From NCBI RefSeq assembly GCF_000226255.1, contig NZ_AGFG01000064.1, positions 1 through 64,000 of the forward strand: DNA of 64,000 nucleotides, in the 5' to 3' direction. Below, piece by piece: positions 1 through 64,000 of the stretch (the stretch's first letter is position 1; every line of letters starts with the position of its first letter). The position numbers and the translations under genes are program-made. The notes under the pieces are model-generated. The model did no database searches, was not told the origin of the DNA, and saw nothing but the letters and a program-made list of their open reading frames with translations. The stretch comes from Desulfovibrio sp. A2. Its GTDB lineage: Bacteria; Desulfobacterota; Desulfovibrionia; Desulfovibrionales; Desulfovibrionaceae.

Positions 1-95
1 GCGCCCTCCGCCAGGCGGTTGTTTACAGCGGGGTCCGGCTTGCGGCATCGTGGCGCGCATCCCGTCATCATCCGCAGTGCAGAGGAGACACCCGC

Positions 96-737
96 ATGAC
101 CACGCCCGCCGCGCATTCCGCCGTGACGCCCGTTGCCTCATCGCGCCTGCCGGAAGTGCTGGCCGCCGTGTTCGTGGCGGTCTTCGTCCTGCTGGGCATC
201 GCCCCGTACGACCGCACGGTGTGGTTCATGGAATGCACGCCCGTGGTCGCCATATTCCTGCTGCTGGCGGGCACGGCGCGGCGTTTCCGGTTCAGCGACG
301 CGGCCTACCTGCTTATGGCGGTGTGGCTGTTCTGGCATACCGTGGGCGGGCACTACACCTTCTCGCGGGTGCCCTTTGGCTTCATTACCGACGCCTTCGG
401 CTTTTCGCGCAACCACTTCGACAGGGTGGGGCATTTCAGCGTGGGCTTCTACGCCTATGCCTTCGCGGAACTGCTCACGCGCCGCCGCCTGGCCGGGCCG
501 GTGGTTTCCGTGCTGTTCGGGCTGTTCGCCATCATGGCCGTGGCCTGCGGGTGGGAGATACTGGAATGGCTGGTGGCGGAGGCCGAGGGCGGCGACGCCG
601 GGCACGCCTTTCTGGGCAGCCAGGGCGACATGTGGGACGCCCAGAAGGACATGCTGGCCGACACCCTGGGGGCGATCTTCGCGCTGGCGCTGTTCCGATT
701 GTGCGGCAGGCGCTGGGGCAGCACGGGCCCGGCGTAG
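96..737 (+). CDS. YjdF-like (DUF2238) integral membrane protein
   Basis: A 213-residue polytopic inner-membrane protein of the YjdF/DUF2238 family, whose biochemical role is unknown. The sequence has about five to six hydrophobic segments. It carries the family's conserved polar motifs: a WHTVGGHY stretch followed by VPFG, then RNHFDRVGHF, and a late acidic stretch (WDAQKDMLADTLGA) before the last membrane span. Length is typical of the family. The start is chosen because GGAGAC lies about 7 nt upstream of this ATG. The gene stands alone and is followed about 200 nt later by an HD hydrolase on the same strand. The family call is confident; no function is inferred. Confidence 0.85.
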   Translation: MTTPAAHSAVTPVASSRLPEVLAAVFVAVFVLLGIAPYDRTVWFMECTPVVAIFLLLAGTARRFRFSDAAYLLMAVWLFWHTVGGHYTFSRVPFGFITDAFGFSRNHFDRVGHFSVGFYAYAFAELLTRRRLAGPVVSVLFGLFAIMAVACGWEILEWLVAEAEGGDAGHAFLGSQGDMWDAQKDMLADTLGAIFALALFRLCGRRWGSTGPA

Positions 738-940
738 GGCGGGCTGGCGGCGTCGGATGCAGGCCGCTGCGGCGGGATGCGGCCAGGCATGCCGGGATGC
801 GGGGGCACCGGCCCGGAGTGCCGGTCCGTTTGGACAGCGCCAGGGAAATGCCGTATGCCGGACGGGCGCGCCGCGCGGCGCATCCGGTGTTTCTGCCGCC
901 GGACGCTGGCGGCCGACGTCATTTTTTCCGGAGCTTCGTC

Positions 941-1564
941 ATGACCGCCTGCAATCCGCAGTTGAACCTTCAGGGGCGCGGCCGCCTGAAGCGCATCGTC
1001 GATTTCCTGAACGAGGCGGGCATGCTGCGCCTCACCCCGCGCACCGGCTATCAGTTCTTGGGCACCGGCAACGAGAACGTGGCCGAGCACTCCTTCCGCA
1101 CCGCCATCATCGGCTACGTGCTGGCCCGCATGGCCGGAGCCGACCCCTCCCGTACCGCCATGCTGTGCCTGTTCCACGACTTTCACGAGGCGCGCATCGG
1201 CGACTTCAACTACGTCAACCGTATCTACAATACCTCGAAGCCGCGCGATGCCGTGGTGCACGCCGCCGAGGGCACCGGCCTTGAAGTGGACATGCTGGAA
1301 TTCTGGGACGATCTGGAAGCCTCGCAAACGCCCGAGGCGCAACTGGCCCACGACGCGGACCAGCTGGACCTGATCCTGAACCTGAAGCGCGAACTGGACC
1401 TGGGCAACAAGTACGCGGGCAAGTGGATGGAAAGCGCGCTGGAAAGGCTGCGCACCGAGGAAGGCCGCGAGCTTGCCCAGACCATTGCCGAGACCGACCA
1501 CACTGATTGGTGGTTTCTGGGGCCGGACCGGGCGTGGTGGGAGAGGAAGAACGGGAAGGAATGA
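941..1564 (+). CDS. HD-domain phosphohydrolase (YfbR-like)
   Basis: A 207-residue HD-superfamily metal-dependent phosphohydrolase. The metal ligands are visible: H50 (in NVAEHSF), the H79-D80 doublet (FHDFHEARIGD) and the later Asp in HDADQL (D138/D140). This arrangement matches the YfbR/YGK1 group, which contains 5'-deoxynucleotidases, so nucleotide monophosphate hydrolysis is a reasonable inference but not shown. The open frame extends far upstream, but that part reads as Arg/Gly/Ala low-complexity shadow of the YjdF gene. The ATG at 941 fits both the family N-terminus and a GGAG about 8 nt upstream. The gene converges on the ABC permease that ends at 1623. Confidence 0.85.
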   Translation: MTACNPQLNLQGRGRLKRIVDFLNEAGMLRLTPRTGYQFLGTGNENVAEHSFRTAIIGYVLARMAGADPSRTAMLCLFHDFHEARIGDFNYVNRIYNTSKPRDAVVHAAEGTGLEVDMLEFWDDLEASQTPEAQLAHDADQLDLILNLKRELDLGNKYAGKWMESALERLRTEEGRELAQTIAETDHTDWWFLGPDRAWWERKNGKE

Positions 1565-1611
1565 GGGGGGAGGGCGCGTGCCCAGCCGCGCACACCCCCT
1601 CCCCCTCTTCC
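1565..1611. terminator. G/C-rich hairpin between convergent genes
   Basis: GGGGGAGGG at 1566-1574 pairs with CCCTCCCCC at 1597-1605, with a further GTG/CAC pairing inside. It starts at the stop codon of the HD gene and lies before the stop of the convergent permease. There is a short pyrimidine tract on the plus side but no clean U-run, so terminator function is only probable. Confidence 0.4.
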
Positions 1612-1622
1612 ATTCCCACTAG

Positions 1623-2846
1623 CTACTCAGGATTCCTGAGCACCTCCAGCACCTCCACCCGCGATGCCTGCCACGCCGGGTACGCCCCGGCCATCAGCCC
1701 CAGCAGCACCGATGCCACGCAGGCCCCGACAATCAGCAGCGGGTCGTACAGGTACGGAAAATCGCCCACGGCGTACACCACGGTAACGATGCCCACGGCG
1801 GCCAGCACTCCGGCCGCGCCGCCCACCCCGGCCATCACCCCGGCCTCGGCCAGGAACTGGCGGATGATCACGGTGCGGCTGGCCCCCACGGCCCGGCGAA
1901 TGCCGATCTCCAGCCTGCGGGCGCGCACCAGCAGGATCATGATGGACAGGATGCCCAGCGCCCCCACCGCGAACGAGATGGACGACGACAACACCCCCAG
2001 CGTCCACACCAGGTCCAGCGCCTGGTTGCGCAGCTTGGCCGAATCGCGCGCCGAGATCACCGAAAAGTCGTCCTTGCGGGCGGGCCCCATGTGGTGGCGG
2101 CGGCGCAGGATGTCGGTGACGGCGGCCTTGGCCGCCTCCTCGTCCTCCTGGCCATGCAGGTTCATGAACACGCCGCTGATCCAGTCTTGATTGGAAAAGC
2201 GGCGCATGTACGTGGACAGCGGGGTGAACACCATCTCGTCCAGGTTCGTCCCGGTCACGTCCTGTCCCTTTTCGGGCAGCACGCCCACCACCAGCACGTT
2301 GGCCCGAAAGAAGAACACCTGCTTGCCCACGGCCTCGGCCGGGTCGCCGAACAGGCGTTGAGCAATGGCGTAGCCCAGCACGCAGACCTTGGCCTGGGTG
2401 GCTTCCTCTTCCTCGTTGTAGAAGCGGCCGTGCTCGGTTTCGAGCAGCCGCACCTGCGCGTAGGCCGGGGGCGATGCCATGAGCTGGCTGCCCGTCTTCA
2501 CCCGGCCGTAGCGCACCGGTATGGACCCGCTGGCGTAGGGCACGCCCAGGCGCACCTGGGGCACGCTGTCCAGGATTTCGCGCGCGTCTTCCAGGCTGAA
2601 TGTGGTGGTCATGCCCGTGACGCGGGTGGCCCCTTCGCGGCGGAAGCTGGCCTGCCCGGAAAGGGCCTGCAACAGGTTGGGGCCAAGGCGCTGGGTCTCG
2701 ATGTCGGCCTTCTTGACCATGGCCTTGGAGATGTGCAGCACGGCCGTGAGCGCCAGCGCGCCCAGAAAGACCCCCAGCATGGCCAGCGCCGTGCGCATGC
2801 GGTGCGCGGCCAGCGAACGCAGGGCGATGCGCAGGCGCTGCATCAC
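1623..2846 (-). CDS. MacB-type ABC transporter permease (second of two)
   Basis: A 407-residue FtsX/MacB-type permease. It has an N-terminal membrane helix (about residues 15-35), a large MacB_PCD-like periplasmic domain (about 40-240) and three C-terminal helices in an FtsX domain. The start overlaps the preceding permease by 4 bp (ATGA), which implies translational coupling. It ends with the typical RVEVLEVLRNPE tail. There is no ATPase domain in this chain, unlike canonical MacB, in which the nucleotide-binding domain is fused; here it is a separate gene (4156-5040). It probably pairs with the upstream permease (2843-4159) as a heterodimer. Substrate is unknown: macrolide, lipopeptide or other envelope export are all possible. 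It is last in the operon. Confidence 0.88.
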   Translation of the reverse strand: MMQRLRIALRSLAAHRMRTALAMLGVFLGALALTAVLHISKAMVKKADIETQRLGPNLLQALSGQASFRREGATRVTGMTTTFSLEDAREILDSVPQVRLGVPYASGSIPVRYGRVKTGSQLMASPPAYAQVRLLETEHGRFYNEEEEATQAKVCVLGYAIAQRLFGDPAEAVGKQVFFFRANVLVVGVLPEKGQDVTGTNLDEMVFTPLSTYMRRFSNQDWISGVFMNLHGQEDEEAAKAAVTDILRRRHHMGPARKDDFSVISARDSAKLRNQALDLVWTLGVLSSSISFAVGALGILSIMILLVRARRLEIGIRRAVGASRTVIIRQFLAEAGVMAGVGGAAGVLAAVGIVTVVYAVGDFPYLYDPLLIVGACVASVLLGLMAGAYPAWQASRVEVLEVLRNPE

Positions 2847-4159
2847 TCACCCCCGCGCAGGGCCTGGATGGGGTCCAGCGCGGCGGCCTGCCGCGCCGGG
2901 CGCAGCCCGAACACCAGCCCCACCGCCGTGGCGGCGGCCAGGGCCAGCAGAAACACCTTGGCCGACAGCACCATCTCGATGAGCCCCAGCCGTTCAAGCG
3001 CCTGGCCCATCAGCGCGCCCAGCACCACGCCGCCCACGGCCCCGCACAGGGTCAGGGCCAGCGATTCCATGAGGAACTGCAACAGGATGGCCCGCCCCGG
3101 CGCGCCAAGGGCCTTCTTGAGGCCGATTTCCACCCGCCGCTCGGTGACCGAGAGCAGGAACAGGTTGGCCAGCACGAAGCCGCCCACCACCATGGCGGCG
3201 GCCGCCGTCACCCCCAGGAACAGCACCAGTCCGCCCTTGATCACGGCCAGGAACTTCAGCACCTCGCGCGCGGTGAGCACGGTGAAGTCGTCCGGGTCTT
3301 CGGGGGCCAGGCGGTGCAGGTGGCGCAGCAGGCTGCGCAGATCCTCCACGTGGGCGTCCATGCCCGCCGTGTCCTCGAACTTGACCCGCAGAGCGCGAAA
3401 GTAGCGGCGGTCCATGTTGAAGCGCTGGGTCAGCGTGGTGATGGGGATGACCACGCGGTCGTCCACGTTGCCGCCGCCGCCGGACATGCCCCGGTACTGC
3501 AGCAGGCCCACCACGGTGAACGGCACGCCGGACATGAGAAAGGTGCGCCCCACGGGGTTCGCGTCGCCGAACAGTTCGCGGGCGGGCTTGTCGCCCATCA
3601 GGGCCACGCGGCCGCCGCGCTGCACGTCTTCCGCCGTCAGGTCGCGCCCTTCCACCAGCGGCCAGTTCCAGGCTTTTGCGTAGTTTTCCGTGGTGCCCGC
3701 CACCAGCGGCACGTCGTAGTTGTTGGATTCGTGCTTCAGGCGCACGTTGCCCTTGGAGCGCATGGGCAGCACGATGTACGCGCCCGGCAGCGACTGGCGG
3801 ATGCGCGCCGCGTCTTCCCAGGTCAGGGTGAGGGTGCGCGCGCCCACGGCGCGGTTGACGATGTTGCCGCCGAACACCAGCACGGCGTCCGGCCCGAACA
3901 TGTCGGCGATCTCGTCGGCCTTCTTGGACGCGCCGTCCACGGCGGCCACGATGACCGTCAGCGAGGCGATGCCCAGCGACACGGCGGCGATGACGAAGAA
4001 GCTGCGCAGCCGGTAGGCCAGCAACGCGGACAGGCCCAGCACGGCGGCGCGCCAGGCTTCGCGCAGCAGCCCACGCAGGCGGGCAAGTCCGCTCCGTCCG
4101 CCCGGTCTGACGAAGCCGCCGGGAGCGGGGCCGGATGCCGTGGCAGCCGGGGAGGTCAT
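2843..4159 (-). CDS. MacB-type ABC transporter permease (first of two)
   Basis: A 438-residue FtsX-type permease. A Pro/Gly/Arg-rich cytoplasmic N-terminus of about 45 residues precedes the first membrane helix. A periplasmic domain follows (about 70-310), then three C-terminal helices (FtsX domain, ending LDPIQALRGGE). The signature VTERRVEIGLKKALGAPG, a cytoplasmic coupling loop, is clear. It overlaps the ATPase gene upstream and the second permease downstream by 4 bp each, so the three proteins are translated as a unit. A Gly run (SGGGGN) interrupts the periplasmic domain. With its neighbours it forms a tripartite-type efflux system; no TolC-like outer-membrane gene is present in this window. 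Confidence 0.88.
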   Translation of the reverse strand: MTSPAATASGPAPGGFVRPGGRSGLARLRGLLREAWRAAVLGLSALLAYRLRSFFVIAAVSLGIASLTVIVAAVDGASKKADEIADMFGPDAVLVFGGNIVNRAVGARTLTLTWEDAARIRQSLPGAYIVLPMRSKGNVRLKHESNNYDVPLVAGTTENYAKAWNWPLVEGRDLTAEDVQRGGRVALMGDKPARELFGDANPVGRTFLMSGVPFTVVGLLQYRGMSGGGGNVDDRVVIPITTLTQRFNMDRRYFRALRVKFEDTAGMDAHVEDLRSLLRHLHRLAPEDPDDFTVLTAREVLKFLAVIKGGLVLFLGVTAAAAMVVGGFVLANLFLLSVTERRVEIGLKKALGAPGRAILLQFLMESLALTLCGAVGGVVLGALMGQALERLGLIEMVLSAKVFLLALAAATAVGLVFGLRPARQAAALDPIQALRGGE

Positions 4160-5040
4160 GCGGGGGCCCCGGGGCCGGACGTGCCTGAAGACGGCCCTGC
4201 GGATGGTCCGTCGGACGGCGCGCTGGCGGATGCCGCGCCGGGGGGCGGCACGGCCCCGTCGCCGTGCAGGCCGTCGCTTTCGATGACCCCGTCGCGGATG
4301 ACGATGCGCCGCCGCGCGCGGGCGGCGGTTTCCGCGTCGTGGGTCACCACCACCACGGTTTTGCCGGTGCGGTTGATGTCCGCGAGCAGATCGAGGATGT
4401 CGGCGCTGGTGGTGGAATCGAGCTGGCCGGTGGGTTCGTCGGCCAGAATCAGCGCGGGGTCGTTCAGCAGGGCGCGGGCCAGGGCCACCCGCTGCTGCTG
4501 GCCGCCGGAAAGGCGCGCGGGCACGAAATCCATGCGGTCGCCAAGCCCCACGCGGTGCAGCAACTCCTCCGCCCGCCTGCGCTGGGCGCGCAGGTTCTTG
4601 TGGCTGTACAGGCCGGGCAGCAGCACGTTGTCCAGCGCGGTGGCGTAAGGGATGAGGTAGAAGTTCTGAAACACGAAGCCGGTCAGCTGGTTGCGCGCCT
4701 CGGACCGGGCGTCGTCGTCCAGGTGCGAGACGTCGTGCCCGTCCAGCACGTAGCGGCCCGTGGTGGGGCTGTCCAGCAGGCCCAGGATGTGCAGCAGCGT
4801 GGACTTTCCGGAGCCGGACGCGCCCTGGATGGCCACGAACTCGCCATGGGCGATGGAAAAGCTGACGCCGCGCAGCACGTCCACGGTCAGGTCGCCCTGC
4901 CGGAAACTGCGGGTGATGCCGGAAAGCTCGACGAGGGTGCCGGGCGATCCGGACGTTCCGGATGCGCCAGACGTTCCGGGCGTGTCGGTCGCTCCGGGCG
5001 CATCGGGCGCGCCGGGTGCGGCGAGGTGTGTGGTGGTCAT
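4156..5040 (-). CDS. MacB/LolD-type ABC transporter ATP-binding protein
   Basis: A 294-residue ABC ATPase that powers the two adjacent permeases. It shows Walker A GASGSGKST, Q-loop FVFQNFYLIPYATALDN, signature LSGGQQQR, Walker B LILADEPTGQLDS and the H-loop histidine in VTHDAE. The catalytic core (about 36-255) is flanked by low-complexity tails. The N-terminal tail is built from 9-bp repeats giving GAPDAPGATDTPG-like tripeptides, and the C-terminal tail is rich in Ser/Gly/Pro/Ala. The ATG follows the stop of the adaptor gene by 16 bp. The ATPase subclass is that of MacB/LolD/FtsE. The tails are not part of the fold and may be expansion products. Confidence 0.92.
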   Translation of the reverse strand: MTTTHLAAPGAPDAPGATDTPGTSGASGTSGSPGTLVELSGITRSFRQGDLTVDVLRGVSFSIAHGEFVAIQGASGSGKSTLLHILGLLDSPTTGRYVLDGHDVSHLDDDARSEARNQLTGFVFQNFYLIPYATALDNVLLPGLYSHKNLRAQRRRAEELLHRVGLGDRMDFVPARLSGGQQQRVALARALLNDPALILADEPTGQLDSTTSADILDLLADINRTGKTVVVVTHDAETAARARRRIVIRDGVIESDGLHGDGAVPPPGAASASAPSDGPSAGPSSGTSGPGAPA

Positions 5041-5056
5041 GGTCGCACCGTCCCGC

Positions 5057-6346
5057 CTAGCGTGCCGGGCGTCCGGCGGGCGGTCCGCCCGGGCCGCCGG
5101 GACCGCCAGCCGTCTGCTCAGGCCGCGAACCGCCGCGCGAGGGCGGCAGCACCACCCGGGTGCCCACCACGTCGCCTTCGGCCAGCCCTTCCAGCACCTC
5201 GCTGGCCTCGGCCCCGGCCAGGCCGATGCGCGGGCGCACCTTGCGGATGCCTGCGCCGTCCTGCACGAACACCACCTGTTCGCCGCCCACCCATTTCAGC
5301 GCCTCGTTGGGCACGGCCAACACGTTGTCCTTCTGCTGCACCACGATGCGACACTGGGTGGTCATTTCCGGCCGCAGGTCGGTGGAGGTCTGCGGGGTAA
5401 GGCGCACCAGCGCCCGGTAGTACACGATGTTCTCTCGGATTTCCGGCTGCGGGTAGATCTGGTTCACCGTGCCGGTGAAGGTGCGGCCCGGCAGCGAATC
5501 CACGCGGAACTCCACGGCCATGCCGGGGGTCACCTGGCCCACGTCGGTCTCGTCCACGTATATCCACATTTCCAGTCGGGTGGGGTCCAGCACGGTGATC
5601 AGGTTGGCCACCTGAAAGCCCGCCACCACGGTTTCGCCGCCCTGCGCCGTGACCTCGCTGACCACCCCGTCCAGCGGGGCGCGGATGACCGAGTAGGAAA
5701 GGCGCACGTTGGTGGCCTCCAGCGCGGACGTGGCCTCCTTTACCGCTTCGCGGGCGCTTCTGATGGCCAGGGAGGACTCGCGTTGCAGGCGGTCCAGTGT
5801 GGCCTTGCGCGCGGCCAGGGTGTTGGCGGTGGTTTCCGCCTGCTGCTTGGCCTCGTCCAGGGTGTTGCGGGCGTCCAGGTCCTGGTCCACCAAGGTGCGG
5901 CGGCGCTTCAGGTTCAGGGCGGCGTAGTCGTAGTCGGCCTGCGCGGCGGCCACCTGCGCTTCGGCCTCGCGAATCTGCAACGGGTACGAGGACTCCACCT
6001 TGGCGCGTTCGGCCTCGGCCTTGCGCAGGGTGGCCTGCGCCTGTTCCTGCTGGGCGCGTTGCTCGCGGTCGTCGATTTCGGCGATGATCTGCCCGGCCTT
6101 CACCTTGTCGCCCACCTTGACGTGCATGGTGCGGATGATGCCGGTGAACCGGGTGCCGGTCTTCACGATGGCGCCCACCTCGGGCTTGATGATGCCGGTG
6201 GCGTCCAGCACCTTGCGCACGGTGGCCCGGCCGAGGGTGGCCGTCTGAGTGATTTCGGTGCGGCCTTCGCGCCGCGACAGGAAAAAGGCCGCCGCAAGGG
6301 CCACGGCGAGGGCGATGGCGAGGCCGATGATGATCTTCTTGCGCAT
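5057..6346 (-). CDS. HlyD/MacA-type periplasmic adaptor of ABC efflux system
   Basis: A 429-residue membrane-fusion protein, the first gene of the exporter operon. M1 is chosen at 6346 because it directly precedes a signal anchor (MRKKIIIGLAIALAVALAAA). The longer frame upstream encodes only Pro/Arg-rich sequence. After the anchor come a biotinyl-lipoyl-like half (about 55-95), a long alpha-helical hairpin (about 100-200, rich in Glu/Lys/Ala and Arg), the second lipoyl half (IRAPLDGVVSEV), and beta-barrel and membrane-proximal domains. A Gly/Arg/Pro tail ends the protein. It presumably links the two permeases to an outer-membrane channel encoded elsewhere. There is no strong Shine-Dalgarno, only a GGGAAC about 5 nt before the ATG. 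Confidence 0.88.
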   Translation of the reverse strand: MRKKIIIGLAIALAVALAAAFFLSRREGRTEITQTATLGRATVRKVLDATGIIKPEVGAIVKTGTRFTGIIRTMHVKVGDKVKAGQIIAEIDDREQRAQQEQAQATLRKAEAERAKVESSYPLQIREAEAQVAAAQADYDYAALNLKRRRTLVDQDLDARNTLDEAKQQAETTANTLAARKATLDRLQRESSLAIRSAREAVKEATSALEATNVRLSYSVIRAPLDGVVSEVTAQGGETVVAGFQVANLITVLDPTRLEMWIYVDETDVGQVTPGMAVEFRVDSLPGRTFTGTVNQIYPQPEIRENIVYYRALVRLTPQTSTDLRPEMTTQCRIVVQQKDNVLAVPNEALKWVGGEQVVFVQDGAGIRKVRPRIGLAGAEASEVLEGLAEGDVVGTRVVLPPSRGGSRPEQTAGGPGGPGGPPAGRPAR

Positions 6347-6375
6347 GGGGTTCCCGTGTCCGTGACGTCTGGGCG

Positions 6376-6402
6376 GTCCGTGCAGTTCGTGCAATCCGTG
6401 CA
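6376..6402. repeat. 9-bp degenerate tandem repeat, three units
   Basis: Units GTCCGTGCA, GTTCGTGCA and ATCCGTGCA lie immediately upstream of the adaptor start. They belong to a class of 9-bp arrays seen at many places in this window. Confidence 0.7.
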
Positions 6403-6736
6403 ACGTGGAAGGGGGCGGGTGGTCCGGGCGACTCCGTGCCGGGGTGCCGGTCCGTGTCGGCCTGCACCGGGGGCGCGGCGCGTGGCCAATCGGGCCAATC
6501 GGGCCAGTCGGGCGGGGCCGCCGGGCAATGCCGGGACTATAAGGATTCGCGCGGCGAAGGGGAAGGGCATGCGCGCCACGGAACGGGAGTTCGGGCACTG
6601 GCGGGGGACGGTGGGGCAGGGATGCGCGTCACGGCGATCTGGCGCTGGCAGCCTCGCCCGAACCGCGTCGTGCCGCCCGACCGCCGGACCGTGCCCGGCG
6701 GCCACGAGCCCCGTGCGGGGCGGGAACCCCGGCGCG
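6403..6736. other. Intergenic stretch without a gene; contains a second 9-bp array
   Basis: No credible coding region is seen between the adaptor gene and the 327-aa gene. It holds a 9-bp array at 6484-6510 (GGCCAATCG, GGCCAATCG, GGCCAGTCG) and a short GCCCCG/CGGGGC hairpin at 6708-6721 that has no U-tract. The promoter of the exporter operon probably lies here but I cannot place it. Confidence 0.5.
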
Positions 6737-7720
6737 TCAATCGCCGGGCTTGAGCGCGGTGAGGCCGTCCGGGCCATCGGCCAGGCGCAGGCCGAAGCCT
6801 TGCCACAGCGCGGACAGCAGTTCCACGCCGGGTGCCATGTCGGGCGAACCGGCCACGTGGCGGTTGCGGAAGAAGGCGTGCAGGTCGCGCGCAGCGGCGG
6901 GCAGATCGGCCCGGTGCAGCAGTTCCGCGCCTGGGGCGGCCATGTCGGGGAAATGGTCCAGGGTGGCCCAGGCATGCGAGAGCGCAAGGGAAAGGCGCAT
7001 CACCAGCGGGCGCACCGCGCGCAGGTAGGTGGGCGTGTCGCCGCTGCGGGCGTGGTCGTCGGCCAGCATGCGCAACCAGGTGCGCGCGTCGGCCGAGGTG
7101 GCGTGCCCCAGGTCGGCGGCAAAGGCGTGCAGCAGCGCGGTGCGGGCGCGTTCGGAAAGCTCCTGCCGCAGCACCTTGCGCAGCAGCGCCTCGCGAAAGT
7201 CCCACGCCTTGCGGGCGGCGTCGTATTCGCCGAACAGGCGCGAGACGGCGGTAAGCAGCACGGCGTGGCGTCCCTGCGGAGCGGAACCCGGCGCGTCGCG
7301 CAGGGGCACGGGCAGCCGCCCCCGATTCACCAGCCGGGTCAGTTCGCGCCAGTACAGGGCATAGCGCATGTGGGCGTCGTGTTCCGGCCCGTAGATGCCG
7401 GGGTGGAACAGCAGCACCCAGCCCCGTTCGGCGGGGACGGCGGCCGTCATCGCAGAAGGGGCGGAAAGGGCGGAAGACGGCTTGCGCGTGGCGGCCGGGG
7501 ATGACGCGCGGCCCGCATGCCGGTTGGGGGCAAGTTCGGCCAGCGCCGCGTCGAAGTCGGCGGGCACCACGATGCGCTCGATGCGCACCACGTCGGAAAG
7601 TCCGCGCGCCGCCCCGGCGATGACGCCCAGTTCCTCGCGCGCGGCCTGGGATCCCGTGCCGCCTTCGGGCCCGCGCAGGGTGTCCGGCAGGTTCGCTTCC
7701 ACATCCACCGAAATGCGCAT
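6737..7720 (-). CDS. Unrecognised 327-aa protein
   Basis: I do not recognise a family. It is a soluble protein without a signal peptide, predicted mainly helical in its C-terminal two thirds, with many Ala/Leu/Arg heptad-like stretches. An Ala/Ser-rich linker at about residues 88-108 separates a small N-terminal segment (MRISVDVEANLP) from the rest. A conserved-looking core motif is LLFHPGIYGPEHDAHMRYALYW. The start is set by AAGGAG seven nucleotides before the ATG at 7720; the frame further upstream is not gene-like. A perfect 10-bp hairpin lies just upstream of that ribosome binding site. It is divergent from the Hsp20 pair, so a stress link is conceivable but unproven. Confidence 0.7.
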   Translation of the reverse strand: MRISVDVEANLPDTLRGPEGGTGSQAAREELGVIAGAARGLSDVVRIERIVVPADFDAALAELAPNRHAGRASSPAATRKPSSALSAPSAMTAAVPAERGWVLLFHPGIYGPEHDAHMRYALYWRELTRLVNRGRLPVPLRDAPGSAPQGRHAVLLTAVSRLFGEYDAARKAWDFREALLRKVLRQELSERARTALLHAFAADLGHATSADARTWLRMLADDHARSGDTPTYLRAVRPLVMRLSLALSHAWATLDHFPDMAAPGAELLHRADLPAAARDLHAFFRNRHVAGSPDMAPGVELLSALWQGFGLRLADGPDGLTALKPGD

Positions 7721-7740
7721 GGGGTGCTCCTTGCGTCGCC

Positions 7741-7765
7741 GCGCCCCCACGGAATGTGGGGGCGC
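7741..7765 (-). promoter_or_regulatory. Perfect 10-bp inverted repeat just upstream of the 327-aa gene RBS
   Basis: GCGCCCCCAC (7741-7750) and GTGGGGGCGC (7756-7765) are exact reverse complements separated by 5 nt. The hairpin sits about 10 nt upstream of the AAGGAG of the minus-strand gene. There is no U-run, so it is more likely an operator or 5'UTR structure than a terminator. Confidence 0.5.
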
Positions 7766-7928
7766 GCCCCACCATGTAGAGGATGCACGAAGCCGGGTCA
7801 ACCGTCCGGCCGGAAGTCGCTTTTCAAGCCCCGGCGCGGGCTGCCGCCACGGGGCCTGAACCCGGAGGCGTTCACCCCGGTTTCGGGCGCCCCGGAAATG
7901 ACGCGCCGTGAAGTGCGCACCTGGGGTG

Positions 7929-7957
7929 TTGACACCGCCGCAGACCGATTTAGCTAT
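7929..7957 (+). promoter_or_regulatory. Candidate promoter for the hsp20 pair
   Basis: TTGACA at 7929-7934 is followed after 16 nt by TAGCTA (7951-7956), inside a locally AT-richer stretch. The -35 hexamer overlaps a small symmetry GGTGT-TG-ACACC (7925-7936). No CIRCE element is seen. Assignment is by consensus only. Confidence 0.45.
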
Positions 7958-8054
7958 TTTCCGGAAAGGGTGCGGCTCCATTCCGGCCCATTCCGGAAAA
8001 AGCCCACTGCGGCAGTGGAAAATCATGACCGTACCAGACCAAGGAGGTGCCATC

Positions 8055-8483
8055 ATGGTGATAGACTTCAGCACACTGTATGACATGCCGAGAAGTTTCG
8101 AGAGGATGTTCGACGAAATGTCGCGGTTGCATTCGTTCAGTTCGCGGCGCACTGCATACCCGTTGTTGAACGTGCACGAGAATGACGACGGCTACACCGT
8201 GGATGTCAGCGTTCCCGGTATTGCTCCCGGAGACGTGGAGCTTACCCTCACCGACCGCAACCTGATCATCAAGGGCGAGCGCAAGGCCACCGAGGGCAGG
8301 TATTTCAGGCAGGAACGCCTTTCCGGCTCGTTCCAGCGCATCCTGAGCCTGAACGTGCCCGTGGACCGCGACCGCGTTTCCGCCCGCAGCGAAAACGGCA
8401 TTCTGCGGGTGACCCTGCCCAAGGCCGAAGCCGTGAAGCCGCGCAAGATCGCCATAGAAGCGCCGGCAGGAGGTGTGCAATGA
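8055..8483 (+). CDS. Hsp20/alpha-crystallin small heat shock protein
   Basis: A 142-residue small heat shock protein, an ATP-independent holdase chaperone that binds unfolding proteins in the cytoplasm. The alpha-crystallin domain spans about residues 38-132, with YTVDVSVPGI at its start, the GRYFRQERLSGSFQR segment, and the closing NGILRVTLPKAE. The start is fixed by AAGGAGG (8041-8047) upstream of the ATG at 8055; the longer frame includes the promoter. Its stop overlaps the start of a second Hsp20 gene (ATGA), so both are co-translated. A C-terminal IXI-type motif is only weakly present (KIAIEA). Confidence 0.93.
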   Translation: MVIDFSTLYDMPRSFERMFDEMSRLHSFSSRRTAYPLLNVHENDDGYTVDVSVPGIAPGDVELTLTDRNLIIKGERKATEGRYFRQERLSGSFQRILSLNVPVDRDRVSARSENGILRVTLPKAEAVKPRKIAIEAPAGGVQ

Positions 8484-8920
8484 TGCCCGACACGCCCGAT
8501 ACGGTAGACATCGCCGAACGCAACGCCAACGTCGAGACCACCGGTGCCGGGCGGTCCCCCTCGGCGCGCCAGGGCGAACCCGCTCGCATCGAGCGGGTTT
8601 CCCCGGCCACGGACATCATCGAGCAGGCCGACGGCTTCCACATCCTGATGGACCTGCCCGGCGTGCCGCCCGAAGGGCTGACCATCGACCTCGAGGAGAA
8701 CGAGGTCACCGTCACCGGGCGCAGCAGCTACGCCCCGGCGGGCAACGACCGGCGCATGCACGCCGAGTTCGACGCCGTGGAGTTCGTGCGCACCTTCACC
8801 CTGTCGGACATGGTGGACAGGGAGCGCATCCGCGCCGTGCTCAAGGATGGGGTGCTGAACCTGTTCCTGCCCAAGGCCGAGGCCGCCAAGCCAAGGCGCA
8901 TCGAGATTACCCAGGGGTAG
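8480..8920 (+). CDS. Second Hsp20-family small heat shock protein
   Basis: A 146-residue Hsp20 protein, more divergent than its neighbour. A 40-residue Asp/Thr/Ala/Arg-rich N-terminus precedes the alpha-crystallin domain (about 44-140: DGFHILMDLPGVPPEGL, then AEFDAVEFVRTFTL and DGVLNLFLPKAEAAKP). Start ATGATG overlaps the upstream hsp20 stop by 4 bp; AGGAGG lies a few bases upstream. Pairs of dissimilar Hsp20 genes in one operon are common in deltaproteobacteria and probably form mixed oligomers (inference). A strong terminator follows at 8944-8973. Confidence 0.92.
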   Translation: MMPDTPDTVDIAERNANVETTGAGRSPSARQGEPARIERVSPATDIIEQADGFHILMDLPGVPPEGLTIDLEENEVTVTGRSSYAPAGNDRRMHAEFDAVEFVRTFTLSDMVDRERIRAVLKDGVLNLFLPKAEAAKPRRIEITQG

Positions 8921-8943
8921 CGCATCCGCACCGTCGCAATGGA

Positions 8944-8973
8944 AAGGCCCCCGGCAATGCCGGGGGCCTTTTG
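8944..8973 (+). terminator. Rho-independent terminator of hsp20 operon
   Basis: AAGGCCCCCGGC - AAT - GCCGGGGGCCTTTTG: a perfect GC stem with a short loop followed by TTTT, 25 nt after the second hsp20 stop. Confidence 0.9.
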
Positions 8974-9021
8974 TCGTCGCACAAGGATGCGCCTGGTGGA
9001 CAATCTGTCGAAACTCCGCGC

Positions 9022-10206
9022 CTACCGGAACCAGCCGCGCTTGTGGAAGAACCACATCATGCCCACGGCCACGGCCAGCATGGCCGCCAGCACCGCGTAG
9101 TAGCCGTAGTCCCAGTCCAGCTCCGGCATGTGGCGGAAGTTCATGCCGTAGACCCCCGCGATGACCGTGAGCGGCATGCATACCGCCGTGAGCACCGTGA
9201 GCACCCGGATGCGATGGTCGGTACGGCGTTGCAGCACCAGCAGGCAGAACTGGTACAGGTCGCGCAGGCGCATTTCCAGCCGGGCCTGGCTGCGCGCCAG
9301 GTGGTTCTGGTTGTCCATGATGTCGCGCAGGCCCTCGCGCTGGCTGGTCAGGGGCAGGGCGGTGGCCTGCAGGGTTTGCAGGGTGGCCAGGCAGTAGAAC
9401 TGGTCCTCGAACTGGATGGACAGCCGGGTGATGGCGCGCTTCAGCGGCAGGATGTCGTCGGGGGTGACGGCGTCGGGCGTGTCGTCCAGCATCTCGGCCA
9501 GTTGTTCCACGCGCGAGCGCGCCTCCATGTAGAAATGCACGTTGGCGTCGATGCAGGCATCCAGCAAAAAGATGAGCAGGGCCTGCACGCTGGCCTGGAG
9601 CGGGGCGTTGCCGGAGCGGATCATCTGCACCAGCCGGTCCAGCAGGGGAATTTCCTCGTCGTGCAGGGTGATCATGCGGCCGGGCAGGCAGAGCACCGTC
9701 AGGTAGCGCCCGTGAGAGGCGTCCCATACATGGCGGGTAGGCAGGTGCACCATGATGCCCGAGGGAAACACGCTGACCTCGGGGTAGCGGCGCGGGGCAA
9801 GGCAGGCTTCGGTCACGTCGTCGGGCAGCTCGTAGGGGGCGAGGAAGCGGCCGAGGTCGTCGCGCGAGTGGGTGGTCACGTCCTGCCAGATGACGGCGGG
9901 CCTCGCGGGCTCGGCACCGCCTAGCCAGACGCCGGAGGGCCTCGGCGTCTCGGCCCCGTTCGCCCCCGCGTCGGCGGGTTTCGCGGGTTCGGTTCCGTCC
10001 GCCCTCGTGTAGGCGGGCCTCGCGGGCTGGGCCTCGCCTGGCCCGGCCGTGGTGCGAGCCGTTTCGCCGGAAACGCCGGATGGCACGGCGGCGATGGTGC
10101 AGTCCGGGGCGAGGTGCAGGGTGCGCACGCGCAGGCCGCCCTCGGGGGCGTCCTGCGAGGCGTCTTTGGGGGGCTTGATGGGGGCATTCGTGGTGGATGC
10201 GCTCAT
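9022..10206 (-). CDS. corA: CorA-type Mg2+/divalent cation channel
   Basis: A 394-residue CorA-superfamily channel for Mg2+ (or Co2+/Ni2+/Zn2+ efflux) in the inner membrane. The selectivity signature YGMN is at 353-356 between two C-terminal membrane helices, followed by an acidic periplasmic loop (MPELDWDYG) and a basic tail (HKRGWFR). The N-terminal cytoplasmic funnel is present (about 140-330). Unusually, residues about 45-115 consist of four degenerate 13-15 residue repeats of the type PARPA...GAE, absent from normal CorA. Start is uncertain: the ATG at 10206 and another at 10248 both lack a clear Shine-Dalgarno. The gene is divergent from the REC-HDOD regulator. Confidence 0.87.
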   Translation of the reverse strand: MSASTTNAPIKPPKDASQDAPEGGLRVRTLHLAPDCTIAAVPSGVSGETARTTAGPGEAQPARPAYTRADGTEPAKPADAGANGAETPRPSGVWLGGAEPARPAVIWQDVTTHSRDDLGRFLAPYELPDDVTEACLAPRRYPEVSVFPSGIMVHLPTRHVWDASHGRYLTVLCLPGRMITLHDEEIPLLDRLVQMIRSGNAPLQASVQALLIFLLDACIDANVHFYMEARSRVEQLAEMLDDTPDAVTPDDILPLKRAITRLSIQFEDQFYCLATLQTLQATALPLTSQREGLRDIMDNQNHLARSQARLEMRLRDLYQFCLLVLQRRTDHRIRVLTVLTAVCMPLTVIAGVYGMNFRHMPELDWDYGYYAVLAAMLAVAVGMMWFFHKRGWFR

Positions 10207-10370
10207 GGGGGCGTGTGTACCACCATTCGCGGCGATGCGTAAGGGCATGTTGTCGTTCGTTCCGCGCGTATGCGTTGCCTGAATGTGGGGTGGGTGCTAT
10301 CATGTTCCATGCTCTGGCGGCAGCCCGGACGCGGGACCGGCGGAGCGCGAGCGACGAGGGGGAATGCGGC

Positions 10371-11612
10371 ATGGAATGCAACGGACGGGAACCCGGCGGC
10401 AAGCTGCGGGTGCTCTTCGTGGACGACGAGCCCAATGTGCTGCACGGGCTGCGGCTTGCGCTGCGGCACATGCGCGAGGCGTGGAGCATGTCTTTCGCGC
10501 AGGGCGGGGCGGAAGCGCTGGACATGCTGGCCCGCCAGCCGCACGACGTGGTGATTTCGGACATGCGCATGCCCGGCATGGATGGCGACAAGCTGCTGAC
10601 CGAGGTGCAGCGCCGCTTTCCCGACACCCTGCGCATCATCCTTTCCGGGTATTCCGACTATGCCATGATCATGCGCACGGTGAAGCCCGCCCACCAGTTC
10701 CTGAGCAAGCCGTGCAGCCACGAGGACCTCGCCCGAACCGTGAACCGCGCCCTGCGCCTGCGCGAGGTGCTGTGCAACCCCGGCATCCGCAACCTGCTGG
10801 GGGCCGTGGGGTCGCTGCCTTCGCTGCCCGAGGTCTTCGCCGCCCTGCGCGAGGAGATGGACAAGCCGGAACCCTCGCTGCAACGCATCGGCGACCTGGT
10901 CTCGCGTGACATGGGCATGACCGCGTCCGTGCTCAAGCTGGTCAACTCCTCGTTCTTCGGGTTGCGCAGGCACATCGCCACGCCGCGTCAGGCGGTGGTG
11001 CTGCTGGGGCTGGAGACGGTGCGCGGCCTGCTGCTGCTTTCCGAACTGTTCCGCCAGTTCGTCCCGCCGCCGGAACTGGGCTGTTCCACCGACCTGTTGT
11101 GGCGGCACTGCACGGGGGTGGGGCGGTTCGCCCGCGTCATCGCTGCGGCGGAGGGACTTTCGGCGGCGGAGCAGGACGACTGTTTCATCGCGGGGCTGCT
11201 GCACGACGTGGGCAAGCTGGTGCTGCTGTCGCAGATGCCGGAGGAATACGGCGCGGCCCTGGCGCGCGTGCGCGAGGAGGGCGTGACGGTGCACGACGCC
11301 GAGCACGGGGCCTTCGGCGCGTCGCACGCCGAGATGGGCGCGTACCTGCTGGCGCTGTGGGGCCTGCCCGACCGCGTGGTGGAGGCGGTGTACCGACATC
11401 ACGCCCCCGCCTGCGGCAGCGCGGACACGGCCTGCGTGGCCGCCGTGCACGCCGCCAACGCCCTGCATCATGAACTGGTGGTGTTTTCGCCGGGCCGTGC
11501 GCCGCGTCCGGTGGACGACGGCTGGTTGGCAGCCTGCGGGCTGGCCGGGCGCATGGCCGTGTGGCGCGACGCCTGCGTGGGCGCGCTGACCGAGCAGGAA
11601 CCGGAAGAGTAG
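10371..11612 (+). CDS. Response regulator with HDOD output domain
   Basis: A 413-residue cytoplasmic regulator. The REC domain (about 12-130) shows acidic pair D18-D19, phosphoacceptor D64 (VISDMRMPGMDG) and K113 (LSKP). The HDOD domain (about 140-345) retains LLHDVGK and is related to HD phosphohydrolases but usually non-catalytic. HDOD proteins act in signalling in many deltaproteobacteria; the target here is unknown. The ATG at 10371 is selected by GAGGGG about 10 nt upstream and by starting directly before the REC fold. No partner kinase is adjacent. It is divergent from corA and followed by a strong terminator at 11734. Confidence 0.9.
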   Translation: MECNGREPGGKLRVLFVDDEPNVLHGLRLALRHMREAWSMSFAQGGAEALDMLARQPHDVVISDMRMPGMDGDKLLTEVQRRFPDTLRIILSGYSDYAMIMRTVKPAHQFLSKPCSHEDLARTVNRALRLREVLCNPGIRNLLGAVGSLPSLPEVFAALREEMDKPEPSLQRIGDLVSRDMGMTASVLKLVNSSFFGLRRHIATPRQAVVLLGLETVRGLLLLSELFRQFVPPPELGCSTDLLWRHCTGVGRFARVIAAAEGLSAAEQDDCFIAGLLHDVGKLVLLSQMPEEYGAALARVREEGVTVHDAEHGAFGASHAEMGAYLLALWGLPDRVVEAVYRHHAPACGSADTACVAAVHAANALHHELVVFSPGRAPRPVDDGWLAACGLAGRMAVWRDACVGALTEQEPEE

Positions 11613-11733
11613 CCGCTGTCGCGCCACGTCCGCTTTCGTGCCGCGTGGCCGGTTCCTGGTCTGGCTATGCCTTTTGGGCTTGCCTTCGCCGCCCGTGGGG
11701 GGTAAGGAGTCCCTTCCGCAACAGCCCCGCCCG

Positions 11734-11761
11734 ACCACAGGTGCCAGCCTGTGGTTTTTTT
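11734..11761 (+). terminator. Rho-independent terminator
   Basis: ACCACAGG (11734-11741) pairs exactly with CCTGTGGT (11748-11755) around a 6-nt loop, followed by seven T residues. It lies 120 nt beyond the REC-HDOD gene. Confidence 0.9.
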
Positions 11762-12183
11762 GCGGCGCGGGGCGTTCCGCCACGGCTTTGCCGCCGGGCT
11801 TCCATGTTCCCCATCAGTTGCGTTCACGGGCAGGCTCCGCCGCACCCGGACCCCGCGTCCGGGGGGCCGTGCGTCGCTCGTGCGACGGCAGCCGCGTCAC
11901 GGAATGCAGGCCGGGACGGGGGAGCGGAAGCCGGGCAGACGGGAGTGACCGGCAAGGCCGCCGAAGCGGCGTTGCGGAAAAGTACACGGATGCGGGCATG
12001 CGCCCCGCCGGATGCCGTGCCGTCCCCTTGCCGGGGGCCGGGCGGATTGTCCCGCGCGGGGTGGATTCATTTTTTCCGGGTTGCGCGCGCGTTTCCGGCG
12101 GCATGGTCCGCCGGGGGGGAATGCGCCGCCCGTGGCGCCGGGCGCAGGCCCGGCGACGGAACCGACAAGCGAAAGGTGTGTTG
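11762..12183. other. Gene-free stretch upstream of the zinc-ribbon gene
   Basis: Open frames here translate to Arg/Gly/Pro-rich sequence with no ribosome binding site and no recognisable family. I see GC hairpins (for example around 11860-11885) but no match to riboswitch cores I know. It presumably holds the promoter and a long leader of the gene at 12184. Confidence 0.4.
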
Positions 12184-12699
12184 ATGCGTAGTACAGGACT
12201 TGCCGCCGGGACGATCATCGAAGCCAAGTGCACCCGATGCAACGACATCACCGGCCACGTCATCGTGGCCATGGTCGGCGGTGAAGTGGTGAAGGTCGAA
12301 TGCCGGGCCTGCGGCTCGGTGCACAAATACCGTCCCCAGAAACAGGACGCCCCGCGCAGCGCCGCGCCCTCGGTGCGCAAGGTGCGCGCCGGTTCCACCC
12401 GCGCCGAGGCCGTGGACGTTTCCGCCTCGCGGTCCGAGGCCGCCCGCAAGGCCGCGGCCACCCGCGCCCAGCAGCGCGCCGCGCGCGACGCGGAGGCCAC
12501 CGAGGTGGCCTGGAAGGTGGCCATGACCCGCAACCCGGCGGAAACCAACCGCAAGTACAGCATGAACGAAGGCTACGAAGAGGGCGAAATCATCGACCAC
12601 CCGGTGTTCGGCCCCGGCCTTGTGCGCGCCGTGGTGCGTCCCGACAAGGTGGAAGTGCTCTTCCAGGAAGGGCTGAAGGTGTTGCGCTGCGTCTGCTAG
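12184..12699 (+). CDS. Small zinc-ribbon protein with basic/Ala-rich linker
   Basis: A 171-residue cytoplasmic protein of unknown function. The N-terminus has two CxxC knuckles, C16-C19 and C40-C43, spaced like a zinc ribbon. A central Ala/Arg/Ser-rich helical linker (about 55-110) follows. A C-terminal domain (about 118-171) contains EGEIIDHPVFGPGLVRAVVRPDKVEVLF, resembling the short beta-barrel 'HPxFGxG' segment found in several nucleic-acid-associated bacterial proteins. A DNA- or RNA-related role is an inference. The ATG at 12184 follows GAAAGG; frames further upstream are not gene-like. Its TAG stop is the first three bases of the palindromic element at 12697-12845. Confidence 0.78.
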   Translation: MRSTGLAAGTIIEAKCTRCNDITGHVIVAMVGGEVVKVECRACGSVHKYRPQKQDAPRSAAPSVRKVRAGSTRAEAVDVSASRSEAARKAAATRAQQRAARDAEATEVAWKVAMTRNPAETNRKYSMNEGYEEGEIIDHPVFGPGLVRAVVRPDKVEVLFQEGLKVLRCVC

Positions 12700-12845
12700 G
12701 TGCTATCTCCAAATTGTCCTTTCGCTCGTTGGCTTCGTCAAACTTCACCTGCCATGTCGGTCGAATACGATAAGAGTATACTCCCTTATGGCAGGTTCGT
12801 TTTCCTCGCCAACGAACGAAATGCCTGCTTTGGAAACAGCCCCTA
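12697..12845. repeat. ~150-bp imperfect palindromic (MITE/REP-like) element
   Basis: Arm A (12697-12755) and the reverse complement of arm B (12788-12845) align over nearly their whole length at roughly two-thirds identity. Shared blocks are TAGGxGCT, TCCAAA, TTTCGxTCGTTGGC and ACCTGCCAT. The 32-nt centre contains the palindrome AGTATACT (12775-12782). The composition is lower in GC than its surroundings. There is no open frame of note inside. It resembles a non-autonomous mobile element or a structured intergenic repeat. Confidence 0.65.
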
Positions 12846-12892
12846 AGGCATGTGCGTGGCGAGCCCTGTGCCTGCCCAATCGCACGACAACG

Positions 12893-12921
12893 AAAAACCC
12901 GGACCTTGGTCCGGGTTTTTT
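12893..12921. terminator. Bidirectional rho-independent terminator
   Basis: AAAAACCCGGACC (12893-12905) and GGTCCGGGTTTTT (12908-12920) are perfect reverse complements around TT, with U-runs on both strands. It can end the zinc-ribbon transcript and the convergent GGDEF/EAL gene. Confidence 0.92.
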
Positions 12922-12958
12922 CATGCCCCGTGAACGGGCCGATGCATGCCGCCATGTG

Positions 12959-15900
12959 TCAGGATGCGGCCGTTCCGTTCGCGCCCTGGAGCGCTGGATC
13001 CGCCCCGGCCTCGATGATCCCCGCCGCCCGCGCCTCGTCCACAGGGCGCGAGAAGTGGTAGCCCTGCACCGCGTGGCAGCCAAGCTCGGCCACGATGGCG
13101 AACTGTTCCGCCGTCTCCACGCCCTCGGCCACCACGTGCAGGCCAAGGCTGCGGCCCAGGGTGACCACGGTGCGCACGATCTCGCGGTTTTCCGCGTCCC
13201 CGGCCACGCCCGAGACGAACGAGCGGTCCACCTTCAGGGTATCCACCGGAAAGCGTTGCAGGTAGGCCAGGGACGAATAGCCGGTGCCGAAGTCGTCGAT
13301 GCCGATGCCCACCCCCAGCCTGCGCAGGGCTTCCAGCCGCTGCAACGCGCCGTCCGGGTCCTTCATGATGGCCGTTTCGGTAATCTCCAGTTTCAGAGCT
13401 TCCGGCGGCAGGCCGGTGTCGGACAGCACGCGGGCCACCCGGCCGGTAAGATTGGGCTGGGATGCCTGGCGCGCCGAAAGGTTCACCGAAACGTACAGGC
13501 CGCGCGCAGCGGGCAGTTCGGCCCGCCAGCGGGCCAGGGTGGCCGCCGCCTGTTCCAGCACCCACTGGCCGATGCGAAGGATGAGCCCCGTCTCTTCGGC
13601 CATGGGGATGAACCGGGCTGGCGGCACCGCGCCCTCGGTGGGGTGCCGCCAGCGCACCAGCGCCTCGAAGCCCAGCAGCGCCGGGCCGTCCACGGCGAAC
13701 ACCGGCTGGTACTCCAGGTACAGCTGCTTGCGGCGCAGGGCCAGGGAAAGGTCGCCCTCCAGGGTCATCATTTCCATGGTGTGGCGGTGCATGGACTGGT
13801 TGAACACCCGGAACCGCCCCTTGCCCTGGGCTTTGGCCTGGTACATGGCGATGTCCGCGTCGCGCAGCAGCGCGTCGGCGGTATCGTACCCCTGGGTGCG
13901 CAGGACCATGCCGATGCTGGCGGACGTGCGCACCACCTTGGCCCCCATGCGCACCGGGCGTTCCAGCGCGGCCAGCAGGCGGCGGGTTATCTGCACGATG
14001 CGCCGGGGCGAGTCCACGTCCTCCAGCAGCAGGGCGAATTCGTCGCCGCCAAGGCGGGCCACGGTGTCGCCCGCGCGCACCACCGGGCGCATGCGCCGGG
14101 CCACTTCCACCAGCAGGTTGTCGCCCGTGGTGTGGCCGTGGCTGTCGTTGATGAACTTGAACCGGTCCAGGTCCAGCATCAGCACGGCGAAGCGGTAGCT
14201 GTCGTTGCGGCGGCGGCGCTGGATGGCCCGGTCGATGCGGTCCAGCAGCAGGGCGCGGTTGGGCAGGCCGGTAAGCGGGTCGTGCAGGGCGAGGTGGGTC
14301 AGCATTTCCTCGCCCTGCTTGCGTTCTATGGCCACGGCCACCTGTTCGGCCACGGGCACCATCAGTTCCGCGTCGCGGGCCGAGAAGAATTCCGAATCCT
14401 CGTAGTGCTGCACCACCATGGCCCCGATGACCTTGCCGCGTGAACGCAGCGGGGTGCCCAGCCAGGCCGCCGGGCGAGAGCCGAACACCGGCCGCGCCTC
14501 CATGTCGCCGCCGTGCAGGTGCAGTTGCCTGCCGGTGCGGATGACCTCCAGCGTGGGGCTGCGCACTTCGGGGTCGGAGATGTGCTCCACCGGGCTGTAG
14601 CGGGCGTCGCGCTCGTCGGCGAAGTAGGCGAAGTCCAGGCGGTCTTCCGGTTCGTTGACCAGGGCGATGAAGAAGTTGGGGGCCTGCACGTGATGGCGCA
14701 GGGCGGCGTGGATGGACAGGAACAGTTCGTCCAGGTCGCGGGTTTCGTTGATGGCGTTGGCGATGTGGAACAGGATGCCCGCGATGGCTTCGCCCTGCTT
14801 GCGGTCGGTGATGTCGGCCAGGGCCCCGGCCACGCGGGCCAGGCGGCCGCCGGGGGCGCGCCGGGCCGCGCCGCGCGCCAGCACCCAGCGCCACGTGCCG
14901 TCGGTGTGGCGCATGCGGAATTCGTGCTCGAAGCGCTCGGCGTCCTCGCCGGTGATGCGGCGCACCTCGGACAGCACGCCCAGCCGGTCTTCCGGGTGCA
15001 GGATGGCCGCGACATCCATGGGCGACAGTATCTCGTCGGGCGCGCGGCCCATGATTTCGAGGCAGCGCGGCGAATGGTACAGGGTGTTGGTGGCCAGTTC
15101 CCATTCCCAGATGCCGTCGTTGGTGGCGGAAATGGCCATGTCGTAGCGCTGGCGGCTCTTTTCCAGTTCCAGCACCTGGTTGCGGCGTTCGGTAATGTCG
15201 CGGATGGTCTGGATGACCCCGGCAAGGCGGCCTTCGCCGTCGCGCAGGGCCGAGGCCACGGTCCACACGTACGCGCCCCGGCCATGGTACAGCGACGGCA
15301 CGTAGGCTTCCGCCGTCAGCTTGTCGCCCTGTTCTCCGAACAGGGTGTAGTGGCTGGGCAGCGGCAGATCCGGGGTGAAGAAGCGGTCGCCCAGCAGGGG
15401 AATGCGCTCGCCGTAGAAGGGCAGGGCGTACTCGAAGTTGCCGCGCCCCAGCATGTCGCCCGCGCTGTGGCCGGTCATATCCTCCATGGCGCGGTTCCAG
15501 GCGGTGACCCTGCGGTTCGCGTCCAGCACCAGGGCCGCGTCGGGCAGGAAGTCGATGATGTCGCGCAGCCTGCGCCAGGCCTCGGAAAGCTGGTCCTGCA
15601 TCACCTTCTGTTCGGTGATGTCCAGCACGAAGCCGTCGATGAACTCCGCCTCGTCTTCGCCGATACCGCCCAATCCGCCGGACCCGCCGGTATTCGCGCC
15701 CGTGGCCGGGCCGCGCACCAGCCGCGCGCTGACCAGGCCCCAGAACTGCGAACCGTCGCGACGTTTCAGCCGCAGTTCCATGCGGTCCACGCGGCCGGTG
15801 GCCCGCAGCGCGTTCACGAAGCGGCGGCGGTCGTCCGGGTAGGCGTACATCTGCCGGGGAATGTCGGTGACGCACTCCAGCATTTCTTCGGTGGTGGGGC

Positions 15901-16510
15901 AGCCCCAGATGCGCGCGTATTCCGGATTGACGTTCTCGTAGCGGCCTTCCGGCGTCACGCGGAAGATGCCCACCGGCGCGCTGGTGAAGATGGCGTGGTA
16001 CTGCTCGCGGGCGTGGTCCAGGGCGTCGGTCCCGCTTCGGGCGGCGGCGTCCTGTCCGGCGGGCGAGGGCGTGGCGGGGGATGGCCCGGCCCCGTCGGCT
16101 GGGCCGGAACGGCCGCCGCGCCGCAGGTACAACCCCGCCAGAAGGCCCAGCAGCCCGGCCAGCAGAGCGGCCACGAGCCCGCCCGGCAGTTCGCCGGGCA
16201 ACCCATCGGGCGCGCCCGCCGTCAGCGTGGTCGCGGTCTCGGCCGCGCGGGCCGCGCTGGCGGCAAGAACGAGGCATGCGGCGGCAACGGCCGAAAAGGT
16301 GCGCGCGGGGAGCAGGCGGGGTGCGCGGGGCAGGTGGAATTGCTCCCGCGGTCGGCGGCGCGGGCAGCGAGGAACGGCTTGATGGCGGACGGCGGGCATG
16401 GAGCCCGGCGGGGCGGTATGGTTGCGGCGGCGCGGGCAGGGGGCTGGCGCGCGCGAGAATGCGCGCGGTGAAGCCTGCTGCGGCCATGACGCCTTGCGGC
16501 GGGTGGTCAT
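12959..16510 (-). CDS. Membrane PAS/GAF sensor with GGDEF and EAL domains
   Basis: An 1183-residue cyclic-di-GMP signalling protein. Basic N-terminus, a signal/anchor helix (about 71-90) and a second helix (about 110-130) leave a short periplasmic loop. Three PAS domains follow (about 165-295, 315-445, 450-575), then GAF (about 590-740), GGDEF (motif GGDEF at 821-825) and EAL (E949 in EALVRW; also KLEITET and DDFGTGYSSL). Both catalytic signatures are intact, so diguanylate cyclase and phosphodiesterase activities are both possible; GGDEF may alternatively be regulatory. Start at 16510 is supported by AAGGG upstream and is preferred over an in-frame ATG at 16753. It converges on the zinc-ribbon gene with a shared terminator. 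Confidence 0.9.
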   Translation of the reverse strand: MTTRRKASWPQQASPRAFSRAPAPCPRRRNHTAPPGSMPAVRHQAVPRCPRRRPREQFHLPRAPRLLPARTFSAVAAACLVLAASAARAAETATTLTAGAPDGLPGELPGGLVAALLAGLLGLLAGLYLRRGGRSGPADGAGPSPATPSPAGQDAAARSGTDALDHAREQYHAIFTSAPVGIFRVTPEGRYENVNPEYARIWGCPTTEEMLECVTDIPRQMYAYPDDRRRFVNALRATGRVDRMELRLKRRDGSQFWGLVSARLVRGPATGANTGGSGGLGGIGEDEAEFIDGFVLDITEQKVMQDQLSEAWRRLRDIIDFLPDAALVLDANRRVTAWNRAMEDMTGHSAGDMLGRGNFEYALPFYGERIPLLGDRFFTPDLPLPSHYTLFGEQGDKLTAEAYVPSLYHGRGAYVWTVASALRDGEGRLAGVIQTIRDITERRNQVLELEKSRQRYDMAISATNDGIWEWELATNTLYHSPRCLEIMGRAPDEILSPMDVAAILHPEDRLGVLSEVRRITGEDAERFEHEFRMRHTDGTWRWVLARGAARRAPGGRLARVAGALADITDRKQGEAIAGILFHIANAINETRDLDELFLSIHAALRHHVQAPNFFIALVNEPEDRLDFAYFADERDARYSPVEHISDPEVRSPTLEVIRTGRQLHLHGGDMEARPVFGSRPAAWLGTPLRSRGKVIGAMVVQHYEDSEFFSARDAELMVPVAEQVAVAIERKQGEEMLTHLALHDPLTGLPNRALLLDRIDRAIQRRRRNDSYRFAVLMLDLDRFKFINDSHGHTTGDNLLVEVARRMRPVVRAGDTVARLGGDEFALLLEDVDSPRRIVQITRRLLAALERPVRMGAKVVRTSASIGMVLRTQGYDTADALLRDADIAMYQAKAQGKGRFRVFNQSMHRHTMEMMTLEGDLSLALRRKQLYLEYQPVFAVDGPALLGFEALVRWRHPTEGAVPPARFIPMAEETGLILRIGQWVLEQAAATLARWRAELPAARGLYVSVNLSARQASQPNLTGRVARVLSDTGLPPEALKLEITETAIMKDPDGALQRLEALRRLGVGIGIDDFGTGYSSLAYLQRFPVDTLKVDRSFVSGVAGDAENREIVRTVVTLGRSLGLHVVAEGVETAEQFAIVAELGCHAVQGYHFSRPVDEARAAGIIEAGADPALQGANGTAAS

Positions 16511-16668
16511 CTGAGGCCCTTGGGAAGACGGGTTGAATTCAAAAAGGATAGAGGATTCCGTGCCGTTTGAAAAGCGGCCTTTGGGAGCATGTGCCTGATG
16601 TAATGGAGTATTGACCTGGCCCGGCGGCCGGGCCGCGCGCAAGCGCGCCCTTTGCGTTGCATGCACGC

Positions 16669-16702
16669 AGGGTGGCACCACCCTTGATGTTTCCTGTTGA
16701 CG
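16669..16702 (+). promoter_or_regulatory. Palindrome plus -35-like element upstream of RRM gene
   Basis: AGGGTGGCACCACCCT (16669-16684) is a perfect 16-bp palindrome. TTGACG follows at 16697-16702. It lies in the divergent 302-bp region between the GGDEF/EAL gene and the RRM gene, and no -10 hexamer is clear. It could be an operator for either gene. The rest of 16511-16812 holds no gene. Confidence 0.35.
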
Positions 16703-16812
16703 GATGGCCCCGCATGGGGCAAGGGCAGAAACTGGGGCCGCGCAGCAGGACATCGGTCCTGTCCCGATGAAACGGCGCGGGAGTGTTCCATTTTTAGTGA
16801 GAGGTTTTTCGC

Positions 16813-17079
16813 ATGGCCAAGTCTATCTACGTCGGCAATCTGCCTTGGTCCGCCACCGAGGACGAAGTGCGCAGCCTGTTCGGCACCTACGGCAATGTGC
16901 TTTCCGTCAAGCTGGTCACCGACCGCGAAACCGGGCGCGCCCGGGGCTTCGGCTTCGTAGAGATGGATGACGCCGCCGCGGCGGCCGCCATCGAAGCCCT
17001 GGACAACACCCCGTTCGGCGGGCGCAACCTGCGCGTCAACGAGGCGCAGCCCAAGGCTCCCCGCCCCCCGCGCTACTAG
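16813..17079 (+). CDS. RRM-domain RNA-binding protein
   Basis: An 87-residue single-RRM protein. RNP2 (SIYVGNLPW) and RNP1 (ARGFGFVEM) are both complete with their aromatic residues, and the domain ends in RNLRVNEAQP followed by a short Pro/Arg tail. Such stand-alone bacterial RRM proteins (cyanobacterial Rbp-like) bind RNA and are often cold-inducible; that regulation is family knowledge and not visible here. GAGAGG lies 9 nt before the ATG. It is monocistronic, followed by a small 9-bp repeat array and a GC hairpin. Confidence 0.93.
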   Translation: MAKSIYVGNLPWSATEDEVRSLFGTYGNVLSVKLVTDRETGRARGFGFVEMDDAAAAAAIEALDNTPFGGRNLRVNEAQPKAPRPPRY

Positions 17080-17136
17080 CCTTGCCGCAGAACGCTTTTC
17101 CGCCCACGGGCGGTTGCAGGCCAAACTCTGCAAACG

Positions 17137-17166
17137 CTGCCAATTCTGCCAATTCTGCCAATTCTG
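17137..17166. repeat. 9-bp exact tandem repeat CTGCCAATT x3
   Basis: Three exact copies of CTGCCAATT followed by CTG, in the untranslated region after the RRM gene. Confidence 0.85.
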
Positions 17167-17171
17167 AATGA

Positions 17172-17210
17172 CGCCGCCGTCCCGAAGCCCACGTTTCGGG
17201 GCGGCGTTCC
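17172..17210 (+). terminator. Hairpin, probable terminator of RRM gene
   Basis: CCCGAA (17181-17186) pairs with TTCGGG (17195-17200) and CGCCGC (17172-17177) with GCGGCG (17201-17206), with a 3-nt bulge. Only TTCC follows, so termination is weakly supported. Confidence 0.45.
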
Positions 17211-17353
17211 ACATTGCCCGGCGGGTGGCGCGAACGTGGGCGGAACGCGCCATGTTGCATCCCCCGTCCGCAGGCTGTATATTTGGATAGGAAATCGCGC
17301 CGTCATTCCCGGCGGCGTGGCAAACGATTCCGTCTCAAGACAAGGAGAACGAG

Positions 17354-17812
17354 ATGCGTCAACTCAAGGCCCTCGTGGCGCTGCTGATCGTCGGGCTTGC
17401 CCTTTCCGGCTGCGCCCAGACCTATGGCGGCGGCACCTACAAGGGCGGGCAGACCCGCATGTCGCACACCGTGCAGTACGGCACCGTGGAACAGATCAAC
17501 GACGCCGTGATCGAGGACAACGCCACCGGTCTCGGCGCGCTTGGCGGCGCGGTGGTGGGCGGCGTGCTCGGCAACATGATCGGCGGCGGCAAGGGTCGCA
17601 CCCTGGCCACGGTGGGCGGCGCGGTTGCCGGTGGCGCGGCCGGGTACGCGGGCGAAAAGGCCATGGCCACCAAGAAGGCCATCGAAATCACCGTCAGGCT
17701 CGATAACGGCCAGATGATGTCGGTGGTGCAGGAGCCGGACGAAACCTTCATGGTGGGCGACAAGGTGCGCATCCTGACGGGCAGCGACGGTTCCGCCCGC
17801 GTCCGTCACTAA
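17354..17812 (+). CDS. Glycine-zipper 2TM outer-membrane lipoprotein (SlyB/Pcp-like)
   Basis: A 152-residue lipoprotein. The signal peptide ends in the lipobox LSGC with C20 as the lipidated residue. A glycine-zipper 2TM domain follows (about 60-100: GALGGAVVGGVLGNMIGGGKG, then GGAVAGGAAGYAGEKA), and a small beta domain (ITVRLDNGQMMSVVQ...VRILTG) closes the protein. This is the layout of SlyB/PcP/OsmB-type envelope proteins that stabilise the outer membrane under stress. A strong AAGGAG precedes the ATG. The gene is monocistronic. Confidence 0.9.
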   Translation: MRQLKALVALLIVGLALSGCAQTYGGGTYKGGQTRMSHTVQYGTVEQINDAVIEDNATGLGALGGAVVGGVLGNMIGGGKGRTLATVGGAVAGGAAGYAGEKAMATKKAIEITVRLDNGQMMSVVQEPDETFMVGDKVRILTGSDGSARVRH

Positions 17813-17965
17813 GAAAGGAGCCGTTGCTCGCGGGGCGGAAACCTTCCCTCGTGTGGCAGGGGTCCGCCTGCCGGGTAGTAGGGTAGCCGGGGAGCCGGTC
17901 CGGGCGGGTCGCCTCCCCCCATTGTCACCCGCCCGCTGTACACCGGAAGACAAATGCGTATACTG

Positions 17966-18000
17966 GACCCGTCCCGGCCTTCCAGGGCGGGTCTTCCTTA
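17966..18000 (+). terminator. Possible terminator after lipoprotein gene
   Basis: GACCCGTCCC (17966-17975, with neighbouring bases) pairs with GGGCGGGTC (17985-17993) with one bulge, followed by TTCCTTATTC. Confidence 0.4.
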
Positions 18001-18105
18001 TTCATGACGTGTCCGTCGGGATGGTGCCCGCCGTGCACGTCGCACGACGCCACCACACCGCGCCGGCGGCGGGCCGGCCTTCCACGAACGCGACGGAGGA
18101 TACCG

Positions 18106-18660
18106 ATGCTTGATCCCAGGGAATGCATCCTGTACAGCGGCGGCGCCGCCGGGACCGAAGCCTGCTTCGGCGTCACGGCGGAAGCGTATGGCCTGCAGGA
18201 GGTCAACTACAGCTTCGAGGGCCATCAGGTGGAACGCATGCGCGGCGTGCGCGTGCTGACCAGCGAGGAACTGGCCCTGAAGGACGTGAGCCTGACCTAC
18301 GTCTCGCGGCTGATGAACCGCCAGTACACCCGCGCGCCCCTGTTCCGTAAGGTGCTGCAATCCATCTGCTGGCAGGTCAGCAGCGGCCACGAGGTATTCG
18401 TGGTGGGCGAAGTGATGGACGATTCCACGGTCAAGGGCGGCACCGGCTGGGGCGCGGAATTCGCCAAGATATGCAACAAGCCCTTGTTCGTGTTCGACCA
18501 GGCCAAGAACGGCTGGTTCCGCTGGGAACAGGACGCCTGGCTGCCCGAAGCCGCGCCCCGCATCACCCACCGCCATTTCACCGCCACCGGCACCCGTTTT
18601 CTCGAGGACACCGGCAAGGCCGCCATCGAGGCCCTGTTCGCCAGATCCTTCAGCCGGTAA
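18106..18660 (+). CDS. SLOG-superfamily-like nucleotide-binding protein
   Basis: A 184-residue cytoplasmic protein. The N-terminal YSGGAAGTEACFG motif resembles the glycine-rich loop of the YpsA/DprA-like SLOG (Rossmann-type) superfamily, and GGTGWGAEFAKICNKPLFVFDQ in the C-terminal half looks like the second conserved loop. SLOG domains bind nucleotides or nucleoside derivatives. Some members were named molybdenum-cofactor carriers, so the exact ligand cannot be stated. GGAGG lies about 8 nt before the ATG at 18106. Strong terminator downstream; single-gene unit. Confidence 0.7.
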   Translation: MLDPRECILYSGGAAGTEACFGVTAEAYGLQEVNYSFEGHQVERMRGVRVLTSEELALKDVSLTYVSRLMNRQYTRAPLFRKVLQSICWQVSSGHEVFVVGEVMDDSTVKGGTGWGAEFAKICNKPLFVFDQAKNGWFRWEQDAWLPEAAPRITHRHFTATGTRFLEDTGKAAIEALFARSFSR

Positions 18661-18681
18661 GCAACGACCCAGCGCATTTCC

Positions 18682-18714
18682 GGGGGCCGTCGGCGACGGC
18701 CCCCTTCGTTTTTT
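18682..18714 (+). terminator. Rho-independent terminator
   Basis: GGGGGCCGTC and GACGGCCCCC form a perfect 10-bp stem with a GGC loop, followed by TTCGTTTTTT. Confidence 0.9.
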
Positions 18715-18834
18715 GGGCGTCCGCCGACTCCGCCGTGCCTCCGGGCGACGGGGAACATCCGCGCCGCCCGGCCTGTCGTTTCCACCTCATCGGGGCGGGT
18801 TCGCACCCCGCCGCCACATGCATACGGAGCCGTC

Positions 18835-19749
18835 ATGTCGCCGCAACCGGAGCAACGCACGACGCGCGCGGGCCTTTGGGGAGCCCTAGGCGCGTTCGGG
18901 CTGTGGGGCCTGCTGCCCCTGTACTGGAAGCTCGTGCAGCAGGTGCCCCCCTTTGAAATCCTGTGCCACCGCATCGCCTGGTCGGTGGTGGTCCTGCTGC
19001 CGCTGGTGCTGCTGGGGCGCCGCCTGGCGGAAGTGCGCGCCGCCGTGGCCTCGCGCCGCAGCCTGCTGACCATCATCGGCAGCAGTCTGCTCATCGGGGG
19101 CAACTGGTTTTTGTACATCTGGGCCGTGAACTCGAACATGGTGCTGGAAACCAGCCTCGGCTACTACATGACCCCGCTGGTCAACGCCCTGCTGGGCGCG
19201 CTGGTGCTGGGCGAGCGGCCAAGCCGGGTGCAGCTCGTGGCCATCGCCATCGCGGCCACGGGGGTGCTGTCCATGCTGGTCTCCTACGGCAGGCTGCCGT
19301 GGGTGGCCCTGGTGCTGGCCGTGTCCTTCTCGTTCTACGGCCTGTTGCGCAAGCTGGTGAAGGTGGAATCCATCCCCGGCCTGTTCCTGGAAACGCTGCT
19401 GCTGGCCCCCGTGGCCGTCGGGTACCTGGGCTGGCTGGCTTGGCAGGGGGGCGGCGCGCTGGGGCACCAGGCCCGGCTTACCGACCTGTTGCTGGTGGGA
19501 GCGGGCATCGCCACCTCCACCCCGCTGGTGTGTTTCGCCTTCGCGGCGCGGCGGCTGCGCCTGACCACGCTGGGGATCATGCAGTACATCGCGCCGAGCA
19601 TTGCCTTTCTGCTGGGGGCCTTCGTGTTTCGCGAACAGGTAACCCCGGCCCACATGCTGACCTTCGGGTGCATCTGGACGGCCCTGGCCCTGTACACGGC
19701 CGAAGGCCTTCGCGCGGCACGGAGCGCGCACCGCCACGCCATTCGGTGA
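18835..19749 (+). CDS. rarD: RarD-type EamA permease
   Basis: A 304-residue inner-membrane transporter of the DMT superfamily, RarD subgroup. About ten hydrophobic helices are seen in two EamA halves. The opening GLWGALGAFGLWGLLPLYWKL, the WAVNSNMVLETSLGYYMTPLVN segment and LGIMQYIAPSIAFLLGAF are RarD hallmarks. The substrate is not established; chloramphenicol sensitivity gave the name. Start ATG at 18835 has CGGAG six nucleotides upstream. It is monocistronic. Confidence 0.9.
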   Translation: MSPQPEQRTTRAGLWGALGAFGLWGLLPLYWKLVQQVPPFEILCHRIAWSVVVLLPLVLLGRRLAEVRAAVASRRSLLTIIGSSLLIGGNWFLYIWAVNSNMVLETSLGYYMTPLVNALLGALVLGERPSRVQLVAIAIAATGVLSMLVSYGRLPWVALVLAVSFSFYGLLRKLVKVESIPGLFLETLLLAPVAVGYLGWLAWQGGGALGHQARLTDLLLVGAGIATSTPLVCFAFAARRLRLTTLGIMQYIAPSIAFLLGAFVFREQVTPAHMLTFGCIWTALALYTAEGLRAARSAHRHAIR

Positions 19750-19783
19750 CAGCGGCAGCGTTTTGGAGTAGCTTGGGATACGT

Positions 19784-19808
19784 GGTCGCGCGACCGTGAC
19801 GCATGCGT
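19784..19808. promoter_or_regulatory. Two adjacent palindromes upstream of the polyamine-type ABC operon
   Basis: GGTCGCGCGACC (19784-19795) and ACGCATGCGT (19799-19808) are perfect 12-bp and 10-bp palindromes three bases apart, about 90 nt before the first gene of the ABC importer. Possible operator; no regulator can be named. Confidence 0.35.
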
Positions 19809-19899
19809 AACGTGGCGCTGTCATTACGGGGGCCACGCCCCGCGCGTGGCGTCGGGACTGGCGTGCGGGCGGCAAACCCATCATTCTCGGAGGCTGCAA

Positions 19900-20970
19900 A
19901 TGACGAAGAAGCTGTTGTCGGTGCTGTCGATGATCACGGTGCTGCTGCTGCCCTGCCTGGGCCAGGCCGCGCCCAAGGAGTTCCGCCTGCTGACCTGGAA
20001 GGGCTACGCCCCGGCGGAACTGGTGGAGAAGTTCGAGAAGGAGACCGGCTACAAGGTGCAGGTGACCTATTCGAACAACGAGGAAATGATCGCCAAGCTG
20101 CGCGCCACGCGCGGCGGCGGCTTCGACCTCGCCCAGCCGAGCCAGGACCGCATCTCTTCGGTGCAGGAAAGCTTCGGCCTGTACCAGGCCATCGACTTCG
20201 GCCGCATCGAGGCCCCCCGGTTCATTCCCTCCATGCTCGACGCGGTGAAAAAGAACACCCTGGTCAAGGGCAAGTCCTACGCCGTGCCGTTCTGCTGGGG
20301 CACCGACGGGCTGATCGTGAACCGCAAGTTTGCGCCCGAGGCCAAAAGCTTCGCCGACCTGCTTGATTCCAAGTACGCCGGGCGCGTCAGCTACCGGCTG
20401 AAGCGCCCCACCCTCATCGCGCAGGCCTTCGGCATGGGCGTCGACCCCTTTGCCCTCTATGCCGATGAAGCCGCCTACCAGAAGATGCTGGACCAGGTGG
20501 AAGGCAAGCTCATCGCCGCCAAGGGCGTGGTGAAGAACTACTGGACCAACGGCGACGCGCTGCTGGAATCCATGCGTTCGGGCGAGGTGCACATCGCCCA
20601 GGCCTGGGACAACGGCGGCTTCAAGCTGCACGCCGAAAACCCGGACATCGACTTCGTGGCCCCCACCACCGGCGCGCTGGGCTGGATCGACACCTTCGCC
20701 ATTCCCGCCAAGGCCGACAACGTGGACGCCGCGTACAAGTGGATCAACTTCATGATGCGGCCCGAGAACGCGGCCGTGTTCACCAACGCCGAAGACACCC
20801 CCACCGCCGCCGTGGGCGTGGGCGAACGCCTGAAGCCCGCGTTCCGCGCCGACTTCGAACGCTGCTACCCTCAGCAGGTCATCGACAACATCAAGTGGTA
20901 CCCGCCCGTGCCCGCCAAGCTCGAAGCCATGGAAGGCAAGGCGCTGGACCGGGTGAAGGCCGCCCAGTAG
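19900..20970 (+). CDS. potD: Polyamine-type ABC transporter periplasmic binding protein (PotD-like)
   Basis: A 356-residue periplasmic solute-binding protein. A signal peptide (MTKKLLSVLSMITVLLLPCLGQA) probably ends at A-Q-A/A; the Cys in LLPC is not a good lipobox. The mature protein begins with the PotD/PotF-like RLLTWKGYAPAELVEKFEKETG and contains WGTDGL and LGWIDTFAIP, positions that line the polyamine pocket in PotD. Spermidine/putrescine uptake is the best family-based guess, though related proteins bind other cations. CGGAGG precedes the ATG. Three ABC genes follow after a gap containing a strong stem-loop. Confidence 0.86.
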   Translation: MTKKLLSVLSMITVLLLPCLGQAAPKEFRLLTWKGYAPAELVEKFEKETGYKVQVTYSNNEEMIAKLRATRGGGFDLAQPSQDRISSVQESFGLYQAIDFGRIEAPRFIPSMLDAVKKNTLVKGKSYAVPFCWGTDGLIVNRKFAPEAKSFADLLDSKYAGRVSYRLKRPTLIAQAFGMGVDPFALYADEAAYQKMLDQVEGKLIAAKGVVKNYWTNGDALLESMRSGEVHIAQAWDNGGFKLHAENPDIDFVAPTTGALGWIDTFAIPAKADNVDAAYKWINFMMRPENAAVFTNAEDTPTAAVGVGERLKPAFRADFERCYPQQVIDNIKWYPPVPAKLEAMEGKALDRVKAAQ

Positions 20971-20978
20971 CAGAACGC

Positions 20979-21031
20979 CGGGGCGCCGCCGCTGCCGCAG
21001 TCCGGCAGGGCGACGCCCCGCTTCCGTTTTA
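20979..21031 (+). terminator. Intra-operon stem-loop after the binding-protein gene
   Basis: CGGGGCG (20979-20985) pairs with CGCCCCG (21014-21020), extended by CCGCC/GGCG and CTGCCG/CGGCAG pairings, followed by CTTCCGTTTTA. It sits 8 nt after the stop and could partly terminate or stabilise the mRNA, so that the binding protein is made in excess over the membrane components. Confidence 0.6.
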
Positions 21032-21254
21032 TCCGGAACAGGACACGCCGGGCATGCAGGGCCCGGCGGTTTCGCCCCTGCGCGGCACGGGGGGGAACCG
21101 CAACGGATACCGGACGGCCCCGGCAGAGGGGGCCTGCCAGACGCGCCGCGCATGGCGGCCGCGTTCCTCGTCCTGCACGGTCCCGGCAGATGGCTGCCGG
21201 AACGGCCGATGGAGGGCGGGCGCGCGGCCCTGCGCGGCGGGAGTGCACGACCAG

Positions 21255-22448
21255 ATGTCCCCAGATATTTTCCCCGACCTTTCCGTCGGCAACGTCGTCA
21301 AGCGCTTCGAGAAGTTCACGGCGGTCGATGACGTGTCGTTCGAGGTGGAGCAGGGCAGGTTCTTTTCCATCCTCGGCCCTTCCGGCTGCGGCAAGACCAC
21401 CCTCTTGCGCATGATCGCGGGGTTCGAGTCGCCCGATTCCGGCGTCATCGCCATTCGCGGACGCGACATGGCGGGCATTGCCCCCAACCGCCGCCCCGTG
21501 AACCTGATATTCCAGCATCTTGCGCTGTTCCCCATGATGTCCGTGGCCGAAAACATCGCCTTCGGCCTCAAGCGCCGGGGCATGGCCGGGGGCGACATCG
21601 CCCGCAAGGTGCAGGACGTGCTGGAGCGCGTGGGGCTGCCCGGCTACGGGGCCAAGATGCCCGCCCAGCTTTCCGGCGGGCAGCGCCAGCGCGTGGCCAT
21701 CGCCCGCTGCTTGGTGCTTGAGCCCGCCGTGCTGCTGCTGGACGAGCCGCTGGGCGCGCTGGACCTGAAACTGCGCGAGCAGATGAAGGTGGAGCTGAAG
21801 ACCCTGCAGGCCGAGGTGGGCACCACCTTCGTTTACATCACCCACGACCAGTCCGAGGCGCTGGTCATGTCCGACCACGTGGCGGTCATGAACGCCGGGC
21901 GCTTCGAGCAGGTGGACACCCCGCGCAACCTGTACCGCCGTCCGGCATCGGCCTTCGTGGCCGGTTTCGTGGGCGAGACCAATGTCTGGACGGGCACGCT
22001 GGAAGAGGTGGCGGGCGATGCGGGCGTGGTGCGCACCGACGAAGGCGCGGTGTTCCGCGCCCGGGTGGCCGCCGGGCTTGCCAGGGGCGCTCGGGTGGAC
22101 ATGTTCATCCGGCCCGAGGCCGTGCTCATCGACCCGGACGGCGCGGCGTGCGTGACGGGTGATGCGCCGGACTATGCGCCGGACTATGCGGAGGACGCCG
22201 CCCCCGGCGGTGACGCCCCCCTGCCGCCGCGCGGGGCCTGCGCCAACCGCGCGTCGGTGCAGGTGCAGGCCATCCTGTTCGACGGCGCGGCCAGCCGCCT
22301 GCTGACCCACCCGGAAGGCTCGCGGCGCGAGGTCATGGTGGCATTGCCCCAGAACCGCCTGTACGACCACATCAAGCCCGGCGACCGCATTACCGTGGGC
22401 TGGGACGACCGCGCGGGCATCTGCTTCGCGGCCGGGAGCGGACGATGA
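21255..22448 (+). CDS. potA: Polyamine-type ABC transporter ATP-binding protein (PotA-like)
   Basis: A 397-residue ABC ATPase of the spermidine/putrescine importer type. Walker A GPSGCGKTT, signature LSGGQRQR, Walker B VLLLDEPLGALD and the H-loop YITHDQSEA are complete. A TOBE-type regulatory domain fills the C-terminal 130 residues, interrupted by an Asp/Ala/Pro-rich insert at about 296-325 containing a direct YAPDYA-type repeat. An alternative GTG start lies 12 nt upstream at 21243; the ATG is chosen although spacing from GGGAG is long. It overlaps potB by 4 bp. A 284-nt gap separates it from the binding-protein gene. Confidence 0.9.
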   Translation: MSPDIFPDLSVGNVVKRFEKFTAVDDVSFEVEQGRFFSILGPSGCGKTTLLRMIAGFESPDSGVIAIRGRDMAGIAPNRRPVNLIFQHLALFPMMSVAENIAFGLKRRGMAGGDIARKVQDVLERVGLPGYGAKMPAQLSGGQRQRVAIARCLVLEPAVLLLDEPLGALDLKLREQMKVELKTLQAEVGTTFVYITHDQSEALVMSDHVAVMNAGRFEQVDTPRNLYRRPASAFVAGFVGETNVWTGTLEEVAGDAGVVRTDEGAVFRARVAAGLARGARVDMFIRPEAVLIDPDGAACVTGDAPDYAPDYAEDAAPGGDAPLPPRGACANRASVQVQAILFDGAASRLLTHPEGSRREVMVALPQNRLYDHIKPGDRITVGWDDRAGICFAAGSGR

Positions 22449-23326
22449 GCGCCGTGGCGGCTTCCAAGGCCGGGCCGGGGCTGCGCCTGACCCTGGCGCT
22501 GTTCCTGACCCCGGTGGTGCTGTGGCTGGGGCTGCTCATCGTGCTGCCGCACATCGACCTGCTGATCATGTCCTTCCGCATGGACCCGTCCTTCGGCGAC
22601 GAGGGCTGGAGCTTCGAAAACTACCGCCAGTTCTTCGCGGAACCCATCTACTGGCTCACCTTCGTGCGCACGGCCGGGTATTCGGTGCTGGTCACCCTGC
22701 TGACCTTTCTGGTTTCCCTGCCCGTGGCCTTCTACGTGACCAAGGTGGTGGCGCGGAACACCTCGCGCTTTCTGCTGACCATGCTGCTGTTGCCGTTCTG
22801 GGTGAGCGAGCTGGTGCGGGTGTACGGCTGGATGATCCTGCTGCGCGAAAGCGGCGTGCTGAACCACTGGCTGACCGGGCTCGGCATCACCGCCGCGCCC
22901 GTGGAGATGCTGTACAACGACGCCACCATGATCATGGGCCTTGTGTACACCTCCATGCTGTTCATGGTGGTGCCGCTGGTCTCCGTGCTGGAAAGCCTGG
23001 ACGACAGCCTCATCGAGGCCGCCTACGACCTTGGGGCGGGCCCCTGGACCATCATGCGCACCATCGTGGTGCCGCACTGCATGCCGGGCATCATGTCCGG
23101 GGCCATCGTGGTGTTCATGCTCACCCTCGGCAACTACCTGACGCCCAACCTGATGGGCGGCAAGAACTCGCTGTGGTTCACCGAGCAGATCTACAACCAG
23201 TTCATCGCCAGCTTCAACTGGAACCAGGGCGCGGCCTTCGGTTTTCTGCTGCTGGCGCTGTCGTCGTGCATCATCTGGCTGGGGCTGAGGCTGACCGGCC
23301 AGAAACTGAGCAGGGTGGTGCAATGA
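22445..23326 (+). CDS. potB: Polyamine-type ABC transporter permease (PotB-like)
   Basis: A 293-residue inner-membrane permease with six predicted helices. The EAA coupling loop reads EAAYDLGAGPWTIMRTIVVPH. The LTPNLMGGKNSLWFTEQIYNQF segment is typical of PotB proteins. It overlaps potA upstream and potC downstream by 4 bp each (ATGA), so the three subunits are translationally coupled. It forms the translocation pore with PotC. Confidence 0.92.
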   Translation: MSAVAASKAGPGLRLTLALFLTPVVLWLGLLIVLPHIDLLIMSFRMDPSFGDEGWSFENYRQFFAEPIYWLTFVRTAGYSVLVTLLTFLVSLPVAFYVTKVVARNTSRFLLTMLLLPFWVSELVRVYGWMILLRESGVLNHWLTGLGITAAPVEMLYNDATMIMGLVYTSMLFMVVPLVSVLESLDDSLIEAAYDLGAGPWTIMRTIVVPHCMPGIMSGAIVVFMLTLGNYLTPNLMGGKNSLWFTEQIYNQFIASFNWNQGAAFGFLLLALSSCIIWLGLRLTGQKLSRVVQ

Positions 23327-24186
23327 TCCGTTCGCTGCCGCGCTCGCGCGGCTACACCATGGGCTACGGCCTGTACGTGGCGCTGTATTTCGTCTTTCTG
23401 TTCGCGCCGCTGGCGGTCACCTGCGTCCTGGCCTTCAACGATTCGCAGTTTCCCTCGCTGCCGTGGAAGGGCTTCACGCTGGACTGGTTTCTGGCCGACC
23501 TGCCCGCGCGCACCGGCATCTTTCACGACCGGGGCAATTTGTCGTCCATCCTCACCAGCGCCCAGACCGCCGTCCTGGTGTCCGCGCTGGCCACGCTGGT
23601 GGGCACCTGCGCGGCCTTTCTGTTCGAGCAGGAGGAGTTTCCGCTGAAGGGCGCGCTGTACTTCCTGATGCTGGCCCCGCTGGTGGTGCCCGGCGTCATT
23701 CTGGGCATTTCCATCCTCATCGCGGCCACCACGGCGGGGACCTTCATGGAAGACGTGCTGGGCATTGACGTGGGCATCCTGCGGCCCGGCTTCTGGCTGG
23801 TGGTGCTGGGGCAGTTCTCGTTCATCACCACCTTCGTCACCCTGGTGGTGTCCGCGCGGCTGAAGAAGTTCGACCGCACCCTGGAAGAGGCCGCGCTGAA
23901 CCTGGGGGCCACCCGGCTGGAGGTGATCCGCTACATCACCCTGCCGTTTCTGCGCACCGCCATCATCGGCGCGGGGGCCGTGGCCTTCCTGATGTCGTTC
24001 GAGAACTTCAACACCACGCTGTTCCTGGTGGGCTCGGAACCCACCCTGCCCATCAACCTGTACCTGCAGGTGCGCGACGGCTCCACCCCGGTCATCAACG
24101 CCATCTCCTTCCTGCTCATCGTGGGCACCTCGCTGGTGGCGTGCGTGAATCTGTATGTGGGGCGGAGAACTGAAGTCAGTAGTTAG
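23323..24186 (+). CDS. potC: Polyamine-type ABC transporter permease (PotC-like)
   Basis: A 287-residue permease with six helices. The EAA loop is EEAALNLGATRLEVIRYITLPF. The N-terminal helix and periplasmic FNDSQFPSLPWKGFTLDWF motif are typical of PotC. A longer loop than usual (RTGIFHDRGNLSSILTSAQ) follows. The start overlaps the end of potB by 4 bp. It is the last gene of the importer and ends 17 nt before a 97-nt hairpin element. Confidence 0.92.
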   Translation: MIRSLPRSRGYTMGYGLYVALYFVFLFAPLAVTCVLAFNDSQFPSLPWKGFTLDWFLADLPARTGIFHDRGNLSSILTSAQTAVLVSALATLVGTCAAFLFEQEEFPLKGALYFLMLAPLVVPGVILGISILIAATTAGTFMEDVLGIDVGILRPGFWLVVLGQFSFITTFVTLVVSARLKKFDRTLEEAALNLGATRLEVIRYITLPFLRTAIIGAGAVAFLMSFENFNTTLFLVGSEPTLPINLYLQVRDGSTPVINAISFLLIVGTSLVACVNLYVGRRTEVSS

Positions 24187-24203
24187 AGAGTGTTGGAGAT
24201 GAA

Positions 24204-24300
24204 CCGGGGGGAAGGAACCTTTTGCGGCAGCCGTTAGGTAAGCGCGGAGCGCGAACCTTACGGATGGCGACCGCAGAGCGAAAGGGTTCCTTCCCCCCGG
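24204..24300. repeat. 97-nt long-stem hairpin element
   Basis: CCGGGGGGAAGGAACC (24204-24219) and GGTTCCTTCCCCCCGG (24285-24300) are exact 16-bp reverse complements. Inside, GCGG/CCGC and CCGTTAGGT/ACCTTACGG (one mismatch) pair in register. There is no U-run immediately after, so it may be a repeated intergenic element, an mRNA stabiliser or a factor-dependent terminator. Confidence 0.6.
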
Positions 24301-24385
24301 CCCCCCCAACCTCCCAAACTTTTTATCCGGGGTACGTAGTCCATGCAGGGAGTCGTGCCTTTGCTAGAATTTTCAGGAGGTCAGC

Positions 24386-25294
24386 ATGTCCGGCGCAACC
24401 ACGCCCCGTGAAGGATATTTCGCCCCGCGAGCAGGGCGGGTACTGTGCATCGCCCATCGCGGCGCGCGCTCCGTGGCGCCCGAAAACACCATCCTCGCCG
24501 CCCAGCGCGGGCTGGAGGAGGGCGCGGACCTGTGGGAACTGGACGTGCAACTCACCGCCGACGGGCATCTGGTGGTGGTGCACGACGACACCCTTGAGCG
24601 CACCACCGACGTGGCCTCCCGCCCGGAGTACGCAAACCGCGCCCCGTGGCGGGTGTGCGACTTCACCCTGGACGAGGTGCGCGGGCTGGACGCGGGCGGC
24701 TGGTACCATGCCGCCGACCCCTTCGGGCAGGTGGCGTCGGGCGGCGTGACCGCCGACGACCTGGCCCTGTTCCCCGGCCTGCGCATTCCCACGCTGGACG
24801 AGGCCCTGGCCTTCACGGCGGACCACGGCTGGCGCGTCAACGTGGAGATCAAGGACATGACCGTCAACGCCGACGGCAGCCCCGGCAGTCCCACGTATCC
24901 GGGGGACGCGGCGGTGGTCCGCGCCGTGCTGGAATCCATTCGCGCGCACGGCCTGACGGAACAGGCGATCCTGTCATCGTTCCGGCACGACTACCTGCGC
25001 CACGCTGCGGCCATGGAGCCCGCGCTGGCCCTTGCCGCGCTGGTGGAGGACGTGCGTCCGGCCGACCCGGTGGCCCTGTGCCGCGACCTTGGCGTGGTGG
25101 CCTACCACCCCGGCGACGACATCGTCACCGAAGCGGACGTGGCGGCCCTGCGGGCCATGGGCGTTGCCGTCAACGTCTGGACCGTGAACGAAGAGGCGGA
25201 CATGCGCCGCTTCATCGATTGGGGCGTGTCCGGGCTGATCACCGACTTTCCGCTGTTGTGCTGGGGCATCCTGCGCGAGAAGGGGCTGGCCTGA
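24386..25294 (+). CDS. Glycerophosphodiester phosphodiesterase (UgpQ-like)
   Basis: A 302-residue GDPD-family enzyme, which hydrolyses glycerophosphodiesters to sn-glycerol 3-phosphate and an alcohol. Catalytic and metal residues are visible: H24-R25 in AHRGA, E33-N34 in PENT, E51 and D53 in WELDVQ, H66 in VVHDDTLERTT, then EIKD in the centre. The late NVWTVNEEADMRRFIDWGVSGLITDFP is the family's end. No signal peptide, so it is cytoplasmic. AGGAGG precedes the ATG. The surrounding genes do not specify a pathway. It could also act on lysophospholipids (family knowledge). Confidence 0.92.
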   Translation: MSGATTPREGYFAPRAGRVLCIAHRGARSVAPENTILAAQRGLEEGADLWELDVQLTADGHLVVVHDDTLERTTDVASRPEYANRAPWRVCDFTLDEVRGLDAGGWYHAADPFGQVASGGVTADDLALFPGLRIPTLDEALAFTADHGWRVNVEIKDMTVNADGSPGSPTYPGDAAVVRAVLESIRAHGLTEQAILSSFRHDYLRHAAAMEPALALAALVEDVRPADPVALCRDLGVVAYHPGDDIVTEADVAALRAMGVAVNVWTVNEEADMRRFIDWGVSGLITDFPLLCWGILREKGLA

Positions 25295-25541
25295 TTCCGG
25301 CCCGTCGGCATGGCCTCGCCTCTCCCGCCGGTCGCCGTGCCGCGCCGCACGGTTGACCCCGCGCGCCGCAGGGCGTAGGGCGTGGGCGTGTCGCGCTGCT
25401 CTCCGTGAGAGCGTGCGCTCGGGCAGCCCGCCGCCACAGGCGCAGCGCGCCGCCGCCGCGTTGCCGAATGCCGGGCGCTGCCCAAGCAGACGCCGCGCCG
25501 CCCCCGTCCCGTTCCACCCGTCCGCACAGCGGAGGACCCGC

Positions 25542-26522
25542 ATGCCCGCCTTCGGGACCGGCGAAATCGCCGCCCTGTCCACCGCCGCCCTCTGGGCGGT
25601 TTCGTGCCAGATCCACGCCATCCTCTCCCGGCGTCTCGGCGCCCACACCCTGATCCTGCTGCGCCTGCCCATCTGCATCGTCATGTTCGGCGCGTGGTGG
25701 GGGGCGTCCGTGCTGTTCTTCGGCGGCGGGGTGATGACCGCCGGCGCGCCCGCCCCAACCGGGGCGGGCGGGGCAGGCGGCCCCAGTCCCCTGGCCCTGG
25801 CCGCGTTGGCCCTTTCCGGGGTGTTCGGCGTGGCCCTGTGCGACCTGCTGTTCTATTCCGGCGTGGTGCAGGTGGGCGCGCGGGTGGCCCTGCTGGTGCA
25901 GTCGCTGTCCACGGTGATCACCGCCGTGCTCGGCTATCTGTTTTTGGGCGAGACCATCGGCCCCATGGGCATGGCGGGCATTCTCATCGCCACGGCCGGG
26001 GTGGCCTGGGTGGTGGGCGACGGCGGCACGGTGCCGGAGGGCGCGGTGCCCCCGTCGCGCAAGGTGCGCATGCGCGGGGTGGGGCTGGCCCTGGCCTCGG
26101 CGCTGGCGCTTTCCAGCGGTATGGTGCTGTCCAAGCAGGGGCTGGCGGAAGGCGTGGACCCGCTGTTCGCGGCCCTGCTGCGCATGGTGGTGGCCATGGG
26201 CGTGTTCTGGCCCACGGCCATGCTGACCGGCCGGTTGCGCCCCGCGCTGTCCGTGGTGCGGGGCACCGAGCAGGACCGCCGTAACTTTCGCCTGCTGCTG
26301 GTGGCCTCGCTCATCGGGCCGGTGGTGGGGGTGTGGCTGTCGCTGGTGGCCATTGGCGCGACCAAGACCGGCATTGCCGCCACGCTCATCGGGCTGGAGC
26401 CCATTTTCATCATTCCCGTGGCCGCCATGGTGGAGCGGCGCTGGCCCACGCCCCGCGCCATTGCCGGGGCGGGCATTGCCTTCGTGGGGACGGCTCTGCT
26501 TTGCTTGCGCGATGTGTGGTGA
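25542..26522 (+). CDS. EamA/DMT-family transporter
   Basis: A 326-residue drug/metabolite-transporter-superfamily permease with about ten helices in two EamA repeats. The second repeat ends LIGLEPIFIIPVAAMVERR. An Ala/Gly/Pro-rich 9-bp-repeat-like insert (about residues 66-85) falls in a loop. Substrate is unknown; such proteins export amino acids or other small metabolites. GGAGGA lies 6 nt before the ATG at 25542; the longer frame upstream is not gene-like. It converges on the HxlR gene, with a shared terminator. Confidence 0.88.
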   Translation: MPAFGTGEIAALSTAALWAVSCQIHAILSRRLGAHTLILLRLPICIVMFGAWWGASVLFFGGGVMTAGAPAPTGAGGAGGPSPLALAALALSGVFGVALCDLLFYSGVVQVGARVALLVQSLSTVITAVLGYLFLGETIGPMGMAGILIATAGVAWVVGDGGTVPEGAVPPSRKVRMRGVGLALASALALSSGMVLSKQGLAEGVDPLFAALLRMVVAMGVFWPTAMLTGRLRPALSVVRGTEQDRRNFRLLLVASLIGPVVGVWLSLVAIGATKTGIAATLIGLEPIFIIPVAAMVERRWPTPRAIAGAGIAFVGTALLCLRDVW

Positions 26523-26549
26523 GCCACGATATCCATCAGCAAATGAAAG

Positions 26550-26585
26550 CGCGCCCGGTCGTCTGACCGGGCGCGTTCGTTTTTC
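26550..26585. terminator. Bidirectional terminator between EamA and HxlR genes
   Basis: CGCGCCCGGTC (26550-26560) pairs perfectly with GACCGGGCGCG (26565-26575); TTCGTTTTT follows on the plus strand and CTTTCATTT on the minus strand. Confidence 0.88.
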
Positions 26586-26615
26586 TGGGGGGACGGAAAT
26601 CCGGCGGCTGCCGGG

Positions 26616-27056
26616 CTACACCTCGCCCACGGCCATGTCCATATCGTCGCCGGGGCCGCCGCCGTTGGCCGGCGCTGCGGCGCGGGTGGTGCGCCCGGTG
26701 TCCGAGGTGCCGTGCCGCGCCTCGAAGGCGTGGCCCCATTTGCACATCTCGGACAGCACCGGCAGCACGCTGCGGCCAAGCTCGGTCAGCGAATATTCCA
26801 CGCGCGGCGGCACTTGGGGGTATACCTCGCGGTGCAGCACGCCGTCCGATTCCAGTTCGCGCAGTTGCTGGGTGAGCATCTTCTGGGTGATGTTGGGCAT
26901 GATGCGCCGCAGTTCGCTGAAGCGCAACGTGCCGTCCTGCCCCAGCCGCCACAGGATGATGGGCTTCCACTTGCCGCCGATGACCTGCAGGGTCAGCTCC
27001 AGCGAGCAATAGTATTCCTTGCCCGCGCAGTGCTTGAGGGTGCATGCCGTGACCAT
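26616..27056 (-). CDS. HxlR-family transcriptional regulator
   Basis: A 146-residue winged-helix regulator of the HxlR family. Core motif GGKWKPIILWRL and the wing PPRVEYSLTELG are clear. Three cysteines near the N-terminus (C5, C10, C17) fall where HypR/YodB-type HxlR proteins carry the thiol that senses electrophiles or disulfide stress. Start at 27056 is selected by GGAGG 7 nt upstream. The C-terminal 30 residues are Gly/Ala-rich. It is divergent from the nitroreductase gene, with inverted CATAGTA-type repeats between, so it most likely autoregulates and controls that flavoenzyme cluster (inference). Confidence 0.9.
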   Translation of the reverse strand: MVTACTLKHCAGKEYYCSLELTLQVIGGKWKPIILWRLGQDGTLRFSELRRIMPNITQKMLTQQLRELESDGVLHREVYPQVPPRVEYSLTELGRSVLPVLSEMCKWGHAFEARHGTSDTGRTTRAAAPANGGGPGDDMDMAVGEV

Positions 27057-27075
27057 CTGGTACCTCCGCCCGAAA

Positions 27076-27131
27076 CATAGTACCATGCGCGGTATCTTTC
27101 AAGGCCCTATGGTATGCAGCAGGATACTATG
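27076..27131. promoter_or_regulatory. Putative HxlR operator region
   Basis: CATAGTACC at 27076-27084 and its near reverse complement GGATACTATG at 27122-27131 flank a third related block, CTATGGTATG (27108-27117). The region is AT-richer than its surroundings and lies between the divergent HxlR and nitroreductase genes. Confidence 0.5.
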
Positions 27132-27277
27132 CCACAAAATGGTGCGTACTTGATGAAAACGCCCAAGTAGGTATTTTGACACCACCGGTCGCCCGTCTCC
27201 CCCAATCATCCGGACCTGCCGGGCAAGGGCGGCCCGAGTCGCCACCAACCATGCCGCATCAGGCGCAGGAGGTTTTC

Positions 27278-27787
27278 ATGGACGTCTTTTCCGCCATCCA
27301 CGGGCGTCGCTCCATCCGCAAGTATACCGAGGCCCCCGTTGCCGCGTCCGACGTGCGCGACATCCTGGCCGCCGCCATGGCCGCGCCCAGCGCGGGCAAT
27401 GCCCAGCCGTGGCGCTTCGTGGTCGTGGACGACCGCGCGTTGCTCGAGGCCATCCCCGCGTTCAGCCAGTATGCCGCCATGTCCGCAAAGGCCCCGCTGG
27501 GCATTCTGGTGTGCGCCGACCTGACGGCGGAAAAGTACCCCGGCTACTGGGTGCAGGATTGCTCCGCCGCCGTGCAGAACATCCTGCTGGCCGTGCATGG
27601 CAAGGGGCTGGGCGCGGTGTGGACCGGCGTGCACCCCATGAAGGACCGCGAGGACGGCTTCCGCCGCCTGCTCGGCCTGCCGGACAACGTGGTGCCGCTG
27701 GGGTTCATCGTCATCGGTCACCCGGCGCAGGAACTGGCCCCGCAGGACCGCTACGACGAAGCCAAGATTCACTGGAACGGGTGGTAG
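27278..27787 (+). CDS. Nitroreductase-family flavoprotein
   Basis: A 169-residue FMN-dependent nitroreductase-fold protein. It opens with the characteristic FSAIHGRRSIRKY, has APSAGNAQPWRFVVVDD for FMN and ends in GFIVIGHPAQ. Short length places it with compact NADH dehydrogenase/nitroreductase-like oxidoreductases that reduce nitro compounds or quinones; the substrate is unknown. AGGAGG precedes the ATG at 27278. It overlaps nothing but is followed by only 1 nt before the tautomerase gene. Its divergence from the HxlR regulator suggests induction by electrophiles or quinones. Confidence 0.9.
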   Translation: MDVFSAIHGRRSIRKYTEAPVAASDVRDILAAAMAAPSAGNAQPWRFVVVDDRALLEAIPAFSQYAAMSAKAPLGILVCADLTAEKYPGYWVQDCSAAVQNILLAVHGKGLGAVWTGVHPMKDREDGFRRLLGLPDNVVPLGFIVIGHPAQELAPQDRYDEAKIHWNGW

Positions 27788-27788
27788 C

Positions 27789-27977
27789 ATGCCCATCATC
27801 AGCGTTGTGGCCAACCACATGGAGACGGACGACAAGCGCGAACTGGTGCGCGAACTTACCGCCACGGCGGCGCGCGTCATGAAGCTGCCGCCGGAAACCA
27901 TCACCGTGCTCATCGACTGCCGCCAGCCGGAAGACATCGGCGTGGCCGGGGTGCTGCTGGCCGACCGCAAGAAATGA
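27789..27977 (+). CDS. 4-oxalocrotonate tautomerase-family protein
   Basis: A 62-residue tautomerase. Met is followed by Pro, the catalytic N-terminal proline of the family after Met removal (MPIISVVANHM). Family residues such as the RELT..A..V..LPPE..TV segment are recognisable. Such enzymes tautomerise enols or dehalogenate; the substrate is not predictable. The start follows the nitroreductase stop by 1 nt, indicating co-translation, with GGTGG as a weak ribosome binding site. Confidence 0.85.
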   Translation: MPIISVVANHMETDDKRELVRELTATAARVMKLPPETITVLIDCRQPEDIGVAGVLLADRKK

Positions 27978-28132
27978 CGGGGGGCGGCACCCCGCCGCCC
28001 TTTCTCCCCGGCGTTTTTCTCGGCATCTCCCCGGCATTTGTCCGGTATTCGCCCGGCATCCGCCCCAATACTTCATCAACATCTTCGCGCCGTTTCCCAT
28101 TTTGGGGCAGGGCGGCGCGCTACGGAGACCCC

Positions 28133-29251
28133 ATGAGCGCATCCATTTTCGCGCCCGTGCGCATCGGCAACCTGGAATCGCCCAACCGCTTCGTCCGTTC
28201 CGCCACCTGGGAAGGTCTGGCCACCGACGACGGCCTGGCCACCCCGGCCCTGGCCGAGGTGCTGGGCGCACTGGCCAAGGGCGGCGTGGGCGTGGTCATA
28301 CCCGGCCATGCCTATGTGGAAAAGCGCGGGCAGGCGGGACCCCGCCAGCTTGGCATGCATGATGACGCGTGCATTCCCGGCCTGCGCATGCTGGCAGACG
28401 CCGTGCATGCGGGCGGCGGGCGCATCGTGGCCCAGCTGGCCCACGCGGGCGGCCTCGCCCACACTCCGGCCACGGGCGAACCCGGCATGACCGCCACCCC
28501 CTTCGAGCGCGAAGGCTTTCTGCCCATGCGCGAAATGACCGAAGCGGACCTCGACGCAGTGGTGGCCGCACTGGCCGCCGCCGCGCGCCGTGCCGTGCAG
28601 GCGGGCTTTGACGGGGTGCAGGTGCACGGGGCGCACGGGTACCTGCTGAGCCAGTTTCTGTCGCCCGCGCGCAACAAGCGCACCGACCAGTTCGGCGGCA
28701 GCCTGGAAAACCGCATGCGTCCCCTGCTGATGGCGGTGCGCGCCGTGCGCGAGGCCGTGGGGCCGAGCTTTCCCGTGTGGGTGAAGCTGAACAGCTCCGA
28801 CTTCATGGACGGTGGCTTCGAGGTGGACGAGATGCTGGAAACGGCCCGGCACGCCGTTTCCGCCGGGGTGGACGCCGTGGAAATGTCCGGCGGCACGGCC
28901 ATGAACCCGCCCAACCGCATGCCCGCCCGGGTGACCCGCATCCGCACGCCCGAGGACGAGGCGTGGTACCGCGAGGCCGCCCGCCGCTTCAAGTCCGAGA
29001 TGGGCGCGCCGCTGATCCTGGTGGGCGGCATCCGCACCCCGCAGGTGGCGCAGCAACTGGTGGACGAGGGCACGGCGGACATGCTTTCGCTGTGCCGCCC
29101 GCTGATCCGCGAACCCGGCCTGGTGCGCCGCTGGGCGGAAGGCGACGATGCCCGCGCCGCGTGCATCTCGTGCAACAAGTGTTACGGCCCCCTGCGCGAG
29201 AACCGTGGCTTCTACTGTCCCGTGGCGCGCGGCGAGGTTGCCGGGGAATAG
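28133..29251 (+). CDS. Old Yellow Enzyme-family NADH:flavin oxidoreductase
   Basis: A 372-residue TIM-barrel FMN enzyme. Motifs include NRFVRSATWEG, AQLAHAGG, the substrate-binding VQVHGAHGYLLSQFLSPARNKRTDQFGG and LVGGIRTP near the phosphate site. C-terminal CISCNKC...C gives four cysteines spaced CX2CX2CX11C. This resembles the 4Fe-4S site of FadH-type 2,4-dienoyl-CoA reductases, but the FAD/NAD(P) domains of those proteins are absent. It may be a truncated iron-sulfur OYE. GGAGAC precedes the ATG at 28133. Position after nitroreductase and tautomerase suggests a shared electrophile-reduction role (inference). Confidence 0.87.
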   Translation: MSASIFAPVRIGNLESPNRFVRSATWEGLATDDGLATPALAEVLGALAKGGVGVVIPGHAYVEKRGQAGPRQLGMHDDACIPGLRMLADAVHAGGGRIVAQLAHAGGLAHTPATGEPGMTATPFEREGFLPMREMTEADLDAVVAALAAAARRAVQAGFDGVQVHGAHGYLLSQFLSPARNKRTDQFGGSLENRMRPLLMAVRAVREAVGPSFPVWVKLNSSDFMDGGFEVDEMLETARHAVSAGVDAVEMSGGTAMNPPNRMPARVTRIRTPEDEAWYREAARRFKSEMGAPLILVGGIRTPQVAQQLVDEGTADMLSLCRPLIREPGLVRRWAEGDDARAACISCNKCYGPLRENRGFYCPVARGEVAGE

Positions 29252-29414
29252 CGGGGCCTACCCGGCGGCAGGTGGCCGGTCGAGGAGGGGGGGGGCTGGG
29301 GCGCATGCCCGGCATTTACCCCCGTGCGGCAGGCCACTAGGGCCTTGAGCGAGACGGCGAAACCGCGTACCCGTCGTGGACCGGGTGCAACCCGAATTCC
29401 ACGAGGAGCCGCGC

Positions 29415-29747
29415 ATGAAGATTCTCGCCATCGACAAGGTTCGCGAAGACGCCACCCCCGACGTCATCCGCGCAAACTTCCTGAAGGAAGTGGCCCATAC
29501 CATCAAGATGTACCTCGCCGACGTGGTCCGCGAGGTGTACTTCCGGCAGGACCGGTCCGGCACCGTCATGGTGCTGGAAGCCCCCTCCATGGAAGAGGCG
29601 CAGTCGCTGATCAACACGCTGCCCCTGGTCAAGCAGGGGCAGATAGAGTTCGAACTGATTCCCCTTGGCCCGTACGTGCCGCTGGGCCTGCTTGTCGAAG
29701 AGGCCGACGGCCCGGCGGAAGAAACCGCCGCAGGCCCCGCGCAATAG
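29415..29747 (+). CDS. YciI/muconolactone-isomerase-like small protein
   Basis: A 110-residue protein of the ferredoxin-like dimeric alpha-beta barrel type (YciI or muconolactone isomerase-like). The body shows MKILAIDKV, then EVYFRQDRSGTVMVLEAPSMEEAQSLI and PLVKQGQIEFELIPLGPY; the last 20 residues are Glu/Ala-rich. The start at 29415 follows GAGGAG; an in-frame upstream ATG lacks such a site. Catalysis cannot be assigned. It sits between two flavoproteins in one transcriptional direction. Confidence 0.75.
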   Translation: MKILAIDKVREDATPDVIRANFLKEVAHTIKMYLADVVREVYFRQDRSGTVMVLEAPSMEEAQSLINTLPLVKQGQIEFELIPLGPYVPLGLLVEEADGPAEETAAGPAQ

Positions 29748-29884
29748 CCCGGATACGGGTCGTGCGCTCCAGCTTCGTTCCGCCTTCCCTGGCCGGAGCG
29801 GGCAGGGCGCGCGGCCCAGCCTCCGGATGGTGTGCGGGCCGTGCGACCCCCACCATGTCCCCATCCCAACCGGAGGATATTCCC

Positions 29885-30499
29885 ATGCATGTCGTCGTTT
29901 TCAACGGCAGCCCCCGCAAGAACGGCAACACGTCCATCCTGCTCGGCACCGTCCGGCGTGAACTTGAGGCCGCGGGCGTCACCACCGAGGAATTCCGCGT
30001 GGGCGGCAAGGCCGTGCGCGGCTGCATCGCCTGCATGAAGTGTTTCGAGAAGCAAGACGGCCAGTGCATCCAGACCGGCGACCCCATGAACGAATGGATC
30101 GCCGCCATGCACAAGGCAGACGGCGTCATCCTGGGATCCCCCACCTATTTCGCTAACGTCTCCACCGAAATGAAGGCCCTCATCGACCGCGCGGGCATGG
30201 TGTCCATCGCCAACGGCGGGGCGCTGCGCATGAAGGTGGGCGCGCCCGTGGTGGCCGTGCGGCGCGGCGGCGCGCAGCAGGTGTACAACGGGCTGATGGC
30301 CTTCTTCGGCATCGCCGAGATGGTGGTGCCGTGCTCCAGCTACTGGAACGTGGGCATCGGCCTGGCCCCCGGCGACGTCAACGGCGACGAGGAAGGCATC
30401 CGCACCATGGTCAACCTGGGCCGCAACATGGCCCATGTGCTCAAGTGCCTGAAGAGCGGGCCGGAGGCGCCTGCTTCCTTGAAGGGCGGCGAAGTCTAG
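29885..30499 (+). CDS. Iron-sulfur-flavoprotein-like NAD(P)H-dependent FMN reductase
   Basis: A 204-residue flavodoxin-fold protein. The FMN-phosphate loop is FNGSPRKNGNTS, and GSPTYFANVSTEMKALIDR is the second flavin motif. GCIACMKCFEKQDGQC contains four cysteines (CX2CX2CX7C), like the compact cluster of the Isf family of iron-sulfur flavoproteins. In methanogens and sulfate reducers these proteins reduce quinones, peroxides or oxygen (family knowledge). A leader of about 100 nt precedes the ATG; GGAGGATATTCCC gives a good ribosome binding site. It follows the YciI-like gene in the same direction. Confidence 0.88.
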   Translation: MHVVVFNGSPRKNGNTSILLGTVRRELEAAGVTTEEFRVGGKAVRGCIACMKCFEKQDGQCIQTGDPMNEWIAAMHKADGVILGSPTYFANVSTEMKALIDRAGMVSIANGGALRMKVGAPVVAVRRGGAQQVYNGLMAFFGIAEMVVPCSSYWNVGIGLAPGDVNGDEEGIRTMVNLGRNMAHVLKCLKSGPEAPASLKGGEV

Positions 30500-30637
30500 G
30501 AAGTGACAGGTGGGGCGCAGTGCGTCCCGCCGGACCATACGCATGCCACGCGGCGCGGCCGGGCTTTTCGTCCTGTCCGCGCCGTGTTACGTGGCGGGCA
30601 GGGTGGAACCGTGCAGGGGAGGGACGGGTAACGGCGC

Positions 30638-31129
30638 ATGGCTGACGATACGCGGGAATTTTCGGCTGGGCTGCTGCGGCAGGCGGCTTCGGGCGGCTAC
30701 GGGTTGCTGGCCCCCGAAGAGGCGTGGCGGCGCGCTCAGGCGGGCACGCTGAGCGTGGTCGACGTGCGCGATGCGCCGGACTACGAGGCCGGTCACGTGC
30801 CCGGCGCGCTGTGCTTTCCCCTGCCCCTGACCTGGGTGGCGCGGCTGCTGCGGCGCTGGTGGCTGCACAAGGTGCTGTGCGCCGCGCAGTGTCCGTCCGT
30901 GGCCTTCGTGTGCGAGGGGGCCACGTCCACCCGCAGCGATTCCGCCGCCCGAGCCGCCGTGGTGCAGGGGTTTGCCGTGGCCTACCGCATCGCGGGCGGC
31001 ATGGACGCCTGGCACGCCGCCGGGCTGCCCGTGGAATTCGGCCCCTGCGGCCCTTGCGCGCCGCCGGGCGACGACGGCGTGCCGAAGCAGGAAGCCCCGC
31101 CCCGCTCACCGTGCACGGGGGGCGGCTGA
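30638..31129 (+). CDS. Rhodanese-domain protein
   Basis: A 163-residue single rhodanese domain. Landmarks are LSVVDVRDAPDYEAGHVPGALCFPL, the active-site loop beginning with Cys in FVCEGATSTRSDSAARAA, and YRIAGGMDAWHAAGLPVEF at the end. The loop has Cys-X6-Arg, longer than the six-residue loop of sulfurtransferases and the Cys-X5-Arg of Cdc25-type rhodaneses, so substrate size may differ. A hydrophobic patch (LTWVARLLRRWWLHKV) could contact the membrane. The C-terminal 30 residues are Pro/Gly/Cys-rich. The start has only a weak GGACGGG. Confidence 0.82.
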   Translation: MADDTREFSAGLLRQAASGGYGLLAPEEAWRRAQAGTLSVVDVRDAPDYEAGHVPGALCFPLPLTWVARLLRRWWLHKVLCAAQCPSVAFVCEGATSTRSDSAARAAVVQGFAVAYRIAGGMDAWHAAGLPVEFGPCGPCAPPGDDGVPKQEAPPRSPCTGGG

Positions 31130-31238
31130 CGGCTGCGCTGATGTGGCGCGGCGCGCCACGCCTGATGTTCCGGCCTTCGGACATTCCTTCCGAGGGTTTT
31201 ACCAGCGGCCCGGCCGCTTTCATGCAGGACTGCACCCG

Positions 31239-31799
31239 ATGCCCGATTTCCGGAAACACGGCTCCCCGACATCGTCCCTGCTGGCCTGGTGGGCCAGCCA
31301 CCCCTGGCGGGTTGCCTGCACGCGCTGTGCGTGGGGGCTGGCCGTGGCCGTGGTGGTGCGCCAGTCGCTGATTCCCCAGCCGGACATGCTGCTGGACGTG
31401 CCGCAGATCGACAAGCTGTGGCACGCGCTGGCCTACCTGCTGCTGGCGCTGCTGGCGGCGGAGTCTTTCCGGGGCCGCCAGCAGTTGCCTTCGCCATCCG
31501 GGTCGACCCCGGCGGCGCGCCGGGCGGCGTGGTCCATGGCCCTGCTGGGCGTGGGGCTGGAGTTGGCGCAGGCGTATGTGCCCGGCCGGGTGGCCTCTGT
31601 TGCGGACATGGCCGCCAACGCGGCGGGCACGTGGCTGGGCGTGCTGCTGGCCGGGCATCTGGCCCGCCGGGTGGCCGCGTGGGCGCAAACCGTAGCGGAC
31701 GTCACGGACACGGGCGCGCCGGACCGTGGCCGACCGGCATCCCCCGCATCTCTTGCATGCAGCGCCATCGGGCAATGCCGCCACAAGCCCGACGCCTGA
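31239..31799 (+). CDS. VanZ-family membrane protein
   Basis: A 186-residue protein with VanZ-type topology: four predicted helices, with the family's DKLWHALAYLLLALLAAES and VASVADMAANAAGTWLGVLLA motifs. VanZ proteins are implicated in teicoplanin resistance in Gram-positives and have undetermined roles elsewhere. The C-terminal 35 residues are non-conserved. A weak ribosome binding site precedes the ATG at 31239. It converges on slyX. Confidence 0.82.
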   Translation: MPDFRKHGSPTSSLLAWWASHPWRVACTRCAWGLAVAVVVRQSLIPQPDMLLDVPQIDKLWHALAYLLLALLAAESFRGRQQLPSPSGSTPAARRAAWSMALLGVGLELAQAYVPGRVASVADMAANAAGTWLGVLLAGHLARRVAAWAQTVADVTDTGAPDRGRPASPASLACSAIGQCRHKPDA

Positions 31800-31849
31800 A
31801 CGGAAAACCGGTGGACGGGCTGCCCCATCCGCCGTTCACATGAAAGCCG

Positions 31850-32071
31850 CTACAGGTAATGTGGCGGCGGCCCGGTATCCTCGCCGCCGTCGTCCTCCAT
31901 CATCTGGGTCAGCGAGCGCAACCGTTCGCGTGCCGCCGCCAGCAGCCGGTCCGTCTCGTCCAGTTGAGCCTGCTGGCGCACCAGCGCGTCGTTCAGTTCG
32001 CGCAGGGCCTGTTCCTGAAAATAGACGGTCTCTTCCAACCGGGCCAGCCGGTCTTCCAGTTCCTTGGTCAT
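31850..32071 (-). CDS. slyX: SlyX family protein
   Basis: A 73-residue coiled-coil protein: LEDRLARLEETVYFQEQALRELNDALVRQQ, the SlyX signature, then a second helix and the conserved PPPHYL end. Function is unknown across the family. Start at 32071 is the only Met in place; the ribosome binding site is weak. It lies downstream of the EVE gene, on the same strand, separated by 125 nt of 9-bp-repeat-like sequence. Confidence 0.93.
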   Translation of the reverse strand: MTKELEDRLARLEETVYFQEQALRELNDALVRQQAQLDETDRLLAAARERLRSLTQMMEDDGGEDTGPPPHYL

Positions 32072-32196
32072 GGGGCGTCCGTGGGGTGATTGCGGGTATG
32101 TGGGGGCAGGGCGCCCGATGTCGGAGTCGCCGGAGTCGCCGGGGCTGCCATGTCTGTCAGGGCTGCCAGGGCTGCCAGCTCTGTCGGACCTGCCGC

Positions 32197-32664
32197 CTAT
32201 GCGTCGGCGTCGGCCAGGCGCAGCACCGTTGCGAATTCCAGGGGGCTCACCGGCTGTACCGACAGGCGGCTGCCCTTGCGCAGAAGCTCCATGTCCGCCA
32301 GTTCCGGCAGGGTGCGCAGTTGGGCCAGCGGCACTGGCCGGGCAAAGGTGCGCACCAGCCGCACGTCCACCATGAACCAGCGGGGCGCATCCGGCGTGGA
32401 GGCCGGGTCGAAGTGGCGGTCCTCCGGGTCCCATGCGGTGTGGTCGGGGTAGGCCTCGCGCACGATTTCCACCACCCCGGCCACCGAGGGGTTGGTGACG
32501 CTGTGGTAGAACAGCCCAAGGTCGCCCAGGCGCATCTCGCGCATGAAGTTGCGGGCCTGGTAGTTGCGCACGCCGTCCCAACTGGAGGTTGCGCCGGGCA
32601 GGGCGGCCAGGTGGGCGATGGAGAAGCAGCCGGGCTCGGTCTTGAACAGCCAGTGGCGGGGCAT
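32197..32664 (-). CDS. EVE-domain protein
   Basis: A 155-residue single EVE domain (PUA-like fold). The start MPRHWLFKTEPGCFSIAHL, WDGVRNYQARNFMREMRLGDLGLFYHS and PRWFMVDVRLVRTFARPVPL are the family signature. EVE proteins bind modified bases in DNA or RNA. AAGGAGG lies 6 nt before the ATG at 32664. It is divergent from the FliM/FliG-like gene, with about 146 bp between. Confidence 0.92.
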   Translation of the reverse strand: MPRHWLFKTEPGCFSIAHLAALPGATSSWDGVRNYQARNFMREMRLGDLGLFYHSVTNPSVAGVVEIVREAYPDHTAWDPEDRHFDPASTPDAPRWFMVDVRLVRTFARPVPLAQLRTLPELADMELLRKGSRLSVQPVSPLEFATVLRLADADA

Positions 32665-32810
32665 GTCGCCTCCTTGCGGGATGTTTCCGGACAGGCGGAA
32701 ACGATACCCGCGCCGCGCGCCGCCGTAAAGTCCGCGCCGCGCATCGCGCTTGGCGGCGGCTGCATTTTGGCGTAGGTGGCGGTAAGGGCGGGAACCCCCT
32801 TGGAGGCCCC

Positions 32811-35312
32811 ATGAAGGAGCGCAGGCCACCCCACCGCAAGGTGCTTCCCTTCCGCCGCGCCCGGCGCATTGCCGGAAGCGGCGGTGGCGGCGATGCGCCC
32901 GGCGGGCAATCACGCCTGTCCCCAGGGGCCGCAGGGTCTGGCGAGCCCGGCGGGTCTGGCGGGGCGGGCTCGTTTGTTGCCCCGAGTACCCCGAATGCGC
33001 CGGGGGCAGAGGACGGCGGATTCCCTGCGCCCGAACTGGTGGTGGTGCAGGGAGGCGGCAGGAGCCGCGTCCCCCGTTCCCTGGGGGCCGGAGTTCTCGG
33101 TTTTCGCGATGTTCCTCCGGGCCGGGCTTCCTCCGGCCAGCTTCCCCCGGACGAGCCAGCCGGGCCAGCCGGGCCGCTCGGCCGCGTGCCCGGCCCGCTG
33201 CGCTGCACCGATGGCCTCACCGGCCTGCGCGACCTGCTCCCCCGCCCCGGCGGCGGGCTGCCGGTGTTGCGCCGTCTGCCGTTGCTGGAACGCATCGTGC
33301 GCCGCTTCGCCGACGCGGCGGCCCGGCGCATGGGCGCGCTGTGCGGGGTGGGCTGCGAGGTCATCCCCGGAGAGACCCGGCTGTACGACATGGCCGGTTG
33401 CGCCGGGCTGCTGGCGCGGCCCGCCATGCACCGCTTCGGGGTGGTGCCGCTGGAAGGCACGGCCGCGCTGCTGTTCGACCATCCCCTGCGCGAAACGGCC
33501 ACCTGGCTGGCGCTGGGGGTGGACCCGCGCGTGATGGCCGGGGCGTGGACCGGAACCGACGACGACTCCATGTCCCTGCAGCCGGGGTCGCCCGGTTCGT
33601 TCGGTTCCTTCGGTTCGTTCGGGCCGCTCGGCCCTCCCGGAACTTCCGGGTCCGGGGGGCGCAACGGCTGGCGGCCGGGTCATGCAGAGGCCGGGCTGTG
33701 CGCGCACCTTGGCCGCCAGTTGCAACTGGACCTGGAATGGGCCTTCCTGCCCTATTTCGAAATTGAGACCTCGGGCTGCGACGCGCTCCCCGGCGAGCCG
33801 GGCCAGCCCGTCCACGCGCGCGAGGCGTTGCGCCCCGACTGGACGGCCCTTGGCGAGCCGCTGGTGGCCACGCCCTTCGAGGTGGTGCTGCACTGGCCGT
33901 CCCCCGTTTCCCCCCCCGCGCCTTCCCCGCCGTCCATTCCGCAGGAACTGGCCCCCCCGGCGCGGCGTGGGCCCTGTGCACCTTGGGGTGGCCACCTGAT
34001 GCTGGCGTTGCCCCTGGCCATGCTGTTGCCGCTGGCGGACCTGCTGGCCGACGAGGCCGTGCTGCTGGCCCCGGAGCAGACCGAAACCGCCGAATCGGCC
34101 CATGATCGGTTGCAGGTGCTGTCCGACGCGGAACTGGCCAAACATCTGGCAGGGGGGCATCCGCAGACGGCGGCGGTGGTGGCGGCCCGGCTGGCCCCGC
34201 TGCGGCGCGACGCCGTGCTGGCGTTGCTGGGGCCGGAGCTAGGGGCCGAGGTGCGGCGGCGCATGGCCCGGCGGCGGCTGTTCCGGCAGGTGCTGTCGCC
34301 GGAACAGCGCTTTGTGGTGCGCACCCTGGCGCTGGGCGAGGTGCATGCCGCGCAGACCCTGGCGGCCCTGCGTCCCGAGGCGGCGGCCCGCTTCGTGAAG
34401 GTGATGCGCGGCCTGGGTTCGCTGTACGCGGAGCAGGTGGAGGCCGTGCTGCGCGACGACGGCGCGGGTCTGGCCGGTGCGGAGGACCTGGTGCTGGAAG
34501 GCGAGGCGCAGGTGCGCCGCCTGCTCATGCGGGCGCTGGGGCCGGACGACATGCGCGAGGTGCGGGCCTGCCTTGATGCGGCAGACGCGGCAGACGCTGC
34601 GGCGGGGTCCGCCGGAGATTCCGAAGCCAACGGGACTGCCGAGGCGGAAAGGGACGGCGAGGCTGCGCCGGGCAGCGGCCCCGGAGACGGACAGGCCCGC
34701 CGTCACGGTGCGGATGCGTCGCATGGCGTGGAGCCCTTCGCGCTGCTGCTGGGGGTGCCCGCCGTGACCCTGGCCCGCCTGCTGACGGCCGAGGGGCTGG
34801 CCGTGGCCGTGGCCGTGCTGCGCCACTTGGCCGTGCGCGATGCGCGGCGGGCGGCGGCGGTGCTGGGCGCGTTGCCCACGGCGTGGGCCGGGCCGGTGGC
34901 CGTGGCCCTTTCGCCCGAAGGCGGACCGGTGGGAGAAGGGGGCGCATGCCCGGTGCGGGGGCGCGGGCCCGCCCGCTCCTCGACTGGTGCAATGGGCGCA
35001 ATGGGCGCGGCGGGATCGCTGGAAGCGCTGCTGGTGGTGGAAAACGCCTTGTGCCGCGCCCTGCCGGAAGAGCATTCCTGCCGGGTGCTGGCCATGCCCG
35101 CGCGGCGCGAGGAGGCGGGGCGGGATGCGCCGCCCGCCACGGCGCTGGCCGCGCTGCTGCGCCATGGCGGGGACGCCGTGCGCGAGGCCGCATTGCATGC
35201 CCTGCGCCGTCACCGCGCGGGCAAGCTGGGGTCCGAGGATCGCACGCGGGATGGCGCGCGGCCAGCAACGGACGGCGCGCCGCCGTTCCCTTCCGATGAC
35301 GATGTCTGCTGA
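32811..35312 (+). CDS. FliM/FliG-like flagellar switch fusion protein (novel architecture)
   Basis: An 833-residue protein whose domains I read as follows. Residues 1-145 are Gly/Pro/Arg-rich and disordered. Residues about 150-415 resemble the FliM middle (CheC-like) domain: LERIVRRFADAAARRM, FGVVPLEGTAALLFDHPL, LDLEWAFLPYFEIE and a final LMLALPLAMLLPLADLL; a disordered insert with GSFGSF repeats interrupts it. Residues about 435-490 contain a FliG-middle-like repeat with GHPQT (compare EHPQT). Residues about 500-590 look like FliG-N (LGEVHAAQTLAAL...LLMRALG), and 641-700 like a second FliG middle repeat. No SpoA domain and no clear FliG C-terminal torque helix are seen. All family links are from motif reading. 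It may be a flagellar switch accessory, or a diverged paralogue used elsewhere. Confidence 0.65.
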   Translation: MKERRPPHRKVLPFRRARRIAGSGGGGDAPGGQSRLSPGAAGSGEPGGSGGAGSFVAPSTPNAPGAEDGGFPAPELVVVQGGGRSRVPRSLGAGVLGFRDVPPGRASSGQLPPDEPAGPAGPLGRVPGPLRCTDGLTGLRDLLPRPGGGLPVLRRLPLLERIVRRFADAAARRMGALCGVGCEVIPGETRLYDMAGCAGLLARPAMHRFGVVPLEGTAALLFDHPLRETATWLALGVDPRVMAGAWTGTDDDSMSLQPGSPGSFGSFGSFGPLGPPGTSGSGGRNGWRPGHAEAGLCAHLGRQLQLDLEWAFLPYFEIETSGCDALPGEPGQPVHAREALRPDWTALGEPLVATPFEVVLHWPSPVSPPAPSPPSIPQELAPPARRGPCAPWGGHLMLALPLAMLLPLADLLADEAVLLAPEQTETAESAHDRLQVLSDAELAKHLAGGHPQTAAVVAARLAPLRRDAVLALLGPELGAEVRRRMARRRLFRQVLSPEQRFVVRTLALGEVHAAQTLAALRPEAAARFVKVMRGLGSLYAEQVEAVLRDDGAGLAGAEDLVLEGEAQVRRLLMRALGPDDMREVRACLDAADAADAAAGSAGDSEANGTAEAERDGEAAPGSGPGDGQARRHGADASHGVEPFALLLGVPAVTLARLLTAEGLAVAVAVLRHLAVRDARRAAAVLGALPTAWAGPVAVALSPEGGPVGEGGACPVRGRGPARSSTGAMGAMGAAGSLEALLVVENALCRALPEEHSCRVLAMPARREEAGRDAPPATALAALLRHGGDAVREAALHALRRHRAGKLGSEDRTRDGARPATDGAPPFPSDDDVC

Positions 35313-35438
35313 ATGCTCGGCCTGAATGTCCCGCCTGACGGGCGGCCTGCCCGCCGAACCTGCTGAACCCGCTGAACCTGCCGGATATGCCGGATCTGCT
35401 GCCGTTGCGTGCCGGACGTCCCGTCAGGCCGGGCGGCG

Positions 35439-37745
35439 TCAGCGCCCGCCCTTGCCAAACCGTCCCGCCTTGCCGTTCCGCCCCGCCTGTCCGCTCTGTC
35501 CGTCGCTTCCAGCGTCGCGGTTTCCACGATTCCCACGCCCTTCAGGGCCGGACCTGCCCCCCGGCCTGTCATGCTCACGCCTCGCGTCGCCGGGGCTTCC
35601 GCCCCCGGTTTCGGACCGCCCGCCCTGCCGCGAGTCCTGTCGTCCGGCCTGCCGTCCGGAACGGCCGGTTCTGTCCGTTTCGCAGCGGTCGTCCCGGTTG
35701 CCCTGTCCTTCCGGTCGTGGCCCCCGTCCCGGCCGCCGGTCAGGTCGCCGGTCGGGGCGTTCGTCGGCCCGGCCCTGCGCGCGCCCGTCCTTCCTGCCCC
35801 CCGCGCCGGGCGGCAGGCCGAAGTCGGGTATCAGGATGCGATGCTGGCGCAGCCGTTCCGCGTCGGTGCGGGCCACGGGCACGGGCTTGCCCTCGGGGTC
35901 GATGCCCGCGAAGAACATGGCCGTGGCCACGGTGCCGGGGGTGGGAATGAAGCATTGCACCTGTTTGGGCGACCAGCCGCGTGCGGCCAGCCAGCGGGCC
36001 AGGGTGCGCATGTCGTCGTCGGTGCAGCCGGGAAAGGCGCTGAGCAGGTAGGGCACCACGTACTGCTCCTTGCCCGCCGCCGTCGAATGGTCGGCGAAGG
36101 CCGTCAGGAACCGCTCGAACACCCCGAGGCCGGGTTTGCGCATCAGGTTCAGCACCCGGTCGCAGATGTGCTCCGGGGCCACCTTCAGCTGGCCGCCGGT
36201 GAATTCCATGGTGTAGGCGCGCAGGGCTTCATCGTCGCGCAGGGCCAGGTCGAAGCGCACTCCGCTGGCCACGCGTACGTGGCGCACGCCGGGGGTGGCG
36301 CGCACCGCGCGCAGTAGTTCCACGGCCTCGGACTGGTTCACGGCGAATCCGGGGCACACGCGCGGGTGCGTGCAGCTTGCCCGGCGGCAGCGGGCCGGGT
36401 CCAGCGTGCAGCGGGCGTTCCACATGTTGGCGCTGGGGCCGCCCACGTCGCTGATGGAACCGTTGAAGCGCTCCATGTCGTTCAGGCGGCGGGCCTCATC
36501 CAGCACCGAATCGCGGCTGCGCGAGGCGATGTGCCGCCCCTGGTGCAGGGCCAGCGAACAGAACGAGCAGCCGCCCCCGCACCCCCGGTGGGTGGTGATG
36601 CTGGTGCGGATCATTTCCTCGGCGGGGACGGGTTCGCGGTGGGACGGGTGCGCCCGCCGGGCGAAGGGCAGGGCGTACAGCGCGTCCATTTCCCGTGGCG
36701 ACAGGGGCGGCGCGGGCGGGGCCAGCAGCACTGCGCGGGCGGCCCTGAGGTCCGGGGTGTCGTCCACGGGCTGGATGGCCCGCGCGTCGCCACGGTGCAC
36801 GTGGCGCTCCAGCAGCAGGGTGGCGCGCATGAGCAGGCGCGGGTCCGCCGTGATGGCGGCGTGCGAGGGCAGGCGCATGACCGGGGCGGCGGTGTCGTTG
36901 CCTTCGTCGCCGCCGTCGCCGTCGTCAGGCTGGTCGGCGCTCTCCCGCGCGGCATCGTCCGCCGGGGCCGCGTCCCATTCCGCCACGCGGCCCATGCGGG
37001 CGGTGCCGGGAATGGCGTCGAAAATTTCCGCGAGCGGGGGCAGCAGGGCGGCGTCGTATTCGTCCGCGCCCACCGCCTCCACGGCTTTGTCCAGCGCGCA
37101 GGCCGCGTCCAGCAGGGCGCGTTCGCCCATGCCCCACACCAGCAGGTCGGCCTTGGCGTCCAGCAGGATGGGCCGTCGCAGCGCGTCGGTCCAGAAATCG
37201 TAGTGGCTGATGCGCCGCAAGGATGCCTCTATGCCGCCCAGCACCACGGGCAGGCCGGGAAATGCCTGGCGCGCCAGATTGGCGTAGACGATGGCCGCCC
37301 GGTTGGGGCGCGCCCCGGCGCGGCCGCCGGGGGTGAAGGCGTCGTCGTGGCGCTTTTTGCGGAAGGCGGTGTAGTGGGCCAGCATGGAATCCAGCGCGCC
37401 CGCCGAAATGCCGGTGAACAGGCGGGGGCGGCCCATGCGGGCCACGTCGTCCGTCTGATGTGGCGCGTCCCAGCGGGGCTGGGCCACGATGCCGGTGCGA
37501 AAGCCGTGCGCCACCAGCCAGCGGCCCAGCAGGGCCACGGCAAAGGTGGGGTGGTCCACGTAGGCGTCGCCGGAAACGAGCAGCACGTCCAGCCGGTCCC
37601 AGCCAAGCTCGCGCATCTCGCGCGTGGTTGTGGGCAGAAAGGCGGGCTGGGGCAGGGGCGTGCGGCCCCGCGTGGGCCGGTATGCCGCAGGTTGCGCGCC
37701 GTCGCAGGTGCGGGCGCGCTGGCTGTCGTGGCTGGAATGTCGCAT
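35439..37745 (-). CDS. YgiQ-family radical SAM protein with RG-rich tail
   Basis: A 768-residue YgiQ-type radical SAM protein. The YgiQ N-terminal domain ([31 protein letters not shown]) is followed by the radical SAM core with its 4Fe-4S motif in [10 protein letters not shown] and the expected downstream [10 protein letters not shown], then a YgiQ C-terminal region. The last ~120 residues are rich in Arg, Gly, Asp and Gln ([17 protein letters not shown]), presumably disordered. The biochemical reaction of YgiQ is unknown. Start at 37745 opens the conserved N-terminus; longer in-frame extensions are not conserved-looking. It is divergent from the hybrid kinase. Confidence 0.85.
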
Positions 37746-37837
37746 GCGCGGACTATAGTGGCGGGCAGGGGGGCACGCAAGGCGCATGCGCCGTTTTGCC
37801 GCGCGGCGGGTGGGCCCGTGCGGGGAAGTGCAGGGCC

Positions 37838-37867
37838 GGACAGTGCCGGACAGTGCCGGAGAGGGCC
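37838..37867. repeat. 10-bp tandem repeat between divergent genes
   Basis: GGACAGTGCC is repeated in the sequence GCCGGACAGTGCCGGACAGTGCCGGAGA. It lies in the 247-bp divergent region of the YgiQ-type and kinase genes, which otherwise shows no gene. Confidence 0.6.
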
Positions 37868-37992
37868 GCCCACCGGCCTGGTCGGCCAGCCCGCCCGTTG
37901 CCCGGGACGCCGTGCGGCGGTTGCGTTTGGCCCCGGTTTCGCGCACTATGCCGGTTGCCCCCCGGACAACGGGGGAACCCCGTGAGGACGCC

Positions 37993-41349
<3,357 letters not shown>

Positions 41350-41467
41350 AGCCTCGCGGGGCTGTCCGTGGCGGGCGCGGCTACCGGCAGAATGGCCGGA
41401 AGGTGGGTCCGAGCTGGCGTGACCGGCCGTGGAGGTGTGCGGGTTTTTCCGCAATTTTCGCCGTAGG

Positions 41468-41500
41468 GCAAAAGGAACGGGCCGGTGTCATACCGGCCCG
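41468..41500 (-). terminator. Terminator of the EF-hand gene
   Basis: CGGGCCGGT (41478-41486) pairs with ACCGGCCCG (41492-41500) around 5 nt. On the minus strand the stem is followed by TTCCTTTTGC. It lies about 75 nt beyond the EF-hand stop. Confidence 0.75.
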
Positions 41501-41573
41501 TATCGCGTCGTGCGCATTGCGCCTGCCTGGGGCGTGCCGCGCCATCACGGCGCGCGGCCCCGGCACGCGGAGG

Positions 41574-41915
41574 CTACTTGGAGGGGGGCTGCACCAGCGG
41601 GGTGGACCCCATGCCGCCCATGCCCTTGGGCATTTCCTTGCCCTGCATGTCCTTGGGCCCCATGCCGCCGCCCATGCCCATGCCGCCCTGGCCGTGATGG
41701 GCGCGGAAGGCGTCCCATTCCTCGTGCGAGAGGGCGCCGCTGGTGTCGGTGTCGATGGCGTCGAAGGCGGGCTTCTTCATCTGCGGGAACGCGGCGGAGA
41801 ATTCTTCCCAGGTCACGCTGGCGTTGCCGTCCTTGTCCATGGCGGAGAACTTGTCGTCGGCCTGGGCCGTGGCGGCGCACAACAGCAGCACGGCGGCCGG
41901 AATGATGCGTTTCAT
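41574..41915 (-). CDS. EF-hand domain periplasmic protein
   Basis: A 113-residue exported protein. A signal peptide (MKRIIPAAVLLLCAATAQA) is followed by two EF-hand loops: DKDGNASVTWEEF (26-38) and DTDTSGALSHEEW (55-67), both with correct Asp/Glu ligand spacing for Ca2+. The C-terminal third is Gly/Met-rich (MGMGGGMGPKDMQGKEMPKGMGGMG) and might bind another metal. Start is supported by AGGAGG 7 nt upstream. Function unknown. The gene is downstream of the chemoreceptor gene on the same strand, but a terminator intervenes. Confidence 0.9.
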   Translation of the reverse strand: MKRIIPAAVLLLCAATAQADDKFSAMDKDGNASVTWEEFSAAFPQMKKPAFDAIDTDTSGALSHEEWDAFRAHHGQGGMGMGGGMGPKDMQGKEMPKGMGGMGSTPLVQPPSK

Positions 41916-42161
41916 GGTGCCTCCTGCGGGCTTCGGGTTGCGGGCGCGGGCATGCGCCCCGTGAGGTGGGTGGGGCGCGGTGCGTGGTCCGTACCGCCAT
42001 GTATAGGCCCGTGGCGGTGTTGGTCAACCGCAGTAAGCGCAAGGCCGCATGATCGCAGGGGCCATGGCGGCGGCGTGAAGGCCGCGCCTGCCGCCGCGCG
42101 CGCGGGTTTGAATGCCTTCGGGGCACGCCGACATGGCCGGAAAAGGGGCGGAAAAGGGGCG

Positions 42162-42202
42162 AGAAAAGGCCGGGACGCGGGCATCCCCGTCGTCCCGGCC
42201 TT
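42162..42202 (-). terminator. Terminator of chemoreceptor gene
   Basis: AAGGCCGGGACG (42166-42177) and CGTCCCGGCCTT (42191-42202) form a perfect 12-bp stem; TTTT follows on the minus strand. The remaining 41916-42161 sequence, upstream of the EF-hand gene, shows no gene. Confidence 0.88.
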
Positions 42203-42231
42203 CAGGCGTGCCGGATGTCCGGTGCGGCTGC

Positions 42232-44286
42232 TTACGCGGCCGTGGCTTCCTGCTTCATGGCGTCGATGACCGTCTTCATGGCCTGCGACTGGCGGGCCAG
42301 TTCGGTCACGGCCAGGGACGACTGGCGCATGGCGTCGGAGGTTTCGGCCGAGATGCGGCTGATGTCCTCGATGGAACGGTTGATTTCCTCGCTGGTGGCC
42401 GACTGCTGCTCCGCCGCCGTGGCGATGGAACGCACCTGCTCCGAGGTCACCTCCACCAGTTGCACGATGGCCTGCAACGCGTCGCCCGACTTGTTGGCGA
42501 GCCCCGTGGCCGTGTCGATGAGGTGCACCGCCTGCTCCACGTTGTCGATGTTGCGGCGGGTGCCGTGCTGGATGTTGCGGATGGCGTCGCCCACCTCGCG
42601 GGTGGCGTTCATGGTCTTTTCCGCCAGTTTGCGCACCTCGTCGGCGACAACGGCAAAGCCGCGCCCGGCATCCCCGGCGCGGGCCGCTTCGATGGCCGCG
42701 TTCAGCGCCAGCAGGTTGGTCTGGTCGGCGATGTCGCTGATCACGTTCATCACCTGGCCGATGCCCTCGGCCTGCGCCCCCAGGGTTTGCATATCCTCTT
42801 TCAGGGACAGCGCCTGGGTCTGCGCCTCGCCGATGCTGCGCACCGCGTCGGTGACCACGGTGGCCCCGTCCTCGGCCCTGCCCCTGGCGTTCTCGGCCGA
42901 TTCGGCGGCTTGCGAGGCGTTGCGGGCCACCTCTATGACCGTGGCGTTCATTTCCTCCATGGCGGTGGCCGTCTCGCCCACGCGGGCGCTTTGGCCTTCC
43001 GCCCCCTTGCTGGACTGCTCGACCTGCGCGGAAAGTTCTTCCGACGCGGAGGTGACGATTTCCACCACGCTTTCCAGCTTGGCCGCGGCCTGCAACATGC
43101 CTTCGGCACGGGCGCGTTCGGCGGCGGCGCGGGCTTCTTCCGCATCGCGTCCGGCCTTTGCCGCCCGGGCGGATTCCTCGTTGGCCATGCGGGTCTTCTC
43201 GTCCGCCTCGGCGATCTTGCCCTTCAGGCTGTCGACCATGGTGCGCAGGCTGTCGGCCAGCTTGCCGATCTCGTTGCGCTGGGAAAGGTGCAGGGTGTTG
43301 TCCAGGTTGCCCGCCGCCACGTCCGATGCATAGGCTTCCAGCTGCTTGATGGGCCGTACGGCCATGCGGTCGAGGGCGAACAGGCTGACCCCGATGAGGG
43401 CCAGCACCGCCACCACGCCCAGGGTGATCATGTGGTTGCGCTGTTCCACGGCGGGCGCGGCGATTTCGTCCATGTCCATGGTCACGCCGAGAATCCAGTT
43501 CCAGTTGGGCACGCGGGTCCAGGTCAGCATCACTTCGCGACCGTCGCGGGTAAAGGTGCCCTGGCCTTGCGGCGCGGCGATCATGGCGGCGATGCCGGGT
43601 TCGGCGGAGATGTCCTTGAGGATCAGCGCGTCGTCGGGGTGGCCGATGACGATGCCCTTGGGCGAAAGGAAGAAGGGATGGCCTGTGGTGCCTATCCTTA
43701 CGGATTCCACATAGTTGTCCACAAGGCCGTCGATGGCGTAGGACATGCCCACGCCACCCAGCACCTTGCCCGCCTCGTCGAAGATGGGTGCTGCCACGCT
43801 GATGATGAGCTTGCCCGTGGCCAGGCTTTTGGTGGGGGAGGAACTGTAGCCCTCGTTTCCGGCCAGGGCCGCCTTGATGTATTCGCGGTCGGCGAGGTGG
43901 TTGGGCTTGCCCACCTTGCCCTGCGCCCGCAGGATGACCTGGGTGCCCTGCGCGTTGAACAGGTAGAAGGTGTTCACCCCCGGCGCGGCCAGCGACATGG
44001 AGGTGATGACCTCTGCCGCCGCGCCTTCCAGGGCAGTGTCGCCCAGCAGGAACTGGCGCAGCACCGGCACCCTGGACGTGCCGCGCATCATGTCCACCTG
44101 GCGCAAGCCGAAGTCCGAGGCCGACTTGGAGATGGTGTCGGCCATCAGGGTCATTTCGTGGCTTCTGGAGGCCATGCCGTCGTCGAAGCTGGATTTGGCC
44201 ACCATCACGATCAGGGCCGACTGTATCAGCAGTACGACGCCCCCGATGATGACCAGCATGGCAGTGCGAATGCTCTGCGAGACCAT
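42232..44286 (-). CDS. Methyl-accepting chemotaxis protein with dCache-like sensor domain
   Basis: A 684-residue chemoreceptor. TM1 (about 8-30), a large periplasmic sensor domain (about 31-275) with DxxYxxA-like and GxxY features typical of double-Cache domains, TM2 (about 280-302), HAMP (about 303-355), then a long signalling coiled coil. The hairpin tip reads [51 protein letters not shown], the invariant CheW/CheA contact region. The C-terminus lacks a CheR pentapeptide (ends ATAA). A promoter with TAGACA-N17-TTAGAT lies upstream. Ligand unknown. Confidence 0.95.
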
Positions 44287-44341
44287 GTCTGCCCTCTCCC
44301 TGGTTCGGTAGGTGAGTGTGTCATGTACGGAATGGTCTTGT

Positions 44342-44370
44342 ATCTAACATCGCACTTCGGGCAATGTCTA
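44342..44370 (-). promoter_or_regulatory. Candidate sigma-70-type promoter for chemoreceptor gene
   Basis: Read on the minus strand: TAGACA (-35), 17 nt, TTAGAT (-10), about 55 nt before the ATG at 44286. No sigma-28 TAAAGTTT-type element was seen. The remaining upstream sequence to 44624 holds no gene. Confidence 0.5.
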
Positions 44371-44624
44371 TAGACTGGTGCCGTGCGCAATCGCTCGTCG
44401 CTTCTGGTGCGGCGTATCAAAGAGCAGTCGATTGTCATGTGTTCCGGTAAGATGCAGTTCCGGCACATCTTCATGAGAGCGGGAGGAAAAGTGTAAAGCC
44501 AGGCGCGGGGAGACGCTCGTGGGCGGAAGAAGGCCGTGGAGCTTCGCGCGACGGGCGCTGCGATGGACACGGGCGTGGCATTGCGGATGGGCGTGCCTGC
44601 CCGCAACGCCCGGAACGGCAAGCG

Positions 44625-44654
44625 AAAAGGGCGCATGACCTTGGTCATGCGCCC
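44625..44654 (-). terminator. Terminator of first tRNA-Asn
   Basis: GGGCGCATGACC (44629-44640) and GGTCATGCGCCC (44643-44654) pair perfectly around two bases; on the minus strand the stem is followed by TTTTCGC. It is identical to the one after the second tRNA-Asn. Confidence 0.92.
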
Positions 44655-44745
44655 TGTGCGTTCTGGCTCCCCGGGACGGACTTGAACCGCCAACCTAGTG
44701 ATTAACAGTCACCCGCTCTGCCAATTGAGCCACCGGGGAACGTGG
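44626..44745. repeat. 120-bp exact direct repeat, copy 1 (tRNA-Asn plus terminator)
   Basis: The sequence is identical to 53443-53562, in the same orientation, covering the terminator, the tRNA and about six bases beyond its 5' end. Flanks then diverge. Confidence 0.9.
44664..44739 (-). tRNA. tRNA-Asn (GTT)
   Basis: Minus-strand cloverleaf with acceptor TCCCCGG/CCGGGGA, D-stem GCTC/GAGC, anticodon loop CTGTTAA with anticodon GTT, T-loop TTCAAGT and an encoded CCA end (76 nt including CCA). It decodes AAC/AAU. A second identical copy lies at 53481-53556. A terminator follows immediately. Confidence 0.96.
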
Positions 44746-44857
44746 CCGTGGTTACGGCGAAGAAGGTGTGTATGGTGAAGCGGCGTCTTTGTCAAGCACG
44801 CGCACGGGGTTTCGCGATGGCGGTCCGGCCGGTGGCGGGGCGCGTCCGGCGGCGTCA

Positions 44858-46225
44858 TCAGTCCCCGGCCGGGGCTGGCGGGGCGGCGCGCAGCACCAGC
44901 CAGCCGCATACGCCAGCCACCAGCGAGGCGGCAAGAATGCCCACCTTGGCGTAGTCCAGCGTGCGCGCGTCGGCATAGGCCAGTTGCGCCACGAACAGGG
45001 CCATGGTGAAGCCTATGCCCGCCAGCAGGGCCACGCCGTACACGTGCCGCCAGGTCATGTCCCTGGGCAGGCGGGCCAGGCCCAGCTTCACCGGCAGCCA
45101 CACGGCGACCAGCACGCCCAGCTGCTTGCCGAAAAAGAGCCCGGCGGCCACGCCCAGCGTCACCGGGTTGCCAAGGCCCCCCAGCAGGTCCGCGCTGATG
45201 GCCACCCCGGCATTGGCCAGGGCGAATACCGGCATGATGCCCCAGGCCACCCACGGGGTCAGGGCGTGCTCCAACCGGAGCAGGGGCGCGGAGGCATGGC
45301 GGGCCGCGGTTTCCATGGCTTCCACGGCGGCGTGGCGGTGGCCGTCCGCCAACAGGCGGGCGTCGGCGTCGCCGCGTTCCACCATGGCCAGCAGCCGCCG
45401 TGCCGCTTCAACGAGGTCGCCGGGGGTGGCGCGCGCACGGGCGGGAATGCAGAAGGCCAGCAGCACGCCTGCAACGGTGGCGTGCACGCCCGACTTCAGA
45501 AAGGCCACCCACGTCACCGCGCCCGTCAGCACGTAGAACAGGGTGCGCACCACGCCAAGCCGGTTGCCCAGCGCGGCCACAGCCAGCCCGGCAAAGCCGA
45601 TGCCCAGCGCCGCCAGCGAAATCTCCGCCGTGTAGAACAGGGCGATGGCCAGCACCGCGCCGATGTCGTCGGCGATGGCCAGCGCGGTCAGGAACACCTT
45701 CACCGACAGGGGCACCCTGTCGCCCGCCAGCGAAAGCACGCCGAGGGCGAAGGCGATGTCCGTGGCCATGGGCACTGCCCAGCCCTGCGCGATGCCGGAA
45801 GGGTGCCCCAGGTTGAAGGCAAGGTAGAGCAGCGCCGGGACGGCCATGCCGCCCACGGCCGCCAGCACGGGCGGCAGGGCCTGCGCGGGCGAGGCCAGCT
45901 CTCCGGCCAGCATTTCGCGCTTTATTTCCAGGCCCACCAGAAAGAAGAAGATGGCCATCAGGCCGTCGTTGACCCAGAGGATCAGCGGCTTGCGCAACTC
46001 GAAGCCCTCCGGCCCCACGGCGAAGGGGTGCTGCCAGAAAGCCTGCCAGGCCGGGCCAAGGGGGGAATTCGCGGCGATGAGCGCAAGCACGGTGCAGGCA
46101 AGCAGCAGCAGGCCGCTTGCGGCCTCGATGCGCATGAAGGAACGGAAGGGGTCGAGCAGGCGATCGGCAGGGGTCGCAGGACGTGCGTATGAGGCGCGCA
46201 GGTCGTGACCGGTGTCGTGCGTCAT
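44858..46225 (-). CDS. nhaA: Na+/H+ antiporter NhaA
   Basis: A 455-residue NhaA-type Na+/H+ antiporter that extrudes Na+ in exchange for protons across the inner membrane. About twelve helices. Critical residues are present: VPMATDIAFALG (D156, equivalent of E. coli D133) and AIADDIGAV (D186-D187, equivalent of D163-D164), with FFFLVGLEIKRE before them. A longer cytoplasmic insertion (about 260-310) separates the helices in the second half. AAGGAT lies about 6 nt before the ATG. A strong promoter and a TCAAGA-N7-TCTTGA inverted repeat lie upstream. Confidence 0.95.
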   Translation of the reverse strand: MTHDTGHDLRASYARPATPADRLLDPFRSFMRIEAASGLLLLACTVLALIAANSPLGPAWQAFWQHPFAVGPEGFELRKPLILWVNDGLMAIFFFLVGLEIKREMLAGELASPAQALPPVLAAVGGMAVPALLYLAFNLGHPSGIAQGWAVPMATDIAFALGVLSLAGDRVPLSVKVFLTALAIADDIGAVLAIALFYTAEISLAALGIGFAGLAVAALGNRLGVVRTLFYVLTGAVTWVAFLKSGVHATVAGVLLAFCIPARARATPGDLVEAARRLLAMVERGDADARLLADGHRHAAVEAMETAARHASAPLLRLEHALTPWVAWGIMPVFALANAGVAISADLLGGLGNPVTLGVAAGLFFGKQLGVLVAVWLPVKLGLARLPRDMTWRHVYGVALLAGIGFTMALFVAQLAYADARTLDYAKVGILAASLVAGVCGWLVLRAAPPAPAGD

Positions 46226-46262
46226 GGAGTATCCTTGTGGTCTTTTATTGGTTTAACTGAAT

Positions 46263-46305
46263 ATATTATGCGTGTGTTGCGTACAGTCAAGAAAAATAAT
46301 CTTGA
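46263..46305 (-). promoter_or_regulatory. Promoter and candidate operator of nhaA
   Basis: Minus strand: -35 TTGACT, 16 nt, -10 TAATAT (46263-46290), within an AT-rich island. An inverted repeat TCAAGA-N7-TCTTGA (46287-46305) overlaps the -35 region. Its T-N11-A layout is typical of LysR-type sites; NhaR is such a regulator, but none is in the window. Confidence 0.6.
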
Positions 46306-46488
46306 AATTTGTTTCCTGCAGCAGTTCGATGCACGCGCATGGCGGCAGTTTTGTCGTGATACGGCATGCGCATGAATTTCGCGCGAACCGCGAAAAAAGC
46401 GGCGCTCGGAGCGCCTGGGGCTTCCCTGATGCCGCCTGGTTCGGCTATGCTGCAGACGTGGAAAACCCTTCCGCACGGAGGCGTCGCC

Positions 46489-47184
46489 ATGAAGCATGAA
46501 TCTCTTGAACTCGCGCACGACGGTTCTTCTTCCCCGCCGTCCGGGGACACTGGCGAAACCGGCGGGCATGGCCGGGAAATTCCGGAGCGGCCGTGGGACG
46601 GAGCTGTCCAGTGGGGGCCCGGCGCGCAGGAAAACGGTACGGACGTCACCATCCCCCACGTGGCGCCCACCCCCGAGGACGAACGCGCCGACGGGGCGGG
46701 GCAGGAAGAGCTTTCGCTGTGGGGCGCGGGGCCGCGCATCGTGGTGCCCGCATTGCTGGCGCAGCTTGGCGGGGCGGGGCTTACCCTGGCCCTGCCGGGG
46801 CCTTTCGGCATGGAGATGCTGCCCCACTGGGCCTGGGTGCTCATGGGGCTGTGCGCCCTGCTGCTGGGCACGCTGACCGTGCGCCGCGCCTGGGCGGAGC
46901 TGAAGCCGGGCCGCCAAGAGGGGCGGCTGGTCACCCACGGCCCGTACCGGATAACCCGCAACCCCATCTATGCCGGATGGATCCTGGGCATCCTGCCGGG
47001 CATAGCCCTGTGCTTCGCCTCGTGGCCCATGCTGGCCGGACCGGTGGTGGCGTGGGCGCTGTTCCGCGAGACCATCGTGGTGGAGGAATCGTTTCTGGCC
47101 GCCCGTTTCGGCGAGGAATGGGACGGCTACGCCATGCGGGTGAACCGCCTGTGGCCCAATCCGTTCCGCACGCGCGGCGGGTAG
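46489..47184 (+). CDS. Isoprenylcysteine methyltransferase-like (ICMT/PEMT) membrane protein
   Basis: A 231-residue membrane protein. An acidic, Ser/Gly-rich N-terminus of 70 residues precedes four hydrophobic segments. The family catalytic motif is GRLVTHGPYRITRNPIYAGWIL, followed by the C-terminal E-E-x-x-L-x-x-x-F-G-x-E-W element (EESFLAARFGEEWDGYAMRVNRLWPN). This matches bacterial ICMT/PEMT-like methyltransferases that use S-adenosylmethionine at the membrane; the substrate is unknown. Start at 46489 is set by CGGAGG upstream. It is followed by a radical SAM gene 34 nt later, on the same strand, likely co-transcribed. Confidence 0.83.
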   Translation: MKHESLELAHDGSSSPPSGDTGETGGHGREIPERPWDGAVQWGPGAQENGTDVTIPHVAPTPEDERADGAGQEELSLWGAGPRIVVPALLAQLGGAGLTLALPGPFGMEMLPHWAWVLMGLCALLLGTLTVRRAWAELKPGRQEGRLVTHGPYRITRNPIYAGWILGILPGIALCFASWPMLAGPVVAWALFRETIVVEESFLAARFGEEWDGYAMRVNRLWPNPFRTRGG

Positions 47185-47218
47185 CCTGCCATCGTCACGA
47201 CTGAACAGGAGGGGAACC

Positions 47219-48367
47219 ATGTTCCCTGTCTTGCGTGCGCTGTTCCGCCCCCGTCGCCCCCGCTGGGACTGGGTGCAGGTGGAGGTGACCACCCGCTGCG
47301 ACGCGGCGTGCGCCTATTGTCCGCGCACCGCCTGCGGGAACGGCTGGCGCGACGCGGACATGCCGCAGGCGCTCTTCCGGCGGGTGCTGCAAGCCTGCCG
47401 GGGCGCGCGCCGCGTGCATCTGCAAGGGTGGGGCGAACCGCTGCTGCACCCCCGCTACCCGGACATGCTGGCCGAGGCCGTGGCGGCGGGCTACGAGGTG
47501 GGGCTGACCACCAACGGCATGCGTCTGGACGCGGACATGGCCCGGATGCTGGTAGCCGTCGGGGTGGACATGGTGGCCTTGTCGCTGGCGGGAACCGGCC
47601 CGCGCAACGATGCGGTGCGGCGCGGCGCGCCCGTGGCCCGTGTGCTGGAGGCGCTGGACAGGTTGCGCGAGGCCAAGGCCCGCGCGGGCGGCGCGCTGCC
47701 CGGCGTGCATCTTGCCTACATGCTGTTGCGCTCGGACGCCGACGGCCCGGAGGGGCTGCCCGCGCTGCTGCGGGGGCGCGGCGTGGAAACAGTGGTGGTG
47801 TCCACCCTGGACCACGTAACCGCACCGGAACTGGCCGGTGAATCCTTCGCCCATGCGGGCGCTGAGGAACTGGCCGCGCTGCGCCGCAGGCTGGAACGGG
47901 CGGAGGCCGCGGCGCGCGGGGCAGGCATCCGCATGGTTTGGCGGTTGCCGCAACCCGCCGTGCATGCCGCGCCGGGCGTGGCCATGGACGCGCACGCGCG
48001 GGACGAGCACCCGCTCTCTCCGGCGAGCAGCCCGCCGGAACTCTGGGATATTCCCGAAGACATGCTGCACGCGCTGGCGGCGCGCGAGGGGGATGCCTGC
48101 TGCACCGAAAACGTGGGCCGCGCCGCCGTGGTCACCGTGGACGGCATGGTGGCCCCGTGCGTGTTCGCGGCGCTGCCCAAGTGCGGCGGCCGTGCCCGTG
48201 GCGGCGCGAACGAGGTGACGGCGCAACGCATGTTTTTCGGCAGCGTGGCGGACGCAACCCTGGCCGAAGTGTGGCGACGCCCGGCCTACGCGGCCTTCCG
48301 CGCCGCCCACGCGCGCGGCGTGCCGCCCCCGCCCTGCGAGGGATGCATCAAGCTGCGGGTGCACTGA
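47219..48367 (+). CDS. Radical SAM/SPASM-type protein
   Basis: A 382-residue radical SAM enzyme. The 4Fe-4S motif is C27-x3-C31-x2-C34 (RCDAACAYCPR), followed by the GWGEPLLHP motif. A C-terminal region has SPASM/twitch-like cysteines: CCTENVG, VAPCVF, PKCGG and the final CEGCIKLRVH. Such proteins modify peptides or proteins or help cofactor synthesis; no peptide substrate gene is seen nearby. AGGAGG precedes the ATG at 47219. It is co-directional with the ICMT-like gene and converges on the P-type ATPase. Confidence 0.88.
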   Translation: MFPVLRALFRPRRPRWDWVQVEVTTRCDAACAYCPRTACGNGWRDADMPQALFRRVLQACRGARRVHLQGWGEPLLHPRYPDMLAEAVAAGYEVGLTTNGMRLDADMARMLVAVGVDMVALSLAGTGPRNDAVRRGAPVARVLEALDRLREAKARAGGALPGVHLAYMLLRSDADGPEGLPALLRGRGVETVVVSTLDHVTAPELAGESFAHAGAEELAALRRRLERAEAAARGAGIRMVWRLPQPAVHAAPGVAMDAHARDEHPLSPASSPPELWDIPEDMLHALAAREGDACCTENVGRAAVVTVDGMVAPCVFAALPKCGGRARGGANEVTAQRMFFGSVADATLAEVWRRPAYAAFRAAHARGVPPPPCEGCIKLRVH

Positions 48368-48510
48368 ACCGGTTTTCGCCCGCCCGTGGCCGTCCGTTCT
48401 CGCTCGTGCGCGGCCATGCGTGGCCGCGCCAGCCGATACCCGGCGTCCCTTGCGGCAACCTCCCCGCCAGCCTCCCCGCCAGCCTTCCGGCCGTCCGCCA
48501 TGCGCCCGAA

Positions 48511-51384
48511 TCAGCCCCGCGCCGTCCCTCCCTGTCCCCCCATGCGTCTGCGAATGAACACCTTGGCCACTTCCATGGAGGCGAACACAGCCGCGCCGAA
48601 CGCGGCGATGATGGCGATGGTGCGTGCATCCGGCATGTGGATGCCGAACGCCTCGCGCACCGGGTCGAACTGCATCAGCACCACGATCAACGCCACCTCC
48701 CACGCGATGGCCAGCAGCAGCCAGCCGTGCGGCAGGGCCTGCACGATGCTGAAACGCATGGAACGGAAGTTCAGCGCGATGATCATCTCTATGATGATGA
48801 ACAGGAAGAACATTTCGGTCCGTGCGGCCTCGATGTCCGACAGGTCGTGCAGGAACAGGCCGAAGAACAGCGGAATCTCTATGCATACGGCCAGCAGCAC
48901 GAAGGTCATCACGTCCTTGGTGAACACGCTTTCGCGCGGGTCGCGCGGGGGGCGGTCCATGATGTCCGGGTCCGGCGGGGCCACGCCCAGGGCCAGCGCG
49001 GGCAGGCCGTCGGTGGCCAGGTTGATGTACAGGATGGCGGCGGGCAGCAGGGGCAGGTATTCCGGCCCCAGCAGCAGCACCGTGCCGCCGATGACGGCCA
49101 CCTCGGTGATGTTGCAGCGCAGCAGGAACGTGAGATATTTCTTGATGTTGTCGTAAATCCACCGGCCAAGCTCGATGGCTTTCACGATGGACGCGAAGTT
49201 GTCGTCGGTCAGCACCATGTCCGCCGCCTCGCGCGCCACCTCGGTGCCGGTGATGCCCATGGCCACGCCGATGTCGGCCTGCTTCAGGGCCGGGGCGTCG
49301 TTCACCCCGTCGCCGGTCATGGCCACCACGTCGCCGCGCGCCTTCCACGCCTTGACGATGCGCAGCTTGTCCATGGGCGAGACGCGGGCGTACACGCTGA
49401 CCCTGTCCACCATGCCCGCGAAGGTGGCATCGTCCAGCGCGGCCAGCCCGTCGCCGGTGAGCACCACGTCGCCCTCGCGGTGGATGCCGATCTCGCGGGC
49501 CACGGCCTCTGCCGTCAGGCGGTGGTCGCCGGTGATCATCACCGGGCGGATGCCCACCTTGCGGCAGGTGGCCACGGCGTCCTTGGCCTCGTCGCGGGGC
49601 GGGTCCATCATGCCCGCAAGGCCCAGCAGCACGTGGCCGTGTTCTGCCGCGTCCTCGGTCATCGGCTGCGCGCCGGGGCGGCCTTCCAGCGGCAGCATGG
49701 ACAGGGCCAGCACGCGCAGGGCGCGGCCCGCCATGCCCTCGGCCGCCGCCAGCACGGCGGCACGGTCCGCGTCCGTCAGGGGGCGCACCTCGCCGCCGGA
49801 AAGCACCCGTTCGCACCGGGCCAGCACCACTTCCGGCGCGCCCTTCATGAAGGCCGCGAGCGGCGCGCCCGCCACCGGGGCCGCCTGCGCCGAAAGCTCG
49901 TGCAGGGTGGTCATGCGCTTGCGTTCCGAACTGAACGGAAATTCCTCCACGCGCGGGTTGGCCGTTCGCACGGGCAGGGCGCATCCGGCGTCGGGCGTCT
50001 GGTCTCCGGCGGCCAGCCACGCAGGGCAATCCGCCGCGGCGTTTCCGGCGCCGGGCGCGCGCAGCTTCAGCGCGGCCACCACCAGCGCCGCCTCGGTGGG
50101 GTCGCCCCGGATGGCCCACTGCCCGGCGTCGCCGGGGGGGAGCAGGTCCGTGTCGTTGCACAGCAGGCCCGCCAGCAGCAATGCCTGCACCTCGCGCTGG
50201 GGCGGGCCAGCGGCGGTTTGCGCGGCCTGCCCGGCGTGGCGCAGACCGCCCCTGGGTTCGTACCCGGAGCCGGTGACCTCGGTCTCGCCGCCGTCCGCCG
50301 TACCGGGCGCGGCGGTGGCGGGCAGCGTGAAGATGGCGCGCACGGTCATTTCGCCGCGCGTCAGGGTGCCGGTCTTGTCGGTGCAGATCACCGTGGTGCA
50401 GCCCAGCGTCTCCACGGCGGGCATGCGCCGCACCAGCGCCCCGCGCCGGGCCATCTGGCGCATGCCGATGGCCAGCGCCCCGGTGACGATGGCCGCCAGC
50501 GCCTCGGGCACGGCGGCCACGGCCAGCGACACGGCGAACATGATCATGGACACGATGAAGGCGAAGTCGACCTTGCCGTGCACGGCCTCGCGCGCGATGC
50601 TGAACCCGGCCACCAGCACGCAGATGGTCAGGGCGATGATGCCCAGCCACTTGCCGATTTCCTCGGTGCGCTTTTCCAGCGGGGTCTTTACCGTTTCCAC
50701 GGTGGCCACCTCGCGCGCTATCTGCCCGAAGGCGGTCTCCATGCCCGTGGACGTGACCACGGCGCGTCCACGCCCGTAGGTGACGGTGGTGCCCGTGAAG
50801 GCCATGTTGCGCTGGTCGGCCGTGCCCGCATCATCGGGCACGGGGTCTGTGGACTTGCCAACGGGCACCGATTCGCCGGTCAGGGGGGCCTCGTCGCAGC
50901 GCAGGGAATGCGCCTCGACGATCCGCGCGTCGGCCGGGACGCGGTCGCCCGCCTCCAGCAACACGATGTCGCCGGGCACCACCTGCGCCGAGGGAATGCG
51001 CGCCTCCGCGCCGTCGCGCAGCACGCTGGTGGTGGGGGAAAGCATCTTCTTCAGGGCGTCCAGGGCCTGTTCCGCCCGGTATTCCTGCACGAAGCCGAGC
51101 ACCGCGCAAAACAGCACGATGACCAGGATGATGGCCGCGTCCACCACCTCGCCCACGGCGGCGGAAAGGGCCACCGCCGTCAGCAGGATGACGATCAGCA
51201 CGTTGGCGAACTGGCCCAGGAACATGCGCAGCGGCGAGGCGCGCTCCTCGTGGGCCAGTTCGTTGGGGCCGTGGCGTTCAAGGCGGGCGGCCGCCTCGGC
51301 GGCGGAAAGGCCGCGCGCCGGGTCCGCGCCCAGGGCGCGCGCGGCGTCGTCCGTGGTCATGGCGTGCCATGCGGGTTGGGTCAT
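48511..51384 (-). CDS. Cation-transporting P-type ATPase (Ca2+-ATPase-like, P2 type)
   Basis: A 957-residue P2-type cation pump. N-terminal cation ATPase domain, then the TGES actuator loop (PLTGESVPVGK), phosphorylation site D336 (CTDKTGTLT), nucleotide-binding GDPTEAALV and the hinge TGDGVNDAPALKQADIG. M4 reads AVPEALAAIVT: the E of the PEGLP cation site is kept but the second Pro is Ala. M6 NLATDGLPALALG keeps N, T and D ligands, typical for Ca2+ or Mn2+/Na+ pumps of the PacL/PMR1 type. GGGAG lies upstream of the ATG at 51384. It is downstream of yeiH on the same strand. Confidence 0.93.
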   Translation of the reverse strand: MTQPAWHAMTTDDAARALGADPARGLSAAEAAARLERHGPNELAHEERASPLRMFLGQFANVLIVILLTAVALSAAVGEVVDAAIILVIVLFCAVLGFVQEYRAEQALDALKKMLSPTTSVLRDGAEARIPSAQVVPGDIVLLEAGDRVPADARIVEAHSLRCDEAPLTGESVPVGKSTDPVPDDAGTADQRNMAFTGTTVTYGRGRAVVTSTGMETAFGQIAREVATVETVKTPLEKRTEEIGKWLGIIALTICVLVAGFSIAREAVHGKVDFAFIVSMIMFAVSLAVAAVPEALAAIVTGALAIGMRQMARRGALVRRMPAVETLGCTTVICTDKTGTLTRGEMTVRAIFTLPATAAPGTADGGETEVTGSGYEPRGGLRHAGQAAQTAAGPPQREVQALLLAGLLCNDTDLLPPGDAGQWAIRGDPTEAALVVAALKLRAPGAGNAAADCPAWLAAGDQTPDAGCALPVRTANPRVEEFPFSSERKRMTTLHELSAQAAPVAGAPLAAFMKGAPEVVLARCERVLSGGEVRPLTDADRAAVLAAAEGMAGRALRVLALSMLPLEGRPGAQPMTEDAAEHGHVLLGLAGMMDPPRDEAKDAVATCRKVGIRPVMITGDHRLTAEAVAREIGIHREGDVVLTGDGLAALDDATFAGMVDRVSVYARVSPMDKLRIVKAWKARGDVVAMTGDGVNDAPALKQADIGVAMGITGTEVAREAADMVLTDDNFASIVKAIELGRWIYDNIKKYLTFLLRCNITEVAVIGGTVLLLGPEYLPLLPAAILYINLATDGLPALALGVAPPDPDIMDRPPRDPRESVFTKDVMTFVLLAVCIEIPLFFGLFLHDLSDIEAARTEMFFLFIIIEMIIALNFRSMRFSIVQALPHGWLLLAIAWEVALIVVLMQFDPVREAFGIHMPDARTIAIIAAFGAAVFASMEVAKVFIRRRMGGQGGTARG

Positions 51385-51506
51385 GATGCGCTCCCGTGCG
51401 GGGGTGGCGTGATGCGCGCCGGGGACGGCAAGCCCCCGGCGCGGTATTCCGTCCGTCCGCATGCTCGCAACGTTGGCGCGGGCATGCGGACGCGTCGCAT
51501 GGTCCG

Positions 51507-53048
51507 TTACATGGGCGGCGGCGGGAACAGCGTGCCGCCGAAGATCAGGTAGGCGAGCACCAGCGTCCAGATGATGTTCACCCCCTGGCCGACGACGAAG
51601 GCCAGGGCGGGCTTGCCGCCGCCAAGGCTGGCTAGTTCGCTGAAGCGCGTTTCAAGCCCGATGCAGGTGAAGGCCAGGGCGAACCACCAGGTGCGCAGCC
51701 CGCTGAGGGTGGACTTGGTGGCGCTGACCATGGCGTCGGGCAGGAAGAACGAGAACAACACCGACGCGGCCATGAACCCCAGCACGAACTTGGGGAAGCG
51801 GTCCCATATCTCCATGGCGCTGGGCTTGGCCCCGCCGGGCAGGTGGGCCGATTCCTTGTAGGCCCACCACACGGCCAGGAAGAACGCGGCAAAGCCGATG
51901 AACACGTTCTGGCCCATCTTGACGATGACGCCGATCTTCATGGCCGTTTCGCTCACCAGCGCGCCCGCCGCCACCACCGAGCCGGAGGTGTCGAGGGTGC
52001 CGCCCATCCACGCGCCCGCCACCAGGTCGGGCATGCCGGTCATCTTGGCGATGATGGGTTGCAGCACCATCATGGGCACCGCGCAGATGAGCACCACCGA
52101 GGTGACGTACGAGAGCTTCTTGGGGTCGCCCCGCACCGCGCCGGATGTGGCGATGGCCGCCGACACGCCGCAGATGGACACGGCCGAGGAAAGCATGGCC
52201 GAGAATTCGTCGTCGATGTCCAGCTTCTTGCACAGCCAGAAGGTGAAGTACCATACCACCACGATGACCAGCAGGGCCTGCACGATGGCGTACATCCCGG
52301 CCTGCACGATTTCGCCGAACAGGATGCCCGCGCCCAGTATGACCAGGCCCGTCTTGATGTAGTACTCGGTCTGAACCGCCGGGCGCATCCATTGCGGCAG
52401 GCCAAGGATGTTGCTGACGGCAAGCCCCAGGAACAGGCACCACAGCACGTATTCGATGCCGTAGTCGTTGATGGTGAAGTTGCCCGCGATGAACTGGGCC
52501 AGCCACGCCAGCACGAACACCGCGGGAAAGCCCACCAGGAAGTTGCCGATGTTGCGCCCCAGCAGCACGATGCCCACCGAGGCCACCGCCAGCAGGCCCA
52601 CCAGCAGGGTGAATGAGCCGGTGAGGTTGGCGGCGGCGAACACCTTGGGCAGCAATGCGCCCGCGTTGTCGCCCAGCAGCTTGGCGATTTCGCCGCCCTT
52701 CTTCTTGATGTCCTTGTCCTTGGCGGCCTTGGCGGCGTCGCCCATGGCCTTGGCGGCGTCGCCCACGGCCTTGCGGTCCTTGCCCGCAAGGGCGGCCTGA
52801 AGCAGGGCGGCGGACGTGGCCACGCCCGCCTCGCCCTTGGCGGTGGCCTGCAGGGCGAACGCCGTCACCTCGGGGGCCTTGCCCTCCGCCAGTTGGGCGA
52901 ATTCGCCGTCGGTGGTCCATTTGAACTTGGGAAGGGTGACGGTGAGACCGCCGAGGATCAGGATGATGATCAGAAAGCCAAGCCAGACGGCCAGCCAGTC
53001 CTCGGTCTTCCAGAGTACGGAAATCCCCAGCTTGTTTTCCCCAGCCAT
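51507..53048 (-). CDS. YeiH-family putative sulfate/anion exporter
   Basis: A 513-residue member of the YeiH (UPF0324/Cons_hypoth698) family of putative anion exporters. About ten to eleven membrane helices. Between the first helix (about 18-40) and the second is a hydrophilic stretch of about 90 residues, Ala/Lys-rich and helical (KAMGDAAKAAKDKDIKKKGGEIAKLLGD), not present in the 350-residue E. coli homologue. Conserved helix motifs include VSICGVSAAIATSG and SGSVVAAGALVSETAMKIGVIVK. In a sulfate reducer such a transporter could move sulfite, sulfate or taurine-like anions (inference). GGAGG precedes the ATG at 53048. Confidence 0.9.
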   Translation of the reverse strand: MAGENKLGISVLWKTEDWLAVWLGFLIIILILGGLTVTLPKFKWTTDGEFAQLAEGKAPEVTAFALQATAKGEAGVATSAALLQAALAGKDRKAVGDAAKAMGDAAKAAKDKDIKKKGGEIAKLLGDNAGALLPKVFAAANLTGSFTLLVGLLAVASVGIVLLGRNIGNFLVGFPAVFVLAWLAQFIAGNFTINDYGIEYVLWCLFLGLAVSNILGLPQWMRPAVQTEYYIKTGLVILGAGILFGEIVQAGMYAIVQALLVIVVVWYFTFWLCKKLDIDDEFSAMLSSAVSICGVSAAIATSGAVRGDPKKLSYVTSVVLICAVPMMVLQPIIAKMTGMPDLVAGAWMGGTLDTSGSVVAAGALVSETAMKIGVIVKMGQNVFIGFAAFFLAVWWAYKESAHLPGGAKPSAMEIWDRFPKFVLGFMAASVLFSFFLPDAMVSATKSTLSGLRTWWFALAFTCIGLETRFSELASLGGGKPALAFVVGQGVNIIWTLVLAYLIFGGTLFPPPPM

Positions 53049-53442
53049 GCGAAGTCCTCCTCCGTGTCTTGCGGTGGGTGAAGCGTGTGGAATCCATGGT
53101 CTGCCCCCGCAGGTGCGGCCCGCGCCAGTGGCGACGGCGCGGAGCAGGTGTTTGACGGGGGTCTGTAGGGCGGGAAGCTTCCTCCTTGTCCGGTTGCGCG
53201 CGGCATGGACCACGTGGCGTGGCCTGCGGGCGGGTGGCGCGCGGGTGCGCGCGTTGTGGACGCGACCGCACTGGACGGGGAAGGGCGCGAACGAGGCGCG
53301 TGGGGAAGGGTGCGGCGCGGTGCGGGCGGAACGGCGAGGCCCCGCCAAAACTTTGCCTATGGATATATTGATATTAAATGCGCGGCATGATGTCCAGCGC
53401 CCGTCCGACCGCCGATCCGCGCGCGGGGCAGGGGGCAACGCG
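53049..53442. other. Gene-free region upstream of the YeiH-type gene
   Basis: No credible coding region or RNA is visible. It contains an AT-rich island at 53354-53382 (CCTATGGATATATTGATATTAAATG), rare in this window, which probably marks the YeiH-type promoter on the minus strand. A TTGATATTAAAT half is reminiscent of FNR/CRP-type sites, but a full dyad is lacking. Confidence 0.45.
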
Positions 53443-53471
53443 AAAGGGCGCATGACCTTGGTCATGCGCCC
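53443..53471 (-). terminator. Terminator of second tRNA-Asn
   Basis: Perfect 12-bp stem GGGCGCATGACC/GGTCATGCGCCC (53446-53471) around two bases, followed by TTTCG on the minus strand; identical to the first copy. Confidence 0.92.
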
Positions 53472-53480
53472 TGTGCGTTC

Positions 53481-53556
53481 TGGCTCCCCGGGACGGACTT
53501 GAACCGCCAACCTAGTGATTAACAGTCACCCGCTCTGCCAATTGAGCCACCGGGGA
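53481..53556 (-). tRNA. tRNA-Asn (GTT), second copy
   Basis: Sequence identical to the tRNA at 44664-44739, with encoded CCA. It is on the minus strand, divergent from lysS. Confidence 0.96.
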
Positions 53557-53752
53557 ACGTGGAGCGCCGAACGTTTTCCGGCGCGGAGGGTGAAGTACCC
53601 GCAACGGGCCGGACGGTCAAGCGAAAAATCGCGCAGCGCGAAAAAACGGTTGACGAACTGCCGCCTTGGGCGTTTCTTGACTGCCGCACTCAATTGGCAT
53701 ACCCGTAGCAGTCCGGCAGACGGCAGAATCAACAGGTCCACGGAGAACGTCC

Positions 53753-55336
53753 TTGAGCAGTCAGGAACAGTCCAAGCGCAAGAAGATCAAGCTTGCCACC
53801 AAGTCCGAGCGGGCGGAATATTTCATGCCCATGCTCGAAAGCCTAGAAGCCCGCGACGAACTGAACGAAGTCGTCAAGAACCGGGTGGTCAAATCCTGCG
53901 AACTGCTGGACGACGGCGTCTCCCTGTACCCCAACGGCTTCGTGAAGCAGCACGACGTGGCGGCCATTTCGGCCGAGTACGAAGGGCTGACCGCCGAGGA
54001 ACTGGAAAACGTCGACGCGCGCTTCACCTGCGCGGGGCGCATCGTCTCGTTGCGCTCGTTCGGCAAGGTGACCTTCTTCCACCTGATGGACAAGAGCGGC
54101 CGCCTGCAGTGCTACACCGCGCGCGAAGTGCTGGGCGACGACCCCTACCGCAACTTCAAGAAGCTGGACATTGGCGACATTCTTGGGGTTTCCGGCACGC
54201 TGTTCCGCACCAAGACGGGCGAACTGACCCTGTCGTGCGACCAGTGCACCCTGCTCACCAAGTCCATCCGGCCCCTGCCTGAAAAGTACCACGGCCTGAA
54301 GGACGTGGAGACCCGCTACCGCCAGCGCTACGTGGACCTCATCGTCACGCCGCGCACGCGCGAGATTTTTCGCAAGCGCACCCTGATCGTGCGCGAGTTC
54401 CGCCGCTTCCTGGAGGAAAAGGGCTTCATGGAGGTGGAAACCCCCATGATGCAGCCCATTCCCGGCGGCGCCACGGCCATGCCGTTCATCACTCACCACA
54501 ACGCGCTGGACATGCAGCTGTACATGCGCATCGCGCCCGAGCTGTACCTGAAGCGCCTGCTGGTGGGCGGGTTCGAGAAGGTGTTCGAGATCAACCGCAA
54601 CTTCCGCAACGAAGGCATCTCGACCCGCCACAACCCGGAATTCACCATGTGTGAGTTCTACTGGGCCTACGCCACCTTCGAGGACCTCATGGACCTCACC
54701 GAGCAGCTGTTCGCCCACGTGGCGGAAAAGGTGTGCGGCTCGTACGTGGTCACCTATCAGGGCCAGGAAGTGGACCTGACCCCCGGCCGCTGGACGCGCC
54801 TTTCGTTTCACGATTCGCTGGAGAAGATCGGCGGGCACAAGCCGGAATTCTACAACGACTACGAAGCGGTGCGAAAGTACATCCGCGAACGGGGCGAAAA
54901 GGTGGTGGACGGCGAGAAGATGGCCAAGCTTCAGGCCAAGCTGTTCGACCTCGACGTGGAAGGCAAGCTTATCCAGCCCACCTTCATCTATCATTATCCC
55001 ACGGACATCTCGCCGCTGTCGCGCCGCAACAACGAGCGGCCCGACGTGACGGACCGCTTCGAGCTGTTCATCACCGGGCGCGAACTGGGCAATGCCTTCT
55101 CCGAACTGAACGACCCCGTGGACCAGCGCATGCGCTTCATGGACCAGGTGGCCGAAAAGGAAGCGGGCGACGCCGAGGCGCACTTCATGGACGAGGACTA
55201 CCTGCGCGCCCTGGAATACGGCATGCCGCCCGCGGCGGGGCAGGGGGTGGGCATCGACCGGCTGGTGATGCTGCTGACCGACTCGCCCTCCATCCGCGAG
55301 GTCATCCTGTTCCCGCTGCTGAAACCGGAAAGCTAG
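53753..55336 (+). CDS. lysS: Lysyl-tRNA synthetase (class II)
   Basis: A 527-residue class II LysRS. An OB-fold anticodon-binding domain (about 90-180, CAGRIVSLRSFGKVTFFHLMD) is followed by the class II catalytic core with motif 1 (GFMEVETPMMQPIPGGA), motif 2 (FRNEGISTRHNPEFTMCEFYWAY) and motif 3 (GVGIDRLVMLLTDSPSIREVILFPLLKPE). The start is a TTG, supported by CGGAG about 8 nt upstream and by the absence of an upstream ATG; an internal ATG at 53824 would remove 24 residues. A short 10-nt gap leads to lolC, so it heads the envelope operon. Confidence 0.95.
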   Translation: MSSQEQSKRKKIKLATKSERAEYFMPMLESLEARDELNEVVKNRVVKSCELLDDGVSLYPNGFVKQHDVAAISAEYEGLTAEELENVDARFTCAGRIVSLRSFGKVTFFHLMDKSGRLQCYTAREVLGDDPYRNFKKLDIGDILGVSGTLFRTKTGELTLSCDQCTLLTKSIRPLPEKYHGLKDVETRYRQRYVDLIVTPRTREIFRKRTLIVREFRRFLEEKGFMEVETPMMQPIPGGATAMPFITHHNALDMQLYMRIAPELYLKRLLVGGFEKVFEINRNFRNEGISTRHNPEFTMCEFYWAYATFEDLMDLTEQLFAHVAEKVCGSYVVTYQGQEVDLTPGRWTRLSFHDSLEKIGGHKPEFYNDYEAVRKYIRERGEKVVDGEKMAKLQAKLFDLDVEGKLIQPTFIYHYPTDISPLSRRNNERPDVTDRFELFITGRELGNAFSELNDPVDQRMRFMDQVAEKEAGDAEAHFMDEDYLRALEYGMPPAAGQGVGIDRLVMLLTDSPSIREVILFPLLKPES

Positions 55337-55346
55337 GCCCCGCCGC

Positions 55347-56596
55347 ATGAGCTTCGAACTGTTCGTGGCCTTGCGCTACCTGTTCGCAAGGCGCAGGCAG
55401 ACCTTCATTTCCGTCATCTCAGTCACCTCCATCCTGGGGGTGGCGCTGGGCGTCGCATCGCTCATCGTGGTGCTGGGCGTCATGAACGGCTTCACCACCG
55501 ACCTGCGCGACAAGATCCTGGGCGCCAACGCCCACGGTATCGTCATGTCCGCCGACCGTACCGGCCTTACCGACGCGCCGCATCTCATCGACAAGATCAG
55601 GCAGGTGGAAGGGGTGCGGGGCGCGACGCCGTTCATCTATTCCGAAGTCATGCTCTCCACCCCCCACGGGGTGAAGGGGCTGGTGCTGCGGGGCATAGAC
55701 CCCCGGACCGCGCCTTCGGTGCTGGGCATCCTTTCCAACATGAAGAAGGGCGACGTGGCCGACCTTGCGCCGCGCGTGACGCCCGAAGGCATACCGCAGG
55801 GCCCGCCCGGCGTGATCATCGGCGAGGAACTGGCCCAGCGTCTGGGCGTGGTGGTGGGCAGCCGGGTGAACCTGCTGTCCCCGGCGGGGCAGAAGACCTC
55901 GGCCGGGTTCGCCCCGCGCATCCGTCCTTTCATGGTGGTGGGCGTGTTTTCCACCGGCATGTTCGAGTACGATTCTTCGCTGGGTTTCGTGTCGCTGGAC
56001 GCCGCGCGCGACGTGCTGGGCCTGCCGGACGGGGCCGTTTCCGGCGTGGAACTGGCCGTGGACGACGTGTACAAGGCCGACGCGGTGGCGGAGCGCGTCA
56101 CCCGCGCGGTGGGCGGCTACCCGCTGTACACCCGCCACTGGATGGAGATGAACGCCAACCTGTTCGCCGCGCTGAAGCTGGAGAAGACGGCCATGGCCGT
56201 CATTCTCGTGCTGATCGTGCTGGTGGGCTCGTTCTCCATCATCACCACGCTGGTCATGCTGGTCATGGAAAAGACGCGCGACATCGCCATACTCATGTCC
56301 ATGGGGGCCACCAAGGGCATGATCCGGCGCATTTTCATGCTTCAGGGCACCGTCATCGGGGCCATCGGCACCGGGCTCGGCTACGTGCTGGGGCTGGGGG
56401 TGGCCTGGCTGCTCCAGAAGTACCAGTTCATCGAGCTGCCGCACGGGGTCTATTCGCTGGACCACCTGCCGGTGCTGCTGCAATGGACCGACATGGTGGC
56501 CATAGGCGCAAGCGCCATGCTGCTGTGTTTCGTCGCCACCATCTACCCGGCGCGCCAGGCTGCCAGCCTGGAGCCCGCCGAAGCGCTGCGCTACGA

Positions 56597-56600
<4 letters not shown>
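55347..56600 (+). CDS. lolC: Lipoprotein-releasing ABC permease (LolC/LolE type)
   Basis: A 417-residue FtsX-type permease of the Lol system, which releases outer-membrane lipoproteins from the inner membrane. Opening MSFELFVALRYLFARRRQTFISVISVTSILGVALGVASLIVVLGVMNGF is the Lol signature. The MacB_PCD-like periplasmic domain spans about 50-250, followed by three helices and an end YPARQAASLEPAEALRYE. Only one LolC/E gene is present, so LolF-type homodimers are likely (known for many non-enteric bacteria). It starts 10 nt after lysS and overlaps lolD by 4 bp. Confidence 0.94.
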
Positions 56601-57344
<744 letters not shown>

Positions 57345-57361
<17 letters not shown>

Positions 57362-60032
57362 ATGGGGGCGCATCCTTGCGGTGGCCCTGCTTGTGCTCGC
57401 ACACGCGGCAACCTCTCCGGCCCAGACGCCGAGGGACACCACCGTCATCGTCCTGCCTTTCCAGGTGAATGCCGGTCCGGACCTCGAATATCTCAACGAC
57501 GATCTGCCGGAACTCATCTCGCAGCGCCTGGTGGCGCGCGGGCTTAACGTCATCGCCCGCAAGGACGCCCAAGCCCTGGTGCGCGACCAGCGCGTGACCA
57601 CCCTGGACGTGTCCATCGCGCGCGATCTTTCCGTGCTCGCGGGCGCGGGTGTTGCCGTATACGGCAGCTTCAACCAGGTGGGCGAAGGCTTCAGCATCGA
57701 CGTGCGCGTTGTGGACGCCTTGGGCATCCGCGCGGCGCGGCCCTTCTTCATCCAGAAGGAAGGGCTGATCAACGTCCTGCCCGCCGTGGACGAACTGGCC
57801 GAGCGCATCGCCTCCGACCTTCTGCGCCGCAATACCCTGGCTGACGTCAAGGTGCGCGGCACCAAGGTGCTGGACCCCGACGTGGTGCTGATGCGCCTGA
57901 CCACCCGCAAGGGCGACCCGGTGGACCCGGCCGCCATCAACCGCGAAGTGAAGCGCATCTGGGACCTTGGCTACTTCAGCGACGTGCAGGCCAACGTGGA
58001 GCAGGACGGCGAAGGCCTTGTCCTCGTCTACACGGTGAAGGAAAAGCCGCGCATCGAAAACGTCGCCGTCGAGGGCTCGGACAAGGTGGACGTGGATGAC
58101 ATCCTCGCCGCCATGAGCACCAAGACCGGTTCGGTCCTCAACGAAAAGCTGCTGGCCCAGGACCTGCAAAAGGTCACCGAGCTCTACCGCAAGGAAGGCT
58201 ACTACCTCGCCAAGGTCTCGCACCGCGTGGATTCGCGCGCGGGCGGGGCGGGCGCCAGCCTGGTGCTGAAGGTGGAAGAGGGCAAGAAGCTGTACATCAA
58301 GAAGGTGGCCGTGGAAGGCGCCGAAAAGCTGGACGCCGATGACCTGAAGAAGCAGTTGGCGCTTTCCGAGCGCGGCATGTTCTCGTGGATCACCGGGTCC
58401 GGCGTGCTCAAGGATGAACACCTTGAGCGCGATTCCGCCGCCATCACCGCCTACTGCATGAACCACGGCTTCCTCGACGCCATGGTGGCCGCGCCCAAGG
58501 TGGACTACGAGGAGGACGGCATCATCGTCACCTTCGCCATCAAGGAAGGCCCGCGCTACAAGCTGGGCGAGGTGACCTTCGCCGGCGACCTCATCGAGCC
58601 CGATGCCCGTCTTGCCGAGATCGTCAAGCTGGACGACGTGAAGCAGGAAGACGGCTTCTTCCGCTTCAACGTGATGCAGGAAGACAACAAGGCCCTCACC
58701 GATTTCTATTCCGACTACGGCTATGCCTTCGCCGAAGTGAACGCCCGCACCCGCAAGCACGAGGACGAACCCGTGGTGGATGTGGCCTACACCGTGAACA
58801 AGCGGCAGAAGGTGTACATTCGCCGCGCGCTGGTGGAAGGCAACGACAAGACCCGCGACAACGTCATCCTGCGCGAACTGCGCATCACCGACGGCGACAT
58901 GTTCGAGGGCAAGAAGCTGCGCCGCAGCGCCGAACGCCTGAACAAGCTGCAGTACTTCGAAGCCGTGTCCACCGAACTGGTGCCCACCGAGCGCGAAGAG
59001 GAAGTGGACCTGAAGGTGAAGGTGAAGGAGAAGAACACCGGCGCGCTCATCGGCGGCATCGGCTACTCCACCTACTACGAGTTCGGCGTGTCCGGCACCA
59101 TCATGGAACGCAACCTGTTCGGCAAGGGGTACCAGACCTCGCTGATGGCCCTGTTCTCCGGCCGCCGCACCGCCTACCAGTGGTCGTTCACCAACCCGCG
59201 CTACAACGACACCAACCTGTCCGTGGGCTACGACGCATACAACATCCGCGACGAGTACACGGACTTCAGCAAGAACACCATCGGCAACACCATCCGCTTC
59301 GCCTACCCCATCGGCGAATACACCACCGTGGGTTGGGGCTACCGTCTGGACTTCTACAAGCTGTACGACATCGAGGACGACGCGGCCGACATCATTCAGG
59401 AACGCGAAGGCGACAACGTGTCCAGCGTCGTGCACGGCCGCATCACCCGCGACACCACGGACAGCAAGGAAAACCCGACCCGGGGCAACATCACCAAGAT
59501 ATTCACCGAATACGGCGGCGGCATCCTGATGGGCGACGACAACTTCTTCAAGCCCACCGCCCAGACCGAGCAGTACTACCAGATCGCCCCCAACCACGTG
59601 CTGCACGGCCGCGTGCGCGGCGGCGTGGTGCTGGAAACCAGCGATGAGGAAGTGCCGGTGTTCGAGCGCTTCTACATCGGCGGCATTGATTCCATTCGTG
59701 GCTACAGCTCCAAGGACCTCTCCCCGCGCGATCCGGATTCCGGCGACCGCATTGGCGGCGACCGCATGGCCTTCGCCAACATGGAATACATCTGGGTGTT
59801 CCATTCCGAGCTTGGCCTTGCCCTGGTGCCGTTCTTCGACGTGGGCTTCAACTCCGACTCGCGCGACGAGTTCAACTGGGACGACGAGATCAAGAAGTCC
59901 GTCGGCCTGGAACTGCGGTGGCGTTCGCCCATGGGCGACCTGCGCTTCGCCTACGGCTACCCGCTGGACGAAAACCGCGAGGGCGACAAGACCAACGGCC
60001 GCTTCGAGTTCTCCATGGGTCAGTTCTTCTAG
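57345..60032 (+). CDS. bamA: Outer membrane protein assembly factor BamA with extra N-terminal domain
   Basis: An 895-residue BamA/Omp85 protein, the central outer-membrane beta-barrel insertase. A signal peptide (about 1-27) is followed by an additional ~130-residue domain (about 30-155) resembling the TolB N-terminal/CsgG-like fold (TVIVLPFQVNAGPDLEYLNDDLPELISQRL), then five POTRA domains (about 165-560) and the 16-strand barrel, with YIGGIDSIRGY as the lid-lock motif and a C-terminal Phe (GQFF). The start overlaps lolD by 17 bp. No other Bam lipoprotein gene is in the window. The extra domain is discussed as a finding. Confidence 0.95.
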
Positions 60033-60369
60033 CCCGGTTGAGCGCCCCACGGGGCGGCGGCGTCCGCCATGGACGCACGGAAAACGCATGATGGGGGGCG
60101 CGGCGAAAGGCCGCGTCCCTTTTCTCGTGGGGAGCGTAGGCAGGCGCGCGCCACAGCGCGGGGTATGGTCTTGGCGGACGCCCCAATCCCGGCGGGCAGG
60201 CTTGGGCGTGCCGCTTGGCTGTCTGCTGGACGGGGGGCGCGCTCCCACCCGGAGTGCACGGGTTGCCAACGGGGCGCGGGTTGAGATAGGGTTTACCGCC
60301 GCTGGTGTCCGAAACCGGACCTCGACGGCGCACTGCGCCGTGGCCGCCCGGCGGAACCCAGGAATGGAC
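60033..60369. other. Intergenic region between bamA and amidase
   Basis: No gene. It holds the terminator-like hairpin at 60095-60123 and GC-rich sequence beyond. The amidase promoter may lie here, but I do not see a clear -35/-10 pair. Confidence 0.5.
60095..60123 (+). terminator. Terminator after bamA
   Basis: GGGGCGCGGC (60095-60104) pairs with GCCGCGTCCC (60110-60119, one G-U) around GAAAG, followed by TTTT. Confidence 0.75.
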
Positions 60370-62793
60370 ATGCACAGGTTTTTCTCCCTCCTTCTGTTTT
60401 CCCTCATATTCGCTTGCTGCCTCGGCCTCCCCGCATCGGCGGGGGCCGCCGATGCGACGTCGGCGTACGCGGCCGCCAAGAAGGAACTGGCGTCCCTGAA
60501 GGGGGACGACCGGCGCGGATCCCTGCGCGAACCGTGGGAGCACCTGGTTGCCCGCTTCGATGGGGTAGTCCGGCAGTACCCGAACTGGGGCAACGTGCCC
60601 GCCGCCATGTTCCACGGCGCGTTGGCCGTGGAAGAGTTGGCCAGCCGTTCCTTCCGCAAGACCGATTTCGAGGACGCGGCACGCCGTTTCGAGAAGCTGG
60701 CCGCCAGATACGCCTGGCACGTGCTGGCTGACGACGCACTGCTGCACGCGGCCGACATCCGGGGCAACCGCCTTGGCGATGCCGCCGACGCCCGCAAGTT
60801 GCTGGACACCATCCTTACCCGCTACCCCGGCGGCGACATGGCCGAATCGGCGCGCGACCTGCTGGCCTCGCTTTCCGGCGCGCCCGGTGGCGATGCGCCC
60901 AAGGCCCCAGTGGCCGTGGGGCGCTCCGGCCGCCTGGAGCAGGATGACGACGCTCCCGCCGCCAATGCCGCGAGCACTTCCGCACGTTCCTCCCGCGCAG
61001 CCACTCCCTCCACCGACGGCGGCGGGGTGGCCGTGGCCTCCGCCGCCGACGGAGTGCCCGCCGCCAAGGCTGTGGCCAAGCCGAAAAAGAGCGCGCGCAG
61101 CGACCCGGCCAAGGCCGCGAAGCTGTATGCCGAGGCCCGCAAGGAACTGGACGCGCTGCGCGGCGACGCCAAGCGCGCCGCCCTGCGCGAGCCGTGGCTG
61201 CGGGTCATGGCGTTGTATGAGGGCGCGCGCGATGCCGCGCCCGAGGGCGAACTGGCCCCCAATGCCCTGTACGGCGTTGCCGTGGCGCAGGAAGAACTGG
61301 CCTCGCGCTCGTGGCGCAAGGACGACTTCACGGCGGCGGTGGCCCGCTACAACGACGTGGTGGCCGCCTACCCGGACGATTCGCTGGCCGACGACTGCAT
61401 GCTGCGCGCCGCGCGGCTGCGGGCCAACCGCCTGGATGACGCCGATGGCGCGCACCAGTTGCTGGAGGCGCAACTGCGTCGTTACCCCAAGGGCGACATG
61501 GCCGGAGAGGCGCGCGCCCTGCTGGCGGACCTGACCGCCGCGCGCATCACCGCTGCCGCCCAGCCGGGCAAGGCGGCCCAGCCTGCGCCCGTCGCATCCG
61601 CCGCATCAGGCGCGCAGGCGTCGCAGACCCCGGCCGCTCCCGCCAGGGGGGGCAAACCCGCCGTGCTGCGCCAGGTGTCGTGGCGGGCCGACAACGACCG
61701 GGCCACCATCACCATCGAACTTTCGCGCGAAACCGAATGGCGCAGCCAGTACGCCGCGCCGGACGGCGCATCCGGACGTCCGCCGCGCCTGTACATCGAC
61801 TTTTCCGAAGCCTTGCCCGACGACGCGGTGAAGCCCGGCGCGCGGGTTTCCGGCGCGTTGCTGACGCGGGTGCGCTCCGACCAGCCCTCTTCGGGCCACA
61901 CCCGGGTCATCCTCGATTTCAAGGCCCTGAAGCGCTACAAGGTGCAGGCGGTGCGCAATCCGTACCGGGTGGTCATCGAGGTGGGAGCGACGGACGCCGC
62001 GCTGCCCGACGGCCAGCGCCCCGACGATTCGCGCGTGTCCGTGCCCGTGCGCGAGGCAGACAAGGCCGCCCCCGCCACGCCGCCCAAGGATCTTGTGGAA
62101 CAGCTGGGCCTTACCGTGCACACGGTGATGATCGACGCGGGCCACGGCGGCAAGGACCCAGGGGCCATGGGCAACGGCATCACCGAGCGCAACCTGACCC
62201 TGAAGATGGCCAAGATGGTGGGCGAACGCCTGCGCCGCATGGGCTTTTCGGTCATCTACACCCGCGACAGGGACGTGTTCGTGCCGCTGGACAAGCGCAC
62301 GGCCTTCGCCAACGACAAGAAGGCCGACCTGTTCCTGTCGCTGCACATCAACGCCAACACCGACCCGCGCATCTGCGGCTTCGAGACCTACTACCTCGAC
62401 CTTGCCCGCTCGGACAGCGCCACCCGGGTGGCGGCGCGCGAAAACGCGGTGAGCGAGAAAAGCCTCAGCGACCTGCAATTCATTCTCACCGACCTCATGC
62501 TCAACGCCAAGACCCAGGAATCGCGCGACGTGGCCAACTTCGTGCAGGATTCTGCCCTGGGCCAGTTGCGGCGCACCGGCTTTCCCGCCCACGACAACGG
62601 CGTGCGTTCCGCGCCGTTCTACGTGCTGATGGGCGCGCGCATGCCTTCGGTGCTGGTGGAGCTTGGCTATTGCACCAACCCCGACGAGGCGCGCCGCCTG
62701 GCCTCGGAGAAATACCTGTCCACGCTGGCCGACGGCATTGCCGAGGGGGTGGCCTCGTACAAGCGCAAACTTGCCCGTTTTTCCCAGAGATGA
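60370..62793 (+). CDS. N-acetylmuramoyl-L-alanine amidase (AmiC-like) with duplicated TPR-like N-terminus
   Basis: An 807-residue periplasmic amidase that cleaves the amide between MurNAc and the stem peptide. Signal peptide (about 1-27). Two copies of a ~130-residue helical repeat region follow (about 30-165 and 255-400), joined by an Ala/Ser/Pro linker. Then an AMIN domain (about 430-540) and the Amidase_3 catalytic domain. Zn ligands and catalytic Glu are visible: H592 (IDAGHGG), E606 (TERNLTL), H659 (LHINAN) and E764 (VELGYCTN). Start at 60370 fits AGGA 6 nt upstream; an ATG six bases earlier is in frame. Related to AmiC-type daughter-cell separation enzymes. Confidence 0.9.
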   Translation: MHRFFSLLLFSLIFACCLGLPASAGAADATSAYAAAKKELASLKGDDRRGSLREPWEHLVARFDGVVRQYPNWGNVPAAMFHGALAVEELASRSFRKTDFEDAARRFEKLAARYAWHVLADDALLHAADIRGNRLGDAADARKLLDTILTRYPGGDMAESARDLLASLSGAPGGDAPKAPVAVGRSGRLEQDDDAPAANAASTSARSSRAATPSTDGGGVAVASAADGVPAAKAVAKPKKSARSDPAKAAKLYAEARKELDALRGDAKRAALREPWLRVMALYEGARDAAPEGELAPNALYGVAVAQEELASRSWRKDDFTAAVARYNDVVAAYPDDSLADDCMLRAARLRANRLDDADGAHQLLEAQLRRYPKGDMAGEARALLADLTAARITAAAQPGKAAQPAPVASAASGAQASQTPAAPARGGKPAVLRQVSWRADNDRATITIELSRETEWRSQYAAPDGASGRPPRLYIDFSEALPDDAVKPGARVSGALLTRVRSDQPSSGHTRVILDFKALKRYKVQAVRNPYRVVIEVGATDAALPDGQRPDDSRVSVPVREADKAAPATPPKDLVEQLGLTVHTVMIDAGHGGKDPGAMGNGITERNLTLKMAKMVGERLRRMGFSVIYTRDRDVFVPLDKRTAFANDKKADLFLSLHINANTDPRICGFETYYLDLARSDSATRVAARENAVSEKSLSDLQFILTDLMLNAKTQESRDVANFVQDSALGQLRRTGFPAHDNGVRSAPFYVLMGARMPSVLVELGYCTNPDEARRLASEKYLSTLADGIAEGVASYKRKLARFSQR

Positions 62794-63018
62794 CGCGCCG
62801 CTTGACGCCCCACCCGCAAGGGGATAACTGACCGGAACCCCCGCATATCGCGCGCCCCTCGCGCGGCGTGCGGCAGGCGTCGCGGGGGCGGCGCGGACCG
62901 GACGCCGGGCGGCGTCCAGCACCGCCGCGAACCCCGGGCCATGCATCACCACAAGCACACGCCGGGCCTTCCGGCTGCCAATCATCCCGTAAGGTTGTTT
63001 TTAAAGGAGTCGCTTCGC

Positions 63019-63546
63019 ATGCGTAGAGTTCTCATCCTGGCCGCGGCTTTCGTCCTTGCCTGGACCACCGCCGCCGTCGCCGCCGACATGAAGATCGCCA
63101 TCGTGAACATGCAGGCCATCGCCTCCCAGAGCGAAGCCGCGCAGGATGCCCAGAAGAAGATGAAGACCACCTTCGGGGCCGAGAAGGACCAGCTGGAAAA
63201 GCAGGCCAACGACCTGAAGAAGAAGGCCGAGGACATGAAGGTCCAGTCCGCCGCGCTGTCTTCCGAAGCCAAGGAAGACAAGAAGGTCGAGTTCATTCGC
63301 CTGAAGCGCGACCTGGAAGACAAGACCCGCGCCTTCGCCCGCAAGGTGGAAGCCGCCGAAATGCGCGTGCGCCAGGAAATGGCCGCCATCATCCTGAAGG
63401 CCGCCAAGGAATACGGCGAGAAGAAGGGCTACACCATGATTCTCGACGGCGCTTCGGCGGGCGTGGTGCATGCCGACAAGTCCATCGACGTGACCAAGGA
63501 ACTGCTGGACGAAGTGAACCGCGTGTACCGCGCGGGCAAGAAGTAG
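63019..63546 (+). CDS. skp: OmpH/Skp-family periplasmic chaperone
   Basis: A 175-residue Skp/OmpH chaperone. Signal peptide ending in AVAA (about 1-21), then [15 protein letters not shown] (start of the Skp body) and a long Lys/Glu/Ala coiled coil forming the tentacles (about 45-125). The C-terminal [32 protein letters not shown] closes the body. It prevents aggregation of unfolded outer-membrane proteins en route to BamA. AAAGGAG lies 9 nt before the ATG. It directly precedes lpxD by 10 nt, the usual skp-lpxD linkage. Confidence 0.94.
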
Positions 63547-63556
63547 CGGGGGGCCG

Positions 63557-64000
63557 ATGGCCAGACTGCTTTCCGAGATAGCGGGGCTGCTGGGACTCGA
63601 ACTGCGCGGCGAGGACCGCATGGTCGAGGGCGTGAACACCCTTGAGGCGGCAGGCCCCGCCGAGGTGAGCTTTCTGGCGAACCCCAAGTACACTCACCTG
63701 CTGGCGGCAACGCGCGCTGGCGCGGTGATCGTGGCGGCAGAGCACGCGGATTCCGTTCCGTGCGCCCTGATCAGCGCCAATCCCTACTTCGATTTCGGCC
63801 GCACCCTGGCCCTGTTCGCGAAACAGCAGGGCAGCCTTTCGGGCGTGAGCGACATGGCGTTCGTGCACCCCGAGGCGGAACTGGGCGAAGGCTGCACCGT
63901 CTATCCCTTTGCATTCATCGGTCCCCGCGCGCGTGTCGGCGCGGGGACCGTCCTGTTTCCCGGCTGCTACGTGGGCGAGGACTGCCGCGTGGGCGCGGGC
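63557..64000 (+). CDS. lpxD: UDP-3-O-acylglucosamine N-acyltransferase LpxD (partial)
   Basis: The first 148 residues of LpxD, cut by the end of the window. The N-terminal uridine-binding domain ([27 protein letters not shown]) is followed by the start of the left-handed beta-helix hexapeptide repeats ([45 protein letters not shown]). LpxD adds the second acyl chain in lipid A biosynthesis, in the cytoplasm. It starts 10 nt after skp with a weak GGGGG ribosome binding site. Confidence 0.96.

Follow-up and report, generated by a model that had tools for sequence, protein, structure and literature searches.

Can the two partners of the flagellar switch be joined in one polypeptide, and what would such a chain do? 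To our knowledge, FliM and FliG are separate proteins in known motors, and the relay of the switch signal through the FliM–FliG contact is a central question. A first-pass annotation of the window analyzed here, a 64,000-nucleotide stretch of the Desulfovibrio sp. A2 genome (contig NZ_AGFG01000064.1), had read FliM-like and FliG-like domains in a single frame at 32811 to 35312 (+). That frame opens with ATG and is uninterrupted for 833 codons, so the assigned coordinates hold; its parts and flanks are given in Table 1. No description of a FliM–FliG fusion was found in the literature searched on fusions, switch paralogues and Desulfovibrio flagella, which comprised open-licence papers only.

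Table 1. Window coordinates of the fusion gene, its parts and its conserved flanking genes.
Feature	Position	Strand	Basis
Whole gene, 833 aa: FliM_M–FliG_M–FliG_N–FliG_M fusion	32811..35312	+	Pfam, alignment, profile–profile comparison
Residues 1–150: N-terminal tail, low model confidence	32811..33260	+	Predicted structure, 14-row alignment
Residues 151–420: FliM middle-domain homologue	33261..34070	+	Profiles, structure, shuffles
Residues 246–290: variable glycine-rich insert within the FliM-like domain	33546..33680	+	Alignment, model
Residues 421–493: first FliG_M (armadillo-like) domain	34071..34289	+	Pfam, alignment, structure, profiles
Residues 494–600: FliG_N domain	34290..34610	+	Pfam, profiles
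Residues 601–640: linker, low model confidence	34611..34730	+	Predicted structure, dN/dS
Residues 641–758: second FliG_M domain, EHPQ lost	34731..35084	+	Alignment, profiles
Residues 759–833: C-terminal tail, low confidence, in the place of the FliG torque domain	35085..35309	+	Model, Pfam
EVE-domain gene, conserved flank outside the fusion	32212..32664	-	Locus scan, Pfam
YgiQ-type radical SAM gene, conserved flank on the opposite side, outside the fusion	35439..38351	-	Locus scan, Pfam

A single-sequence search gave no Pfam FliM match in the window protein, and profiles of its orthologues were therefore used. PF02154 itself matches four of the 14 orthologues, all below its cut-off (best E 8e-4). 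Profile–profile comparison of the FliM-like slice (14 rows) with 20 true FliM sequences gave a probability of 95.6 and an E-value of 1.3e-8 (single pair) over 175 columns, and the observed score of 61.5 compares with a maximum of 24.6 in 200 column shuffles. Crossed controls gave a probability of 0.2. The predicted structure of residues 146–422 superposes on FliM, and the CheC, FliY and CheX chains rank below FliM in both VIA-align structure lists. The FliM middle-domain pattern read at about residues 150–415 is thus borne out by profile and structure as a PF02154-type domain, though Pfam misses the window protein. When the FliM-like profile was run against genomes, with the best eight candidates per genome scored, it made 14 outside matches in 13 genomes; 11 of these loci were fetched, and all 11 held true FliM. 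The profiles are low in diversity (Neff 2.6 and 1.7), and alignments A4, A5 and A6 hold, respectively, 10 of the 14 orthologues, 20 of 27 FliM extracted from 30 loci and 14 of 15 FliG extracted from 17 loci.

The other modules of FliM were sought in the same proteins. Scored against 400 shuffles, the best windows of the N-terminal tails gave p > 0.2 for the FliM_N CheY-P motif in 13 of 14 members, the exception being L007 (p 0.015, uncorrected). The string VTIEEMQWLL of the low-G+C orthologues, tempting by eye as a FliM_N-like CheY motif, did not rise above shuffles. The 14 members match 11 Pfam families at E-values of 10 or less, and SpoA (PF01052), already reported as lacking, is not one of them. 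The N-terminal tail contains a short conserved motif, KVLPF, in which K10 is invariant and V11 and L12 are nearly so in the 14 rows. Both ends of the protein had been described as long disordered tails, and the model agrees, with pLDDT below 50 for residues 1–151 and 755–833.

In the FliG-like half, Pfam matches exceed the gathering score for FliG_M at 441–487 (E 4.2e-9, in two stretches) and for FliG_N at 505–587 (E 8.5e-9); against the NCBIfam fliG equivalog, the window protein scores 27.4 bits versus a cut-off of 226.7. Ten of the 14 rows made up the FliG-like slice, which matched 14 true FliG over the N and M domains with a probability of 98.8 and an E-value of 7e-17, and the observed score of 115.6 exceeds the maximum of 25.0 in 200 column shuffles. 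Per-domain profiles assigned residues ~427–494 to FliG_M (94.8), 493–592 to FliG_N (98.1) and 639–751 to FliG_M (94.5), with all six off-diagonal pairs at 8.0 or below, while the family's first and last domain pieces matched each other at 15.6 only. These matches support all three FliG-type patterns that had been proposed, a first middle domain at about 435–490, an N domain at about 500–590 and a second middle domain at 641–700, and they give the order FliM_M–FliG_M–FliG_N–FliG_M. The second middle domain contains a low-confidence stretch in the predicted structure (704–732). The VIA-align lists for the armadillo (ARM) part contain low-Z entries for unrelated helical proteins, from which nothing was drawn. 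Checked separately by profile, as the first-pass annotation had proposed, both halves match FliM or FliG far above shuffles, and the FliM part also superposes; we regard natural homology of the fusion's parts to FliM and FliG domains as virtually certain.

Like FliG, the fusion has FliG_N (PF14842) followed by FliG_M (PF14841), and these last two domains are colinear with FliG over 176 columns of the joint alignment. Unlike FliG, it has an extra FliG_M ahead of FliG_N, divides its EHPQ remnants between two M domains, sits behind a FliM middle domain and has no C-terminal FliG_C torque domain. The lack of a clear torque domain had been noted from the window protein, and no C-terminal PF01706 was found among the 14 members: the family is matched by three of them, and in the two examined (L101 and L103) the match sits on the first ARM domain. 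FlgY/YlxF-type proteins carry an MgtE_N/FliG-like ARM domain and are described as lying most often beside fliJ/fliK (PMC13023049). By structure comparison, the fusion's first M domain is similar to the YlxF domain. All 14 members also match PF03448 when E-values up to 10 are allowed, with scores short of its cut-off in the 11 examined; however, the first M domain matches FliG_M best in a profile comparison confined to FliG domains. Another chain in which two rotor partners are joined is the FliF–FliG chain of PDB 8z4d, whose FliG part matches the fusion's FliG-like profile; it joins FliF to FliG, whereas the fusion joins FliM to FliG.

In known switches, the GGXG motif of FliM_M contacts the EHPQ motif of FliG_M (PMC4642947), EHPQR being described as the FliM site of FliG, whose FliG_N and FliG_M are the parts facing FliF and FliM (PMC6290876). 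In the fusion, all 14 rows retain HP without the E in the first M domain, and the last M domain keeps only the invariant E661 (14 of 14 rows) and has no HPQ; a complete EHPQ occurs in neither FliG_M domain (0 of 14 rows). None of the 10 rows of the second carrier genus (g22) has GGXG at the aligned position, as seen for nine in the joint alignment and for L007 in the family alignment. In four rows from the window's genus (g1), a glycine-rich insert begins at that position, which makes the position of GGXG uncertain there; the insert of L031 holds GGxG strings. Of the family rows, 11 of 14 and 9 of 10 entered the joint alignments with true FliM and FliG. Relative to FliM, then, the fusion has neither a CheY motif above shuffles nor SpoA, has no GGXG at the aligned position in g22, bears large inserts in g1 and is joined to FliG domains. 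Because EHPQ and GGXG are not kept as such, canonical FliM–FliG_M docking is not to be assumed. As judged from the alignments, it is mainly these altered contact motifs that speak against a simple docking model.

A survey of other Desulfovibrionaceae, which the first reading had called for, combined a protein search of 59 relatives with a profile search of 247 family genomes and found relatives in g1 and g22, 16 genomes in total, indicating an orthologous family rather than a single oddity. The fusion is carried by 6 of 8 g1 genomes and 10 of 10 g22 genomes; the remaining two g1 genomes are draft assemblies in 590 and 820 contigs. Three named contigs hold relatives, one of a Desulfovibrio MAG, one of Nitratidesulfovibrio liaohensis XJ01 and a third with the first 19 residues only, at a contig end. 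Among 348 genomes of the class searched with the FliM-like profile, 18 match: the 16 carriers and two others, G093 and G025, whose FliM-sized frames (331 and 350 aa) are probably true FliM. The genome searches scored the best candidates only (three, up to seven, or eight per genome), so a divergent member could be missed. Identity to the window protein across the 14 full-length proteins aligned is 69%–70% for other g1 members and 25%–31% for g22 members. Left out of the family alignments were G006, cut by a contig end, and G005, in which the gene appears as two overlapping open frames (L034:8233-10928), reflecting a sequencing error or a broken gene. PLSDB gave no plasmid match. Inheritance of the fusion is restricted but stable.

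Comparison of the window gene with three g1 orthologues gave dN/dS of 0.17–0.46 in the domains, 0.37–0.74 in the N-tail, insert and linker where defined, and 0.24–0.39 in the C-tail; the ranges overlap, that of the domains meeting that of the N-tail, insert and linker at the low end of the latter. These values bear on the reading of the frame as a spurious or decaying product of G+C-rich DNA. The very high G+C content (75%), its long low-complexity tails and the split frame of G005 would fit such a reading, but domain dN/dS lies below 0.5, the neighbors are conserved, the family is conserved across two genera, and full-length orthologues with conserved domains and 25%–27% identity occur in loci of 44%–47% G+C. 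We consider it extremely improbable.

In 15 of the 16 carrier loci, the fusion sits between the EVE gene and the YgiQ-type radical SAM gene; in the 16th (L038), which a contig end truncates, only EVE is seen. FliM and FliG profiles probed across the carrier loci found neither beside the fusion, and none of the eight window neighbors scanned by Pfam is flagellar, in agreement with the claimed position outside any flagellar operon. At 13 non-carrier EVE loci, no match to the family, FliM or FliG profiles was found, and in two of these loci, from non-carriers in two other genera (L170:5773-8638 and L172:9717-12499), EVE directly adjoins YgiQ, an apparent empty site. No convincing flagellar promoter was found upstream of the fusion in a simple pattern scan. 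A GG-N10-GC string lies at about -200 in L101–L104 (4 of 6 low-G+C loci) and at about -197 to -258 in five g1 loci, in the window falling within the EVE gene, and L098 has one sigma-28-like string upstream; since the scan was run without a shuffle control, nothing was drawn from these strings.

Each of the ten g22 loci scanned has a DAC-type gene between EVE and the fusion, divergent from the latter (for example, L103:7071-8483, minus strand), and DACND–DACNH–DAC (diadenylate-cyclase-type) domains were identified in two of the ten. This neighbor, together with FliM and FliG contact motifs that are not kept as such, could point to a cytoplasmic signaling scaffold built from switch parts and acting away from the motor, possibly linked in one genus with the DACND–DACNH–DAC protein. 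However, a search that lacked a positive control gave no match for the DAC-type gene in 8 of 8 g1 genomes, so the gene seems not to be needed for the fusion family; moreover, the keeping of two partner-domain kinds in one chain would suggest a switch-complex role. We therefore rate the scaffold as quite unlikely.

Normal switch genes coexist with the fusion. A FliG_C match is present in 15 of 16 carriers, the miss being G182, a draft 86% complete, and at least two SpoA proteins are present in all 16; FliM of the g22 genomes is inferred from SpoA matches in FliM-sized frames. Second FliG_C matches above cut-off, separate from the main fliG, were seen at G157:C1:2166783-2167034 and G124:C4:504910-505170 (frames of 431 and 444 aa). 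FliM lies over cut-off in 34 of 39 relatives tested, and because it is present in most of them, co-occurrence of fusion and flagellum is weak evidence for function. The T3SS secretin is over cut-off in five carriers (G001, G004, G108, G135 and G166), the same five that have a third SpoA protein. This overlap would suit a component of another machine, for instance the sorting platform of a type III secretion system or an envelope machine assembled from parts resembling the switch. Against it, 11 of 16 carriers, including the window's genome (G000), have no T3SS secretin over cut-off, which disfavors a role in type III secretion and does not fit assignment to SctQ by occurrence with a T3SS, and the eight window neighbors scanned include no secretion genes. 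Since the secretin is found in only 5 of 16 carriers and the normal switch genes are kept, the fusion is an extra to the switch that does not track type III secretion. Membership of another machine we likewise rate as quite unlikely.

Based on these data, we propose that the fusion is an accessory flagellar switch-complex protein that carries a FliM middle domain and a FliG M–N–M armadillo block in one chain, a reading to which we assign a probability of roughly 0.5. That it acts at the flagellar rotor is somewhat more probable. We infer that its FliG_N-like domain, its FliG_M and FliM_M surfaces, or both, contact the MS-ring/C-ring through FliF, FliG or FliM, and that the fusion could in this way extend or cap the switch. 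Because the torque domain, the CheY-binding N-terminus and the FliN-binding SpoA domain were not found, a copy that inserts would produce no torque and be blind to CheY, and the outcome might be biased switching, slowed rotation or limited C-ring assembly. A possible model for such action is the accessory motility protein MotV/ZomB, known from Vibrio and Shewanella and restricted to a limited set of bacteria, which has genetic links to FliG and FliM and whose loss stops tumbling (PMC8789113); the likeness is one of role, and no homology is claimed.

Whether the fusion modulates the switch or helps to assemble it is, for modulation, an even bet. A factor for assembly or number control would bind early to FliF/FliG or to FliM, serve MS/C-ring building or polar placement as a chaperone, template or cap, and not stay in the finished rotor; flagellar genes are not beside the fusion where checked, and a FliM middle domain would be unusual for a pure FliF chaperone, so we hold this role to be unlikely. 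Returning to the accessory switch protein, a bolder and tentative form, itself on the unlikely side, is a decoy switch unit of FliM and FliG modules without torque, CheY or FliN modules, which, in two Desulfovibrionaceae genera, would insert into the rotor and either brake it from within or lock its direction. A natural chain that keeps modules of both proteins and lacks those for torque, CheY and FliN would offer a ready means of separating docking from force and signaling, and would represent rotor parts recombined into a regulator.

Elsewhere in the window, Pfam matched nothing at E 0.001 in a 753-aa open reading frame (42112-44373). Five places in the window carry short tandem repeats of 9-bp period, 6484-6513, 17137-17166, 32138-32178, 38248-38298 and 33593-33622, the last within the variable insert of the fusion gene.
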